Shown: one piece after another, positions 1 to 64,000 of the stretch
How positions within the stretch are numbered: position 1 is the first letter of the stretch
Layout of the letters: each line of letters opens with the position of its first letter
Source: Candidatus Vesicomyosocius okutanii
GTDB taxonomy: Bacteria; Pseudomonadota; Gammaproteobacteria; PS1; Pseudothioglobaceae
NCBI RefSeq assembly: GCF_000010405.1
Contig: NC_009465.1
Coordinates: forward strand, 930,001-994,000
Direction of reading: 5' to 3'
Length of the DNA stretch: 64,000 nucleotides
The notes under the pieces: model-generated
Told to the model about the DNA's origin: nothing
The model's input: the letters and a program-made list of their open reading frames with translations, nothing else
Database searches by the model: none
Position numbers and translations under genes: made by a program

Positions 1-227
1 ATCCTATTTATTCTAGGTACAAATAAAGTCATGATAAACAGGTAAGCAGAAAACTATTTTTTTGGTTTAAGACTTATAAATATACCATACATCATTTAAC
101 TTTCAAACGGTAAAATACGGCTTATTATAACAAATAACTTTTATAAAATACTTGTTCCTTTAGATTTTTTTATTTTAATTTTCTTGGCAACAATCCACTA
201 AATACTGTTTATATTTATGCTAATATT
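1..227. other. Upstream flank of trmB, no gene recognised
   Basis: AT-rich sequence before trmB. I see no convincing open frame, tRNA or strong terminator. It presumably carries the promoter for the trmB-fxsA-folC group, but no clean -35/-10 pair could be assigned. Confidence 0.4.
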
Positions 228-911
228 TTGATAAATCAGATAAGAAAAATTAAAAGTTTTGTACGTCGTCCTGGAAGATTAACTCTAGGTCAAAAAATGG
301 GTCTGACTAAGTTTTGGGAAGATCATGGAATAGATTTACCAAAAGGCAAAATTAATTTAAATACTTTATTTGTTAAACAACAAAAAATTGTTTTAGAAGT
401 TGGTTTTGGCAATGGTGATAGTTTACTGAAAATGGCAATTAATACACCTGATAGAAATTTTTTGGGTATTGAAGTGTATGAAGCAGGCGTTGGTCAGTTA
501 ATTAATAAGGCACACAAATACCAATTAAATAATCTTAAAATAATTAAAGAAGATGCTGTTAAAGTATTAACAAATCATATAGAAGATAGTAGTTTTAATC
601 TTTTTCAAATGTTTTTCCCTGATCCATGGCATAAGAAAAGGCATTTTAAACGTCGATTAGTACAAACTGATTTTTTAAATTTGTTATCACATAAAATGAT
701 AAAAAGTGGAAAAATTCATATAGTAACTGACTCGAAACATTATGCTATTCATATGATGACAGTCTTAGAAAGACACCCTAACTTTAAAAACACACAGAAT
801 GCTCCTATCTATTCACCAAGACCTGAACATCAACCTATTACCAAGTTTGAACAACGAAGTCATAGACTTGGACATGATGTTTGGAATTTGATCTTTACAA
901 ACGAGAAATAA
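228..911 (+). CDS. trmB: tRNA (guanine-N7-)-methyltransferase TrmB
   Basis: Cytosolic SAM-dependent enzyme that methylates G46 in the variable loop of tRNAs. The 227-residue product shows the SAM motif EVGFGNGDS at about 57-65, the acidic motif GIEVYEAGV at 80-88, the family signature PDPWHKKRHFKRR at 131-143 and the C-terminal TKFEQR block. The N-terminal IRSFVRR-like segment (IKSFVRRPGRL) matches the family. The start is a TTG at 228 with no clear ribosome binding site, and a nearby ATG at 217 is out of frame and closes at once, so the exact start is uncertain. It is followed after 1 base by fxsA, suggesting co-transcription. Confidence 0.93.
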   Translation: MINQIRKIKSFVRRPGRLTLGQKMGLTKFWEDHGIDLPKGKINLNTLFVKQQKIVLEVGFGNGDSLLKMAINTPDRNFLGIEVYEAGVGQLINKAHKYQLNNLKIIKEDAVKVLTNHIEDSSFNLFQMFFPDPWHKKRHFKRRLVQTDFLNLLSHKMIKSGKIHIVTDSKHYAIHMMTVLERHPNFKNTQNAPIYSPRPEHQPITKFEQRSHRLGHDVWNLIFTNEK

Positions 912-912
912 T

Positions 913-1365
913 ATGATTTTTCCAATATTTGTAGTCATGACTCTACTTGAAATTTATATACTCGCCTCAGTAGGTGCTGCTATTGGTGGTTTTTTAACAG
1001 TTTTATTAGTTATCATCACAGCATTTATTGGTTTCTTTTTATTAAAACAACAAGGTTATTCAACAATAGCTAAAGCGCAAAATACAATCTCAAATAACCA
1101 AACATCTACCTTTGTAAGGCTTGAAGGTGTAGTAATTGTGGTATCTGGAGTATTGTTATTAACTCCTGGGTTTATTACTGATATGATTGGTCTATTAGGT
1201 TTATTACCCTTTTCTAGATCTTATTTTATTAACCGAATTTTAGAAAAAAATGCAAAAAAAATATTTAACAATAATCACTCTGGTTCTATTATTAAAACCC
1301 AAAACAATCAACCTCAACAAAGTAATGAAAAAAACACTATTGAAGGTGAGTTTTGGGAGGATTAA
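913..1365 (+). CDS. fxsA: FxsA family membrane protein
   Basis: Small inner-membrane protein of the FxsA family; in E. coli FxsA overexpression relieves F exclusion of phage T7, but its normal role is unknown. The 150-residue product has hydrophobic segments at about 1-22, 25-45 and 70-100, the family hallmark LLTPGFITDMIGLLGLLP, and a polar Asn/Gln-rich tail. The ATG lies 1 base after the trmB stop. The 3' end overlaps the proposed folC start by 13 bases, so the three genes probably form one transcript. Confidence 0.85.
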   Translation: MIFPIFVVMTLLEIYILASVGAAIGGFLTVLLVIITAFIGFFLLKQQGYSTIAKAQNTISNNQTSTFVRLEGVVIVVSGVLLLTPGFITDMIGLLGLLPFSRSYFINRILEKNAKKIFNNNHSGSIIKTQNNQPQQSNEKNTIEGEFWED

Positions 1366-2567
1366 ACACTCTTAGTGATTGGTTAAATTACCAAGATAAC
1401 TTACATTTTAAGAAAATTGATTTAGGGCTAGAACGTGTTACAAAAGTTTATAAAAAACTATTTCCAAAAGGCATACTCTTTCAAGTAATTACGGTTGCTG
1501 GTACGAATGGTAAAGGTTCCACTGTTGCCTTTATTGATAGCATCTACCAACAATCAAACTTTAAAGTGGGAAAATTTAGCTCGCCACACATTCTTAAATA
1601 CAATGAACGCTTTGTGATTAATGGTATACAAGCTACTGATGAGAAAATTTGTTCAGCGTTTAATAAAATAGAACAAATTCGAGAAAAAACATCGCTCACT
1701 TATTTTGAATTTTCAACACTAGCTGCTCTGATTATTTTTGAGCTAGAAAAAGTTGATGTAGCTGTATTAGAAGTAGGAATAGGTGGTCGGCTTGATTCAG
1801 TTAATATTGTTGATAATAACGTTGGTGTTATTACTAATATTGACATTGATCATGTAGATTATTTAGGTAATACTCGTGAATTAATTGGGTATGAAAAAGC
1901 AGGTATTATGCGAAAAAATACACCTTGTATTTGTGCTGATATTAATCCACCTACTTCAATTAATCAATATGCTCATCAAATCAAGGCGCAACTAGAATTT
2001 GTAAAACAAAGATACACAGGTGATATTGGCCTAATCAGTAAGCATCAACAACAAAATGCAGCAACAGCAATACTTACTGTACAAAAATTGAATAAGACGT
2101 TACCAATAAATGCTAATGAAATTAAAAGAGGCATTAAATATGTGAAACTTAATGCCAGATTCCAAATAGAAACCATTCATAATAAAACCTTTATTTTTGA
2201 TGTTGCACACAATGTAGCTGCCGTTAAAGTATTATCAGCAGAACTAGCAAAGCAAAAATGTCCTACCATTGCTATATTTTCAGCTTTAAAGGATAAAAAC
2301 ATTGGTTTGATGATTAATAAAATTAGTATGGTTATAAATCAATGGCTGTTAGTACCACTTAATGTTAACCGGGCAATAAGTATGCAAACACTTAGCAAAC
2401 AATTTAATTTAGCTCATAATATCCAAATTTGCAATGATATGCAAGACGCTATTAATCACGGCATTAATGACAAACAATATCGGCGTATTGTTATTTTTGG
2501 CTCATTTTATGTTGTAGCTAATGCATTGAAAATACTTACACCATTTATGAAAAATAATAAAGAATAA
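1353..2567 (+). CDS. folC: Dihydrofolate synthase/folylpolyglutamate synthase FolC
   Basis: Mur-ligase-fold enzyme that adds glutamate to dihydropteroate and then to tetrahydrofolates. The 404-residue product carries the P-loop GTNGKGST at about 50-57, the SSPH motif at 76-79 and EVGIGGRLDSVN. The start is doubtful: a TTG at 1353 fits the frame, but a purine-rich GGGAGG at 1355-1360 lies just after it and could be a Shine-Dalgarno for a slightly later, non-canonical start. In many gammaproteobacteria folC sits between accD and cvpA-purF; here only the cvpA-purF-metZ side is retained. Confidence 0.92.
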   Translation: MGGLNTLSDWLNYQDNLHFKKIDLGLERVTKVYKKLFPKGILFQVITVAGTNGKGSTVAFIDSIYQQSNFKVGKFSSPHILKYNERFVINGIQATDEKICSAFNKIEQIREKTSLTYFEFSTLAALIIFELEKVDVAVLEVGIGGRLDSVNIVDNNVGVITNIDIDHVDYLGNTRELIGYEKAGIMRKNTPCICADINPPTSINQYAHQIKAQLEFVKQRYTGDIGLISKHQQQNAATAILTVQKLNKTLPINANEIKRGIKYVKLNARFQIETIHNKTFIFDVAHNVAAVKVLSAELAKQKCPTIAIFSALKDKNIGLMINKISMVINQWLLVPLNVNRAISMQTLSKQFNLAHNIQICNDMQDAINHGINDKQYRRIVIFGSFYVVANALKILTPFMKNNKE

Positions 2568-2615
2568 ATCTTGTAAAATTACAACTAATCACATAGTATC
2601 TCTAGGAGAAATTTG

Positions 2616-3464
2616 ATGAACGAGTTTTTTATAACTATTTGGAACATGATTGAACGCTTAGTTTGGTCAGATTGGATAACCATTGCTATTTTAGCGATAT
2701 TCCTAGTACTAGGATTTAAGCGTGGCCTAGCAAAAGAACTGATTAATTTAGGTTTTCTATTACTAGCAATTTTAATTACATTGTTGTTTTACCAAGTATT
2801 AGCTACAAGTTCACTTATAACTTGGCTAATGCTATCACATCAATCTCATTTAACTATCTCATTTTGGATAATTTTTATTTGTATTGTAATTATCAAAAAA
2901 TTAATTTACAAACTAACACAACTTTCTTTAACCATTAATAACCCTTGTGTGCTAAACAAACTATTTGCACTAATGGTTCTTTTCACAGCAATTACAATAT
3001 TTAGCTGTCATCACCTAGATATTGTAGCTGGATTAGATATTATAGAAGTATTTATTGATAATAAATACATTCGTATAAGTGTATCATTTATTATTTTATT
3101 TAGTTCTATTTTTGGTATTTTTACTTTTATATCAAAAATATTAAACATTTCTATTGACAAAACAAAACCTTGTTTCTTATCATCTTTTTTCGAGAAAATA
3201 CTTAAAATTTTACAAGCAATGGACATTAAGCTTAATGCAAGAAATATTAACAGCACCCAAAACAGTATATTAGGTTCAATGATGGGCTTGATTAAAGCCA
3301 ACTTAGCAATTTTAATCATAGTGTTAATGTTACAAAATATCAGCTGGGTTTCACAACAATATTATTGGATTGAAACAAATGGTGCTTTAAGAATATTTCA
3401 AGATATAGCCTCAAATATCAAACCTGTATTGTCACAATACTTGCTGTTTATTAACAATAATTAA
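2616..3464 (+). CDS. cvpA: CvpA family membrane protein
   Basis: Inner-membrane protein of the CvpA (colicin V production) family, encoded directly upstream of purF as in many proteobacteria. The ATG at 2616 is preferred over an in-frame TTG at 2613 because AGGAGA at 2604-2609 is ideally spaced for it. The N-terminal part has about four hydrophobic segments (roughly 18-38, 45-65, 78-95, 112-130) and the GFKRGLAKELI motif near residue 33. The protein is 282 residues, well above the roughly 160-residue E. coli protein, with a divergent hydrophobic C-terminal extension. Its function in this organism is not known. Confidence 0.75.
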   Translation: MNEFFITIWNMIERLVWSDWITIAILAIFLVLGFKRGLAKELINLGFLLLAILITLLFYQVLATSSLITWLMLSHQSHLTISFWIIFICIVIIKKLIYKLTQLSLTINNPCVLNKLFALMVLFTAITIFSCHHLDIVAGLDIIEVFIDNKYIRISVSFIILFSSIFGIFTFISKILNISIDKTKPCFLSSFFEKILKILQAMDIKLNARNINSTQNSILGSMMGLIKANLAILIIVLMLQNISWVSQQYYWIETNGALRIFQDIASNIKPVLSQYLLFINNN

Positions 3465-3474
3465 GGATTAATGT

Positions 3475-4992
3475 ATGTGTGGTATTGTTGGTATTTTATC
3501 TACTACTAAAAAAGATATAGCTGTTTATATTTATGATGCGTTAACTATTCTACAACACCGTGGTCAAGATGCAGCAGGTATTGTAACTGCCTATAAAGGA
3601 CGTTTTTATATGCGTAAATCAAACGGCCTAGTTAAAAACGTCTTTAGAACTAAACACATGACACAATTATTAGGTAATATGGGCATTGGACATGTGCGTT
3701 ATCCTACTTCAGGAAGCTCATCCAATGCAGAAGTGCAACCTTTCTATGTTAACTCTCCATATGGCATTACATTTGCACATAACGGTAATCTAACTAATAC
3801 TGAACAGTTATCTCAAGAATTATTTGAACAAGACCTTCGCCATATTAACACTAATTCTGATTCAGAAATTTTACTGAATGTATTTGCCAGTGAATTAGCT
3901 AAACTACAAAAACAACGTATTAACGAATCTGATATTTTTAACTCTGTCTCGCAAGTACACAAACGTGTACGAGGTGCTTATGCAGCTATTGGCATGATTC
4001 CAGGATATGGTATTTTTGGCTTTAGAGACCCAAATGGCATTCGTCCACTTATTCTTGGCAAATGCATCACCAAAGGTGGTACTAAATATATGTTAGCCTC
4101 TGAAAGTGTAGCACTTAGAGCACTAGGTTATAAAATTACTCAAGATATAAAACCAGGTGAAGCAGTCGTTATTGATAGAATTGGTAATATATTTATTAAA
4201 CAATGCACAGAAAAAGCAAAATACTCACCCTGTATCTTTGAATTTGTCTATTTTGCTCGTCCAGATTCAGTAATTGATAATATTTCAGTATATAAATCTC
4301 GTTTAAGAATGGGGGAAAAATTAGCCGAAAAAATTAATAAAGAATGGAACATTGATAACATTGATGTTATTATCCCTATCCCTGACACCTCTAGAGTAGC
4401 TGCTTTACAACTAGCACATAAATTAGACGTTAAATACAGTGAAGGATTAATCAGAAATAGATATATTGCTCGTACATTTATCATGCCAGGACAAAAACTT
4501 CGCAAAAAATCAGTACGCCAAAAACTCAGCACAATTGAACTTGAGTTCAAGAACAAAAATGTATTATTGGTCGATGATTCTATTGTACGTGGCACAACCA
4601 GTGAGCAAATTGTACAAATGGCTCGTGACGCTGGCGCTAATAAGGTATTTTTTGCCTCAGCCGCACCTGTTGTACGTTATCCAAATGTATATGGTATTGA
4701 TATGGCAAGTAATAAAGAGTTTATTGCCCACAATAGAAATATCGATCAAATCTGCAAAGCTATCGGTGCAGACAAGTTAATCTATCAAGATTTAGACGAT
4801 TTAATCTGGTGCGTACAACAAGGGAATAACGCAATTACCACATTTGATTGCTCTTGTTTTAATGGTCAATACGTGACCAACGATATTGATCAAGACTATC
4901 TTGAACATATTGAATTTTTACGGGGCAACTCCACTAAAAAAAATAACAATACCTGTGAAGCTTCTGAATTAATTGGTAATGATGTAGAATAG
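3475..4992 (+). CDS. purF: Amidophosphoribosyltransferase PurF
   Basis: First committed enzyme of purine synthesis: transfers the glutamine amide to PRPP to form phosphoribosylamine. The 505-residue protein begins MCGIVG, so after Met removal Cys2 is the Ntn glutaminase nucleophile without the propeptide seen in Bacillus-type enzymes. The PRPP-binding loop VLLVDDSIVRGTTS lies near residues 362-375. The start is fixed by this N-terminus, although another ATG lies at 3471 in a different frame. It follows cvpA by 10 bases and precedes metZ, the conserved cvpA-purF-metZ order. Confidence 0.97.
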   Translation: MCGIVGILSTTKKDIAVYIYDALTILQHRGQDAAGIVTAYKGRFYMRKSNGLVKNVFRTKHMTQLLGNMGIGHVRYPTSGSSSNAEVQPFYVNSPYGITFAHNGNLTNTEQLSQELFEQDLRHINTNSDSEILLNVFASELAKLQKQRINESDIFNSVSQVHKRVRGAYAAIGMIPGYGIFGFRDPNGIRPLILGKCITKGGTKYMLASESVALRALGYKITQDIKPGEAVVIDRIGNIFIKQCTEKAKYSPCIFEFVYFARPDSVIDNISVYKSRLRMGEKLAEKINKEWNIDNIDVIIPIPDTSRVAALQLAHKLDVKYSEGLIRNRYIARTFIMPGQKLRKKSVRQKLSTIELEFKNKNVLLVDDSIVRGTTSEQIVQMARDAGANKVFFASAAPVVRYPNVYGIDMASNKEFIAHNRNIDQICKAIGADKLIYQDLDDLIWCVQQGNNAITTFDCSCFNGQYVTNDIDQDYLEHIEFLRGNSTKKNNNTCEASELIGNDVE

Positions 4993-5017
4993 AGTTATTT
5001 AACAAATTTAAAAACAC

Positions 5018-6184
5018 ATGAAAGACTTAAGCTTTAATACTAAAGCCATACGCACAGGTTATAAAACTACTACTGAACAAGAACATTCTGAGGCAATATT
5101 TTTAACTTCTAGTTTTGTTTTTAGCTCAGCTGAACAAGCTGCCAATCGCTTTTCTAAAAAAGATCCAGGAAATATTTATGCACGTTTTACCAATCCTACA
5201 GTTGATGCCTTTGAAAAAAAATTAGCTATACTTGAAGGTGCACAAGCATGTGTTGCAACTTCATCTGGTATGGCAGCAATCTTTGCAACCATTATGGCAC
5301 TGTTTAAATCAGGTGATCATATTGTTGCTTCACGCAATATGTTTGGCACCTCAATTATAATGCTAAATACAATTATTACTAAATTTAATATTGACATTAG
5401 TTTTGTCAATCTATCTGACTTATCAGCTTGGGAAAATACACTCAAAAATAACACCAAGCTTTTCTTACTTGAAACACCATCTAACCCGTTAGGCGAGGTT
5501 GTGAATATTAACGCACTTAGCAGAATATCAAAAGCCAATAGTATTCTGCTAGCAGTTGATAATACAATTCTAAGCCCTGCACTACAAACCCCTATTACTT
5601 TAGGTGCTGATATTGTTATACACTCAGCTACTAAATATATTGATGGTCAAGGTAGATGTTTAGCAGGTGTTATAGCTGGAAGTACTGATATTATTGAACA
5701 AATTCATAGATTTTTACGCACCACAGGTCCTAGTTTAAGCGCCTTTAATGCTTGGATTGTACTTAAAGGGCTAGACACCTTAAGTCTTAGAATGAAGGCA
5801 CATTCGGACAATGCGCTCAAACTTGCTATTTGGCTTGAAGCCCAAGATCAAGTAGAAAAAGTCTATTATTTAGGTTTACCCTCCCACCCTGATCACAACT
5901 TGGCCAAATCCCAGCAATCTGGCTTTGGTGGTATCGTATCGTTTAAAATTAAAGGCGGAAAAAAATCGGCATTTAAAATAATTAACGCTACTAATATACT
6001 TTCTATTACTGCTAATTTAGGTGATACAAAATCTACCATCACTCATCCAGCGACAACAACACACGGACGTTTAACAGATGAAGAAAGACTTAACGCTCAT
6101 ATAACAGATGGATTAATCAGAATATCTGTTGGTCTAGAAGACATTAAGGACATCATTGCTGATATTAAGCAGACACTGGTATAA
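5018..6184 (+). CDS. metZ: O-succinylhomoserine sulfhydrylase MetZ
   Basis: PLP-dependent Cys/Met-metabolism enzyme expected to form homocysteine directly from an O-acylhomoserine and sulfide, a direct sulfhydrylation route that suits a sulfide-rich cell. The 388-residue product has the PLP lysine at K206 in HSATKYIDGQGR, the SSGMAAI motif and the ETPSNP loop. The position directly after purF is the usual one for metZ in pseudomonads and relatives. Distinguishing MetZ from MetB- or MetC-like paralogues rests mainly on this context and overall similarity. Confidence 0.88.
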   Translation: MKDLSFNTKAIRTGYKTTTEQEHSEAIFLTSSFVFSSAEQAANRFSKKDPGNIYARFTNPTVDAFEKKLAILEGAQACVATSSGMAAIFATIMALFKSGDHIVASRNMFGTSIIMLNTIITKFNIDISFVNLSDLSAWENTLKNNTKLFLLETPSNPLGEVVNINALSRISKANSILLAVDNTILSPALQTPITLGADIVIHSATKYIDGQGRCLAGVIAGSTDIIEQIHRFLRTTGPSLSAFNAWIVLKGLDTLSLRMKAHSDNALKLAIWLEAQDQVEKVYYLGLPSHPDHNLAKSQQSGFGGIVSFKIKGGKKSAFKIINATNILSITANLGDTKSTITHPATTTHGRLTDEERLNAHITDGLIRISVGLEDIKDIIADIKQTLV

Positions 6185-6212
6185 TCTAGATAATTGTTTT
6201 ACATAAAACACA

Positions 6213-6722
6213 ATGCAAAATTCTTTCTCTTATAATGAGTTAATTAAATGTGGCGATGGCGAATTGTTTGGATTAGGTAATGCCCAACTGCCAAAGCCCC
6301 CTATGTTAATGTTTGATCGTATTAGTCATATTTCTAATGATGGAGGCGAATACGGCAAAGGTGAAATTATTGCTGAATTAGATATTAATCCTAATCTATG
6401 GTTTTTCAAATGTCATTTTAATGAAGACCCAGTTATGCCTGGTTGCTTAGGGCTAGATGCAATGTGGCAATTAATTGGTTTTTATCTTGGATGGTTAGGG
6501 GGGCCTGGCCGTGGTCGTGCACTTGGTGCTGGTAATATTAAATTTGTTGGACAAGTGCTTCCCAGTGCAAAAAAAGTAACCTATAAGATAGACTTATCAC
6601 GCGTTATTGCACGTAAATTGTATATGGGTGTAGCCGACGCAACCATGGAAGTCGATAGCAAGGTGATTTACGAGGCTACAAACCTTAAAGTTGGATTATT
6701 TACTGATACTAGCAAAATGTAA
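6213..6722 (+). CDS. fabA: 3-hydroxydecanoyl-ACP dehydratase/isomerase FabA
   Basis: Introduces and isomerises the double bond that starts unsaturated fatty acid synthesis. The 169-residue hot-dog-fold protein has the catalytic pair His68 ([13 protein letters not shown]) and Asp82 (LGLDAMWQL), matching the family. It overlaps fabB by one base (TAATG), the classical fabA-fabB translational coupling. The cell therefore makes unsaturated lipids anaerobically by the FabA/FabB route. Confidence 0.97.
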
Positions 6723-7936
6723 TGCATAGAGTTGTTGTCACAGGAATGGGAGTTGTTTCCAGTTTAGGTGTAAATTGTGCAGAGGTTCTAAACTCCTTAA
6801 AAACCTCTAAATCAGGTATTAAATTTAATAAAACCCAGGAAAATATAGGGCTTCGTTCACACCTATCTGGAACAATTTCTGAGATAAATTCAGACGAAAT
6901 TATTGATAGAAAGATGAAACGCTTTATGGCTGATGCCGCCATTTACAATGCAGTTGCACTAGACGAAGCAATTAAACAATCAGGCTTAACAAAAGTACAA
7001 ATATCAAATGAACGTACTGGACTTATTATGGGTTCTGGTGGAGCCAGTAACCAAAATATAGTTGAAGCTACTGATATATTACGAAAAAAAGGCATTAAAC
7101 GTGTTGGCCCTTATCGTGTACCGCGTACGATGGGCTCTACAACCTCAGCTTGTCTTTCAACTCTATTCAAAATTAAAGGCATTAACTATTCAATCAGTTC
7201 TGCCTGTTCAACATCTGCACACTGTATTGGAAATGCCATGGAACAAATACAAATGGGCAAACAAGACGTGGTATTTGCTGGTGGTGGTGAGGAACTAGAT
7301 TGGTCATTAACCATGTTATTCGATGCAATGGGTGCTTTATCTTCTAAATATAATAAATTCCCTGAACAAGCCTCTCGTGCTTTTGACAAAGGACGAGATG
7401 GCTTTATAATTTCTGGGGGTGGGGGTGCTTTGGCGCTTGAATCACTAGAATACGCACAAGCTCGAGGCGCAACTATTCTTGCAGAATTAACAGGATATGG
7501 CGCAACGTCCGATGGTTATGATATGGTTGTGCCATCTGGTGATGGTGCTAAACGTTGTATGGAAATTGCTATATCAACAGTAAATGGACCTATTAACTAC
7601 ATCAATGCTCACGGTACCTCAACACCAATTGGCGATATAAAAGAACTAAATGCTATCAAAGAAGTCTTTGGCGATAATATTCCTAATATTAGCTCAACTA
7701 AATCACTTTCAGGCCATGCACTAGGTGCAGCAGGTGTGAATGAATCAATTTACTCATTACTGATGTTGCAAAATAATTTTATGACAAAGTCTGTAAATAT
7801 CAATATACTAGATGAGGCAGCTAAAGGCATGCCGATTATACAAACAACAATAAAACAAACATTTAACCGAGTTATGTCGAATAGTTTTGGTTTTGGTGGT
7901 ACAAATGCTTGTTTAGTCTTCGAAAAATTTAAATAA
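6722..7936 (+). CDS. fabB: 3-oxoacyl-ACP synthase I FabB
   Basis: Condensing enzyme that elongates unsaturated acyl-ACPs. The 404-residue product has the Cys-His-His triad: Cys162 in [10 protein letters not shown], His297 in [11 protein letters not shown] and His332 in SGHALGAAG, plus the C-terminal [10 protein letters not shown] motif. The ATG overlaps the fabA stop. It is the last gene of this plus-strand group; a 441-base gap separates it from the convergent secF. Confidence 0.97.
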
Positions 7937-8377
7937 TAAATTTTAAAATATCACGCAAGAATCAACTCTTATCTAATATTGTAGGAATTCAACGAAAAAA
8001 TAAAATAATTTTTCTCATAACAACAAAATATATGAGATTACTAACGACTATTTAATAAATAAACATATAATATATGTTTATATTCTCTTATATATAGCAC
8101 GTACATTATATAATTCTATAGAAAAATTTAGTTGATTCAAAATAATATTCTTTCCTGATAATCATCATTATTATTAATAGCAAAAATAAAAACTGACTAC
8201 TACTAAAATTAATACTACCTTGTCTCCATTAATTTAAAAAACACATTAATAAAACCAATCATAGTTAGGATAAAAATAAAAAACACAGTAATTAGATTAG
8301 AATTTATACTATATTTTATTTCAAATAAAACTGTATAATTCACGTTTCTTTACATGTTAGACTTTGATTTAATTAAA
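7937..8377. other. Gap between convergent fabB and secF
   Basis: No intact gene. It contains a perfect AT palindrome at 8061-8079 and, on the minus strand at 8340-8215, a 41-codon open stretch without a start codon that reads as a hydrophobic segment (for example FFIFILTMIGFINVFFKL). This may be the relic of a small membrane protein lying downstream of secF, but I cannot name the family. A 14-base direct repeat spans the secF 3' end. Confidence 0.4.
8061..8079. repeat. Perfect 19-base AT palindrome
   Basis: AAACATATA, a central A, then TATATGTTT. It lies between convergent genes and could be a weak bidirectional terminator or simple AT-rich sequence; the stem has almost no GC, so a functional role is doubtful. 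Confidence 0.3.
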
Positions 8378-8399
8378 TTAAGGTCTAGACTTTGATTTA
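8358..8399. repeat. 14-base direct repeat across the secF stop
   Basis: TAGACTTTGATTTA occurs at 8358-8371 and again at 8386-8399, a 28-base period. The second copy lies inside the last codons of secF (minus strand) and the first is just past its stop, consistent with a small tandem duplication. Confidence 0.7.
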
Positions 8400-9292
8400 T
8401 CAGATGAAAACAAATTTTCCTTTGTAATACCTAATTCAAGAATCATCAAACTTGCAACATAAATAGAAGAATAAGTGCCAATTACTACACCAATTAGTAA
8501 TGCTAAAGAAAAATTATGAATAATCTCACCGCCTAAAAAGAACAGTGCCAATAATACCAATAAAGTAGTCAAAGAGGTCGTTATTGTTCTAGATAATGTT
8601 TGGTTAAGTGCATCATTAATAATCCTAGAGGATTCAACATGGTGTGTTAACAAGAAATTCTCACGAATTCGATCAAACACCACAATAGTATCATTCAAAG
8701 AGTAACCAATAACTGCTAATATAGCAGCCAGTACCGTCAAATCAAACTCGATTTGAAATAATGAAAAAACACCTAAAATGATGATAACATCATGAATAAG
8801 AGCTGCAATTGAGCCCAATGAAAAACGATATTCAAAACGAAATAACACATAAATCAAAATACCAATCAGGGCATATAACATTGCTAGACCACCATCATTT
8901 GTAAGCTCTTCACCCACCTTAGGACCCACAAATTCAACCCGACGAATATCAACATCATCACCCAATAAATAAATAATTTTTGAACTTAGCTTAGCATTAG
9001 AAATTAATTGAGGTTCTAAACGAATTAAAATTTCATTGGTTGAACCAAAATATTGAACATTAGCCCTTTTAAAATTTGCATTCACCAAAATAGCTCTAAT
9101 CTCAGCTAAATCAACACTTTGTTGATATCCTACTTCAATTAAAGTACCCCCTTTAAAATCAATGCCTAATTTAAGTCCTTTTGTAGTTAATGAAAAAATA
9201 CTAACTGAAATCAATAACACTGAAAATATAATGGCATAAGTACGCTTACCTATAAAGTTAATTGTTGGAATATTTAATACTTTAAAACTCAT
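8378..9292 (-). CDS. secF: Protein translocase subunit SecF
   Basis: RND-family partner of SecD that uses proton motive force to complete preprotein export through SecYEG. The 304-residue product has the N-terminal membrane segment at about 17-36, the GIDFKGGTLIEV motif near 44, a short periplasmic domain and five C-terminal membrane helices with VIGYSLNDTIVVFDRIRE. It overlaps secD by 4 bases, and yajC-secD-secF is the conserved operon order. A short duplicated sequence lies across its 3' end. Confidence 0.97.
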   Translation of the reverse strand: MSFKVLNIPTINFIGKRTYAIIFSVLLISVSIFSLTTKGLKLGIDFKGGTLIEVGYQQSVDLAEIRAILVNANFKRANVQYFGSTNEILIRLEPQLISNAKLSSKIIYLLGDDVDIRRVEFVGPKVGEELTNDGGLAMLYALIGILIYVLFRFEYRFSLGSIAALIHDVIIILGVFSLFQIEFDLTVLAAILAVIGYSLNDTIVVFDRIRENFLLTHHVESSRIINDALNQTLSRTITTSLTTLLVLLALFFLGGEIIHNFSLALLIGVVIGTYSSIYVASLMILELGITKENLFSSDKSKSRP

Positions 9293-11136
9293 ATTGAAAT
9301 CTCTTCTAACTTCTTACCACTATATATCTTATTAATAATTGCACGTGAAACAATAATAGCTGTAAACATTGAAGTAATAATACCAATTGACAAAGTAATC
9401 GCAAAACCTTTAATTACTCCAGTACCAAAACTAAATAAAATCAATGCCGCAATCAAAGTCGTAATATTAGCATCTAAAATAGTCAATAGCGCCTTATCAT
9501 AACCGACTGAAATAGCTTTTGGTAAATTTCTATTTATTACCATCTCTTCTTTAATACGTTCAAAGATTAACACATTAGCATCAACTGCCATACCTACTGT
9601 TAACACAATACCTGCAATACCTGGCAGTGTAAGAGTAGCTTGTAATAAAGACAAAATAGATAAAATCATCACTAAATTAAGCGTCAAAGCCACATTTGCT
9701 ACCATACCAAATAGTTGATAACGCATAGCCATAAACAATAACACTAAAATAAATCCAACTAATATTGATATAACTCCTTTAGTGATATTATCTGAACCAA
9801 GACTTGGACCAATAGTACGCTCTTCAATAATTTCAATCGGCGCTGAAAGAGAACCAGCCCTTAATAATAACGCTAAATTACGCGCCTCTTTGATATTATC
9901 AATACCTGTAACCTGAAACCGTGACGAAAATATACCTTTAATTGTAGCAGCATTAATAATATCTCTAGTAGTGGTACGCTTCTTAATGGTTTTACCATTT
10001 TTAACAATTGTTTCAACTTTATTCTCAATAAAAACAACTGCCATACGATGGTGCAGGTATTTTTTAGTGGTATTAAACATTGCCCTACCGCCAGCACTAT
10101 CAAGTGTGATATTAACCATTGGCGTGTTATTTTCTTGGTGAACACCAGACGTTGCACCAGTAATATTTTCACCCGTTGTAATCACATGACTTTTTAGCAA
10201 AAGCGGACGACCATCTTTAAAATAATAAAGTTTTGAGCCAATTGGTAAACGCCCTGACTGAATAGCTATTTGTGGGTCATTTTTTTCATCAACTAGTCTA
10301 AATTCTAAAGTTGCTACCGCACCTAAAATTTCTTTTGCTCTAGCCGTATCTTGTACACCTGGTAGTTGGACTACAATACGTTCCAGGCCTTGCTGTTGAA
10401 TAATTGGCTCTGCTACACCTAACTCATTCACTCGATTACGTAACGTTGTAATATTTTGTTTAAGTGCACTTTTCTTAGCTTGTTTTTGTACACTCTCACT
10501 AATACCAATATTTAGTAATAAATCATCTGTATTACTCAGCAGAACTAAATCACTCAATTCTGATTTAATTAACTGGGATGCCTCGTCTTTTAATTCAGAT
10601 CGCTTAAAATGAATAACAATACTATTACCTTTTTGCTTTATGCTTTTATATAGCCTATCTTTACGTAATAAAACACGAAGTTCATTGTATGCTGTATCCA
10701 TTGAAGCTGAAATTACCGCTTTCATATCAACTTCTAATAAAAAATGAACACCACCTCTCAGGTCTAAGCCAAGTGACATAGCCTTACCACCAAGACTTGC
10801 CAACCAAACTGGTACAGAAGGTGCCAAATTTAACGCCACCACGTAACTCCGGCTCAGTGCCTTATTAAGAGCATCTTTAGCTAAAAGCTGTTGCATCTTA
10901 TTCTTAAAACGTACTAAGATTCTTTGATTAATTAATTCAATAGATTTAAACTTAATTTGTTGAATCTTTAATACATTTTTAATTTTAACCAAATCCTGAT
11001 CAACAATTAAAGCATTATCTACACTTGATACTTGAATAGCTAAATCAGAACCAAATATATTTGGTAATGCATACAATATTGAAAGCAATAAAACAAATAC
11101 AATCAATGCATTTTTATGCCATGAATAATGATTCAT
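9289..11136 (-). CDS. secD: Protein translocase subunit SecD
   Basis: Large subunit of the SecDF export motor. The 615-residue product has an N-terminal membrane helix (about 9-27), the LGLDLRGGVHFLLEVD motif near 122-137, a large periplasmic domain and six C-terminal helices including GIVLTVGMAVDANVLIFERIKEE (shown here only as a landmark; the key part is VGMAVDANVLIFERIKEE). It lies between yajC (15-base gap) and secF (4-base overlap). Confidence 0.97.
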   Translation of the reverse strand: MNHYSWHKNALIVFVLLLSILYALPNIFGSDLAIQVSSVDNALIVDQDLVKIKNVLKIQQIKFKSIELINQRILVRFKNKMQQLLAKDALNKALSRSYVVALNLAPSVPVWLASLGGKAMSLGLDLRGGVHFLLEVDMKAVISASMDTAYNELRVLLRKDRLYKSIKQKGNSIVIHFKRSELKDEASQLIKSELSDLVLLSNTDDLLLNIGISESVQKQAKKSALKQNITTLRNRVNELGVAEPIIQQQGLERIVVQLPGVQDTARAKEILGAVATLEFRLVDEKNDPQIAIQSGRLPIGSKLYYFKDGRPLLLKSHVITTGENITGATSGVHQENNTPMVNITLDSAGGRAMFNTTKKYLHHRMAVVFIENKVETIVKNGKTIKKRTTTRDIINAATIKGIFSSRFQVTGIDNIKEARNLALLLRAGSLSAPIEIIEERTIGPSLGSDNITKGVISILVGFILVLLFMAMRYQLFGMVANVALTLNLVMILSILSLLQATLTLPGIAGIVLTVGMAVDANVLIFERIKEEMVINRNLPKAISVGYDKALLTILDANITTLIAALILFSFGTGVIKGFAITLSIGIITSMFTAIIVSRAIINKIYSGKKLEEISI

Positions 11137-11151
11137 AATGATTATAATTAA

Positions 11152-11493
11152 TTAAATTTTAGCGCTCCCTTTTGGCATTTTTTGATTAATACCTTGCTTT
11201 TGTACCTTAACCAAAATACCATTAGCAATTTCTAATATTGCAAAAGACTCATCTACAGAAACAACTTTACCAATTATACCGCCATTAGTAACAACCTCAT
11301 CACCTGTTTTTAATGCTACTAATAATGTTTTATGCTCCTTGGCACGTTTTTGCTGAGGCCTAATCAGTAAAAAATACATCAACGCAAACATAACCAATAA
11401 AAATGGTAACCCACTCCATGAATCTAGAATACTACTCTCTGATACTAAACCTTCTGCGAATACTGGTACAATAATTAAATCTAATAAATTCAT
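11152..11493 (-). CDS. yajC: Preprotein translocase subunit YajC
   Basis: Small single-span membrane protein that associates with SecDF and YidC. The 113-residue product has one membrane helix at about 28-46 followed by the family motif RPQQKRAKEHK and the GDEVVTNGGIIGKV segment. It is the first gene of yajC-secD-secF and follows serS by about 20 bases, so serS may be co-transcribed. Confidence 0.94.
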   Translation of the reverse strand: MNLLDLIIVPVFAEGLVSESSILDSWSGLPFLLVMFALMYFLLIRPQQKRAKEHKTLLVALKTGDEVVTNGGIIGKVVSVDESFAILEIANGILVKVQKQGINQKMPKGSAKI

Positions 11494-11514
11494 TTTATCT
11501 CCTTATATAAAAAA

Positions 11515-12804
11515 TTAATTCATAACTTCCAAACCACCCATATAACTCTGTAAAACAAATGGTATTTTAATACTTCTATCAGCTTGCTGATGATTTTCCA
11601 AAACCGCCACTAAAGTTCTACCAACTGCTAATCCTGAGCCATTTAATGTGTGTAATAATTCTAATTTATTAGTTTCTTTGTTTTTATACCTTAATTGCAA
11701 ACGTCGTGCCTGAAAGTCTTCAAAACAAGAACAAGAAGAAATTTCACAATAAACATTTTGTCCAGGTAGCCACACTTCTAAATCATAGGTTTTAGTAGCA
11801 GAAAAACCAAGGTCTCCTGCACATAAGCTAATTTTTCTATAAGGCAATTCTAATGCTTGTAAGATATCTTCAGCATGTGTAGTTAATACTTCTAAAGCTT
11901 GGTACGAATCTTGTGCTTTAACTACCTGTACTAACTCAACTTTTTCAAATTGGTGTTGACGAATAAGGCCGCGAGTATATCGTCCATAACTACCTGCTTC
12001 TGATCTAAAACTAGGTGTATGAGTCACAAATTTAAGAGGTAAATCATTCTCTTTTATAATCATATCACGCATCATATTAGTCACGGGCACTTCACCAGTT
12101 GGAATTAGATACAATGTCTTTGTTTCCCCCTTCTCACCATGCAAATATGTTTTAAATAAATCAGCTTCAAACTTTGGCAACTGACCTGTGCCAATTAAGG
12201 ATTCTGTATTCACTAAATAAGGCACATAAGCCTCAGTATAGCCATTAACTTCACTATGTCGATCTAACATAAATTGTGTCAATGCACGATGCAAACGTGC
12301 AATTTTCCCAGTCATAACAGAAAATCTAGCACCAGAAATCTTAACTGCTGTCTCAAAATCTAGTCCATACATCGCACCCAAATCAACATGGTCTTTTACA
12401 TCAAAATCATAATTAACTAATTTACCCCATTTTGATACCTCAATATTATCTTCTTCACTTTTACCATTAGGTACAGAATGATGAGGAATATTAGGCATCG
12501 ATAAAACAATTACATCAATCTCAGATTGAATCAATTGTAAATTTGATTTTGCCAAATTCAACTTAGTACTTAAATCTGAAACATTCTTTAATAAAGACTT
12601 AATGTCTTCGCCAGAAGCTTTAGCTTTTCCAATCGCCTTAGACTGCATATTTCGTAGATTTTGCAAATTCTGAGTTTCAATTTGATTTTTTTTTCTATTA
12701 CTTTCTAACTCAATTAAATGATCAACATCAAAATAAAAATATCGCTTCTTTAAGGCATTAGCAACAGCTTTCATGTCTAATCTAAGTTGTTTTTTACTTA
12801 ACAT
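11515..12804 (-). CDS. serS: Serine-tRNA ligase SerS
   Basis: Class II aminoacyl-tRNA synthetase charging tRNA-Ser. The 429-residue product has the N-terminal tRNA-binding coiled coil (about 30-105), motif 2 around [20 protein letters not shown] and motif 3 around [20 protein letters not shown]. The ATG abuts the divergent rhodanese region at 12804. It lies immediately upstream of yajC-secDF. Confidence 0.97.
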
Positions 12805-12887
12805 TGTTATATAATAATTTTATTATATATATTATATGCCTAAATACACCAGGTCTAACTTTAAAAACTAACTTTGGAAATTATACT

Positions 12888-13175
12888 ATGTTTAATTCAT
12901 TTTCAAGCAATGATGCTTGCCAACTATTAGCTAACGGCGCTCAATTAGTTGATGTCCGTTCCAGTAATGAATTCGCTCAAGGCGCACTGCCAAATGCAAT
13001 CAACCTACCATTACAGTCTATTATGACTGCTGATAGAATCATTGACCGTAATAAGGCTGTTATTCTTTATTGTGTTACAGGTATACGTTCATCAACTGCT
13101 AAAAATTATTTAATACAAATGGGTTATAAAAATGTTAACGATTTAGGCTCATTTAAAAATTACAACTGCGAATAA
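12888..13175 (+). CDS. Single-domain rhodanese-like protein
   Basis: Predicted sulfurtransferase of 95 residues. It contains a single rhodanese fold with VDVRSSNEFAQGALPNAINLP at the N-terminal side and the active-site loop CVTGIRSS, giving catalytic Cys62. The ATG at 12888 is preferred because the domain begins right after it and GGAAA lies a few bases upstream; the frame extends upstream to 12804 but adds only atypical sequence. In sulfur oxidisers such proteins move sulfane sulfur between carriers, but the partner here is unknown. Confidence 0.85.
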   Translation: MFNSFSSNDACQLLANGAQLVDVRSSNEFAQGALPNAINLPLQSIMTADRIIDRNKAVILYCVTGIRSSTAKNYLIQMGYKNVNDLGSFKNYNCE

Positions 13176-13208
13176 CACAATACAATAACAATGGTATAAA
13201 CTTATACA

Positions 13209-13838
13209 ATGAGAGTTAAAAGCACTTGGCACAAAACTCAAGTAAAAACCATTGATGATATTGCTAGCACACTAGCATTTAATTCATGGCGTATTACTAA
13301 AAATCATCTAGAAGATTTAATTAACGAAGCATTCATAATTGAAAAAGCACAAGTGTTTGATGTAATCTCTGAATACTTATACTTTTTAATTCAATGTATT
13401 GATAGGTTGGTTCTTGATAAATTAAATTATAAACAGCGTCAAACATTAATTATCAAACTTGCTAAGCAATCAGCTACTTATTTTCATGAAAACAAACAAG
13501 AACGTATTGGCTCAGGAGAATATTGGAATGACTTTATTCAAACTTATAACAACAGGTCTAAAAACTACGCCAATTATGAATTTACAAATGGTGAGCCTAG
13601 TTATCATTTCTTAAGATACTTTGCAAAGAAAATACAAAAAGCTATGACTAATGCTGATTCAAAATGGATTGTCCAACAAATTATTGAAATTCAAGCACCA
13701 AAGGCCTTTAAATCAATAAAAAGAAGTATTAAAAATTTGATAGCAGTTGAAAAAATAATATTCAAGGCCGAACAAATAAAAAATAAAAACAAGATCCCTA
13801 GATCCAAACGAAAATCAATTTTTCCTAAATTACAATAA
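13209..13838 (+). CDS. Conserved hypothetical protein
   Basis: A 209-residue soluble protein that I recognise only as a conserved proteobacterial hypothetical. It starts MRVKSTWHKTQVKTIDDIAS and contains the conserved-looking blocks FNSWRITKNHLEDLIN, GSGEYWNDFIQ and FTNGEPSYHFLRYF, then a Lys-rich tail. It is mostly predicted helical with no signal peptide or membrane segment. It sits between a rhodanese gene and trxC, which hints at a thiol or sulfur context but proves nothing. Confidence 0.7.
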   Translation: MRVKSTWHKTQVKTIDDIASTLAFNSWRITKNHLEDLINEAFIIEKAQVFDVISEYLYFLIQCIDRLVLDKLNYKQRQTLIIKLAKQSATYFHENKQERIGSGEYWNDFIQTYNNRSKNYANYEFTNGEPSYHFLRYFAKKIQKAMTNADSKWIVQQIIEIQAPKAFKSIKRSIKNLIAVEKIIFKAEQIKNKNKIPRSKRKSIFPKLQ

Positions 13839-13887
13839 ACTCATAAACTCAACTCACTCATAATAATATTAAGAAATAGGAGCTAAT

Positions 13888-14310
13888 ATGATTGCAATAT
13901 GCCTAAACTGTAATAGACTTAACAACATTCCAAAAAACAAATTAAAAAACAAACCTAATTGTGGTAACTGCAAAAATCCAATATATAGCGGTCAACCTAT
14001 TAATGTAAGTGGTATACAGCTTACTCGTGCAATAGAAAAAACTGATGAATTATTGGTGGTTGATTTTTGGGCAACCTGGTGTGGTCCCTGCAAAACATTT
14101 GCTCCTACTTTTAAACAAGTGACAACACAACTTGAACCTAAGGCCAGATTTATCAAAATTGAAACTGAAAAAGAACAAGTAATTTCTACTAAACACAATA
14201 TTCGCTCTATTCCAACATTAGCCATTTTTAAAGATGGTAAAGAAATAGAACGCATTTCTGGTTCACTAAGTGCCCCAGATTTTATTAATTGGGTTAATCA
14301 ATATACATAA
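13888..14310 (+). CDS. trxC: Thioredoxin 2 (TrxC)
   Basis: Cytosolic thioredoxin with an N-terminal zinc finger. The 140-residue product shows CLNC at 5-8 and CGNC at 25-28 as the zinc ligands, then the redox-active WCGPC with Cys65 and Cys68, and the conserved cis-proline in IRSIPTLAIF. AGGAG lies about 7 bases before the ATG. TrxC reduces protein disulfides and is often linked to oxidative stress defence. Confidence 0.93.
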   Translation: MIAICLNCNRLNNIPKNKLKNKPNCGNCKNPIYSGQPINVSGIQLTRAIEKTDELLVVDFWATWCGPCKTFAPTFKQVTTQLEPKARFIKIETEKEQVISTKHNIRSIPTLAIFKDGKEIERISGSLSAPDFINWVNQYT

Positions 14311-14317
14311 TAAGGAT

Positions 14318-14344
14318 CTCCTAAACATAAAATTTGTCTAGGAG
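14318..14344 (-). terminator. Hairpin at the end of the rRNA operon
   Basis: CTCCTAGACA and TGTTTAGGAG (minus strand) form a 10-base-pair stem with one G-U pair and a 7-base loop, just past the 5S gene. Read on the plus strand it also follows trxC, so it may serve both convergent transcripts. No strong U-run follows on either strand. A 16-base palindrome, GCTTTAAATTTAAAGC at 14344-14359, overlaps the end of 5S. Confidence 0.6.
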
Positions 14345-14355
14345 CTTTAAATTTA

Positions 14356-14475
14356 AAGCCTAGCAATGTCCTACTCTCACATGGGGAGTCCCCACACTAC
14401 CATCGGCGCTAAGTGGTTTCACTTCTGAGTTCGGTATGGGATCAGGTGGGTCACACTCGCTATTGTCACTAAGCA
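14356..14475 (-). rRNA. rrf: 5S ribosomal RNA
   Basis: About 120 nucleotides on the minus strand. It contains the conserved core CCGAACTCAGAAGTGAAA and the GCGCCGATGGTAGTGTGGGG region, and its ends (TGCTTAGTGA and TTGCTAGGC) pair as helix I. It is the last gene of the rRNA operon. Confidence 0.95.
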
Positions 14476-14648
14476 AACTGGTTGTATAATTGTGTATAAA
14501 TCACAATTATAATTAACTAAAAAGTTTTTATACCTTAACTATAAACTATATAGTTAGAAGTTATAACAATCAAATACATTTATAAAGTTTATATTATTAT
14601 TAGCGTATTACATGACACATCAAACACAAAAATTACAGATTCATTTAA

Positions 14649-14660
14649 ATAATTTGGGTG

Positions 14661-14666
<6 letters not shown>
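14649..14666 (-). other. 23S processing stem, 3' arm
   Basis: Sequence around the 23S 3' end is complementary to 17561-17577 at the 5' end (ATATAACCCCAAATTAT against ATATAACACCCAAATTAT, one bulge). Such stems are RNase III substrates during rRNA maturation. Confidence 0.6.
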
Positions 14667-17568
<2,902 letters not shown>

Positions 17569-18021
17569 CCAAATTATCTATTATGTTTTATCTATTTACT
17601 GTATAAATTTTTTGCTTAATCAACTATTTAGCAAAGCTAAACCTATTAATCACTCAAGGAAATGCTTTACAAATAAATAAAATTCAAAACCTTATAATAT
17701 TGGTGTTTATAGTTAGTATTTCACCTTGAATTCACAAATTATGATAAATCACAATTAGTGAATTCTTTTTATTTCATTGAGATAAATTAATATCTCAATG
17801 AGAATCCATATTTTTTTGAAATTGTTGTGTCAATGCAATACACCAATGAAGACTATTATGATAATAATCTTCGCGTTGTTATATTGTATATTTACAAACT
17901 TTACTTCATGTATTAAATTGTTAAAGAGCTCTACACTCGAAGGTGCAGTATAAAAACTTAAACAAAACAACAATTAAAATTTTTTTGTTTAAGTTTTCTT
18001 TTGCACAATAAACAGAATACT
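17569..18021 (-). other. Spacer between tRNA-Ala and 23S rRNA
   Basis: Transcribed spacer of about 450 bases with no gene. It carries a boxA-like antitermination element at 17919-17931 and the 5' arm of the 23S processing stem at its end. Otherwise AT-rich. Confidence 0.75.
17919..17931 (-). promoter_or_regulatory. Spacer boxA antitermination element
   Basis: Minus strand reads GAGCTCTTTAACA, nearly identical to the E. coli boxA consensus TGCTCTTTAACA that recruits NusB/S10 to keep RNA polymerase processive in rRNA operons. Confidence 0.7.
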
Positions 18022-18097
18022 TGGTGGAGCCAGGGAGGATCGAACTCCCGACCTCTTGCGTGCAAGGCAAGCGCTCTCCCAGCTGAGCTATGGCCCC
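18022..18097 (-). tRNA. tRNA-Ala (TGC)
   Basis: 76 nucleotides on the minus strand, from GGGGCCATAGCTCAGC to an encoded CCA. The acceptor stem GGGGCCA pairs with TGGCTCC (one G-U), the anticodon loop reads CTTGCAC with TGC, and GTTCGATCC forms the T arm. It is in the 16S-23S spacer, the standard position. Confidence 0.97.
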
Positions 18098-18192
18098 TTA
18101 CTTACAGCATAAAACTGTAGGTTTTTTACAAAAGGGACTTAATTGAACTTACGTAATAAACGATGGGCCTGAAGTAATCATAACGCAAAATT

Positions 18193-18269
<77 letters not shown>

Positions 18270-18360
18270 AAAATTATTTGTCTATTTTTATTATTTTATG
18301 CAATCATCATAAAAATTACCTCACATTAGTGTGATGCAATTCTTATTATCTTTATCATTA

Positions 18361-18386
18361 TTAAACAACTTGTTGTGGACACTCAT
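18361..18386 (-). other. 16S processing stem, 3' arm
   Basis: TTAAACAACTTGTTGTGGAC here is the inverted complement of the leader segment at 20058-20082, with one bulge and two wobble positions. Together they flank 16S and can close the RNase III processing stem. Confidence 0.75.
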
Positions 18387-18394
18387 ACTTTTCT

Positions 18395-19941
<1,547 letters not shown>

Positions 19942-20057
19942 AATTCTAACCATTTAGAACATCTAAAACAATTCAAATAAATAAATATGCTTTATGTTCA
20001 ATTTTTTTAAAAGCTTATTTGCTTTAGTTTTTAATGTGCACTTGCACAATTTATTGT

Positions 20058-20082
20058 ACGAGTGCCCACACAAGTTGTTTAA
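20058..20082 (-). other. 16S processing stem, 5' arm
   Basis: The leader segment ending in CAAGTTGTTTAA on the plus strand pairs with 18361-18386 across the 16S gene. It includes the TGTGGGCACT block often found in gammaproteobacterial rRNA leaders. Confidence 0.75.
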
Positions 20083-20087
20083 TATAT

Positions 20088-20100
20088 TTTTAAAGAGCAA
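20088..20100 (-). promoter_or_regulatory. Leader boxA antitermination element
   Basis: Minus strand reads TTGCTCTTTAAAA, matching the boxA consensus TGCTCTTTAACA at all but one position. It lies about 50 bases downstream of the -10 element and precedes the processing stem, the canonical arrangement. Confidence 0.75.
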
Positions 20101-20151
20101 CTACAACATTAAATTGATAAAGTAATTTTTTGCTACAGTTAAGAACAAAAA

Positions 20152-20179
20152 ATTATACAGCTAATAGCTAATCTGTCAA
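20152..20179 (-). promoter_or_regulatory. Consensus sigma-70 promoter of the rRNA operon
   Basis: On the minus strand a perfect -35 TTGACA (20179-20174) and a perfect -10 TATAAT (20157-20152) are separated by 16 bases. Transcription should start near 20145, some 200 bases upstream of mature 16S. A six-of-six match at both hexamers is the strongest promoter seen in the window. Confidence 0.88.
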
Positions 20180-20272
20180 GTATTATTTTTAACTTTATAC
20201 TTCCAAATCCTTATTTCATTAAAAATGAAGACCATTTTCATATAATATTACAAATGATAATGAAATTAAATA

Positions 20273-20767
20273 TTAATTAGCATTATTTTTGCGAGATTCT
20301 AACTTATCTTCTGAAATCGCTCTATTAAGCCAAGCATCAGCTTTATTAATATCAACAATTACATGATTGGAATTCACCATTTCAAGATCATTATCATTCC
20401 AACCTTTAATACCCATTTTTAATGAACGAACCTTATTAAAGCCCATTTGTTGCATAGTCAAAGTTGCGAGTGCACTACGATTACCTGAATGACAAATAAC
20501 AATAATATCTTGGTTTATTGCTTGTACTAATTTTGGCACAGTATTATCATAATTCCAAACACATGCACTCTCAAGTATACCTCTAGGAACATGAATTGAA
20601 TTTTTAATATGCATCATATCAAATTCATCTTGCTCACGAATATCTAATAATATTAGATCTTTATTTCTTTGAATCTCTTCTTCCAAGTCCCACGAAAATA
20701 TCTCAATCACTGATGATAATGCTTGTGCTACTAATTTTTGATATCTATCCATTAATTTTATTTGCAA
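20273..20767 (-). CDS. Rhodanese-like protein encoded with a NarL/NarX pair
   Basis: Predicted sulfurtransferase of 164 residues, or 159 from the ATG at 20752. It has an N-terminal helical segment, then a rhodanese domain with LLDIREQDEFDMMHIKNSIH and the active-site loop CHSGNRSA giving catalytic Cys92. It overlaps the response regulator gene by 10 bases on the same strand, so it is probably made from the same message as the two-component genes. Whether it is an output of that system or a sulfur carrier is unknown. Confidence 0.82.
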   Translation of the reverse strand: MQIKLMDRYQKLVAQALSSVIEIFSWDLEEEIQRNKDLILLDIREQDEFDMMHIKNSIHVPRGILESACVWNYDNTVPKLVQAINQDIIVICHSGNRSALATLTMQQMGFNKVRSLKMGIKGWNDNDLEMVNSNHVIVDINKADAWLNRAISEDKLESRKNNAN

Positions 20768-21387
20768 TAACCTTTTTGTGTCACCATTACTGCTACTTCA
20801 ACGCGTGAGCTTAGTGATAATTTTTTAAGAATTGACTTGACATGTAGTTTAACTGTACCATCAGAAATACCCAGTTCTCTGGCAATGACTTTATTACTAT
20901 AACCACTAGATACTTGGCAAGCAACTTCTTTTTCTCGGCTAGTTAAGGAGCCAAATGAAGGCTCATTGTCGGTTAATTCATCCCGTAAAGCCTTTGCTAG
21001 TATATATCTCATATCTTGTGCAACAACAATTGAACCTTTAATAACTTCATCTAGAGCATCGACTAGTTCATCTGGATCCATGTCTTTTAATAAATAACCT
21101 TGTGCGCCATGTTTAAGACAACTACGTAAATCATACTCTTGGGTACTAGTAGTTAACATCACAATTGGTATGGTAATATTCTTTGTTTTGAGTATTTTTA
21201 ACACTTCAAGTCCAGACATTTGAGGCATACGTAAATCTAACAGAATAATATCTACTGACAAAGAAGGGATTTCTATCAAACCTTGCTTTGGCGAAGCAGC
21301 AGCACTGGCACTAATTTGTTTAGATTCCAATAAAGCAATAAGTCCATTACGAAACAAGGCATGATCATCAATAATGTATATTTTCAT
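20758..21387 (-). CDS. NarL/FixJ family response regulator
   Basis: Two-component response regulator of 209 residues. The receiver domain has Asp7/Asp8, the phosphoacceptor Asp51 (ILLDLRMPQMSG), Thr79/80 and Lys101. The C-terminal LuxR-type helix-turn-helix begins LTSREKEVACQVSSG and contains NKVIARELGISDGTVKLHVK. It overlaps the upstream kinase gene by 4 bases. The resemblance is to NarL, but no nitrate reductase or other target is present in the window. Confidence 0.9.
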   Translation of the reverse strand: MKIYIIDDHALFRNGLIALLESKQISASAAASPKQGLIEIPSLSVDIILLDLRMPQMSGLEVLKILKTKNITIPIVMLTTSTQEYDLRSCLKHGAQGYLLKDMDPDELVDALDEVIKGSIVVAQDMRYILAKALRDELTDNEPSFGSLTSREKEVACQVSSGYSNKVIARELGISDGTVKLHVKSILKKLSLSSRVEVAVMVTQKGYCK

Positions 21388-22868
21388 GATACCTTCTGGA
21401 AATTGACTATAACACGTGTACTTCCATCAACTTCTGATTCGATTTTAATATTAGCACCAATTCTTATCGCTCGTTCTTTCATAATATTCATACCAATATT
21501 ATTTCCCATTACTTCACTTTTATTTTGGTCTTTTTCAAATCCAACACCATCATCTTCAATTAATAATTGACAATTAGGTTCTGCCAAAAGTAAAACACGT
21601 ACATTACGAGCTTTAGCATGTTTACGTATATTAGACAATGCTTCTTGGGTAATGCGCATAATTTGCATTTCTACTTCCGGAGATACTTGTAATTTACCCT
21701 CAACCTGTAAATAAGTAGTAATACCTTCTTCTGACATAAATCGATTAAGTAAAGTTGTCAAAGAAGCCTTAATTCCTTTAGGATCTAACGGTATGCGAAA
21801 ATTACACATAAGTTCACGTAACTCTTGATTTGCTTGAGTAATATTAGATTGCAAACTCAGCACTTTATCGTTTGCATCAGATTTTTTACCTACTTTAAGT
21901 ATGTTTCCAAGTGCCGTTACTTGTAACTTCAAACTATAAATAGTTTGTGCTAATGAGTCATGTATTTCTTGTGATAAAAATAAACGTTCTTGTGACAATT
22001 CCATGCGTTTAGTTTGGATATCCAGCCAAGCTTTATCTAATGAAATAGCAATATTTTCAGCAATAGAACTAAGTAGTACACGCTCATCAAAAGCCAATGA
22101 TGGTAATGTATCAAAAAACAAATTAAAGGTACCTAGTGTTTTTCCATGATACCTAAGTGGTATGAATATCGTACCAATACTTGCTTTAGTTCGAGATTTC
22201 TTACCTACACATTGTGCACAAGTATGCACGCTAAATTGTACACAAGTATCACTTGCCATAGCCACTTCACCACAAAAACAATCTGCGCTTAATACGTCCA
22301 TTACTTGTCCTTTCTTATCAATCACGCCTTGTGTTGCCATCAAATGAAGCTGACTATCATCAGATAAACTACGTGCAGCACCTGATGAAGCACCAGTCAT
22401 CTTAATAAGAATGTCTAAAAAGTGTGCAAATAATTCATCAATCGAATGTATTTTATTAAGTTTTGATGACACACTATACAAAGTTTCTAAAGAGGCAGAT
22501 TTTTTACTTAAACGCTGAACTTGTTTATTTAAAATACTCTCCATATCATCATATAAACATTGATTTTCATTAATTAGATGATTAATCGCTTTTGCAACAG
22601 GCTGAAACGTGGTTTTTTGATGATCACTTAAACGTACACTTTGACTAAACTTATAACCATCTACCCAACTTTGCAAGTCATTAAATGGCAATAAGAAATC
22701 TTGACGAATAGACAAGTATAGACCTAAATAGACCAATAAAATTAGGACAACAAGTAATATATCAACTACGCTAGTCATTGTATAAGAAAGCATCGCTTCA
22801 TACATTAACAATGGTGAAAGCAAAATCGTGACTAAAAAGTAAATATAAAATTTAGTTTTAATATTCAT
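21384..22868 (-). CDS. NarX-like sensor histidine kinase lacking the periplasmic sensor
   Basis: Membrane kinase of 494 residues. Two hydrophobic helices (about 7-27 and 34-54) are separated by only a few residues, so the periplasmic nitrate-binding domain of NarX is absent. Next come a HAMP-like region, a GAF-like domain (about 130-280) with a cysteine cluster at 197, 199, 209, 217 and 220, the HisKA_3 box with His303 (SQEIHDSLAQTIYSLK) and an HATPase domain with IEDDGVGFE. Sensing is therefore probably cytoplasmic, perhaps through redox or a metal bound by the cysteines (inference). Confidence 0.87.
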   Translation of the reverse strand: MNIKTKFYIYFLVTILLSPLLMYEAMLSYTMTSVVDILLVVLILLVYLGLYLSIRQDFLLPFNDLQSWVDGYKFSQSVRLSDHQKTTFQPVAKAINHLINENQCLYDDMESILNKQVQRLSKKSASLETLYSVSSKLNKIHSIDELFAHFLDILIKMTGASSGAARSLSDDSQLHLMATQGVIDKKGQVMDVLSADCFCGEVAMASDTCVQFSVHTCAQCVGKKSRTKASIGTIFIPLRYHGKTLGTFNLFFDTLPSLAFDERVLLSSIAENIAISLDKAWLDIQTKRMELSQERLFLSQEIHDSLAQTIYSLKLQVTALGNILKVGKKSDANDKVLSLQSNITQANQELRELMCNFRIPLDPKGIKASLTTLLNRFMSEEGITTYLQVEGKLQVSPEVEMQIMRITQEALSNIRKHAKARNVRVLLLAEPNCQLLIEDDGVGFEKDQNKSEVMGNNIGMNIMKERAIRIGANIKIESEVDGSTRVIVNFQKVS

Positions 22869-22908
22869 TATTTTTTAGTTTAAAACCAAAAAACAGGCTT
22901 TTCTTATT

Positions 22909-24252
22909 TTATTTCCCAATACAAAAAGAAGAAAATATTTCATCAAGTAAATCATCCGATGAAAATTCACCAGTAATACTACCCATAAATTGACCAGCAA
23001 AACGTAAATCTTCAGCCATTAACTCTATTGCGCCAATTTCTAATTGCATAATAGCATTTCCAATAGACACTAATGATGCCTCTAGAGCAATGATATGACG
23101 TCTTCTAGCAAGAACAACCCCTTCTGATAAATCTTCTAATCCTGAAATATTAGATAACTCTTTTCGTAATAGTTTTATGCCTTCTGAATACTTAGCTGAA
23201 ACTGACAATTGTACAATATCATTAATCACTTCTCTTTTAATAGCACCACTCGTTAAATCCACCTTATTCTTAATTAACAACAAAGATTGATCATTAATAT
23301 TTTTAGGTAGTATGGATAAATCTGGTTTATCATCTTGTGCGTCAAATACCATTAACACTACATCAGCATGCTCAATCTCAAAATTCGCTCTCTTGATGCC
23401 TTCTTTTTCTATCTTATCATGGCTATTACGCAGACCTGCTGTATCAATAATACTAAGTGGTACACCATTTACATGAATAGTTTCTTTCAATACATCGCGC
23501 GTTGTACCTGCAATATCAGTCACAATAGCACTAGATTCTTGTGTAAGTGCATTTAGTAATGAAGACTTACCAGCATTGGGCTTTCCAGCAATAGCAACAT
23601 TCAAACCTTCTCTTAAAATAATACCTTGCGTGGCAGATTTTAAAATAGTTTCAATTGTCTGTTTAATATCTTTTATTTTACATTTAACTTGATCGAATTG
23701 CAAAAAATCAATTTCCTCATCCGAAAAATCTATAGTTGCTTCAACAAAAACTCTAAGCTCGATAATAGATTTGGTAAGTCCATTTATTTGATTAGAAAAA
23801 TCACCTGATAAAGATCTAAATGCTGACTTAGAGGCTCGTTTTGAATTAGCATTAATCATATCTGAAATCGCTTCTGCTTGTACTAAATCCATTTTTCCGT
23901 TTAAAAAAGAACGCTTCGAGAATTCACCTGACTCAGCTAGTTTAGCACCCATTGATATGGCAGATTCTAGTAAAAGGCGCATACCAATCATACCGCCATG
24001 TCCTTGAAATTCTAATACATCTTCACCTGTAAATGAATATGGTTTTGGGAAAAACAGAGCAATGCCTTTATCTATTTCAGTGCTTTCTTGGTCAAAAAAT
24101 AAACCATAATATGCATATCGTGGCTTAGGAATAAACCCAAGCATTTTTTTTGCAATAACTTTACATAATGGTCCTGATACACGCACTATACCAATACCCC
24201 CTTTACCAACACTACTGGCTAATGCACAAATTGTTGTTTTACTGCTATTCAT
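22909..24252 (-). CDS. mnmE: tRNA modification GTPase MnmE
   Basis: With MnmG it makes the 5-carboxymethylaminomethyl-type modification of wobble uridines. The 447-residue product has the N-terminal folate-binding domain, the P-loop GKPNAGKS at 223-230, DTAG at 270-273, NKVD in the G domain, and the C-terminal CIGK with Cys444. It shares one base with the gshA stop. In many gammaproteobacteria mnmE follows yidC; here yidC lies about 30 kb away. Confidence 0.97.
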   Translation of the reverse strand: MNSSKTTICALASSVGKGGIGIVRVSGPLCKVIAKKMLGFIPKPRYAYYGLFFDQESTEIDKGIALFFPKPYSFTGEDVLEFQGHGGMIGMRLLLESAISMGAKLAESGEFSKRSFLNGKMDLVQAEAISDMINANSKRASKSAFRSLSGDFSNQINGLTKSIIELRVFVEATIDFSDEEIDFLQFDQVKCKIKDIKQTIETILKSATQGIILREGLNVAIAGKPNAGKSSLLNALTQESSAIVTDIAGTTRDVLKETIHVNGVPLSIIDTAGLRNSHDKIEKEGIKRANFEIEHADVVLMVFDAQDDKPDLSILPKNINDQSLLLIKNKVDLTSGAIKREVINDIVQLSVSAKYSEGIKLLRKELSNISGLEDLSEGVVLARRRHIIALEASLVSIGNAIMQLEIGAIELMAEDLRFAGQFMGSITGEFSSDDLLDEIFSSFCIGK

Positions 24253-25814
24253 TAATTTTTAAGATATTTTATAAAATACTCATTTAGAAATGTATCAAAA
24301 TCTACTAAATCAGAAGCTTCAATTTGAAGTTGCTTTTGACATGAAACCTTTGCTTGATGATCTAAATAATCGAAATGTTTCTTGTTTATTTTATTAAATA
24401 AGAAATCGCCTCTATATTTCTTAGACAATGAATTAGTGTAATCAAAAAAACCCTGATTACGCCTTTTCATCTGACTAAGAGTTATCGCAGAAGGTGTTAA
24501 ATCTGGATTGTTAATACGACATGCTATATCTCGAACAGACACTTGATGATTTTCACTTAATAACGCTGTACACCATTCCATTTTAGTGATAATATCAGAC
24601 CCCCACTCTTGACGTGAAATCTGTTTACCTTTGTACATTAACATTAATTTAGGCTTACGACCTTCATGGGCAACTAGCTGATCATTAGTGTCAATTCCAA
24701 ACTGTTCTGAGGTAGAAATAGCACAGGATGGTTCAAGTAAACAAAACAACATAAACGCTTCTAAAAAATGAATTTGTGGCTTATCGATACCCAATGATAA
24801 AAGTGGATTAATATCTATTGACCTTAACTCAACATAGCCAATACCACTATTACTTAGCGTATTTAGAGAATTTTTATTTGACTCAAGTAACGGTTTTGGA
24901 CGTACAGAAGCATAATACTCATTTTCAATCTGTAAAATGTTAGTATTAAGCTGCTGATATTTCCCATGACGTTTTACACCAATCATTTCATACTCAGAAC
25001 AAGAGGTTTGCATGCCTACTTTAAGACTGTTTATATAATGACTCAAACTGTTGTAATTAGCTTTAACACCTGCCTCATCCTCAGCTAAATTTTGATAACC
25101 AATATTTCCCATACGTAAAGAGGTAGCATAAGGCTCATACAGAGTTGAATCATTAAATTCAACCAACGAATGCGTATGGTACCCTTTTAAAAATGACTTA
25201 CATACAGCAGGTGATGCTCCAAATAAATAAGGAATTATCCAACCATAACGCACTATATTACGGATTAGACCCATATAGCCATTATCAATAAATGACCTTA
25301 GTACTTCTGTAGGAGCAAATAATCTTTTATATTGTTGCCAAAATTTATTAGAAAATGAATAATTAAAATGAATTCCTGCAATAGTTTGCATAACACTACC
25401 GTAACGATTTGCTAATCCTTGACGATAAATTGTTTTCAACTTTCCTTGGTTAGAAGTTCCATATTGAGCTATAGGAATGGTAGTTTCACCACGAATAACG
25501 CAAGGCATACTAGTTGGCCAAAAATTTTGATCTTTAGGTAAATGATGATACAAATAGTACTGAGTATTTTCTAAAAAAGATAACATTTCTACCGCACCAC
25601 TAAGCGGGGGTGTTACCAATTCTAATAAAGATTCAGAAAAATCTGTGGTAATATTAGGATGCGTTAAGGCACAGCCTAAAGCATAAGGATGTGGTACTTG
25701 AGAAATTCCACCTTTCCTTGATACTCGCAATCCCTCTTTTTCCAAACCCATTAAATTACCTTTCAATAGTGTATCAAATGGTTTTAATCGTTGAATTTTT
25801 TCCTTTAATTGCAA
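24252..25814 (-). CDS. gshA: Glutamate-cysteine ligase GshA
   Basis: Proteobacterial-type ligase catalysing the first step of glutathione synthesis. The 520-residue product contains LMGLEKEGLRV near the N-terminus, THPNITTDFSESLLELVTPP, and YVELRSIDINPL, all conserved in the family. Length matches the E. coli enzyme. It precedes mnmE with a one-base overlap. Glutathione would serve redox balance and sulfide handling; gshB is not in the window. Confidence 0.95.
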   Translation of the reverse strand: MQLKEKIQRLKPFDTLLKGNLMGLEKEGLRVSRKGGISQVPHPYALGCALTHPNITTDFSESLLELVTPPLSGAVEMLSFLENTQYYLYHHLPKDQNFWPTSMPCVIRGETTIPIAQYGTSNQGKLKTIYRQGLANRYGSVMQTIAGIHFNYSFSNKFWQQYKRLFAPTEVLRSFIDNGYMGLIRNIVRYGWIIPYLFGASPAVCKSFLKGYHTHSLVEFNDSTLYEPYATSLRMGNIGYQNLAEDEAGVKANYNSLSHYINSLKVGMQTSCSEYEMIGVKRHGKYQQLNTNILQIENEYYASVRPKPLLESNKNSLNTLSNSGIGYVELRSIDINPLLSLGIDKPQIHFLEAFMLFCLLEPSCAISTSEQFGIDTNDQLVAHEGRKPKLMLMYKGKQISRQEWGSDIITKMEWCTALLSENHQVSVRDIACRINNPDLTPSAITLSQMKRRNQGFFDYTNSLSKKYRGDFLFNKINKKHFDYLDHQAKVSCQKQLQIEASDLVDFDTFLNEYFIKYLKN

Positions 25815-25861
25815 AACAAATCCAGATGTTAAAATAGCATTATTTTACATTAGGACAACTC

Positions 25862-26170
25862 ATGAAAACAATCAAGGCAGTTGTAGGTATTTTACATAAC
25901 AAAAAACAAAAAATACTAATTACAAAAGCAAAAAAAAATAGTTGATAAACGGTTTCTTAAAATTCTTTGATGGCAAAATTGAAACTGGTGAATCAAAAAA
26001 AACCATCATTAGAGAACTAAAAAAGAGATGGACAAATTAAGCAGCTAACTATTCATACAAATATAATACATAAGTATGAAGATAAAACTGTTTAGTTAAG
26101 TATTTATAATATAAAAACCTAATATACAAATACATCTTTTTAGTATTGAAAGTTAAAACAATATATTAAG
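25862..26170 (+). pseudogene. Decayed MutT/Nudix half of a Nudix-ThiE fusion gene
   Basis: From the ATG at 25862 the frame reads MKTIKAVVGILHNKKQKIL, a typical MutT N-terminus, then breaks at an A-run near 25931-25938. The next frame gives NGFLKFFDGKIETGES and TIIRELKK, a degenerate Nudix box one residue short, from 25948. At another A-run near 26019-26024 the frame returns, giving QLTIHTNIIHKYEDKTV before a TAG at 26093 and further stops. After the second shift the frame is the same as the downstream ThiE-like open frame, showing one original fusion gene. The dGTP-sanitising half cannot be made. Confidence 0.87.
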
Positions 26171-26785
26171 TTGATATTAAACAAGCAATTAGATGATTAT
26201 AAACTATTACCTGTCATGAAAACATTTATCAATTCTATTGCTCTACCTGATAAATATTGGATCACACCATCAAATAACCATCAAAGTAATAAATGGATGG
26301 AAAAGTTTAACCAAAAACTAACACAAAATATAAAACTCATTCAACTTAGAAGTAAAACCAAAATTAATAATAACTTTATCCAACAACTTCACAACAAATG
26401 TAAACAACATAACATCCAATTACTACTTAATACCGTCAATAAAACTTTTAATGAGGCTTATTGCGATGGCTGGAATCTAACTACCGCTGAAATGCTAAAA
26501 TTTAAAAAAAGACCTTGCACTAACAATAAACTCTTAGGTGTATCTACACACAACCTAACTGAAGCACTAAAAGCCCAAATAATAGGTGCTGACTTTGTTA
26601 TTATCTCCCCAGTACAAGCTACAAAAACCCATCCTAAACTTCTACCATTAGGCTGGGATAACGCTAAAGAAGTTGTCAATACACTCAATATTCCTGTCTA
26701 TTTTTTAGGCGGAATGAGACTCCAAGACCTAAAAAAAACTCAACAACTTGGTGCACAAGGTATTGCAGGCGTCAGCACTTTTTAG
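26171..26785 (+). CDS. ThiE-like (TMP synthase-like) domain, remnant of a Nudix-ThiE fusion
   Basis: Open frame of 204 residues corresponding to the C-terminal half of MutT-ThiE fusion proteins. It shows LPDKYWITP, IQLRSKTKIN, GVSTHNLTEALKAQ, GADFVIISPVQATKTHP, PVYFLGGM and a terminal GIAGVSTF, the usual TIM-barrel landmarks. The His of the ThiE HLGQ motif is replaced (DGWNLTT). A TTG at 26171 or, more likely, the ATG at 26216 could start translation, but neither has a strong ribosome binding site. It may be a surviving domain or simply the slower-decaying half of a pseudogene. Confidence 0.65.
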   Translation: MILNKQLDDYKLLPVMKTFINSIALPDKYWITPSNNHQSNKWMEKFNQKLTQNIKLIQLRSKTKINNNFIQQLHNKCKQHNIQLLLNTVNKTFNEAYCDGWNLTTAEMLKFKKRPCTNNKLLGVSTHNLTEALKAQIIGADFVIISPVQATKTHPKLLPLGWDNAKEVVNTLNIPVYFLGGMRLQDLKKTQQLGAQGIAGVSTF

Positions 26786-27233
26786 AAGATTAAAATTGCT
26801 GAAAAATATATTTTAAATATTAAAAATCCTCAATATACATACATAATACAACTTATCATGTATGTATAAGCATTTTACCTATTGAATACGTGTTCTATTT
26901 ATACTCTTTTAAGTGCTATTAACAACTAATATGTATTTCCCAAAAATTCTCAATACCAACCCCAAAAATAAAATCAGTGATTATTATGTAATAATAGAAC
27001 TATCCCTAATTTTATATTTATCAATACTAGTAGTGGATTAATTTTGATTTTTTGAATGGAAAATAATAACTAACATTAAATAAAAATTTAAAACAAAAAT
27101 TAATCAATAATTCTATCTTAATATGATTTCTAAATGCACCACTTTCGTGGTGCATTTAGAAACATTAATATAATATTTTTTACGTTATAATTAAAGGGTT
27201 TTTAAATTTATTTTATTTTATAGATTATAACCT
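26786..27233. other. Gap upstream of gltB
   Basis: No gene recognised in 448 AT-rich bases. It holds a weak 10-base-pair hairpin at 26835-26867 (ATACATACAT and ATGTATGTAT), a strong hairpin at 27127-27162 and a TATAAT at 27186-27191 that may be the gltB -10 element, although no matching -35 is evident. Confidence 0.45.
27127..27162. terminator. Perfect 16-base-pair hairpin upstream of gltB
   Basis: TTTCTAAATGCACCAC and GTGGTGCATTTAGAAA pair perfectly around a TTTC loop (GAAA on the minus strand). It is the most stable hairpin in the non-coding sequence and could end the ThiE-like transcript or act in the gltB leader. A T-run follows only after about 11 bases (27174-27181), so terminator function is not certain. 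Confidence 0.55.
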
Positions 27234-30200
27234 ATGAAAACCCAATTATTACACCTGCCTAAAGCTCGTGGTCTTTATCATCCAAATAATGAAAAAGAGA
27301 ACTGTGGCATAGGATTTATCGCTCATATCAAAGGCAAGCCTTCACACCAAATTACCATTGATGCCTTGGAAATGCTATCCAGAATGGAACACCGGGGTGG
27401 TTGCGGTTGTGAAACCAATACTGGTGATGGTGCTGGTATTTTAACCAATATTCCACACAAATTTTTCATTCAAGAAATTAAGCGTTTATTTGATGTAGTA
27501 GTTGAAAAAGGTGCTTATAGCGTTGGTAATATTTTCTTGCCACAAGATAAAAAACAAAGAGCACATTGCATGAATTTATTAGAAAAATCTATTGTATGCG
27601 AGAATCAAACTTTTATTGGCTGGCGTAATGTACCTATTAATATTAATAAGGCCAATATTGGTAATATTGCTAGAAAATCTAAACCTGTAATTAAACAACT
27701 CATTATTGCTCGTGCTAAGGGGATTGACACACCAACTTTTGAGCGTGCATTATTTATTATTAGAAAACACACCTCAAACATCATTAGAACAGATAAGGCT
27801 TTATCTCAAGCATTATTATTCTATGTTTGCAGTATGTCAAGTAATATTATTATATACAAAGGCATGTTGTTAGGATCACAAGTTCTTGATTTTTATCAGG
27901 ATTTATCTGATATTAAATATTCAACCTATTTAGCAATGGTACACTCACGTTTCTCAACCAATACATTTCCTTCATGGGATAGAGCACAACCTTGTCGCTA
28001 TATGTCACATAATGGTGAAATCAATACCAGACAAGGTAATTATAATTGGATGCATGCTAGAGAAGGTGTATTGAAAAGTAAGCTTTTTAAGAACAATTTA
28101 AACAAGACCTTACCTGTAATTGAAACTGAAGTTTCTGATTCTGGTAGTTTTGATAATGTATTAGAATTTTTGATGATGAATGGTCGCACCTTACAAGAAT
28201 CAGCATTAATGATGGTACCTGAGGCCTGGCAGAATGACAGCAATATGAGCGCTGAAAAAAAAGCATTTTATGAATATCTCTCTAACATTATGGAACCGTG
28301 GGATGGGCCTGCTTCTATTGCTTTTACTGATGGTTTTTATATTGGTGCAATGCTTGATCGTAACGGTTTACGTCCTTCACGCTACTACCTGACCCACGAT
28401 GAGCGTGTTATCATGGCAAGCGAAGTAGGTGTAGTTGATGTAGCAACTGATAATATCAAAACTAAAGGAAGATTACGTCCAGGAAAAATGTTTTTAGTTG
28501 ATTTTAACAAAGGTGAATTGGTTAATGATGAAACAATTAAATCTGAATTTGCAGCAAAAAATCCTTACCAAACCTGGTTAAATATCCAGCAAATACATCT
28601 ATCAGAATTTCACTGTCAAACTGAGGCGCATAGCCTCCATCCAGAATCATTAATTCATCGTCTAAAAACGTTCGGTTATAGCACAGAGACCTTACAATTT
28701 ATGTTATTACCACTAGTTAATGAGTTACGTGATCCAGTAGGATCTATGGGTAATGATTCAGCACTAGCTTGTTTATCTAGCCAATCTCGCATTATTTACG
28801 ATTATTTTAAGCAATTATTTGCACAAGTCACCAACCCAGCAATTGACTCTATTCGCGAAGAAGTAGTAATGTCATTACGTTGTTCCATTGGACCAGAGGG
28901 AAATTTATTACATGATAAGGCTGAAAATGCGCACCGTTTAGTTATTGAACATCCAATTTTAACTAATAAAGAGGTTACCGCATTAAAACATTGCAATCAT
29001 CGTAACTGGACAAGCAAAACCATTGATATCACTTATGATATTAATAAGGGTAAAAAAATATCTGACTTACTAGATGATATTTGCAACCAAGGATCTCAAG
29101 CCATTAAAAATAAACACAATTTAATTATATTATCTGACCGTAATATTGATAAAAATCGCGTTGCAATATCTAGTCTATTAGCCTCTTCTGCCCTACATAG
29201 ACACTTAGTTGCCAGTACCGAACGAACCCAGGTTGGTATTATTGTTGAAACAGGTGAGGCTCGTGAAGTTCATCATTTCTGTTTAATGATAGGGTTTGGC
29301 GCAGATGCAATTAATCCATACCTTGCATTTGAGGCGTTATGGCAAGCACGCCGTGATGAAATAATTGATATTAAAAGTGATGATGCTATCATATCTTCCT
29401 ATCGAAAAAGCATTGCTAAAGGCATGTTAAAAGTCATGGCAAAAATGGGTATTTCTACCTTAGAATCTTACAAAGGTGCACAAATTTTTGAAGCAGTAGG
29501 CCTAGCACCGGAAATAATGGATAAATGTTTTTTTGGCACAGCATCTCGTATTAACGGTGTTAATTTTGATATTTTACAAACAGAAAGTGAAAAACGCCAT
29601 CAAAATGCCTACCAAACCAATTCTTTAGACAATTTTGGCCAATACTATTGGCGTAGTGGTGGAGAAAAACACATGTGGGATCCACAAACAATTTCTCACT
29701 TACAAAATGCGGCACGTAATAATAACAAATCAGCTTATTGGGCATTTTCTAAACATGCCAATGAACAAGGCACACGAAACTCAACATTACGTGGGCTTAT
29801 GTCTTTCAAGAAAGGCAATCCAATTAACATTGACGACGTTGAAAATATTAAAAAAATTGTTAAAAGATTCGCTACAGGTGCGATGAGCTTTGGTTCTATT
29901 TCATCAGAATCACACGAATCACTAGCGATTGCTATGAACCGTTTAGGTGGAAAATCAAATACAGGTGAGGGTGGCGAAGACAAAAAACGCTGGACACCTG
30001 ATATTAATGGTGACTCACGCCGTAGCGCCATTAAACAAGTAGCCTCTGGTCGTTTTGGTGTAACCATTGACTATCTTAATAATGCGGATGAGATTCAAAT
30101 TAAAGTCTCACAAGGTGCAAAACCTGGCGAAGGAGGTGAATTACCTGGTACAAAAGTAGATGAAAATATTGCCTCAATACGCCACTCCACACCTGGTGTA

Positions 30201-31754
30201 GGACTTATTTCTCCACCACCTCATCATGATATATATTCAATTGAAGATTTATCACAACTTATCTTTGATCTAAAGCGCTCCAATCCATCAGCACGCATTA
30301 GTGTAAAATTAGTCGCAGAAGTAGGTGTGGGCACGATTGCTGCAGGTGTTGTTAAAGCAAAATCGGACCATATTGTTATCGCTGGTCACGACGGCGGTAC
30401 AGGTGCTTCTCCACTAACCTCAATCAAACATGCAGGCTTGCCATGGGAGTTGGGGTTAGCTGAAACTCATCAAACATTAGTAATGAATGGGTTGCGTTCA
30501 CGAATAGTTGTTCAAATAGATGGACAATTAAAAACAGGTAGAGATGTTGCCATTGGTATTCTTTTGGGTGCTGAAGAATTTGGATTTTCAACTGCACCCC
30601 TAATCACATTAGGTTGTATTATGATGCGTAAATGCCATCTAAATACTTGTCCAGTTGGTATTGCTACACAAGATATAGAATTACGTAAAAAATTTACAGG
30701 CAAGCCTGAACACGTAGTTAACTACTTATTTATGGTAGCTCAAGAATTACGTTTAATAATGGCAGAACTTGGTTTTAAAACTGTTAATGAGATGATTGGT
30801 CGTGTTGATATGTTACAAATGAATCAAATACTTAATCATTGGAAACAAGGAACTATTAACTTAGATGCATTATTAACGCCTGCCAAAAAACCTAACAAAC
30901 ATACAGATACTTATCAAACTGTTACCCAAGACCATCAATTAAATCAACAAATTGACAATAAACTAATCGCAAAATCAAAATTAGCTGTTAAAAATACCGA
31001 AAAGGTTTATATAAATTCTATTATCACTAACGTTGATCGTGCTGTAGGTACAATGTTATCCTCATATATTGTTAAAACAAGAGGTACTAATAACTTACAA
31101 GACGACACTATTCATATTAATTTTAAAGGCTCAGCAGGACAATCTCTTGGTGCATTCCTAGCAAAAGGCGTTACCTTAGAAGTTGAGGGCGATGCTAATG
31201 ACTATGTTGGAAAAGGGATTTCAGGAGGTTGTATTATTGTTTATCCACCTAAAAATTCAACCTTTAACGCTGAAAATGAAATTATTGCTGGCAACGTTTG
31301 TGGTTATGGTGCAACTGCTGGTGAAATATATTTATCGGGCTGTGTATCTGAACGCTTCTGTGTACGTAATTCAGGAGCTATCGCTGTAGCAGAAGGAGTT
31401 GGTGACCATGGTTGTGAATATATGACTGGTGGTCGAGCTATTATTCTAGGTGAAGTTGGTCGTAACTTTGGCGCTGGTATGAGTGGGGGTATTGCTTATA
31501 TTTATAACCCACATCATACATTTGAATCTATGGCCAATCCAATCATGATTGACCTTGACCCTATGGATAGTGAAACGCAAATAGAATTGAAACAATACAT
31601 AAATAATCACGCTAAATATACTGGCTCAAAAATAGCTACACGTATTCTTGACAACTGGCACAGTGAAATCAAACACTTTATTAAAATCATGCCAAAAGAT
31701 TTCAAACGTGTTTTAGCCAAAAAAATTACATCAAACCAATTCCAACAAAAATAA
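27234..31754 (+). CDS. gltB: Glutamate synthase large subunit GltB
   Basis: NADPH-type glutamate synthase large subunit, which transfers the glutamine amide to 2-oxoglutarate and channels ammonia between sites. The 1506-residue product has a short propeptide before the Ntn nucleophile Cys24 (ENCGIGFIAHIKG), a central domain, the FMN domain (PGEGGELPGTKV, GHDGGTGASPL), the 3Fe-4S cysteines in CIMMRKCHLNTCPVGIA and the C-terminal GXGXG beta-helix. The small subunit gltD is not adjacent, so the reductase partner must lie elsewhere. Confidence 0.97.
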   Translation: MKTQLLHLPKARGLYHPNNEKENCGIGFIAHIKGKPSHQITIDALEMLSRMEHRGGCGCETNTGDGAGILTNIPHKFFIQEIKRLFDVVVEKGAYSVGNIFLPQDKKQRAHCMNLLEKSIVCENQTFIGWRNVPININKANIGNIARKSKPVIKQLIIARAKGIDTPTFERALFIIRKHTSNIIRTDKALSQALLFYVCSMSSNIIIYKGMLLGSQVLDFYQDLSDIKYSTYLAMVHSRFSTNTFPSWDRAQPCRYMSHNGEINTRQGNYNWMHAREGVLKSKLFKNNLNKTLPVIETEVSDSGSFDNVLEFLMMNGRTLQESALMMVPEAWQNDSNMSAEKKAFYEYLSNIMEPWDGPASIAFTDGFYIGAMLDRNGLRPSRYYLTHDERVIMASEVGVVDVATDNIKTKGRLRPGKMFLVDFNKGELVNDETIKSEFAAKNPYQTWLNIQQIHLSEFHCQTEAHSLHPESLIHRLKTFGYSTETLQFMLLPLVNELRDPVGSMGNDSALACLSSQSRIIYDYFKQLFAQVTNPAIDSIREEVVMSLRCSIGPEGNLLHDKAENAHRLVIEHPILTNKEVTALKHCNHRNWTSKTIDITYDINKGKKISDLLDDICNQGSQAIKNKHNLIILSDRNIDKNRVAISSLLASSALHRHLVASTERTQVGIIVETGEAREVHHFCLMIGFGADAINPYLAFEALWQARRDEIIDIKSDDAIISSYRKSIAKGMLKVMAKMGISTLESYKGAQIFEAVGLAPEIMDKCFFGTASRINGVNFDILQTESEKRHQNAYQTNSLDNFGQYYWRSGGEKHMWDPQTISHLQNAARNNNKSAYWAFSKHANEQGTRNSTLRGLMSFKKGNPINIDDVENIKKIVKRFATGAMSFGSISSESHESLAIAMNRLGGKSNTGEGGEDKKRWTPDINGDSRRSAIKQVASGRFGVTIDYLNNADEIQIKVSQGAKPGEGGELPGTKVDENIASIRHSTPGVGLISPPPHHDIYSIEDLSQLIFDLKRSNPSARISVKLVAEVGVGTIAAGVVKAKSDHIVIAGHDGGTGASPLTSIKHAGLPWELGLAETHQTLVMNGLRSRIVVQIDGQLKTGRDVAIGILLGAEEFGFSTAPLITLGCIMMRKCHLNTCPVGIATQDIELRKKFTGKPEHVVNYLFMVAQELRLIMAELGFKTVNEMIGRVDMLQMNQILNHWKQGTINLDALLTPAKKPNKHTDTYQTVTQDHQLNQQIDNKLIAKSKLAVKNTEKVYINSIITNVDRAVGTMLSSYIVKTRGTNNLQDDTIHINFKGSAGQSLGAFLAKGVTLEVEGDANDYVGKGISGGCIIVYPPKNSTFNAENEIIAGNVCGYGATAGEIYLSGCVSERFCVRNSGAIAVAEGVGDHGCEYMTGGRAIILGEVGRNFGAGMSGGIAYIYNPHHTFESMANPIMIDLDPMDSETQIELKQYINNHAKYTGSKIATRILDNWHSEIKHFIKIMPKDFKRVLAKKITSNQFQQK

Positions 31755-31806
31755 AACAATAACTAAAATATATTATAAACCATAATGACAGCTTACTTTG
31801 TAAGCA

Positions 31807-32298
31807 TTAGTATGTATTCCTTTGTAAAACAATAAAATTATAGGTATAAAAATTTTTCTCATCAGGTTTATGAGATTCACGACTAAGTTCGATAAATTTA
31901 GTACGGTCAAATTCTGGAAAGTACGCATCGCCATCAAACATACCTTTAACTTCAGTGATATACAATCTATCAACTTTATCTATTATTTGATCGTAAAAAG
32001 ATGAACCGCCCACAATCATCAGTTCATTGTCATTATTAGCCAAACTTAATGCTACGTCAATACTACTAACAACCTCACAGTTATCGGCTTTAAATTTAGT
32101 GTTTTTACTCACAATAATATTACGACGATTAGGTAATGACCTACCAATAGAGTCATGAGTCTTACGCCCCATTAAAATTGTTTTTCCTATTGTTATCTTC
32201 TTAAAATAAGCCAAATCAGCTGGTAAATACCAAGGCAAAGAATTATCTTTACCAATCAAATAGTTGTCATCCATCGCGACAATAATAGATAATTTCAT
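31807..32298 (-). CDS. folA: Dihydrofolate reductase FolA
   Basis: Reduces dihydrofolate to tetrahydrofolate with NADPH. The 163-residue product has IVAMDDNYLIGKDNSLPW with the substrate-binding Asp in LPADLAYFKK, GRKTHDSIGRSLPNRRNIIVS and the cofactor motif IVGGSSFYDQ. It is convergent with gltB (a short GCTTAC/GTAAGC hairpin lies between) and divergent from yceF, 55 bases from its start. Confidence 0.95.
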   Translation of the reverse strand: MKLSIIVAMDDNYLIGKDNSLPWYLPADLAYFKKITIGKTILMGRKTHDSIGRSLPNRRNIIVSKNTKFKADNCEVVSSIDVALSLANNDNELMIVGGSSFYDQIIDKVDRLYITEVKGMFDGDAYFPEFDRTKFIELSRESHKPDEKNFYTYNFIVLQRNTY

Positions 32299-32353
32299 AG
32301 AAAAGGTTTCGAATAAAGTAAAATACAGCCTATTTTACAAACTATTAATCATC

Positions 32354-32959
32354 ATGATCTCATTAATTCTAGCCTCAAATTCACCTTTTAGAAAAACATT
32401 ACTTGCCAAACTAGGTTTAGCCTTCGATACACATCCGCCAAAAATTGATGAATCAAGAAAAAAGGGTGAAACACCTGAGAAATTAGTTTACCGTCTAGCT
32501 CAGGAAAAAGCCAGAGAAATAGGAAAAACACACAGTGGTTTAATCATTGCTTCTGACCAAGTAGCAACCATTAATAATGGCTTTAATAATGATGATAACA
32601 TACTAACCAAACCAAAAAACCATAAGGAAGCCATTAAACAACTACAGCAAAATTCTTGTAATACAGTAAATTTTCTTACAAGTTTGTCACTTTTAAATAC
32701 AAACACAGGTAATATGCAAACTAAAGTTGAAATATTTAAGGTAATTTTTAAAAAATTGAATATTGATCAAATTAACCATTATCTTAAAAAAGAAACTCCT
32801 TATAACTGCGCAGGTAGTTTTAAATCTGAAAGCCTAGGTATTGGCTTATTTAAATGCATGATTGGTAATGATCCAAATAGTTTAATTGGTTTACCGCTTA
32901 TTCAACTCATTACAATGCTAGAAAATGAAGGTATTGACATTCTAACTGACAATATTTAG
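32354..32959 (+). CDS. yceF: Maf-type nucleotide pyrophosphatase, YceF subgroup
   Basis: House-cleaning pyrophosphatase; the YceF subgroup prefers m7GTP. The 201-residue product starts at the ATG at 32354 with MISLILASNSPFRKTLL, the Maf signature. It shows IDESRKKGETPEKLVYRLA, the catalytic-region IIASDQV and the YceF-like C-terminal block CAGSFKSESLGIGLF with NDPNSLIGLPL. The frame is open further upstream (to 32264) but would overlap folA. It is followed after 2 bases by mfd. Confidence 0.88.
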   Translation: MISLILASNSPFRKTLLAKLGLAFDTHPPKIDESRKKGETPEKLVYRLAQEKAREIGKTHSGLIIASDQVATINNGFNNDDNILTKPKNHKEAIKQLQQNSCNTVNFLTSLSLLNTNTGNMQTKVEIFKVIFKKLNIDQINHYLKKETPYNCAGSFKSESLGIGLFKCMIGNDPNSLIGLPLIQLITMLENEGIDILTDNI

Positions 32960-32961
32960 AT

Positions 32962-35900
32962 ATGATGCCATATCTCTATTCCAACAAAGTTAAATGCTTT
33001 GAATTAGGTCGAAAAATGTATTGGGGTTCACTATATGGTAGTGCAGATGCATTGGCATTAATTGAATTCGCCAACCAACAACATATCATTTTAGTAATTG
33101 CTAATGATATTGTACATTTTGATAATTTTTATAAATCTTTAAAGTTTTATAACACTGACCTAGAAATTTTAAAATTTGATAATTGGGAAGTTCTTGCCTA
33201 TGATTACTTCTCACCTCATCCTGATATTACCTCCAGTAGATTAAAAACCTTATCAAAACTTAAAAGTCTTAAACGAGGTATTGTTATCACCACGTTAGAG
33301 TCGTTATTTTCACACTTATGTCCACTAGAGTTTAGCAAAAAATATAGCTTAAATATTCGTATTAATGACAAAATTAATCCTGATACTTTTAGTGAAAAAT
33401 TACTAAAAATTGGATACAAGCATGTAATCACAGTAATGGAGCATGGTGAGTTTAATATGCGTAATTCATTGATTGATCTATACCCGATGGGTACAAAAAC
33501 AGCTTATCGAATTAATTTATTTAACCAAAAAGTGGAATCCATTCGCGCCTTTAACACTTCAACTCAACGTTCTAAAACTAAAATACCTGAAATTACACTA
33601 TTGCCTGCTAGAGAGTTTGCAACAGATAATACTAGTATTGAATACTTTAAAACTAATTATAAAAAAATATTTAATGATAATGGTTTTATTTATACCGAAG
33701 TTAGTGAAGGAAGATTACCAGGTGGTATTGAGTTCTATTTACCATTGTTTTTTCACACAACAAATACCTTATTTGACTATCTAGCAGATAATACTATTAT
33801 TGCCACGTCAAAAGAATTTTCGAACTTAGTGGATAAAACTTATAACGAAATACGTGAACGATTTGAAAATGCTAAAAAATCATTAGACAGAGCACCACTT
33901 GACATTCAACGAGTTTTCCTATCCAAAGAGTTGCTCTTTAGTGAAGTCAAGAAAAAATCACAGATTATAATTAGTACATCTAAACTAGAAAATAAAAAGC
34001 AACATTTTAATTTTAACTCAAGTCTACCACCGCCAGTACGCATTGAACTACAAACGAACAATCCGTTAAGCAAATTTTCAACATTTGTTAAAAGATTTAC
34101 TAACAAACAAAACAAAAAAATATTAATTGTTTGTGAATCACTCGATAGACAAAATGTACTAAGTGATTTACTCATCAATCATAATCTTAATACTTATAGC
34201 GTTAAGAGCTGGCATGAATTTACTACTAGTAGTAAATCACTTAACATTATCCATGAAGATCTTATCCATGGTTTGCTTATCCATAATATTGCTATTATTA
34301 CTGAAGAAGATTTATTTGGGCAAGAAGTAGTTCAACAACAACGTCGTCATACCAAACATAAATATTTTGACGTAGCTATTAAGAGCTTAGTAGAGATTAA
34401 AATAGGCGATGCTATTGTGCATGAAAATTATGGCGTGGGTAGATATTTAGGGCTCAAAACCAAAATTTTTGATAAACAATCACAAGATTTTCTTGTCCTA
34501 AAATATGCCAATAACGCAAAATTAATGGTGCCAATCATCTCATTTAATCTAATCTCTAGATATGCTGGAATTTCGCTAAAAAGTACGCCATTACACAAAC
34601 TAGGAACCAACCAATGGGCCAAGGCTAAGAAAAAAGCAGGTGAAGCTTTATTTGATATAGCAGTTGAATTATTAAAAATTTCTGCCAAGCGATCCTCTCA
34701 AACAGGCTTTTCTTTCCCTAAGCCTAATGATGATTACTCTTCATTTGTTGCCAATTTTCCCTTTGAGGAAACTCCAGATCAGATAAAAACCATGAATGAA
34801 GTACTAGCAGATATGCAATCACAACAACCAATGGACAGATTGGTATGTGGAGACGTTGGTTTTGGAAAAACTGAGATTGCCATGCGTGCAGCTTTTTTAG
34901 CAGTTAAAGCAGGTAAACAAGTTGCAATTTTAGTACCAACCACACTATTATCCAACCAACACTATCGATCTTTTATCGATCGTTTCACTAATGATCCTAC
35001 AAAAATTGCAACATTATCAAGATTCCAAACCCCAAAAGAGCAAAAAATAATTATTGAACAACTAAAGCAAGGAACCATTGATATCATTATCGGTACACAC
35101 AAAATTATTCAAAATAATATTAAATATAAAAACCTTAGCTTGATTATTATTGATGAAGAACATCGCTTTGGAGTTAAACAAAAAGAAGCTTTAAAAAAAC
35201 TACGAGGACAAAGTGATATTCTAACCATGACTGCCACCCCTATTCCACGTACATTAAATATGGCACTAGGTTCATTAAGAGAATTATCTATTATTGCAAC
35301 GCCACCAGCTAAGCGCAGTACTATCCAAACTTTTGTACAAGAATGGCATAACGATAATATCAAAGAGGCAATTACACGAGAAATACACCGTGGTGGGCAG
35401 GTTTTTATACTGCATAATGATATTAATTCAATTGACAATATGGCAGAAAATCTAAAACAAATTATACCAAAATTACAGATTCGTATCGCCCATGGAAAAA
35501 TTCCAACACGTGAGTTAGAACAAATCATGAGTGATTTTTACCACGCACGTTTCCACATTCTAGTTTGCACCACGATTATTGAAACAGGGATTGATATTCC
35601 TAACGCCAATACTATCATTATCAATAATGCACAAAATTTTGGTCTAGCACAATTACATCAACTTAGAGGTCGTGTTGGTCGTTCTCACCACAGGGCTTAT
35701 GCTTATTTAATTGTTAAGTCTCATCTATCTTTATCTAAAACAGCTAAAGATAGACTTGATGTAATTAAGTCTTTAACAGAACTTGGTTCTGGGTTTATGT
35801 TGGCTAATCACGATCTTGAAATTCGTGGTGCAGGTGATCTACTCGGTGATAATCAATCTGGACAAATCAGCGAAATTGGTTTTAACCTTTACCATGATTT

Positions 35901-36399
35901 ATTGAAACGCACCATTGATGCCGTGTACTCTGGTAAAAAAATTAACCTTAATGATCCAATTAACCATGAAGTACAAATTGATTCTGGCTTACCATCAATT
36001 ATTCCAGAAACCTATATTTTTGATGTTCATGAACGGCTTGTGCTTTATAAACGCATTGCCAATTGTCAAAACAACAATGAACTTAAAGCCTTGCAAATTG
36101 AAATGATTGATCGTTTTGGTCTGTTGCCAGATTCAACTAAAAACTTACTTTACAATACCAAACTAAAACTCTTTTCCCAAATAATTGGGGTGAACAAAAT
36201 AATCCTTTATGAAGACAAGGCCATCATTACCTTTAACAAAAAAAACACCATTGATCCTATAAAAATCACCAACCTTATCCAAAAACAAGCAAAAAAATAT
36301 CAGCTAAAAGATCAAAATCAATTAATTATCAAAGAACAAATGCCTAAAAATATTAGACGAATCAAATTAATAGAATACCTATTAAAAATGTTAAATTAA
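32962..36399 (+). CDS. mfd: Transcription-repair coupling factor Mfd
   Basis: ATP-dependent translocase that removes stalled RNA polymerase from lesions and recruits UvrA. The 1145-residue product has the UvrB-like N-terminal modules (SGLPGGIEFYLPLFF-like segment near 250), the RNA polymerase-interacting domain (GDAIVHENYGVGRYLGL), Walker A in CGDVGFGKTEIAMRA near 630, DEEH near 730, and the TRG motif region ending in a C-terminal UvrA-blocking domain. Retention of such a large repair gene in a reduced genome is notable beside the decayed dprA. It follows yceF by 2 bases. Confidence 0.96.
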   Translation: MMPYLYSNKVKCFELGRKMYWGSLYGSADALALIEFANQQHIILVIANDIVHFDNFYKSLKFYNTDLEILKFDNWEVLAYDYFSPHPDITSSRLKTLSKLKSLKRGIVITTLESLFSHLCPLEFSKKYSLNIRINDKINPDTFSEKLLKIGYKHVITVMEHGEFNMRNSLIDLYPMGTKTAYRINLFNQKVESIRAFNTSTQRSKTKIPEITLLPAREFATDNTSIEYFKTNYKKIFNDNGFIYTEVSEGRLPGGIEFYLPLFFHTTNTLFDYLADNTIIATSKEFSNLVDKTYNEIRERFENAKKSLDRAPLDIQRVFLSKELLFSEVKKKSQIIISTSKLENKKQHFNFNSSLPPPVRIELQTNNPLSKFSTFVKRFTNKQNKKILIVCESLDRQNVLSDLLINHNLNTYSVKSWHEFTTSSKSLNIIHEDLIHGLLIHNIAIITEEDLFGQEVVQQQRRHTKHKYFDVAIKSLVEIKIGDAIVHENYGVGRYLGLKTKIFDKQSQDFLVLKYANNAKLMVPIISFNLISRYAGISLKSTPLHKLGTNQWAKAKKKAGEALFDIAVELLKISAKRSSQTGFSFPKPNDDYSSFVANFPFEETPDQIKTMNEVLADMQSQQPMDRLVCGDVGFGKTEIAMRAAFLAVKAGKQVAILVPTTLLSNQHYRSFIDRFTNDPTKIATLSRFQTPKEQKIIIEQLKQGTIDIIIGTHKIIQNNIKYKNLSLIIIDEEHRFGVKQKEALKKLRGQSDILTMTATPIPRTLNMALGSLRELSIIATPPAKRSTIQTFVQEWHNDNIKEAITREIHRGGQVFILHNDINSIDNMAENLKQIIPKLQIRIAHGKIPTRELEQIMSDFYHARFHILVCTTIIETGIDIPNANTIIINNAQNFGLAQLHQLRGRVGRSHHRAYAYLIVKSHLSLSKTAKDRLDVIKSLTELGSGFMLANHDLEIRGAGDLLGDNQSGQISEIGFNLYHDLLKRTIDAVYSGKKINLNDPINHEVQIDSGLPSIIPETYIFDVHERLVLYKRIANCQNNNELKALQIEMIDRFGLLPDSTKNLLYNTKLKLFSQIIGVNKIILYEDKAIITFNKKNTIDPIKITNLIQKQAKKYQLKDQNQLIIKEQMPKNIRRIKLIEYLLKMLN

Positions 36400-36413
36400 T
36401 TCAATTATAATAA

Positions 36414-37355
36414 TTAAAATAATAACTCTCCATAGTTATCTTGATAATATTTTTCAATATAACCCATATCAAATTGGTGGTTTTGCGCGCCTAAATGTGT
36501 AACTTTAATAGCACCAAGTAACCCTGCCAGTTGTCCTATAGTTTTCCAATCCATCCCATTCATTAAACCATATAAAAGTCCTGCACGATAAGCATCTCCA
36601 CAACCTGTTGGATCTTGAAAAACATCTACTTTAACAGGGGTAATATTGATTACTTTTTCTTCAGTATGAATTTCTGAACCTTGTATACCTTTGGTGATAA
36701 ATAGCGCCTTTACTTTTATAGCAATGGTTGCTAAATTTAGTCCAGTTCTATCTTGTAACATTTGTGATTCATAACTATTCACTACCACATAACTAGCTTG
36801 TTCAATAAAATTGATTAACTCTTCACCTGAAAACATTGGCATACCCTGACCTGGATCAAAAATAAATGGGATATTTAACTGCTTAAATTGTGCTGCATGT
36901 TCAATCATTCCAGTACGTCCATCAGGGGATACAATACCAATATCAACCATACTAACATCAAATACCTTATTTTGGTGCGACTGATCCATCGCACCAGGAT
37001 GAAAAACAGTAATTTGATTACCGCTCATATCAGTGGTAATAAACGCCTGACCTGTATATTGACCTGGAATAATTTTAATATATGCGGTATTCATATGACA
37101 CCTTGTCATCCATTCTAAATAAGGTGTGAAATCACTACCAACTGTTGCCATCGGCACTGAATTAACTCCCAATAAATGTAAGTTATAAGCAATATTACCA
37201 GCACAACCACCAAACTCTTTACGCATAGTTGGTACTAAAAATGATACATTTAGCATATGCACTCTATCTGGTAAAATATGGTTATTAAAATAATCGTGAA
37301 ACACCATAATACTATCAAAAGCATAAGAGCCACAAATTAATGCTGTTTTTGTCAT
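36414..37355 (-). CDS. PfkB-family sugar/nucleoside kinase, adenosine-kinase-like
   Basis: Ribokinase-fold kinase of 313 residues. It has the N-terminal Gly motif FGGCAGNIAYNLHLLG (49-64) and the C-terminal PfkB signature DPTGCGDAYRAG (248-259), in which Asp254 is the catalytic base. The insertion pattern resembles bacterial adenosine-kinase-like proteins annotated only as carbohydrate kinases, so the substrate is uncertain. It lies convergent to mfd with 14 bases between them, and downstream of ispH on the same strand. Confidence 0.85.
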   Translation of the reverse strand: MTKTALICGSYAFDSIMVFHDYFNNHILPDRVHMLNVSFLVPTMRKEFGGCAGNIAYNLHLLGVNSVPMATVGSDFTPYLEWMTRCHMNTAYIKIIPGQYTGQAFITTDMSGNQITVFHPGAMDQSHQNKVFDVSMVDIGIVSPDGRTGMIEHAAQFKQLNIPFIFDPGQGMPMFSGEELINFIEQASYVVVNSYESQMLQDRTGLNLATIAIKVKALFITKGIQGSEIHTEEKVINITPVKVDVFQDPTGCGDAYRAGLLYGLMNGMDWKTIGQLAGLLGAIKVTHLGAQNHQFDMGYIEKYYQDNYGELLF

Positions 37356-37423
37356 ATTATTTTTTCTTTCTTTTTTTTAAAGTATCCTATTAAACTTGAT
37401 ATACCTATGATAAATAAAAATTC

Positions 37424-38350
37424 CTATCTTAATTCTTTTGGTACTGGAAAATGAATATTTTCCTTTACGCCCCCCACTTCAATAACTTTAGTTGCGCCCT
37501 TATCTCGTAAATAATGAACAACTTCTTGAACTAGAACTTCTGGCGCTGAAGCACCTGCAGTTACACCTATTGTATCAACACCTTTAAACCATAATTCATC
37601 AATATTATCAATACCATCAATTAGATATGCAGGAATACCTATTTTTTCAGCAATTTCTCTAAGACGATTTGAATTAGATGAATTACTAGAACCTAATATC
37701 AACAATACACTAGAAAATTGCATCAAAATTTTAACTGCATCTTGGCGATTTTGCGTAGCATAACAAATATCATCTTTCTTAGGCATATCAATAGTTGGGA
37801 TTCTTAATTTTAAATAATCTATAATAGATTGAGTATCGTCAATTGAAAGTGTAGTTTGTGTTGTATAAGAAAATGACATGTTTTTTGATAAATTTAAACG
37901 CTCAACATCTTCAATTGTTTCCACTAATTGAACACAATTACTTTCACTAGATTGACCTAACGTACCCTCAACCTCTGGATGACCCTTATGCCCAATTAAA
38001 ATTACCTGATAATTTTGTTTTTGTTTTCTAGCAACTTCTTTATGCACTTTAGTAACCAAAGGACAGGTAGCATCATAAATAATTGCGCCTATATTGTGTG
38101 TTTGCCTACGCACTGCAATTGATACACCATGCGCACTAAAAATAACCACTTGGTTGTTGGGCACATCAGCAATATCCTCAACAAAAACAGCACCTTTATT
38201 CTTCAGTCCATCAACTACAAATTTATTATGCACAACCTCATGACGAACATATACCGGCGCACCATGTAACTTTAACGCACACTCCACAATTTCAATTGCA
38301 CGATCAACACCAGCACAGAATCCACGTGGATTTGCCAATAAAACTTTCAT
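37424..38350 (-). CDS. ispH: 4-hydroxy-3-methylbut-2-enyl diphosphate reductase IspH
   Basis: Iron-sulfur enzyme of the last step of the MEP isoprenoid pathway, giving IPP and DMAPP. The 308-residue product has the three cluster cysteines at 12 ([12 protein letters not shown]), 96 (DATCPLV) and 196 ([11 protein letters not shown]). It overlaps fkpB by 4 bases, the conserved fkpB-ispH pair of proteobacteria. Confidence 0.97.
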
Positions 38351-38754
38351 TGTTTTTGAAGTATTTTCACCTGAAAAGAGACATCATTACCAGCAAGTGG
38401 ATGATTAAAATTAACGGTAATATCATCATTCTTAATTTTATCAATACAACCTACATAAGAATCTCCTATAGGAGTTTTAAATTCAACAACAGAATCTAAC
38501 TCAATCATCATAGTTTGTGGGAAATCTAAACGTTTCATAATTTGAAAAGCTTCTTCTAGTTCATTACCAAACGCTTCTGATGCACTTAAAAGAAAAGTTT
38601 GCAGTTTTCCAACTTGAGCGTCAATAACACATGACTCTAAGCAAAAATCCAATTGACCATCACCCAATTCAAACTCAAGCGGATCATCCCAAGACTCATC
38701 AATCAAAGTACCATTTGCATGACTAAATTTATAAAAAATTTTGTATTTAGTCAT
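38347..38754 (-). CDS. fkpB: FKBP-type peptidyl-prolyl isomerase (SlpA/FkpB)
   Basis: SlyD-like two-domain prolyl isomerase of 135 residues, with FKBP motifs [23 protein letters not shown]-like sequence split around an insert-in-flap domain and a C-terminal [16 protein letters not shown]. It overlaps ispH by 4 bases at its 3' end and accD by 8 bases at its 5' end, so accD-fkpB-ispH read as one unit here. Confidence 0.88.
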
Positions 38755-39595
38755 TATTAAATGTCATAGCACTTAATATTCTATGTACTTGAGTACGTAA
38801 CTCAGAACGATGCACAATCATATCAATCGCACCTTTGTCTAACAAAAATTCACTACGCTGAAAACCTTCTGGCAATGCTTCACGTACTGTTTGTTTAACC
38901 ACTCTAGGACCAGCAAATCCAATTAATGCGCTTGGTTCAGCAATATGAATATCTCCCAACATAGCAAAACTAGCAGAAACACCACCCATAGTTGGATCTG
39001 TCAAAATCGAAATAAAAGGTACTTTTTTATCACTTAGTAACTTAATTATTAAAGCTGTTTTACTCATCTGCATCAACGAAAAAAGACCTTCCTGCATACG
39101 CGCACCACCTGAGGCTGAAAAACAAATCAGCGGTGTATTAGTTTTAATACTTATTTTTGCAGCACGAACAAACTTTTCACCAACAACAGAACCCATAGAA
39201 CCACCCATAAACTTAAATTCAAAAGCTACAACCACAACCTTTATACCATTGAGTGTCCCTATTTTAACTACAAGCGCATCTTTTTCATGGGTGATCCTTT
39301 GCGCTTGTAAATAACGGTCTTTATATTTTTTTTGATCTTTAAACTTTAGAGGGTCAACCGCGCTTAAATCAGCAGCAACTTCTTCCTGTCCTTTCTTGTC
39401 TAAAAATCCATCAATACGAGCCCTAGCAGTAAGACGAATATGATAATCACACTTAGGACAAACATAATTCAATGTCTTCAACTCTTCTGAATAAAGCGTA
39501 GTTTCACACTTAGGGCACTTACTCCATAAACCTTTTGGAATATCTTTTTTCACTACACTAGTAATAGAAGGTAAAATTTTTTCTAGCCAACTCAT
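38747..39595 (-). CDS. accD: Acetyl-CoA carboxylase carboxyltransferase subunit beta AccD
   Basis: Beta subunit of the carboxyltransferase that makes malonyl-CoA for fatty acid synthesis. The 282-residue product has the zinc ribbon Cys27, Cys30, Cys46 and Cys49 (CPKC pairs) and the crotonase-like core with [18 protein letters not shown] and [14 protein letters not shown]. It lies 19 bases after trpA, retaining the common trpA-accD adjacency, while the usual following gene folC is 36 kb away. Confidence 0.96.
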
Positions 39596-39614
39596 ACTAT
39601 TTTCCTTATTTTAA

Positions 39615-40412
39615 CTATTTAATTATGGTAGAAATCTCATTTGCCAAATACCCAACCTTTGCTAACATTTTAGTTCTATCATTCGCATATCGCTCAACCA
39701 ATCCAACCAATGATGAACCTACAATAACTGCATCAGCATATTCAGACACTATCTTTGCACTTATTGCATCTTTAATACCAAATCCCACTCCAATAGGCAA
39801 ATCAATTACTTGACGAATTCTTAAAATATGTGTTTTTACCAAATTAATATCCAAATATTCTGCACCCGTTACACCCTTAAGGGAAACAAAATAAATAAAG
39901 CCTGAGGCAATAGTAGCTAAAAATACCAAACGCTCATCCATTGTTGTTGGCGCAACCAAAAAGATAAAATTGATTCCGACACCATCCAAAATTTGCTTTA
40001 AACCATAGGCTTCTTCTGGTGGCATATCCACCACTAACACACCATCAACACCACTTTCACTAGCGGCATTGGCAAAAGGTTGATAACCAAAAACTTCAAT
40101 CGGATTTAAATAACCCATTAACACAATGGCTGTTGTATTATTAGTTTGTCTAAATTTCTTAACCACAGTAAATACATCAGATAAACTAACTCCATCCTTT
40201 ACCGTACGCTCATATGATCTAGAAATAACAGGTCCATCAGCCATCGGGTCTGAAAACGGTACACCAAGTTCAATCACATCTGCACCATTTTTAACTAATA
40301 CCTGCATCAACTCAAAGGTATTATCAAGTCCACTATCACCTGCAGTAATGAATGGGATAAAAACCTTATGATTTTTAGGTGAATCAAAAAATACTCTACT
40401 AAGACGCGACAT
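39615..40412 (-). CDS. trpA: Tryptophan synthase alpha chain TrpA
   Basis: Cleaves indole-3-glycerol phosphate to indole. The product from the ATG at 40412 is 265 residues and starts MSRLSRVF; the catalytic acids are Glu48 (DVIELGVPFSDP) and Asp59 (MADGPVI). An in-frame upstream ATG at 40451 would overlap hemE by 38 bases and adds atypical sequence, so I prefer the later start, which follows the hemE stop directly. Its partner trpB is about 7 kb away instead of adjacent. Confidence 0.94.
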   Translation of the reverse strand: MSRLSRVFFDSPKNHKVFIPFITAGDSGLDNTFELMQVLVKNGADVIELGVPFSDPMADGPVISRSYERTVKDGVSLSDVFTVVKKFRQTNNTTAIVLMGYLNPIEVFGYQPFANAASESGVDGVLVVDMPPEEAYGLKQILDGVGINFIFLVAPTTMDERLVFLATIASGFIYFVSLKGVTGAEYLDINLVKTHILRIRQVIDLPIGVGFGIKDAISAKIVSEYADAVIVGSSLVGLVERYANDRTKMLAKVGYLANEISTIIK

Positions 40413-40413
40413 A

Positions 40414-41451
40414 TTATCTACACTCCTTACTAAATGTATGCACACAATCAACCAATATCTTTACATTTTCAGGATCAACATCAGGAGTAATACCATGACC
40501 AAGATTAAAAATATAACCTGTATCTCCTTTAAATTGTGACAATACTTTTTTAACTTCACGCTCAATTACTTCAGGTGTAGCATACAAAACAGCTGGATCA
40601 AGGTTACCCTGAATAGCAACTTTATTACCCACTTCTTGTTGCACTTGATAAAGTTCTACTGTCCAGTCTATACCTACACCATCACATCCTGTATTAGCAA
40701 TATGCGTTAAATACTTACCACCATTCTTACTAAATAACGTAATGGGAATATTTGGATGTTGAGCTTTAACACCTTTAACTATTTTTGCCATATAATATAA
40801 TGAAAAATCTAAATAATTTTGTTCAGATAATACACCACCCCAAGTGTCAAAAACCATCACACTATCTGCGCCTGATACAATTTGTTGATTGAGATAGGCA
40901 ATCACACTTTTTGTCAACTTCATTAACAATAAGTGCAATGCTTCTGGATCATTAAATAGCATTTTTTTAGTACTAGCAAAGATTCTACCACCACCTTCAA
41001 TCATATAAGTCGCCAAAGTCCATGGACTGCCACTAAATCCAATCAAAGGTACACGATTATTCAATGATTTTTTAATGGTTGAAACCCCGTCAAAAACATA
41101 ACTTAAATCATTATTAAGGTCGGTAGATATTTTTTTAATATCTTTTAGGTTTTTAATTGGATTTCTAAATTTTGGTCCTTCACCTTCCATAAAGTACAAA
41201 CCTAAACCCATTGCATCAGGAATCGTTAAAATATCTGAGAATAAAATAGCTGCATCTAAGTCAAATCGATCAATAGGCTGCATGGTAACTTCACAAGCCA
41301 ATTCTGGCGATTTACATAACGTTAGAAAATCTCCAGCTTTTGCACGTGTTGCACGATACTCTGGCAAATAACGACCTGCTTGACGCATTATCCAAATGGG
41401 CGTGCGTGAGGTGGGTTTTTTTAGTAAGGCATTAATATAATCAAATGACAT
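40414..41451 (-). CDS. hemE: Uroporphyrinogen decarboxylase HemE
   Basis: Removes four acetate carboxyls from uroporphyrinogen III to give coproporphyrinogen III in haem synthesis. The 345-residue product has the N-terminal signature [16 protein letters not shown], the catalytic Asp region [13 protein letters not shown] and the second signature [16 protein letters not shown]. Its stop is 1 base before the trpA ATG, an unusual hemE-trpA pairing that implies co-transcription. Confidence 0.97.
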
Positions 41452-41490
41452 AAGCTTTAAACATAAAAAAAGTAAACACTATAGTCAGAC

Positions 41491-41522
41491 ATAAAAAAGG
41501 CCACTTTCGTGGCTTTTTTTAT
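41491..41522 (-). terminator. Rho-independent terminator of rpmE
   Basis: On the minus strand a hairpin with GGCCAC-type stem (AAAGCCAC, GAAA loop, GTGGCCTTT) is followed by a run of Ts. The A/T flanks make it work in both directions. It is 14 bases past the rpmE stop. Its CCAC-GAAA-GTGG core is also the top of the hairpin at 27127-27162. Confidence 0.85.
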
Positions 41523-41536
41523 TGAATTTTGTCTTC

Positions 41537-41749
41537 TTATCTTTTAAAACTAGCATAGCGTGATTTAAATTTCTCAACACGTCCTGCACTATCCATAATT
41601 TTTTGCTTACCCGTATAAAAAGGATGACAACTAGAGCACACATCCAAATGCAACTCCTTCTTATCAATAGTTGAACGAGTCTTAAAGGTATTGCCACATG
41701 AACAAATAATCTGAACGTCATTATAATTAGGATGAATACTTGTTTTCAT
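41537..41749 (-). CDS. rpmE: 50S ribosomal protein L31
   Basis: Zinc-containing (C+) form of L31, 70 residues, with Cys16, Cys18, Cys38 and Cys41 as the ligands (ICSCGN and [14 protein letters not shown]). Presence of the cysteines means no zinc-independent paralogue is implied. It is a single-gene unit closed by a strong terminator. Confidence 0.96.
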
Positions 41750-41830
41750 ATTAATATTAACTATTTTTTAAAATCGTAAAATTAATGAAGATAAATTATA
41801 TACTATTTGAAACTCATAACAATGCTATTT

Positions 41831-44236
41831 TTATTTGTTTCTTAAACGTGCAGCATTACCAATCACAATTAACGAACTAATAGGCATAACAATAGCTGCA
41901 AATAATGGTGTAACCTTTGACATCATAGCCAATGGTATCATAAAAGTATTGTACAGTAATGCAAAAATAATATTTTGTCTAATAATACTATTAGTATGCT
42001 TTGCCAAGTTAATAAGATCAATAATTGGGCTAATTGTAGATTCTAAGATAACCAAATCTGCACTATTAACCGATACATCACTACCTGAACCAATAGCAAT
42101 ACTAACATCAGCCTGTACTAGAGCAGGAGCATCATTCACTCCATCACCTACCATAAGTACTATATGTCTTTGTTGTAATTGTTTTATATAATTGGCTTTA
42201 TCTTTTGGTAAAGCTTGCGAAATCATATGTTCAATACCCAACTCTAAGGCAATAGCTTGAGTCACTATTTTACTATCACCACTTAATATGCTAACTTGCT
42301 TACCTATAGATGTAAGCTGATTAACAACCTTAGCAGCATCTAATTTAATCTTATCCTGTAAAATAACAAACCCCAACACTTCAGATTCAGTAGCACACCA
42401 AATGCAACTAGCTCCTTGTTCCTCTAATATGATAGATTTATTTAATAAATCAGTATTTACCTTATGATGAACATCCACATAAGATAAATTACCAATTTTA
42501 TACCGTTGTTGATCAACAATACCACTAACGCCTTGACCATAGTCAGCGTAAAATCCACTAACTGCTAAATATTTACTAGCAAAATCAATATCAACAATTG
42601 CTTTAGCTAATGGATGTTCAGAATACCTTTCAATACTTCTCATGATATTGATAAAAATTGTTTTATCAATCACAGTTTCAATGTGGCTAATACTAAATTT
42701 ACCTCTAGTCAGAGTTCCAGTCTTATCAAAAACTACCCAATCCACTTTATCTAATACTTCCAGTGCATCGCTATTTTTAATAAGTATTTTTTTCTTAATC
42801 GCTACACCACTTGCAACTGCAACACTCATTGGTGTAGCCAAACCAAATGCACAAGGACAAGTGATAATTAGTACACTAGTAGCACTTAACAATGCTAAAT
42901 CAAAATCATATGGATACCAATAAATGAAGGTCACTATTGCCAATAAAATTGTCATACCAACAAAATAAGGAATAATTTTATCAAGCATACAAATAATTGA
43001 ACTTTTATTATATTTAGTAGTTTCAACTAAGCTTACAATTTGTCCCAAAGCTGAGTTTCTTAAGGTTTTCGTTACTTTGATTATCAAACTCCCACTAGCA
43101 TTAATTGAACCAGCAAACACCTCATCACTAGATTGTTTTCTAATCAATAAAGATTCACCTGTCAATAATGACTCATCTACTTCACTATTACCTGACAAAA
43201 CAATCCCATCTACAGCTATACGCTCTGCAGGCTTAATCAAAACAGTATCACCTATTTTAATTATACCTACTGGAGTAATTTGTTCCTCACCTTTATTAAT
43301 AACATAAGCAACCTTAGGTTGCAACTGCTGCAATGCACTAGAGGCTGATAAGGTAGATTTTTTAGCCGAACTTTCAAGATAACGTCCAATTAAAATCACA
43401 AATATAAAATTAACTACTGTGTCAAAATATACTTCATTCTTAGCGGACAATCCAAATAACACATATACAGAATAAAAATACGTACTTAAAGCACCAATAC
43501 TAATTGGAACGTCCATATTCATAAAACAATTTTTAAGTCCAAAATAAGCATTTTTAAGAAATGGCATACCCGCATAAAATAGAGTAGGAGTCGCTAATAC
43601 AAAACTCAACCATTGAAAATAATGATGATATTTCCCATCTGTTGCCCCTGTGTACAAAGCAATTGAAATCCATAATAAATTCATCATCGTAAATGCACTA
43701 AAACCAATACGATAAAGTATCAATCGATTGATTTTATTAGCAACAGATTCAGCTATATCTTGTTCGTATGGCATTGCTGAATATCCAAGGTCTGCTAATT
43801 TTTGCATAATTACAGACAACTGAATATCAGTATCAACCCAACTAAGACGAATACGCTTATCAGTTAAATTAACCCGTACCCAAAGTACGCCATTAAGAGC
43901 ATTAATCGCTCTCTCAATTAACCACACACAAGCAGCACAATGAATGGTATTGCTAATTAAAGTGATAGTTTTAGTACCACTTTCATAAGAAGACTCTAAA
44001 AAAGGCTGCTGAAAAGCCTGTGCATCATAAAACTCTATTGGATATTCCAAATCAATTGCAGGTAATAATGAATTAGTTTGCTGATGATAAAAAGAGCTTA
44101 GTCCGCTTAGATAGATAGTTTGACATACGCTTGCACAACCAGAACAACAAAAATCTTGCTGTTTGCCTTCAATTGGCACTCTAACTTGATTACGGATAAT
44201 GACTTCTAATCCACAATGATAACAGCTATTACTCAT
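41831..44236 (-). CDS. ccoI: Copper-translocating P-type ATPase, FixI/CcoI type
   Basis: Heavy-metal P1B ATPase of 801 residues. It has an N-terminal cysteine region (Cys5, Cys8; then CCSGCASVC at 30-38), an HMA domain with HCAACVW, eight predicted membrane helices, the ion-site motif TCPCAFGLATP, the phosphorylation motif DKTGTLT, SEHPLAKAI and GDGVNDAPAL. The N-terminal Cys-rich module with a degenerate HMA is typical of FixI/CcoI, which supplies copper to cbb3-type cytochrome oxidase. No cco structural gene is in the window, so the assignment rests on the domain pattern. Confidence 0.87.
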   Translation of the reverse strand: MSNSCYHCGLEVIIRNQVRVPIEGKQQDFCCSGCASVCQTIYLSGLSSFYHQQTNSLLPAIDLEYPIEFYDAQAFQQPFLESSYESGTKTITLISNTIHCAACVWLIERAINALNGVLWVRVNLTDKRIRLSWVDTDIQLSVIMQKLADLGYSAMPYEQDIAESVANKINRLILYRIGFSAFTMMNLLWISIALYTGATDGKYHHYFQWLSFVLATPTLFYAGMPFLKNAYFGLKNCFMNMDVPISIGALSTYFYSVYVLFGLSAKNEVYFDTVVNFIFVILIGRYLESSAKKSTLSASSALQQLQPKVAYVINKGEEQITPVGIIKIGDTVLIKPAERIAVDGIVLSGNSEVDESLLTGESLLIRKQSSDEVFAGSINASGSLIIKVTKTLRNSALGQIVSLVETTKYNKSSIICMLDKIIPYFVGMTILLAIVTFIYWYPYDFDLALLSATSVLIITCPCAFGLATPMSVAVASGVAIKKKILIKNSDALEVLDKVDWVVFDKTGTLTRGKFSISHIETVIDKTIFINIMRSIERYSEHPLAKAIVDIDFASKYLAVSGFYADYGQGVSGIVDQQRYKIGNLSYVDVHHKVNTDLLNKSIILEEQGASCIWCATESEVLGFVILQDKIKLDAAKVVNQLTSIGKQVSILSGDSKIVTQAIALELGIEHMISQALPKDKANYIKQLQQRHIVLMVGDGVNDAPALVQADVSIAIGSGSDVSVNSADLVILESTISPIIDLINLAKHTNSIIRQNIIFALLYNTFMIPLAMMSKVTPLFAAIVMPISSLIVIGNAARLRNK

Positions 44237-44446
44237 AGTGGTTGATTTTATTGTATTTATACCGTTAAACGTTTACAATATCAACCCAAACCTCTCATTA
44301 ACTTGATACAATTGATGAAACCCATAAAACAACAACTCTTTCATATAAAAACTCAGCAAATGATAACTAACTACACCTATTATTTCTTAAACAATAATAT
44401 ACGCTCTATATTTTTATACGTGTAAATCACACTTTGTGCTTAAGCT
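44237..44446. other. Divergent intergenic region
   Basis: About 210 bases between the divergent copper ATPase gene and the secreted hypothetical. It must hold both promoters. A 36-codon plus-strand frame beginning MKPIKQQLFHIKTQQ near 44313 is present but has no recognised relative. Confidence 0.35.
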
Positions 44447-45118
44447 ATGAATAAATTATCCATACAACTTATCGTACTACTTAGTTTGTTATTCTTTAGC
44501 AATAAAAGTATCTCTGAGTCTCCAATTCATCTTTATAAACAATACTTAATTGGTACGCCAAGAGCTTATTTACAAAAATCACATCCATTAGAAGATTGTT
44601 CTGCTAAATACGAAAAAGGCACACTGTGTATGAAAAATCATTTATTAGCAGGTGAGAAAGCTGAAATTGCTTTCCGGTTTTTAAATGACAAACTTGTTTC
44701 TATTGTGCTGATAATGACACTAACTGACGTGAGTAAAATTAAGAAAATATTTTATGTATTAAAAACACAATTTGATTTAGTATTAATTGAAGATGGCTAC
44801 AATAAATTAGATATTATTCAAATTAATGCCAGCACTTTTAATAAACATGAATTTACTAAAATAATCGCTAATTTTGAGAATGAAGCCTACCAAAAGCACA
44901 ATATTAAATACACTTTTATCAGCAAGTATGAATTTATTACCCAATCACGTAAATCACGTAATTTTTCTGATATTTTTAAAAATGCACCAATGCGAATGCG
45001 CGCTGCAATTTATAGTATAGGTCGAAAAGATGAACAAGTGATTGGTACTATTAGTTTTATTGTGCCTGGAGTTACCCAATCTTATCTTGATCAAAATCCA
45101 ATTGTAGAGGATTTTTAA
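44447..45118 (+). CDS. Hypothetical exported protein
   Basis: A 223-residue protein I do not recognise. The N-terminus MNKLSIQLIVLLSLLFFSNK followed by SIS-ES is a Sec signal peptide with probable cleavage near residue 23. The mature part has two cysteines close together (DCSAKYEKGTLC) that could form a disulfide. No membrane helices follow, so a periplasmic location is likely. It is 9 bases upstream of glmU and probably shares its transcript. Confidence 0.7.
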   Translation: MNKLSIQLIVLLSLLFFSNKSISESPIHLYKQYLIGTPRAYLQKSHPLEDCSAKYEKGTLCMKNHLLAGEKAEIAFRFLNDKLVSIVLIMTLTDVSKIKKIFYVLKTQFDLVLIEDGYNKLDIIQINASTFNKHEFTKIIANFENEAYQKHNIKYTFISKYEFITQSRKSRNFSDIFKNAPMRMRAAIYSIGRKDEQVIGTISFIVPGVTQSYLDQNPIVEDF

Positions 45119-45127
45119 GTTGTCATT

Positions 45128-46477
45128 ATGAATAATATTCACGCTATTATTCTAGCAGCAGGCAAAGGTACACGCATGAATTCTACTAAACCAAAAGTTT
45201 TACAAATCTTATCAAATAACACTTTATTGGAACATGTACTATCTCAAGTTAAAACCTTGTGTAATAAAATTCATATAGCTTACGGCTTTGAAGGCAAGCA
45301 AGTACAACAAAAAATTAATAACCCTAGTATTAACTGGGTTAAACAAGTTAAACAATTAGGCACTGGACACGCCGTAGCACAAGTAATGCCGTACATTGAA
45401 GGTAATTCAATTTCACTCATACTATATGGTGATGTTCCACTAATTAAAAGATCCACATTGTACGATTTAATCAACAAGACACAACAAAGCGGTATTGCCT
45501 TATTATCTGTTATTTTAAATAACCCAACTGGCTATGGACGCATTATTCGTAATAATAAACAGATACAAGCCATTGTTGAACAAAAAGATGCAAGTAATAT
45601 GCAACTGAATATTAACGAAGTGAATACAGGAATCATGGCTATTAATTCACAATTATTAAAACAATATTTGAACGAAATTGACTCAAGAAACACCCAAGGT
45701 GAGCTGTATCTAACTGATATTATTGCTTGTGCGGCTGCTGATAAAAAAACTATTTCATCCATTATTAGCAAAAATAAATTTGAGGTATTAGGTGTAAATG
45801 ATAAAGTACAATTAGCAGAATTAGAACGTCTTTTCCAGAAAGATCAAGCAATACAATTTATGAAACAAGGACTTGGATTAAAAGATCCTACTAGATTTGA
45901 TTGCCGAGGCACATTAACCTTTGGACAGAATTGCGAAATTGACGTTAACACACTCATTAAAGGTAAAGTAGCACTTGGAAATAGCACTACAATTGAACCG
46001 AATTGTATTATAAAAAACACTATAATTGGTAATCATGTATCAATTTTTCCAAACTGCGTTATTGAAGATGCCGTTATTGGAGAAGGTGTTACTATCGGAC
46101 CATTTGTACATATTCGCCCACAAACCCATATCCAAACCCATGCTAAAATTGGTAATTTTGTTGAAATTAAAAAATCAACCATTGGTAAAAATACCAAGAT
46201 TTCCCATCTTAGCTATGTGGGTGATTCTACTATTGGAAAAAATGTTAATATTGGTGCAGGTGTTATTACTTGTAATTATGATGGTGTCAACAAACATCAA
46301 ACTATAATTGCTGATGGTGCATTCATTGGTTCTGACTCTCAGCTAATTGCACCCATCAAAATTGGTAAAAATGCTAAAATTGGTGCAGGCTCTACCATCA
46401 CAAAATCAGTATCTGAAAATCAGTTAAGTGTAAGCCGTACTAAACAAAAAAACCTAAAATACCGTTCTAAAAAATAA
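45128..46477 (+). CDS. glmU: Bifunctional GlmU: glucosamine-1-phosphate acetyltransferase/UDP-GlcNAc pyrophosphorylase
   Basis: Makes UDP-GlcNAc for peptidoglycan and lipid A. The 449-residue product has the nucleotidyltransferase motif LAAGKGTRM at 9-17, LYGDVPLI, and a C-terminal left-handed beta-helix of hexapeptide repeats (for example IGNHVSIFPNCVIEDAVIGE-type segments) with HLSYVGDSTIGKNVNIG. In many gammaproteobacteria glmU follows atpC; here it is about 12 kb away. glmS is not adjacent. Confidence 0.97.
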   Translation: MNNIHAIILAAGKGTRMNSTKPKVLQILSNNTLLEHVLSQVKTLCNKIHIAYGFEGKQVQQKINNPSINWVKQVKQLGTGHAVAQVMPYIEGNSISLILYGDVPLIKRSTLYDLINKTQQSGIALLSVILNNPTGYGRIIRNNKQIQAIVEQKDASNMQLNINEVNTGIMAINSQLLKQYLNEIDSRNTQGELYLTDIIACAAADKKTISSIISKNKFEVLGVNDKVQLAELERLFQKDQAIQFMKQGLGLKDPTRFDCRGTLTFGQNCEIDVNTLIKGKVALGNSTTIEPNCIIKNTIIGNHVSIFPNCVIEDAVIGEGVTIGPFVHIRPQTHIQTHAKIGNFVEIKKSTIGKNTKISHLSYVGDSTIGKNVNIGAGVITCNYDGVNKHQTIIADGAFIGSDSQLIAPIKIGKNAKIGAGSTITKSVSENQLSVSRTKQKNLKYRSKK

Positions 46478-47042
46478 ATTCACTTCCTTGTAATGTTTGA
46501 TGATTAACAGTTTCTATTATTTTACTGGACACTAATTACCATCATAATATCCATTTGTCAAGTCCACCAATAATTTGTATCTACACAATTGGTATTATTT
46601 TACCTGCTATTTACAGCATTACAAATAAAATTCACTTTATTTATTCTACTTATCCACCTTTTTGTTTAGTATTACTACAATACTATAAATCAGTTTAAAT
46701 TCACATCAAATCAAAAGTTATTGTTATGTTATACGTATTAAAAACACCTTATTTATGGAAAACATAGCGATATACCTTAAAAATTAAACACTCACCAAAA
46801 AAATAAAAACGCTTTCCAACTATAAAGTTAACCATAAAAGACTCATAAAAGATAATTATAATGATAAGAAATGCTTAGATTGGTCTTTATACTACAATAA
46901 TTTCTCTGAAAGAAATCTTCAGGAAAATAATCTAATACTTGTAAAGTAAATTTTTTAAAATTTAATATAGTATTTACAAAAAAAAAGATATAAATTAATC
47001 TTATTCAAAAGAATTTTTTATAAATCTTTTAACTCATATTTA
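46478..47042. other. Gap between glmU and trpB with coding-like relics
   Basis: No intact gene in 565 bases. On the plus strand 46510-46690 has two alternating frames rich in Leu, Ile and Phe (for example FLLFYWTLITIIISI), and 46795-46950 has an open stretch ending SLYYNNFSERNLQENNLILVK. These could be fragments of one decayed membrane-associated protein, but I cannot name it and the second stretch also reads plausibly on the other strand. Confidence 0.35.
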
Positions 47043-48248
47043 TTAACATTCAATACCTTCAATTTGTGCAATAGTGTGGATATCCTTATCACCACGACCA
47101 GAAAGGTTAATAATAATACTTTTATTTTTACCTAATTTTTTTGCAAGCTTGATACCATAAGCCACAGCGTGGGAAGATTCTAATGCTGGTAAAATACCCT
47201 CAATTTTAGTAAGTATATGAAATGCTTCTAATGCTTCTTTATCAGTAATCGCCATATATTGTGCACGGCCACTATCTTTTAAATACGCATGTTCAGGCCC
47301 AACCCCTGGATAGTCAAGACCTGCTGCAATTGAATGCCCCTCAATAATTTGCCCATTCTCATCTCCCATTAAATAAGTTCGATTACCATGTAACACACCC
47401 ACATTACCTGCACAAAGTGGGGCAGCATGTGCACTTGGACCTTTTTCCAAGCCATGTCCTGCTGCTTCAACACCATAAATCTCAACTGAAACGTTATCAA
47501 TAAATGCATAGAATAAACCAATCGCATTTGAACCACCACCCACACAAGCCACCAAAGCATCTGGTAAACCACCTACCTGATCATGAAATTGTGCTTTTGC
47601 TTCTTTACCAATAATACTTTGAAAATCTCGCACCATCATTGGATAAGGATGTGGACCCGCTATTGTGCCAATAATATAAAACGTATCATCAATATTCTTC
47701 ACCCAGTCACGCATTGCTTCATTAAGAGAGTCTTTAAGTGTTTTTGAACCTGAAGTAACTGGAATAACCTTAGCGCCTAATAACTTCATTCGAAATACAT
47801 TCAGAGATTGTCGAGCTACATCTACCTCACCCATATAAACCACACACTCCAAGCCTAAACGCGCTGCAACCGTTGCCGTTGCTACCCCGTGCTGACCAGC
47901 ACCTGTTTCAGCAATAATACGTGTTTTCCCCATACGCTTAGCAAGTAATGCTTGACCAATAGTATTATTAATTTTATGCGAACCTGTATGATTTAAATCT
48001 TCACGTTTAAGATAGATTTGAGCTCCTCTCAACTTTTTGCTTAAATTTTTCGCATAATAAAGTGGCGTTTCACGACCAGCATAATGCTTTAAATCCTGCT
48101 CAAATTCACAAATAAATTTAGAATCATTTTTAAATCTAGCATAAGCATCTTTGAGTTCAAAAACAGCTGTCATAAGCGTTTCCGCAATAAAAATACCACC
48201 ATACTTATCAAAATGACCATTATCATCTGGTAAATTATAATTACTCAT
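47043..48248 (-). CDS. trpB: Tryptophan synthase beta chain TrpB
   Basis: PLP enzyme condensing indole with serine. The 401-residue product has the PLP lysine Lys92 in HTGSHKINN, the AETGAGQHG loop and the phosphate cup [10 protein letters not shown]. It overlaps trpF by 4 bases, the conserved trpF-trpB pair. trpA, normally next, is 7 kb away on the same strand. Confidence 0.97.
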
Positions 48249-48853
48249 AAGTTTGCCTTCTGAATAAATTGTTTAATCTTATTAATATCTTTAATTCCTT
48301 TTTCACTTTCAACGCCGCTTGACACATCAACCGCATAAGGATGTACTTGATTAATAGCATTATCTACCGTATTAGAATTGAGACCGCCTGCTAAGATAAT
48401 AGGTAGATTAATATCAACCCTGGCCAAGCGCCAATCAAAATTCTCACCTGTACCCCCATAAATATCTTTGTTGAATACATCTAACAATAAACCACTAGCC
48501 TGGTGATACTCATCTGCCATTTTTTTGATATTAGTCTGCACATTCATATGAAGCGCCTTAATAAATGGCATAGTATATTGAGCACATTCATGTGCTGGTT
48601 CATCTCCATGAAATTGTAACGTATCTAATGGTACTTTACATAACACCTTATCAATAAAATTAGAATCAGAATTCACGAACAATCCCACACGATTCACAAA
48701 TGGTGGCAACACATTCACAATATCAATCGCAGTTCCAACATTCACATAACGTGGGGATTTGTCATAAAATACCAAACCAATCGCATCAATATCAAGCATG
48801 GCAGCTTGATTAGCATTATCTACACTAGTAAATCCACAAATCTTAATCCTCAT
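48245..48853 (-). CDS. trpF: Phosphoribosylanthranilate isomerase TrpF
   Basis: Isomerises phosphoribosylanthranilate to CdRP in tryptophan synthesis. The 202-residue TIM barrel has catalytic Cys6 in IKICGF, the Asp in [20 protein letters not shown] and the phosphate loop [10 protein letters not shown] with DVSSGVE. It overlaps trpB by 4 bases, and its start adjoins the stop of an upstream hypothetical gene. Confidence 0.96.
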
Positions 48854-49561
48854 CTACTTACCATCAATATCTAATTTTGTCTTGATCTTATCTCTATCAA
48901 TCCACCAATCATCAACTACTAGTTGATCAATAGCGCCTGAAAGTTTTCTCAAAAACACCTCTGGCTGGTCTAGCTGTAAAGTTTTACACCATAAATCAAA
49001 AGTTGACTGATCAGTTACATGAGAATGCTTATCTGCAACAGATGCCATCATTTGTGATGAGAAAAAAGTTAAATCGTCATCCAAACCACAACGCATAGAA
49101 GTAATATAATGCGCTGTTGTAGCAGCAATAGCACAAATATCTGCCTCTTTTGGTGACTCATCAACCAAATGTTGTAACATCGCAACACTTAATTCTGGGT
49201 TAATTGGAAAAGTAACGCCTAACCACAAAGCATGACCTAATGCCTTTAAAGCTTTTGGTTCTTCAGATAAAAACATAACATCACAAGCCTCAACTGCTAG
49301 CTCCCAAAGCTCATTATCCCTTGCAATATCAAAGGCAATAAATGCTTTTTCCCAAGCATCTAAACCCTTATAAAGCTCAACTTGAATTCTACCGATTTCT
49401 AATAAATTATTAATTTTCTCTTCAACAGGAGTATCATCAGTTTGCACCTGAATTTTCTTCTCAAAAAACTTAAGTCTAGATTTAAGTTGTTCCTCATTGA
49501 CGTATAAATCTTCACCATCTTCAGCATCAAAGATTTGTTGTTTATTTAAATACTTTCCCAT
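48854..49561 (-). CDS. Hypothetical soluble protein
   Basis: A 235-residue acidic protein I do not recognise. I chose the ATG at 49561 (MGKYLNKQQIFDAEDGED) because the frame upstream to 49606 overlaps the preceding small gene and lacks family character. The protein is predicted mostly alpha-helical, with repeated Leu/Ala-rich helices that suggest a TPR- or HEAT-like scaffold, and ends with VVDDWWIDRDKIKTKL. It adjoins trpF without a gap, but nothing ties it to tryptophan synthesis. Confidence 0.65.
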   Translation of the reverse strand: MGKYLNKQQIFDAEDGEDLYVNEEQLKSRLKFFEKKIQVQTDDTPVEEKINNLLEIGRIQVELYKGLDAWEKAFIAFDIARDNELWELAVEACDVMFLSEEPKALKALGHALWLGVTFPINPELSVAMLQHLVDESPKEADICAIAATTAHYITSMRCGLDDDLTFFSSQMMASVADKHSHVTDQSTFDLWCKTLQLDQPEVFLRKLSGAIDQLVVDDWWIDRDKIKTKLDIDGK

Positions 49562-49572
49562 CCAGATGCTTC

Positions 49573-49755
49573 TTAATAAAAAGAAGCTTCTAAGCGATCT
49601 TCCCAATTATTAGGAACATCAATATAATCAGGTTTCACGTCCATCCTAAAAAACAATTCATCAGACCCTTTAGACACTTCTCCTAAAACAACAACCAATT
49701 CCTCAAAATTATCCACCTCTGGATTAGAAATAATAACTTCACTTAATAATAACAT
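49573..49755 (-). CDS. Small hypothetical protein
   Basis: A 60-residue acidic protein, MLLLSEVIISNPEVDNFEEL to NNWEDRLEASFY, with no recognised domain. It lies 11 bases upstream of the 235-residue hypothetical on the same strand, so the two probably work or are expressed together. Codon choice and lack of interruption in a heavily eroding genome support a real gene. Confidence 0.55.
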   Translation of the reverse strand: MLLLSEVIISNPEVDNFEELVVVLGEVSKGSDELFFRMDVKPDYIDVPNNWEDRLEASFY

Positions 49756-50323
49756 AATCTTTCAGAGAGAAAAAATTTAATATTTTACACTTGTATGACT
49801 TGATATATATTAACCTAATTTGCAACTTTTTTAATATCAAATAAAGTTGTTCATCTTACTCATACCACTCCGTATACTATATTTTTTTCATCCTTCATCA
49901 ATTAAGATATTCTTTATACCACTAAAACCTATTTTTCTCCATAATTAAATCTTAATCAAAAAATAAGTTTATTTAATACTATTTTTTTTGTTGACAATTA
50001 CTAATTTCAAAACCCTTATTAAAACTTCTAACACTCTTATATCAATAATCATATCATTGGCTCCCATAATTTCTTATAAACACTTTTTCAATAAATTCTA
50101 ATAACCTAATATCTATTAATTTTAATGTTCTTGAATATTTTACTAATTTTAAAAAAGTTTTAGTAAATTTTTTAATTGATTTAAAATTTTTAAGAAAACC
50201 CTAAATTATTTTATCTATATAGCTATTTACAAATAGGATTCATATTAATTTCCTTTTATAAGACCCGCTAAAACTAAAAAATAGATCAACCTCAGTAATT
50301 AAATTGATAAATTTTTCATTACA
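49756..50323. other. Gap downstream of topA
   Basis: No intact gene in 568 very AT-rich bases. On the minus strand AAAAGGAAATTAATATG (ATG at 50243) looks like a real ribosome binding site and start, but the frame closes after six codons. A 46-codon open stretch follows in another frame (including FLKNFKSIKKFTKTFLKLVK). This may be the relic of a gene once downstream of topA. Confidence 0.35.
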
Positions 50324-52657
50324 CTAGCTATTTTTAGTAACTTCTTTCTTAACTATCTTCTTTTTTAGTTTCAGTTTGCCAGAAATAGCTTTTTTACATT
50401 CTTCAAGGGTTAAATTTGCTATAGGTTTATCGCCAAAAACTTTCTTGATAGTAATATTTTTTTGGCCCTTGCCTTTCTTTTTTCCATTCCAAATATAAGG
50501 ACCAAAACGACCATTAAGGAGTTGTATATCAGAACCATCAAATATTTTTATAATACGTTCAGAGTCGAATTTTTCTTTGATTTTAATAAGTTCTAATGCT
50601 TTTTCTAGGCTGACTTCTTCTGGAATATCTTCTTTAAGCGAAACGTATTTTTTACCATATTGAATGTAGGGACCGAAACGACCGTAATTAGCTTTAATAG
50701 TGCCAAAATTATCAGTTTCACCAAGGTGACGAGGCATATTAAACAATTCTAAAGCTTCATCAAGAGTGATGCTTTCAATATCTAATAAACCTCTAAACGA
50801 GGCAAAGGTTGGTTTATCTTTATCGTCTGTATGTCCAATCTGGACAAAAGCACCATATCTACCAACACGCACGCTAACGGGTTTGTCACTTTTTGGATCC
50901 ACTCCAAGATTACGCATGCTGTGGATTTCTTCTCTAGAAATATTAACAGCATCTTCTATTTTTTGATGAAAAGGGATATAAAAATTCTTAACCACGCCTT
51001 GCCACGAAATATTTTGTGTAGCTATAGTATCAAAATCACTTTCAAGTTTAGCAGTAAATTTATAATCAATAATATTATTAAAATATTTAACTAAAAAATC
51101 AGTAAGTAAATAAGCAATATTAGTTGGAAATAATTTATTCTTTTCACCGCTTATTACTTCGCTTGGTTGTGACTGAATGACTTGATTGTCTTTAATTTCA
51201 ATCAGTTGATACTCACGTTCCACACCTCTTCCATTTTTTTTTGTAACATAATTTCTATCTTGCACTGTAGATACCATAGTAGAATATGTTGAGGGTCTGC
51301 CAATACCCATTTCTTCAATTTTTTTCACCAATGAAGCTTCGGTATAACGTGGTTTAGCACGAGAGAAGCTCTCTCTAGCTTTAAAATTAACTAAATTTAA
51401 TGCATTACCTTTGTTTAACCTTGGTAATAATTTATCTTCTGACAAGAGATAATCATAAATCCTTAAAAACCCTGGAAATACCAATACTTCTCCATTCGCT
51501 ATAAATATTTCATCAAGCCCTTCAATATTAATTTTTATTTTAGTTTTTTGTAACTGAGCATCGCTCATTTGACAAGACAAAGTACGTTTGTAAATAAGGA
51601 TATATAATTTAGCAGCTTGCTCTTCAATATCAAAAATATTAGACCTGGTTAAATCAGTTGGACGAATCGCCTCATGTGCTTCCTGTGCCCTGGATTCTTT
51701 AGACTTATATCGTCTTGTGTTATGATATTCACTACCAAATTCTCTTACAATAATTTTGTGAACTGCCTCAATTGCAGTTTCTGATAGAATAAATGAGTCA
51801 GTTCGCATATAAGTAATAAAACCCTTACGATATAAATTTTGTGCCAAGATCATGGTTTGTTTAACTGAGAAGCCTAATTTTTGAAAGGCTTCTTGTTGTA
51901 AGGTTGAAGTAATAAAAGGGGGTTTAGGAGAACGTTTAAAGGGTTTTTTTTCAATTGATGTAATAGTTAAGTTAGCCAATAAAAGTATATTAGCAAAGGC
52001 TAATACTTGCTTTTTAGATTTAAACTCTTTGCTCAATTTAACCTTAAATATCTCACCGCTTTCACTCGATAACTCTGCTTTGACTTTGTAAGTAGAATTA
52101 TCAATATGTTTGCTAATTTCTCGTTCTCTTTCTACCACAAGACGTACCACTGGAGATTGCACCCTACCAGCAGAACGTGCACCAGAAATCTTTCGCCATA
52201 AAATAGGGGATATTTCAAAACCTACTAATCTATCAATAATACGACGTGCTTGTTGAGCATCTACAAGTCGATAGTTAACTATTCTAGGCTCTGAAATAGC
52301 ATGAGTAATTGCATTTTTGGTAATTTCATGGAAAACAATTCTTGGAGTGTCTTTAGGCAAATTAAGTGCTTCTAATAAATGCCAAGCAATAGCTTCACCC
52401 TCACGATCTTCATCTGTTGCAAGATAGACTTTTTCTGCTACCTTTACAGCCTTACGTAAATCGGTAACTACCTTTTTCTTGTCTGCGGTGATTTCATAAG
52501 TAGGGGTAAAGTTATTATCAATATCTATACCCATATTTTTCTTAGGCATATCACGAATATGACCAATACTAGATTTAACGCTAAAGTCTTTACCTAAAAA
52601 TTTTTCAATAGTTTTGGCTTTGGTAGGAGACTCAACAATAACAAGATTTTTTGCCAT
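50324..52657 (-). CDS. topA: DNA topoisomerase I TopA
   Basis: Type IA topoisomerase relaxing negative supercoils. The 777-residue product has the Toprim domain with Glu9 and DEDREGEAIAW, and the active-site tyrosine Tyr283 in GFITYMRTDS. The C-terminal third lacks the cysteine zinc fingers of E. coli TopA and instead shows repeated GRYGAFVQIG, YGRFGPYIQYGKKY and NGRFGPYIWNGKKKG modules. The stop of smg overlaps its ATG by one base, giving the conserved smg-topA pair. Confidence 0.96.
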   Translation of the reverse strand: MAKNLVIVESPTKAKTIEKFLGKDFSVKSSIGHIRDMPKKNMGIDIDNNFTPTYEITADKKKVVTDLRKAVKVAEKVYLATDEDREGEAIAWHLLEALNLPKDTPRIVFHEITKNAITHAISEPRIVNYRLVDAQQARRIIDRLVGFEISPILWRKISGARSAGRVQSPVVRLVVEREREISKHIDNSTYKVKAELSSESGEIFKVKLSKEFKSKKQVLAFANILLLANLTITSIEKKPFKRSPKPPFITSTLQQEAFQKLGFSVKQTMILAQNLYRKGFITYMRTDSFILSETAIEAVHKIIVREFGSEYHNTRRYKSKESRAQEAHEAIRPTDLTRSNIFDIEEQAAKLYILIYKRTLSCQMSDAQLQKTKIKINIEGLDEIFIANGEVLVFPGFLRIYDYLLSEDKLLPRLNKGNALNLVNFKARESFSRAKPRYTEASLVKKIEEMGIGRPSTYSTMVSTVQDRNYVTKKNGRGVEREYQLIEIKDNQVIQSQPSEVISGEKNKLFPTNIAYLLTDFLVKYFNNIIDYKFTAKLESDFDTIATQNISWQGVVKNFYIPFHQKIEDAVNISREEIHSMRNLGVDPKSDKPVSVRVGRYGAFVQIGHTDDKDKPTFASFRGLLDIESITLDEALELFNMPRHLGETDNFGTIKANYGRFGPYIQYGKKYVSLKEDIPEEVSLEKALELIKIKEKFDSERIIKIFDGSDIQLLNGRFGPYIWNGKKKGKGQKNITIKKVFGDKPIANLTLEECKKAISGKLKLKKKIVKKEVTKNS

Positions 52658-53148
52658 TATTGAATGGTACGATTTTCATCAAGAAACACGATTGATTCTA
52701 GCCATTGTGTTGATGTTTCACCATCGACACTATTACCTAATACCATCATAACTACCCACTTAAGGTCTTCTAAAGAGATACTAGTATCACCCAATAACAT
52801 AATCTGATCAATAATCATTTCACGCTGATTACCATTTAGCTGACCAATATTTTCCATAAACAACAAAAATCCTCTAGATTTAGCATTGAGTTTTATTTTT
52901 TCAGTCTTAGTATAAATACGTATACTACCTTGATAAGTCGTCTTAAATGGCTTAATCTTGCCATCTTGAATGGTGGCTATCTTTTCTAGCCAACTAAGTG
53001 CTTTATCAATACGCATTGTGTCAAATCCGATGTCTGAAAGATGTGCTTTTAACTCAGTATTATCAATTTCATGAGTAGCATCTTGCTCTGCCTCTTCAAA
53101 AAGATAATCAAACATGTAAGTTAGAACATCAAGAATATTATTTGTCAT
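52657..53148 (-). CDS. smg: Smg/DUF494 family protein
   Basis: Small cytosolic protein of unknown function found between dprA and topA in many gammaproteobacteria. The 163-residue product starts MTNNILDVLTYMFDYLFEEA and contains DIGFDTMRIDKALSWLEKI and SIRIYTKTEKIKLNAKSRGFL, all typical of the family. It overlaps topA by one base. The dprA gene that normally precedes it survives here only as a pseudogene ending 11 bases upstream. Confidence 0.9.
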   Translation of the reverse strand: MTNNILDVLTYMFDYLFEEAEQDATHEIDNTELKAHLSDIGFDTMRIDKALSWLEKIATIQDGKIKPFKTTYQGSIRIYTKTEKIKLNAKSRGFLLFMENIGQLNGNQREMIIDQIMLLGDTSISLEDLKWVVMMVLGNSVDGETSTQWLESIVFLDENRTIQ

Positions 53149-53159
53149 AAAAATCTCAC

Positions 53160-53640
53160 TTAGTTAGTTACATAACCTAAATTAGTTAATTTAAACTACC
53201 TTATTTTTAGGCTTAAGGTAATCTACGAGCTAAGGTTCTTATTTATCAACCCTCACTACATCATAACTCAGACATTTTAATAGAATAGAGTCTATTTTGT
53301 CTACAATTTTTACATAAGCAAGCTCACGCCTTTAATAGGATTAGATAGTTTATCACCTTTCTTAATAAATTGATGATAGGTTATTGATCTGGATATTGAA
53401 AATACCTCTTTATCTTATATTAATAAATAATTTTTTAGTAATTATAGTACTACTTTTAATACTTACCACTACCAAAACTCAATTTACTGATATAACAATA
53501 CGATTACTAAGTAATGTGATTACTCGCTATAAGTAAAATATCAATAAACACGTTACATATTAAAATTTTAAATACTAAATATTTATACTTTACTGGATAA
53601 ATTATATCAAGCCAAATCACAAACTACAATCGTTCATCTA
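53160..53640 (-). pseudogene. dprA: Decayed dprA (DNA processing protein A)
   Basis: Directly upstream of smg, on the same strand, remnants of DprA can be read in alternating frames. From 53633: TIVVCDLA and NLSSK (the GTGLD/YPSKHK region). From 53505: NRIVISVN, stop, VLVVVSIKSSTIITKK (family RRNRIISGLS-LGVLVVEA-xxSGSLIT). From 53405: VFSISRSI then HQFIKKGDKL (family VFAIPGSI...GCHQLI). From 53310: KIDSILLKCLSYDVVRVDK. The end reads ITLSLK and FKLTNLGYVTN before the stop at 53160-53162. Several frameshifts and many stops rule out a functional product. The whole 1-kb gap is about the length of an intact dprA. Confidence 0.87.
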
Positions 53641-54185
53641 TATAATAATCGTATTTAAATCATAAATTTTATTTAATAATAAAAACCAATATAGTGTTTT
53701 AGTATCAATACTACTTACCATATCTGGATATAACCACCATACCAAACTCGAATAATTCAAAAATAAATACACAAGTATTTTAACTATCAACAATAACCAA
53801 TTATAATATTAACTATATATTCAATATCCTATCTAACATATAACAATGTTAGAGAATTTGAAATAGTTTTTAGTTATTTGAAGTATCTTTTATCCATTAA
53901 GATGAAGATGAAATACATTTTTCACCTAATTTATGTGTCTTAACTAATTATTTACCAACTTATTGCAAATATGTTTAGAATAATTTTAACAACATTCTAA
54001 TAAACAATATCACTAACAAAACTTTTATCCTAAATCAACAAATTAACCATTGTGGCATTTTTTAGATAAGAGTATAAAAACAATACAATATTATAATACT
54101 AAAGTTCTAACAAGATAACAAACACAAGGTCAGAGAATTAAATTATGGTAGAATTGCAAGATTTTATCTTATAAGATATTTCATT
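53641..54185. other. Gap between the dprA remnant and rpmH
   Basis: Very AT-rich stretch of about 545 bases. It probably includes the unrecognisable N-terminal part of dprA. TTATCC cores resembling DnaA boxes occur at about 53889 and 54025 (plus) with another at about 53595 (minus, within the dprA remnant), and the adjacent rpmH-rnpA-yidD-yidC order is typical of oriC neighbourhoods, so an origin cannot be excluded. No perfect TTATCCACA box and no dnaA were seen. Confidence 0.3.
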
Positions 54186-54326
54186 ATGAAGCAAAAGAGA
54201 ACCTTTCAACCAAGTGTTATTAAACGTAAACGTACACACGGTTTCAGATTAAGAATGAGAACAAAATCAGGTCGCGCTATTATTAATGCGCGTAGAAAAA
54301 AAAAGCGTAAGCGTCTAGCAGCTTAA
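54186..54326 (+). CDS. rpmH: 50S ribosomal protein L34
   Basis: 46-residue basic ribosomal protein, [20 protein letters not shown] to [10 protein letters not shown], matching the L34 pattern throughout. It is followed after 9 bases by rnpA, the universal rpmH-rnpA pair. It is below the usual size cut-off for gene calling. Confidence 0.96.
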
Positions 54327-54335
54327 CTAATTTAA

Positions 54336-54677
54336 GTGTCCTTTAGACTAACACGCAATTTAAGAGTTTTAAAACCATTTGACTATAAAACCATTTTTAA
54401 ACATGGAAAAATAATCAAAGGGCAATACTGGCAAGTTTTAGCACGAAAAATTGATACTCCAGAGCCTCGCCTCGGGCTTGCCATTTCAAAAAAAGTTCAT
54501 CGTCTAGCCATTGATAGAAATAAAACCAAAAGAATTGCACGCGAAACTTTTAGAACACACCAAAATGATTTAAATCATTGGGAATTTATAGTAATGGCAG
54601 AGCATTCAAAACCCGCTAAAAATTCTATAATGACTAATGATTTGCTACATTTATTCAAAAAAATAATCACCTATTAA
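54336..54677 (+). CDS. rnpA: Ribonuclease P protein component RnpA
   Basis: Protein subunit of RNase P, which trims tRNA 5' leaders. The 113-residue product starts at a GTG and has the family motif [29 protein letters not shown]. It shares one base with yidD. The RNA subunit gene rnpB is not in the window. Confidence 0.94.
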
Positions 54678-54892
54678 TGTATTATTTACTCTTAATTCTA
54701 ATTAAATTTTATCAACTATTTATCAGTCCTTTGTTAAGCTCTAATTGTCGTTTTCAACCTACTTGTTCACAATATGCCTATGATGCAATCCAAACACATG
54801 GCTTTTTTAAGGGATTAAGTCTTAGTTTAAAACGTATTAGCAAGTGCCATCCATGGCATGATAGTGGATTTGACCCTGTACCAAAAAAATAA
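54677..54892 (+). CDS. yidD: Membrane protein insertion efficiency factor YidD
   Basis: Small membrane-associated protein that assists YidC-dependent insertion. The 71-residue product has an amphipathic N-terminus and the family block [18 protein letters not shown] followed by [19 protein letters not shown]. It overlaps rnpA by one base and precedes yidC. Confidence 0.95.
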
Positions 54893-54911
54893 TCCCCCTT
54901 TAATTAATAAT

Positions 54912-56537
54912 ATGAACAATCAAAAATTCTTTCTCATTATTGCTATTTTTTTAAGTATTTTCCTCTTGTGGGACAAATGGGAGATAACACATACAATAGA
55001 TAAAAATAATAACCTGATTAGCCAAACCAAGATTAAAAATACTAGCACGATAAATAATTCATTAACAAATCAAAACCTAGATATACCAAGTGTTACAAAT
55101 CGTAATAATAAATTAGACCTTCCTAATACTGATACAAAAAATCAGATCCCATTTACAACAGTCAAAACCGATTTACTTACTCTAGAAATTAGCCATAAGG
55201 GTGGTACTATCCAAAATGCATGGCTAAACGATTATCCAATAGAAATTGATTCTGAACAAAAATTCCAACTACTTAGTGATAGAACTGGTAAAATATTCCA
55301 AGCCCAAAGTGGCTTATTGCCACAAGGAAAAATGCCTACTCACCATTCAATATTTAGTTCTAAAAATATCTATTATCAAATGGATGGCAATAATTTAGTT
55401 GTACCCTTTACTTGGAAAAGTGAAAATGGGATCATAGTTAATAAGAGATATCACTTTAACAAAAATAGCTACGTAGTTGGTATTGATTATCAAATAACTA
55501 ACACTACTAATAACACATTACACATAACTAGCTACACACAATTAATTCGTAATATACCTGATCAAGATAACATGATAATGCCAACTTATACAGGTGGTGC
55601 AAGATTTAATGATCAAGATGTTTATGAAAAAATAGAGTTTGAAGACTTTGATGATCAACCAAAAACCAGCTACAAAGGCGGATGGATGGCAATGATTGAA
55701 CATTACTTCTTTGTAGCCGTAATTCCAAATTTAAACCAGATACATACTTATTCTTCAAAGATTATCAATGATAAGTATTTATTAACTGTTGTAAACCCAG
55801 AACTATCAATTGCGCCTGGTGCAACAAAAACCATAATAAATAGTAATCTTTATATCGGACCTAAAGAACAATCTCATATTGACAATGTTGCACCAGGTTT
55901 AGATAAAACTGTTGATTATGGCATATTGTTTATTATTGCCAAGCCATTATCTGAATTACTTAATTGGATTTATTCAATAATTCATTCTTGGGGTTATTCT
56001 ATTATCATCCTTACTTTGCTAATCAAATTAGCATTTTATAAACTCAGCGAAAAATCATACCGTTCAATGGCAGGTATGCGACAACTTGCTCCAAGATTGA
56101 AAAAACTTAAAGAGACCTATGGTGATAACAAACAAAAACTAGGTAAAAAAACCATGGAATTATACAAAAAGGAAAAGATCAACCCTGCGTCTGGTTGTTT
56201 ACCTATCTTAGTACAAATTCCTGTATTTATCTCACTCTATTGGGTACTATTAGAAATGGTTGAATTACGCCAAGCCCCGTTTTGGTATTTAACTGATTTA
56301 TCAGCACCAGATCCATATTATATATTACCACTTATCATGGGTATTTCGATGTTTATTCAACAAAAACTAAATCCCCCTCCACCCGACCCAATACAGGCAA
56401 AAATTATGATGGCATTGCCTTTTGTATTCACTATCTTCTTTTTATGGTTCCCTTCTGGATTGGTGCTTTATTGGATGATCAACAATATCTTATCAATCAC
56501 TCAACAATGGGTGATTAATAAACGCATTAACAACTAA
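54912..56537 (+). CDS. yidC: Membrane protein insertase YidC
   Basis: Inserts membrane proteins alone or with SecYEG. The ATG at 54912 gives MNNQKFFLIIAIFLSIFLLW, the expected first membrane helix; an in-frame ATG at 54858 overlaps yidD and is less likely. The 541-residue product has a large periplasmic domain and five C-terminal helices with the conserved INPASGCLPILVQIPVFISL region and MMALPFVFTIFFLWFPSGLV-type segment. The rpmH-rnpA-yidD-yidC order is conserved. Confidence 0.96.
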   Translation: MNNQKFFLIIAIFLSIFLLWDKWEITHTIDKNNNLISQTKIKNTSTINNSLTNQNLDIPSVTNRNNKLDLPNTDTKNQIPFTTVKTDLLTLEISHKGGTIQNAWLNDYPIEIDSEQKFQLLSDRTGKIFQAQSGLLPQGKMPTHHSIFSSKNIYYQMDGNNLVVPFTWKSENGIIVNKRYHFNKNSYVVGIDYQITNTTNNTLHITSYTQLIRNIPDQDNMIMPTYTGGARFNDQDVYEKIEFEDFDDQPKTSYKGGWMAMIEHYFFVAVIPNLNQIHTYSSKIINDKYLLTVVNPELSIAPGATKTIINSNLYIGPKEQSHIDNVAPGLDKTVDYGILFIIAKPLSELLNWIYSIIHSWGYSIIILTLLIKLAFYKLSEKSYRSMAGMRQLAPRLKKLKETYGDNKQKLGKKTMELYKKEKINPASGCLPILVQIPVFISLYWVLLEMVELRQAPFWYLTDLSAPDPYYILPLIMGISMFIQQKLNPPPPDPIQAKIMMALPFVFTIFFLWFPSGLVLYWMINNILSITQQWVINKRINN

Positions 56538-56545
56538 AAATTATT

Positions 56546-57406
56546 ATGTCCATTCTTAATAATTTAGATGAATATAAATGTTGGAGAGATGATAAATTAG
56601 CAAACTCTAACACTAATATTGAAACCTGTTTAATTGAAATTAACAATCCTTTCAAGATTATAAAATCAGAAAAAGATAAAATTAAGCTTTTATGCCAAAA
56701 AAATAATTTTGCCTTATTTCATATTAAACAACAAAACAACTATCCAAGAGCTATTATCGCTATGAACAAACAGCTTGGATTAGTAGATTATGATTCACAT
56801 TTATACGTTCTAAATCAAGGTTTAGCGAATATTACCAAGAACGTTAAAAAAGACCAAGCTAAATTTATTCCATACACCGATAAAGCCATCGGCTGGCACA
56901 CAGATGGTTATTACAACAAAACAGATCAACGCATACGAGCATTTTCTTTATTTTGTGTCACGCCTGCAAGTTATGGTGGAGAAAATAAGTGGATTAACCA
57001 ACAAATAGTGTACTTACAACTAAGAGAATCTAATCCAGATGTTGCCATGGCTCTTACTCATGCCCAAGCCATGAGTATACCAGAACACGTTATAAACAGC
57101 ATTGTTAAACGTAGAACTTCTATAGGTGCAATTTTTTTTATTGATCAACCAACCTCACAACTTTATATGCGTTATACGCAAAGAAAAAAAAATATTATTT
57201 ATTCAAATTCCCAAGAAGTTAGACAAGCTATTACCGTTTTAGACAAATATTTAAGAACTACCACTAAATATCACTTCAGTCATACAATGGATGCTAATCA
57301 AGGTATATTATGTAATAATATCTTACATAAGCGTTCTGCATTTACTGACAACCCAACTAATCCAAGATCACTACTAAGGGGTCGTTACTTTAATCGATTA
57401 AATTAG
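56546..57406 (+). CDS. TauD/TfdA-family Fe(II)/2-oxoglutarate-dependent oxygenase
   Basis: Predicted non-haem iron oxygenase of 286 residues. It shows the metal-binding facial triad His118-x-Asp120 (IGWHTDGYYN) and His261 (NNILHKRSAFTD), and a C-terminal RGRYFNRL whose arginine would bind 2-oxoglutarate. The substrate cannot be deduced; family members release sulfite from sulfonates or hydroxylate many small molecules. It starts 8 bases after yidC, so it may be co-transcribed, and is followed by the decayed ampD. Confidence 0.8.
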   Translation: MSILNNLDEYKCWRDDKLANSNTNIETCLIEINNPFKIIKSEKDKIKLLCQKNNFALFHIKQQNNYPRAIIAMNKQLGLVDYDSHLYVLNQGLANITKNVKKDQAKFIPYTDKAIGWHTDGYYNKTDQRIRAFSLFCVTPASYGGENKWINQQIVYLQLRESNPDVAMALTHAQAMSIPEHVINSIVKRRTSIGAIFFIDQPTSQLYMRYTQRKKNIIYSNSQEVRQAITVLDKYLRTTTKYHFSHTMDANQGILCNNILHKRSAFTDNPTNPRSLLRGRYFNRLN

Positions 57407-57419
57407 AGTTATAATTTAC

Positions 57420-57815
57420 ATGTTAATTAATAATCACTAACTGGAAAAAGCTAAACAAATTAGTTTAACAAATTTTAATCAACAGCCCAATCAAATCATC
57501 TCTTTAATCATTATTCACAGTATTTCATTACCGCCTGAAAAGTTTGATAATCACTATATCTAAGATTTTTTAACAACCAACTAGAGACTCATCAACACAC
57601 TTATTGATTAAACGCAACGGCATAATAATTCAATTTATACCCTTTAATCAAACAGGCTTAGTATGTAATCTATAAAATAAAGCATAACTACAATGACTTT
57701 TATGAATTACAAGGAAACAACAATATACTGTATGAATCGGTACAATATGACATTTTAAATAAGATAGTAAAGTTACTAAAATATAATTATCTAATAAGTG
57801 TCGTTAAAGATCATA
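57420..57815 (+). pseudogene. ampD: Decayed ampD (N-acetylmuramoyl-L-alanine amidase)
   Basis: From the ATG at 57420 the frame reads MLINNH, a stop (probably former Trp), LEKAKQISLTNFNQQPNQ, then IISLIIIHSISLPPEKF with the zinc-ligand His codon at 57516-57518, and a stop at 57561. In another frame from 57592 comes STHLLIKRNGIIIQFIPFNQ (family SAHLLIRRDG...QYVPFN). In the third frame from 57683 comes NDFYELQGNNNILYESVQYD then LNKIVKLLKYNY. At least two frameshifts, several stops and loss of the C-terminal zinc ligands leave no function. AmpD recycles peptidoglycan anhydromuropeptides. Confidence 0.88.
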
Positions 57816-57819
57816 CTAC

Positions 57820-58353
57820 ATGCAATTATCTAATAAATTCTATTTAAAGGCTAAAAACATAAAACTGATTATTTTTGATGTAGACGGCGTACTAACAGAT
57901 GGTGGCTTATATTTCTCTGACAAAGGTATAGAACTTAAACGCTTTAACTCTCTTGATGGGTTAGGCATTAAACTACTAAAACAAAACGGTATTGAATCTG
58001 CTATTATTAGTGCTAGAAGTTCCAAAAATGTAATGTATCGAATGAAAAATCTAGACATTAAACATTTCTACCAAGGACAAGATAACAAAATTGTTGCTTT
58101 TAATAATCTCATCAAGAAACTATCACTGAAAACTGAGCAAGTTGCTTACATAGGTGATGACATAATTGATTTACCCGTTATGAGAAAAATTGGTCTGCCA
58201 ATCGCTGTTTCGAATGCTCATGAACTAGTTAAAAAAAATGCTTACTTTATAACTAAAAAAATAGGGGGGCACGGAGCAGTAAGGGAAGTTTGTGATTTAT
58301 TACTACAATCTCAGAATACTTACAATAAAACTATGGATAAATACCTAACATAA
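57820..58353 (+). CDS. kdsC: 3-deoxy-D-manno-octulosonate 8-phosphate phosphatase KdsC
   Basis: HAD-superfamily phosphatase making Kdo for the LPS inner core. The 177-residue product has the nucleophile motif DVDGVLTDGG with Asp20 and Asp22, the ISARSS loop, and GDDIIDLPVM. kdsD and the lpt genes that commonly accompany it are not next to it; it lies right after the decayed ampD. Presence implies that LPS with at least a Kdo core is still made. Confidence 0.94.
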   Translation: MQLSNKFYLKAKNIKLIIFDVDGVLTDGGLYFSDKGIELKRFNSLDGLGIKLLKQNGIESAIISARSSKNVMYRMKNLDIKHFYQGQDNKIVAFNNLIKKLSLKTEQVAYIGDDIIDLPVMRKIGLPIAVSNAHELVKKNAYFITKKIGGHGAVREVCDLLLQSQNTYNKTMDKYLT

Positions 58354-58966
58354 TACCATTTTAACAGAAATGCTACCAAACTAGTTTTTACTGAAAAAAT
58401 CATCAAAAATTCTACCATACTTATATAACAAAAGATTTTTGCTATCGCGTAATTAAACAAAATAGAGATGTAGGTAAATTCTACAGAAGACAATCTACCA
58501 AAAAAGGTATTACAATAACAAAATAATTTATTTTCATAAAAAGTCATTAATATATAAACCACATGACACTAATTGTTATACCTTAGTTTGAGAAAATTTT
58601 ATAATAAGCCAAAATCTTGTATAACCGTAGCATTAATAGATTTTTTATATTCTATATTTATTCCAATTTGGAAATCATCCAAATTTGTTAAGCAACTTCT
58701 AAAACAACAAACCAAATTACCTATAAGTAAAGATTCAATAAATAGAGTTTTACAGACTATTACTTTCATTTGTTTCTAGTATTACAAACAACAATAGTTC
58801 TAATCAGAAATCTTCTTTAATGATTCTATTGAGACTTTAATCAGTTATCTGCTAGTAATAAATAATCATTTTGATTTTACTTAGTTACTGTTGTATTACA
58901 ATCTTCGTTAATAGAAAAATCAAAACATAAATACTAAAAATAATATTTTTTCAAGTATCATCATTT
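58354..58966. other. Gap between kdsC and atpC with coding-like relics
   Basis: No confident gene in 613 bases. A plus-strand stretch at about 58445-58520 reads YRVIKQNRDVGKFYRRQSTK, and a 68-codon frame at 58573-58779 starts from a non-ATG codon and reads LRKFYNKPKSCITVALIDFL then IPIWKSSKFVKQLLKQQTKL. Both look more protein-like than random AT-rich sequence, but I cannot assign a family. They are likely fragments of a lost envelope gene (inference). Confidence 0.35.
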
Positions 58967-59383
58967 TCAACACTTTTTACCACGCATTTTGTTAATCATT
59001 TGCAATTGTGCCATGGACTCAGAAAGTGCTGCTTGTGTTGCTGAAATATCTTGAGTATCGATTGAATTATCCATTTCATCTTGCGCACGTTGTTTGGCCT
59101 CTAATACCTTAAATTCATCTAAGTCATTTGCTCTAATTGCAGTATCAGAAAAAATAGTAACAACATCTGGCTGAACTTCTACAATTCCACCAGAAACATA
59201 AATTGACTCTATGCCTTTATCGGTTTCTATTCTAACTTCACCTGGTTTTAATATTGATAAAAGTGCCGTATGTTTTGGGTAAATACCCAGCTCTCCTGTA
59301 GATGCAGGAGCAAATACACACAATACCTCACCAGAATAAAGAGATTCTGTTGCACTAACAACATCAACATGAATGGTCGACAT
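58967..59383 (-). CDS. atpC: ATP synthase epsilon chain AtpC
   Basis: Central-stalk subunit of F1, 138 residues, with the N-terminal beta-sandwich (FAPASTGELGIYPKHTALLS) and a C-terminal helical pair that can inhibit ATP hydrolysis. Its ATG directly follows the atpD stop. It is the last gene of the atp operon; the following gap holds no terminator that I could identify. Confidence 0.95.
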   Translation of the reverse strand: MSTIHVDVVSATESLYSGEVLCVFAPASTGELGIYPKHTALLSILKPGEVRIETDKGIESIYVSGGIVEVQPDVVTIFSDTAIRANDLDEFKVLEAKQRAQDEMDNSIDTQDISATQAALSESMAQLQMINKMRGKKC

Positions 59384-60778
<1,395 letters not shown>

Positions 60779-60785
60779 TTAAACT

Positions 60786-61652
60786 TTAAACAGCTGTAGC
60801 ACCACCGCTAACAATCTCAGAAATTTCTTGCGTAATTGCCGCTTGCCTTGCCTTGTTATAAATCAATTCCAACTCCTTAACCATATCACCTGCATTGTCG
60901 GTCGCACTTTTCATTGCAATCATACGTGAAGATTGCTCACAAGAAATATTCTCAACCAAACCTTGATACACCAAAGCCTCAATATAACGTACTAATAACG
61001 CGCTTAAAACTTCTTGTGCATTAGGTTCATAAATATAGTCCCAATAATGATTTATATTGTCTGATTTAATTGATACTATTGGCACTAATTGCATAATTGT
61101 TGGTATCTGAATCATGGTATTTTCAAATTTATTATAAGCAACTGATAATTGCTGTATTTCACCTAAATCAAACCCATCAAGCATGATCTTAATCGTTCCT
61201 AATAAGTCATCAAAATGGGGTGAATCTCCTAAATCTGTCAATACAGATTTAACATTTAAACCAAAGTTTTTAAAAAATAAAGTTGCTTTCTTACCAATCG
61301 TGCAAATGTCAACTTTAATACCATTAGCTTGATATTCAACAACTTGCCTTAAAATATATCTAAATAAGTTAGTATTCAAACCACCACACAAACCTCTATC
61401 ACTCGAAATAATAATAATACCAATGCTCTGAAGTTTTTTAAGACTATTCATATAAGGATGTTGAAATTCTGAATGCGCATAAGCTAAATGACCAATAATA
61501 TTAGAAATTTTCTCACAATAAGGTCGTGATTCTAACATTCTATCTTGTGCTTTTTTCATCTTAGAAGCTGCCACCATTTCCATAGCTGAAGTAATCTTCT
61601 GAGTATTTTTAATACTTGAAATTTGCGTTCTAATTTCTTTTCCAACTGCCAT
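60786..61652 (-). CDS. atpG: ATP synthase gamma chain AtpG
   Basis: Rotor shaft of F1, 288 residues, with the N-terminal [20 protein letters not shown] and [13 protein letters not shown] helix, [15 protein letters not shown], and the C-terminal [28 protein letters not shown]-type helix (landmark SATDNAGDM). It sits between atpA (13-base gap) and atpD. Confidence 0.97.
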
Positions 61653-61665
61653 TATCTACCTTATT

Positions 61666-63207
61666 CTACCAAGTATAGTTTGTTTTAAAATCATCAATTG
61701 CTACTTGTAATTCATTTGAAATCTTATCATTATAATTACCTATTTCATTAATCCTATTCATTAATGATACTTGGTTTACCTTCATATAAGCAATTAGTGA
61801 TACTTCAAAATCAACTATTTTATTTACCTCAATATCGTCTAATAAACCCGAATTAGCAGAAAACAATAAAGTCGCCATTTCAGCAATTGATAAAGGTGAA
61901 TATTGATTTTGCTTCATTAACTCAGTAACACGCTGACCACGATCAATTTGAGCTTTAGTTTCTACATCAAGGTCAGAAGAAAATTGTGCAAAAGCCACTA
62001 ATTCTCTATATTGCGCTAAATCAAGACGAATGCCACCGCCTAATTTTTTAATAATATTGGTTTGTGCTGCACCACCCACACGTGATACTGATAAACCCAC
62101 ATTAATCGCTGGACGAATGCCCGCATTAAACAAATCTGTTTCTAAAAAAATTTGACCATCTGTAATTGAAATAACATTAGTAGGCACAAATGCTGACACA
62201 TCACCACCTTGGGTTTCAATAATTGGTAATGCTGTTAAAGAACCTGTTTGTCCTTTAACTTTACCATTGGTCATCTTTTCTACATAATCTGCATTAACAC
62301 GTGAAGCACGCTCAAGTAGGCGTGAATGTAAATAAAATACATCGCCCGGATAAGCCTCACGTCCTGGAGGACGTTTAAGCAACAAAGAAACCTCACGATA
62401 AGCCCAGGCTTGTTTAGTTAAATCATCATAAACAATCAGTACATCTTCACCTCGATCACGAAAATACTCAGCCATAGCACATCCTGCATAAGGTGCAATA
62501 TATTGTAGAGCTGGAGAAACTGCAGCACCTGCAACAACAATAATAGTATTTGCCAATGCACCATATTCTTCCAATTTACGTACAACTGTAGCTACTGATG
62601 AGTCTTTTTGACCAATAGCAACATATACACAACGAATACCACTGTCTCTTTGATTAATAATTGCATCAATCGCTACCGCTGTTTTACCTGTTTGACGATC
62701 ACCAATAATTAGCTCTCGCTGACCACGACCCACTGGCACCATTGCATCAATCGCTTTAATACCAGTTTGAATAGGCTGATCTACTGATTTACGATCAATC
62801 ACGCCAGGTGCCATTACTTCTAACGGACGTACGCCTTGAGCATCAATATCACCCTTACCGTCAATAGCCTTACCTAGAGGATTAACTACTCTACCTAACA
62901 TAGCCTCACCAACAGGCACTTCAACTAAACGATTAGTACATTTAACAATATCACCTTCTAAAATATGTAAATAATCTCCTAGAATAACTGCACCGACACT
63001 ATCTTGTTCTAAGTTAAGCGCCATACCAAAGGTATTATTTGAAAATTCAATCATCTCACCAAATTGTACATCGCCCAAACCATGAATACGGACAATACCA
63101 TCACTCACACTAACCACACTACCCTCTGTACGTGCCTCAGCGGTAAAATCAAACCCTTCTATTTGCTTTTTAATTAAATCACTGATTTCATGAGCGTTTA
63201 ATTGCAT
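61666..63207 (-). CDS. atpA: ATP synthase alpha chain AtpA
   Basis: Regulatory F1 subunit, 513 residues, with Walker A GDRQTGKT at 169-176, the [20 protein letters not shown] region and the signature [17 protein letters not shown]. Length equals the E. coli subunit. It lies 26 bases after atpH. Confidence 0.98.
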
Positions 63208-63233
63208 AGTAATTCCTCTTTAAATTCTAATAA

Positions 63234-63785
63234 TTAGTGTGTTTTTGATAAACGCAAACCTAGCTCGTCCACCCGAGCTTTTATTGAGATATCAATAACT
63301 TTATCACCGTCTTTAATAATAACACCACCTACTAAATCTTTATCTACGACAATGTCAATGCTTACTGTTTTATTATATTGATTCATTAAATCGCTTACAA
63401 TTTGTTCTTTTTCAGATTTACTTAACTGATAAGAACTAATGATAGTAAATATTTTAATATTATTTGTTATGTTAATCAAACTTTCAAACAAGGTTGCGAT
63501 ACTTGGCAAAATACCAATACGATTATTATCTAATAACACACTAATAAACATCGCTTCATGCGCGTCTAATTCTCTATTTAATATTGACATAAGCAATGCT
63601 TTAATAGTACTTAATTTATCTTGTTCTAAAATATTAGGAGAAGCAATCAATCTACGCATCTTCTTATCAAGAAGTAAATACGCTCCTACATCTAAAACCA
63701 TCTTCCACTGTAAATGCGAATTATCCTGCTGTGCTAATTCAAAAATTGCATTAGCGTAAGGTTTGGCAATAACAGCTAATTTCAT
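63234..63785 (-). CDS. atpH: ATP synthase delta chain AtpH
   Basis: Peripheral-stalk connector between F1 and Fo, 183 residues. It shows AKPYANAIFELAQQ near the N-terminus and the C-terminal VDKDLVGGVIIKDGDKVIDISI. It follows atpF by 6 bases in the canonical atpBEFHAGDC order. Confidence 0.95.
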   Translation of the reverse strand: MKLAVIAKPYANAIFELAQQDNSHLQWKMVLDVGAYLLLDKKMRRLIASPNILEQDKLSTIKALLMSILNRELDAHEAMFISVLLDNNRIGILPSIATLFESLINITNNIKIFTIISSYQLSKSEKEQIVSDLMNQYNKTVSIDIVVDKDLVGGVIIKDGDKVIDISIKARVDELGLRLSKTH

Positions 63786-63791
63786 AGCTAA

Positions 63792-64000
63792 TTACGACAG
63801 TGATTCTGACAATTTACCTAACATTTGTTGATGTAACTTAACATCAACCTCCTTATCAAGTACCGCATTAACACCTTGTATAACCAAATCAGACACTTGA
63901 TTCTTTAGCTCATTACGAACACAAATTGTATCTTGTTCGAGCTGCGCTTGCGCTTGCTCCTTTACCTTACCTGCTTCTTTTAAGGCGATATATTTTGCAT
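63792..64000 (-). CDS. atpF: ATP synthase subunit b AtpF, C-terminal part
   Basis: The last 68 codons of atpF; the gene runs off the right edge. The reading AKYIALKEAGKVKEQAQAQL, then EQDTICVRNELKNQVSDLVI, ending LGKLSESLS, matches the C-terminal coiled coil of subunit b that holds delta. It is too short for the membrane anchor, which lies outside the window. Confidence 0.93.
   Translation of the reverse strand, partial: AKYIALKEAGKVKEQAQAQLEQDTICVRNELKNQVSDLVIQGVNAVLDKEVDVKLHQQMLGKLSESLS

What the first reader, a model, noticed from the sequence alone, without database searches (positions are those of the whole stretch)
53160..53640. Degraded dprA upstream of smg
The apparently empty kilobase between smg and rpmH contains DprA motifs on the minus strand in order but in alternating frames, ending at a stop 11 bases before smg, exactly where dprA lies in the conserved dprA-smg-topA cluster. 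DprA loads RecA on incoming single-stranded DNA in transformation. Its loss fits the reported absence of recA in vesicomyid symbionts and the end of DNA uptake in a host-restricted cell. The remnant is still recognisable, so loss is fairly recent.
Basis: partly seen in the sequence, partly recalled or inferred. Interest (0 to 1): 0.75.

Follow-up and report, generated by a model that had tools for sequence, protein, structure and literature searches.

The report
Dead dprA holding a likely promoter
A deep-sea clam symbiont carries the wreck of a DNA-uptake gene; the gene died long ago, as did its partner genes, but one short piece has stayed almost unchanged, probably because it is the on-switch for the genes next door.

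Summary
Confirmed and extended. The kilobase between smg and rpmH is a full-length dprA pseudogene (DprA codons 2-362; window 54131-53159, minus), not only 53160-53640: frameshift-aware score 228, maximum of 200 shuffles 55. Two genus members keep dprA whole, next to smg-topA.

Two corrections. (1) Loss is not recent: the window's genome and its three nearest relatives share 14 indels, and the remnant varies equally at all codon positions. (2) It does not follow recA loss: dprA, comEC and comM are broken or absent in 10 of 12 genus genomes, yet recA is whole in 5 of those 10.

New: the best-kept piece (53246-53305) is 90% identical to intact dprA (median 65%) and holds TAGACA-N18-TAAAAT, 125 nt before smg, present in 12 of 12 genus genomes. 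In 16 intact dprA genes outside the genus these codons show the gene's strongest synonymous constraint (permutation 4/5000). Best reading: dead dprA still holds the smg-topA promoter. The pseudogene is near certain; the promoter is inferred (about 0.65): no transcript data, and 5 of 18 dprA-dead genomes examined lack the exact TATTAAAAT core.

The parts
53159..54131 (-). dprA pseudogene, codons 2-362 of the intact gene, with many frameshifts and stops; no full-length DprA can be made
53156..53158 (-). original dprA stop codon (TGA), first base 10 nt before the smg ATG
   Evidence: 9 nt in intact G003 and G007
53246..53305 (-). best-preserved 60 nt of the dead gene: 0.90 identity to intact G003 over the four clade I genomes; median of such windows 0.65
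   Evidence: 4 of 2000 block permutations reach it
53274..53303 (-). promoter-like element TAGACA-N18-TAAAAT, candidate smg-topA promoter (inferred)
   Evidence: synonymous constraint at the same codons in intact genes
52657..53148 (-). smg (DUF494, PF04361), open frame
50324..52657 (-). topA, DNA topoisomerase I, open frame
54106..54175 (+). second conserved block of the gap, next to rpmH; probably the rpmH promoter region (inferred)
   Evidence: 0.85-0.87 identity to G003
54186..54326 (+). rpmH (L34), divergent neighbour that fixes the other end of the dprA site

Best explanation
The stretch is a dead, full-length dprA at its ancestral place in rpmH<>dprA-smg-topA. It died before the window's clade diversified, and comEC and comM are gone or broken in the same genomes. 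In relatives this uptake set is dead while recA is still whole, so losing uptake does not need the loss of the recombinase and, in those lineages, came first. Most of the remnant has drifted neutrally. A roughly 60-nt piece near its 3' end has not, most likely because it holds the promoter that drives smg and topA. In intact relatives that promoter lies inside the dprA reading frame, so dprA can be inactivated but not wholly erased unless another promoter arises. Shown: pseudogene, shared old lesions, neutral drift, joint absence with comEC and comM, recA retention in relatives, DNA-level constraint on the block. Inferred: that the constraint is promoter function, and that it serves smg-topA.
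For: Homology and extent. Whole gene next to smg-topA in G003 and G007. Age: 14 indels (11 frameshifting) shared by G000, G004, G005, G008, none of them at the same place and length in the six clade II genomes; pairwise differences by codon position 0.087/0.098/0.105 in the remnant, against 0.038/0.029/0.101 in topA of three of these four. Order of loss: recA full length in G001, G006, G009, G010, G011, whose dprA, comEC and comM are broken. Module, 58 genomes: dprA x comEC [[34,3],[0,21]], dprA x comM [[36,1],[0,21]], dprA x recA [[34,3],[16,5]]. Promoter piece: identity peak, 4/2000 permutations; in the four clade I genomes 0 of 12 hexamer bases and 2-3 of 18 spacer bases differ from G003; strongest synonymous constraint of dprA in 16 family genes outside the genus, 4/5000 permutations, while smg as control gives 935/2000; in other genera without whole dprA, G036 keeps the whole element 129 nt before smg, and G015 and G025 keep TATTAAAAT 129 and 156 nt before smg. 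In Neisseria meningitidis a promoter is predicted inside dprA, and TopA is still made in a dprA null mutant (PMC5817196, passages read).
Against: No transcript data. Promoter-like matches in the region are no more frequent than in shuffles (10 found, 9.4 expected). Of 18 dprA-dead genomes examined (10 in the genus, 8 outside; three more of other families were not examined), exact TATTAAAAT is kept in 13; G012, G022, G029, G033 and G017 lack it (G029 and G033 keep TTAAAAT), and in G015 and G025 the -35-like half is not recognisable by eye. In 10 dprA genes of other families (of 12 given) the constraint peak lies elsewhere, codons 324-340. Within clade II the block's conservation says little, since those copies still show the coding pattern. 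The comM control of the synonymous scan used only 3 genes.
Confidence: 0.75

Rival explanations
1. Plain pseudogene: dprA decays like any other and the 3' block is the part that has not yet been hit; no promoter.
For: One of 12 large deletions that I listed by hand falls in the last third, which is not significant (p 0.12), so survival alone needs no explanation; comEC and comM decay in the same genomes without any such reading. Five of 18 dprA-dead genomes lack the exact core.
Against: Low substitution in the block where the rest drifts, without codon periodicity in the last third; synonymous constraint on the same codons in intact genes of other genera; retention in other genera without whole dprA.
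Confidence: 0.25
2. The conserved piece acts in RNA, as part of a leader of the smg mRNA or a small RNA, rather than as a promoter.
For: DNA-level constraint alone does not distinguish the two.
Against: No Rfam match in 53000-54400 up to E 1; the conserved bases fall on two hexamer-like stretches 18 nt apart with a freer spacer.
Confidence: 0.12
3. One reading: dprA was lost recently and as a consequence of losing recA.
For: In this genome recA is reduced to a match that ends at residue 97, and clade I is known to have lost it by a large deletion (PMC3202245, section 7 read).
Against: Five relatives have dead dprA and whole recA; clade I lesions are shared and old. For clade I itself the order of the two losses is not resolved.
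Confidence: 0.08
4. Sequencing error, or a functional gene read by programmed frameshifts.
For: None found.
Against: Four assemblies share 14 indels; 17 apparent frameshifts and 13 stops; flat codon-position divergence.
Confidence: 0.01

Closest known systems
DprA (Smf), DNA_processg_A PF02481 with winged helix PF17782
   Same: Order of conserved residues over codons 2-362 and place before smg-topA
   Different: No open frame left; not a protein
Remnants of recA, mutY and NER genes in vesicomyid symbionts (PMC3202245, PMC5310779; abstracts, one section and passages read)
   Same: Stepwise decay of DNA-handling genes, further advanced in clade I than in clade II
   Different: The word dprA occurs in neither paper; here the uptake genes are dead even where recA is whole
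dprA-smg-topA operon of Neisseria meningitidis (PMC5817196, passages read)
   Same: Same gene order; a promoter predicted inside dprA; TopA made without DprA
   Different: There dprA is intact and the predicted promoter is mid-gene; here the candidate lies 125 nt before smg in a dead gene
Loss of ComEC in obligate endosymbionts (PMC6299819, passages), against its retention in Endomicrobium (PMC8809381, passages)
   Same: Host-bound bacteria losing, or in Endomicrobium keeping, the uptake genes
   Different: Here the decay is seen at several stages within one genus

Membership tests
dprA pseudogene (ortholog of DprA, PF02481) | Sequence similarity to DprA beyond chance | tested here: met
   Score 228, max of 200 shuffles 55
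dprA pseudogene (ortholog of DprA, PF02481) | Same genomic place as the functional ortholog | tested here: met
   rpmH|dprA-smg-topA in G003; dprA-smg-topA in G007, where rpmH was not found in the stretch fetched
dprA pseudogene (ortholog of DprA, PF02481) | Reading frame destroyed | tested here: met
   Frameshifts and stops; longest open stretch of the gap on that strand 56 codons
dprA pseudogene (ortholog of DprA, PF02481) | No purifying selection on codons | tested here: met
   0.087/0.098/0.105 by codon position within clade I
Functional DprA | Intact Rossmann-type domain (RecA loading and ssDNA binding are established knowledge) | tested here: not met
   No PF02481 match in the genome; frame destroyed
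Sigma-70 type promoter | -35 and -10 hexamers at 16-18 nt | tested here: met
   TAGACA-N18-TAAAAT, 10 of 12 consensus bases; weak evidence alone, since shuffles give as many sites
Sigma-70 type promoter | Hexamers conserved above the background | tested here: met
   Within the genus and in 16 family genes; not kept in 5 of 18 dprA-dead genomes
Sigma-70 type promoter | Transcription start and promoter activity | not testable with these tools
   No transcript or reporter data
Natural transformation system in this genome | comEC, dprA, comM and recA present | tested here: not met
   All four absent or remnants in G000

The most novel reading that the evidence does not exclude
Across this bacterial family the 3' coding end of dprA doubles as the promoter of smg-topA. 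The gene for DNA uptake can therefore die but is not easily deleted: its wreck is held in place as the switch of the topoisomerase I gene. In addition, the uptake genes die while the recombinase gene is still whole, so the recombination reported in clam symbionts does not run through the known dprA-comEC route.
Probability: 0.6. Interest if true: 0.6.

Novelty: new variant of a known kind. Interest (0 to 1): 0.52.

Why it matters
Gene decay in host-bound bacteria is usually read as free erosion. Here a dead gene carries a measurable, localised constraint, seen in two different data sets: low substitution in the remnant, and synonymous constraint in living copies. That gives a testable reason why some pseudogenes persist. 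The gradient of decay also orders events: in five genomes dprA, comEC and comM are broken while recA still stands. This bears on how clam symbionts recombine: PMC7473567 (passages read) reports modest rates in two vesicomyid symbiont populations, by its text apparently those of C. magnifica and C. fausta. In the ten genomes of this genus with broken dprA, among them the one whose size fits the C. magnifica symbiont (G002), the known uptake route is not available.

Tried and rejected
Naming the hosts of the two genomes with whole dprA (Tsphm01, CSMAG_640) failed. Type IV pilus and ComEA searches did not help: PilQ has no match over its cut-off in any of the 12 genus genomes, PilT none over its cut-off, ComEA none at E 0.001, and that includes G003. 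So whether G003 itself can take up DNA is open, and its whole dprA/comEC/comM set cannot be equated with competence. ComF: 0 of 12 over the cut-off, but an unbroken full-length match of 77-102 bits stands in G003, G007, G006 and G011, and broken pieces in G009, G001 and G002. So a comF-like gene is still whole in two genomes with broken dprA; I did not pursue it.

A comEC remnant in clade I is not distinguishable from shuffles in G000 (score 60; 4 of 100 shuffles reach it) and G004 (10 of 100), but above all 100 in G005 and G008. For G000 I therefore claim a shrunken comEC site (618 bp between the coaBC and dnaE matches, against 2642 bp in G003), not a recognisable remnant.

Single or multiple loss: a 20-bp dprA deletion first seemed shared by five clade II genomes, but on inspection G001 and G010 keep the sequence; it stands in G011 and G009 and probably G002. 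The 11-gene protein tree puts G003 (whole dprA) inside the set and rejects monophyly of the 10 broken genomes (p-AU 0.012), which would mean several losses. But the group was tested after a first tree had been seen, the genes come from one region, AT-rich long branches are present, and the six clade II genomes with G002 are also rejected as one clade (p 0.020); without G002 they are not (p 0.118). I leave this open. In one search one outgroup (G014) was left out for lack of data. The comM control of the synonymous scan ended with 3 genes and is uninformative.

Full report
WHERE THIS IS. The window is bases 930001-994000 of a single 1,022,154-base contig. The size fits Ca. Vesicomyosocius okutanii (the exact name is recalled; papers read give 1.02 Mb). 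The gap between smg (52657-53148, minus) and rpmH (54186-54326, plus) is 1037 bases at 23% G+C.

THE OBSERVATION. A frameshift-aware local alignment (my own script) of the gap against the intact DprA of relative G003 gives 228; the reverse complement gives 36, the reversed sequence 33, and 200 dinucleotide shuffles have mean 31.4 and max 55. Frameshift penalties 6 and 12 also leave all 200 shuffles below the real score. So the remnant is full length: codons 2-362, window 54131 down to 53159, 144 of 306 aligned residues identical, with about 17 frameshifts, 13 stops and gaps. In the whole window this is the best minus-strand match (223; best plus-strand match 55). A whole dprA lies directly before smg and topA in G003 and G007; the stop begins 9 bases before smg there and 10 here. 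In G003 the other neighbour is rpmH, as here. In G007 rpmH was not found in the stretch fetched, and the neighbour looks like pyrB by eye. PF02481 has no match in the window's genome, while it rings in 11 of 14 control genomes.

RELATIVES. The genus holds 12 genomes here. PF02481 is whole only in G003 and G007. In the other ten (G000, G001, G002, G004, G005, G006, G008, G009, G010, G011) the place before smg holds a remnant with frameshifts or large deletions. I call G000, G004, G005 and G008 clade I by their tree position (100% support) and the other six clade II. For G002 this follows the published placement of R. magnifica (abstract), which my tree did not reproduce.

AGE. The four clade I remnants share 14 indels, 11 of them frameshifting; none occurs at the same place and length in clade II. 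Pairwise differences within clade I are flat over the former codon positions: 0.087, 0.098, 0.105. In topA (three of the four genomes) they are 0.038, 0.029, 0.101, with 0.122 at fourfold sites; in smg (four genomes) 0.021, 0.004, 0.079. Against G003 the window's copy is flat too (0.320, 0.300, 0.325), whereas clade II remnants still show the coding pattern (for example G011 0.102, 0.068, 0.261). So the window's dprA died before clade I diversified and, by inference, has drifted for most of its separate history. It is recognisable, but not recently dead.

THE REST OF THE UPTAKE SET. comEC lies between coaBC and dnaE. That pair flanks the site in 12 of 12 genus genomes; the space between the two matches is 2642 and 2653 bp in G003 and G007 with comEC whole, 798-2209 bp in clade II and 618-875 bp in clade I. 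comEC remnants carry frameshifts or large deletions in all six clade II genomes. In clade I a remnant is above all 100 shuffles in G005 and G008 but not in G000 and G004. comM is over its curated cut-off only in G003 and G007 of the genus; remnants are found in the six clade II genomes and, above all 60 shuffles each, in all four clade I genomes. recA is full length in G001, G003, G006, G007, G009, G010 and G011; in G000 only a match ending at residue 97 is left (score 174, reversed-protein control 42), in line with the published large deletion (PMC3202245, section 7 read). So in five genomes dprA, comEC and comM are all broken while recA is whole.

OVER 58 GENOMES (own and relatives). Presence was typed by hand. 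Genes split over contigs, and the comM of G027 in two overlapping frames, were counted as present. dprA x comEC is [[34,3],[0,21]], dprA x comM [[36,1],[0,21]], dprA x recA [[34,3],[16,5]]. Exceptions with dprA present: comEC missing in G028 (86% complete), G034 (97%) and G041 (62%); comM missing in G041; recA missing in G028, G037 (91%) and G038 (99%). The genomes are related, so I do not take the Fisher values printed there at face value. In the 25 same-family genomes outside the genus dprA and comM agree in 25 of 25, and all 8 without a whole dprA keep recA.

THE PIECE THAT DID NOT DRIFT. Sliding 60-nt windows of the four clade I remnants against intact G003 have a median identity of 0.65. 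The best is 53246-53305 at 0.90 (block permutation of columns: 4 of 2000 reach it); a second conserved area, 54106-54175, borders rpmH. The last third of the remnant is less diverged than the rest (within clade I 0.072 against 0.107), without codon periodicity. The block holds TAGACA-N18-TAAAAT, 125 nt before the smg ATG. The element, with 9 or 10 of 12 consensus bases, is at the homologous place in 12 of 12 genus genomes, 125-157 nt before smg. In clade I no hexamer base differs from G003, while 2-3 of 18 spacer bases do. A consensus scan alone finds as many sites as shuffles (10 against 9.4), so the case rests on conservation.

TEST IN LIVING GENES. In 16 intact dprA genes of the family, genus left out, I compared synonymous codon agreement with the expectation from each gene's codon use in 9-codon windows. 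The strongest of 346 windows starts at codon 307 and covers the -10-like half (excess 0.465, mean 0.094, sd 0.099); the next five overlap it. Column permutation reaches this maximum in 4 of 5000. The same scan on 17 smg genes shows nothing (935 of 2000). The bases TATTAAAAT are fixed in 16 of 16, including three third positions. In 10 dprA genes of other families of the class (12 given, 10 usable) the peak lies at codons 324-340 instead, so this element looks like a family trait.

OTHER GENOMES WITHOUT WHOLE dprA. Upstream of smg, G036 keeps TAGACA-N18-TAAAAT at 129 nt; G015 and G025, with little else of dprA (scores 71 and 63, reversed-protein controls 33 and 30), keep TATTAAAAT at 129 and 156 nt. 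Against the reading: G012, G022, G029, G033 and G017 have no TATTAAAAT (G029 and G033 keep TTAAAAT). With the ten of the genus that is 13 of 18 with the exact core; three further genomes without dprA (G043, G054, G056, other families) were not examined. The expected number of TATTAAAAT in a 70-nt stretch is about 0.005 at the window's own frequency.

HOW IT MOST LIKELY WORKS. Shown: dead gene, old loss in clade I, joint absence with comEC and comM, whole recA in five genomes that lack them, local DNA-level constraint. Inferred: the constrained piece is the promoter of smg-topA, buried in dprA's coding end. Precedent: in Neisseria meningitidis a promoter is predicted inside dprA, the three genes are co-transcribed, and TopA is made in a dprA null mutant (PMC5817196, passages read). 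That paper calls topA essential there; if it is essential here too (inference), deletions that remove the promoter are not tolerated unless another arises, as may have happened in the G012 group.

LITERATURE. Searches of the held library: dprA with Vesicomyosocius gives 0 papers. In one search, 64 papers hold at least 3 of the terms comEC, dprA, Calyptogena, vesicomyid, Vesicomyosocius, Bathymodiolus; 40 were listed, and none of those 40 holds dprA or comEC. 'dprA' does not occur in PMC3202245, PMC2642828, PMC7473567, PMC7826175, PMC5310779 or PMC3704533 (text searches, not whole readings). Subscription papers and most preprints are not covered. PMC7473567 reports modest recombination in two vesicomyid symbionts, apparently of C. 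magnifica and C. fausta, and suggests RecA-independent routes (passages). The present data add that the dprA-comEC route is not available in any of the ten genomes with broken dprA.

LIMITS. Hosts of G003 and G007 are unknown. One or several losses within the genus is unsettled: the tree favours several, shared lesions conflict with it, and the tree has known weaknesses. No PilQ or PilT passes its cut-off in G003, so a whole dprA/comEC/comM set is not proof of competence.

Noticed in passing
G011:C1:1475364-1475829 (locus L146): smg itself appears broken in G011: two overlapping pieces, one with 2 TGA codons inside, while topA downstream is open (787 codons).
   Followed up: no
L158, L155, L154 (comEC); L165, L163, L162 (comM); L070, L068, L063 (dprA): Lesions shared by lineages that the tree does not group: dprA 20-bp deletion in G011, G009 and probably G002; comM 1-base insertion near base 35 in the same three; comEC 18-bp deletion in G011 and G002. 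Recurrent repeat-mediated deletion, recombination or a wrong tree.
   Followed up: partly
L060, L216, L217, L218 upstream of smg: In the four dprA-less G012-group genomes GATGTGGATAATG (GATGTGCATAATG in L218) stands 165-174 nt before smg; by eye it matches the codons around the -35-like half of the element.
   Followed up: partly
dprA genes of other class members, 10 usable of loci L001, L005, L006, L011, L021, L022, L024-L028, L030: Synonymous constraint peaks at codons 324-340, nearer the dprA end: possibly another buried element before smg.
   Followed up: no
L207 around 5738 (G000:C1:763737): recA stub beside ribD: the match ends at residue 97, as expected from the published deletion in clade I.
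   Followed up: partly
L062, L063, L066, L068, L069, L070, dprA 3' end in clade II: Large deletions in clade II dprA spare the last third (G006 keeps codons 252-362 without frameshift or stop); over all clades 1 of 12 large deletions listed by hand falls there, p 0.12.
   Followed up: partly
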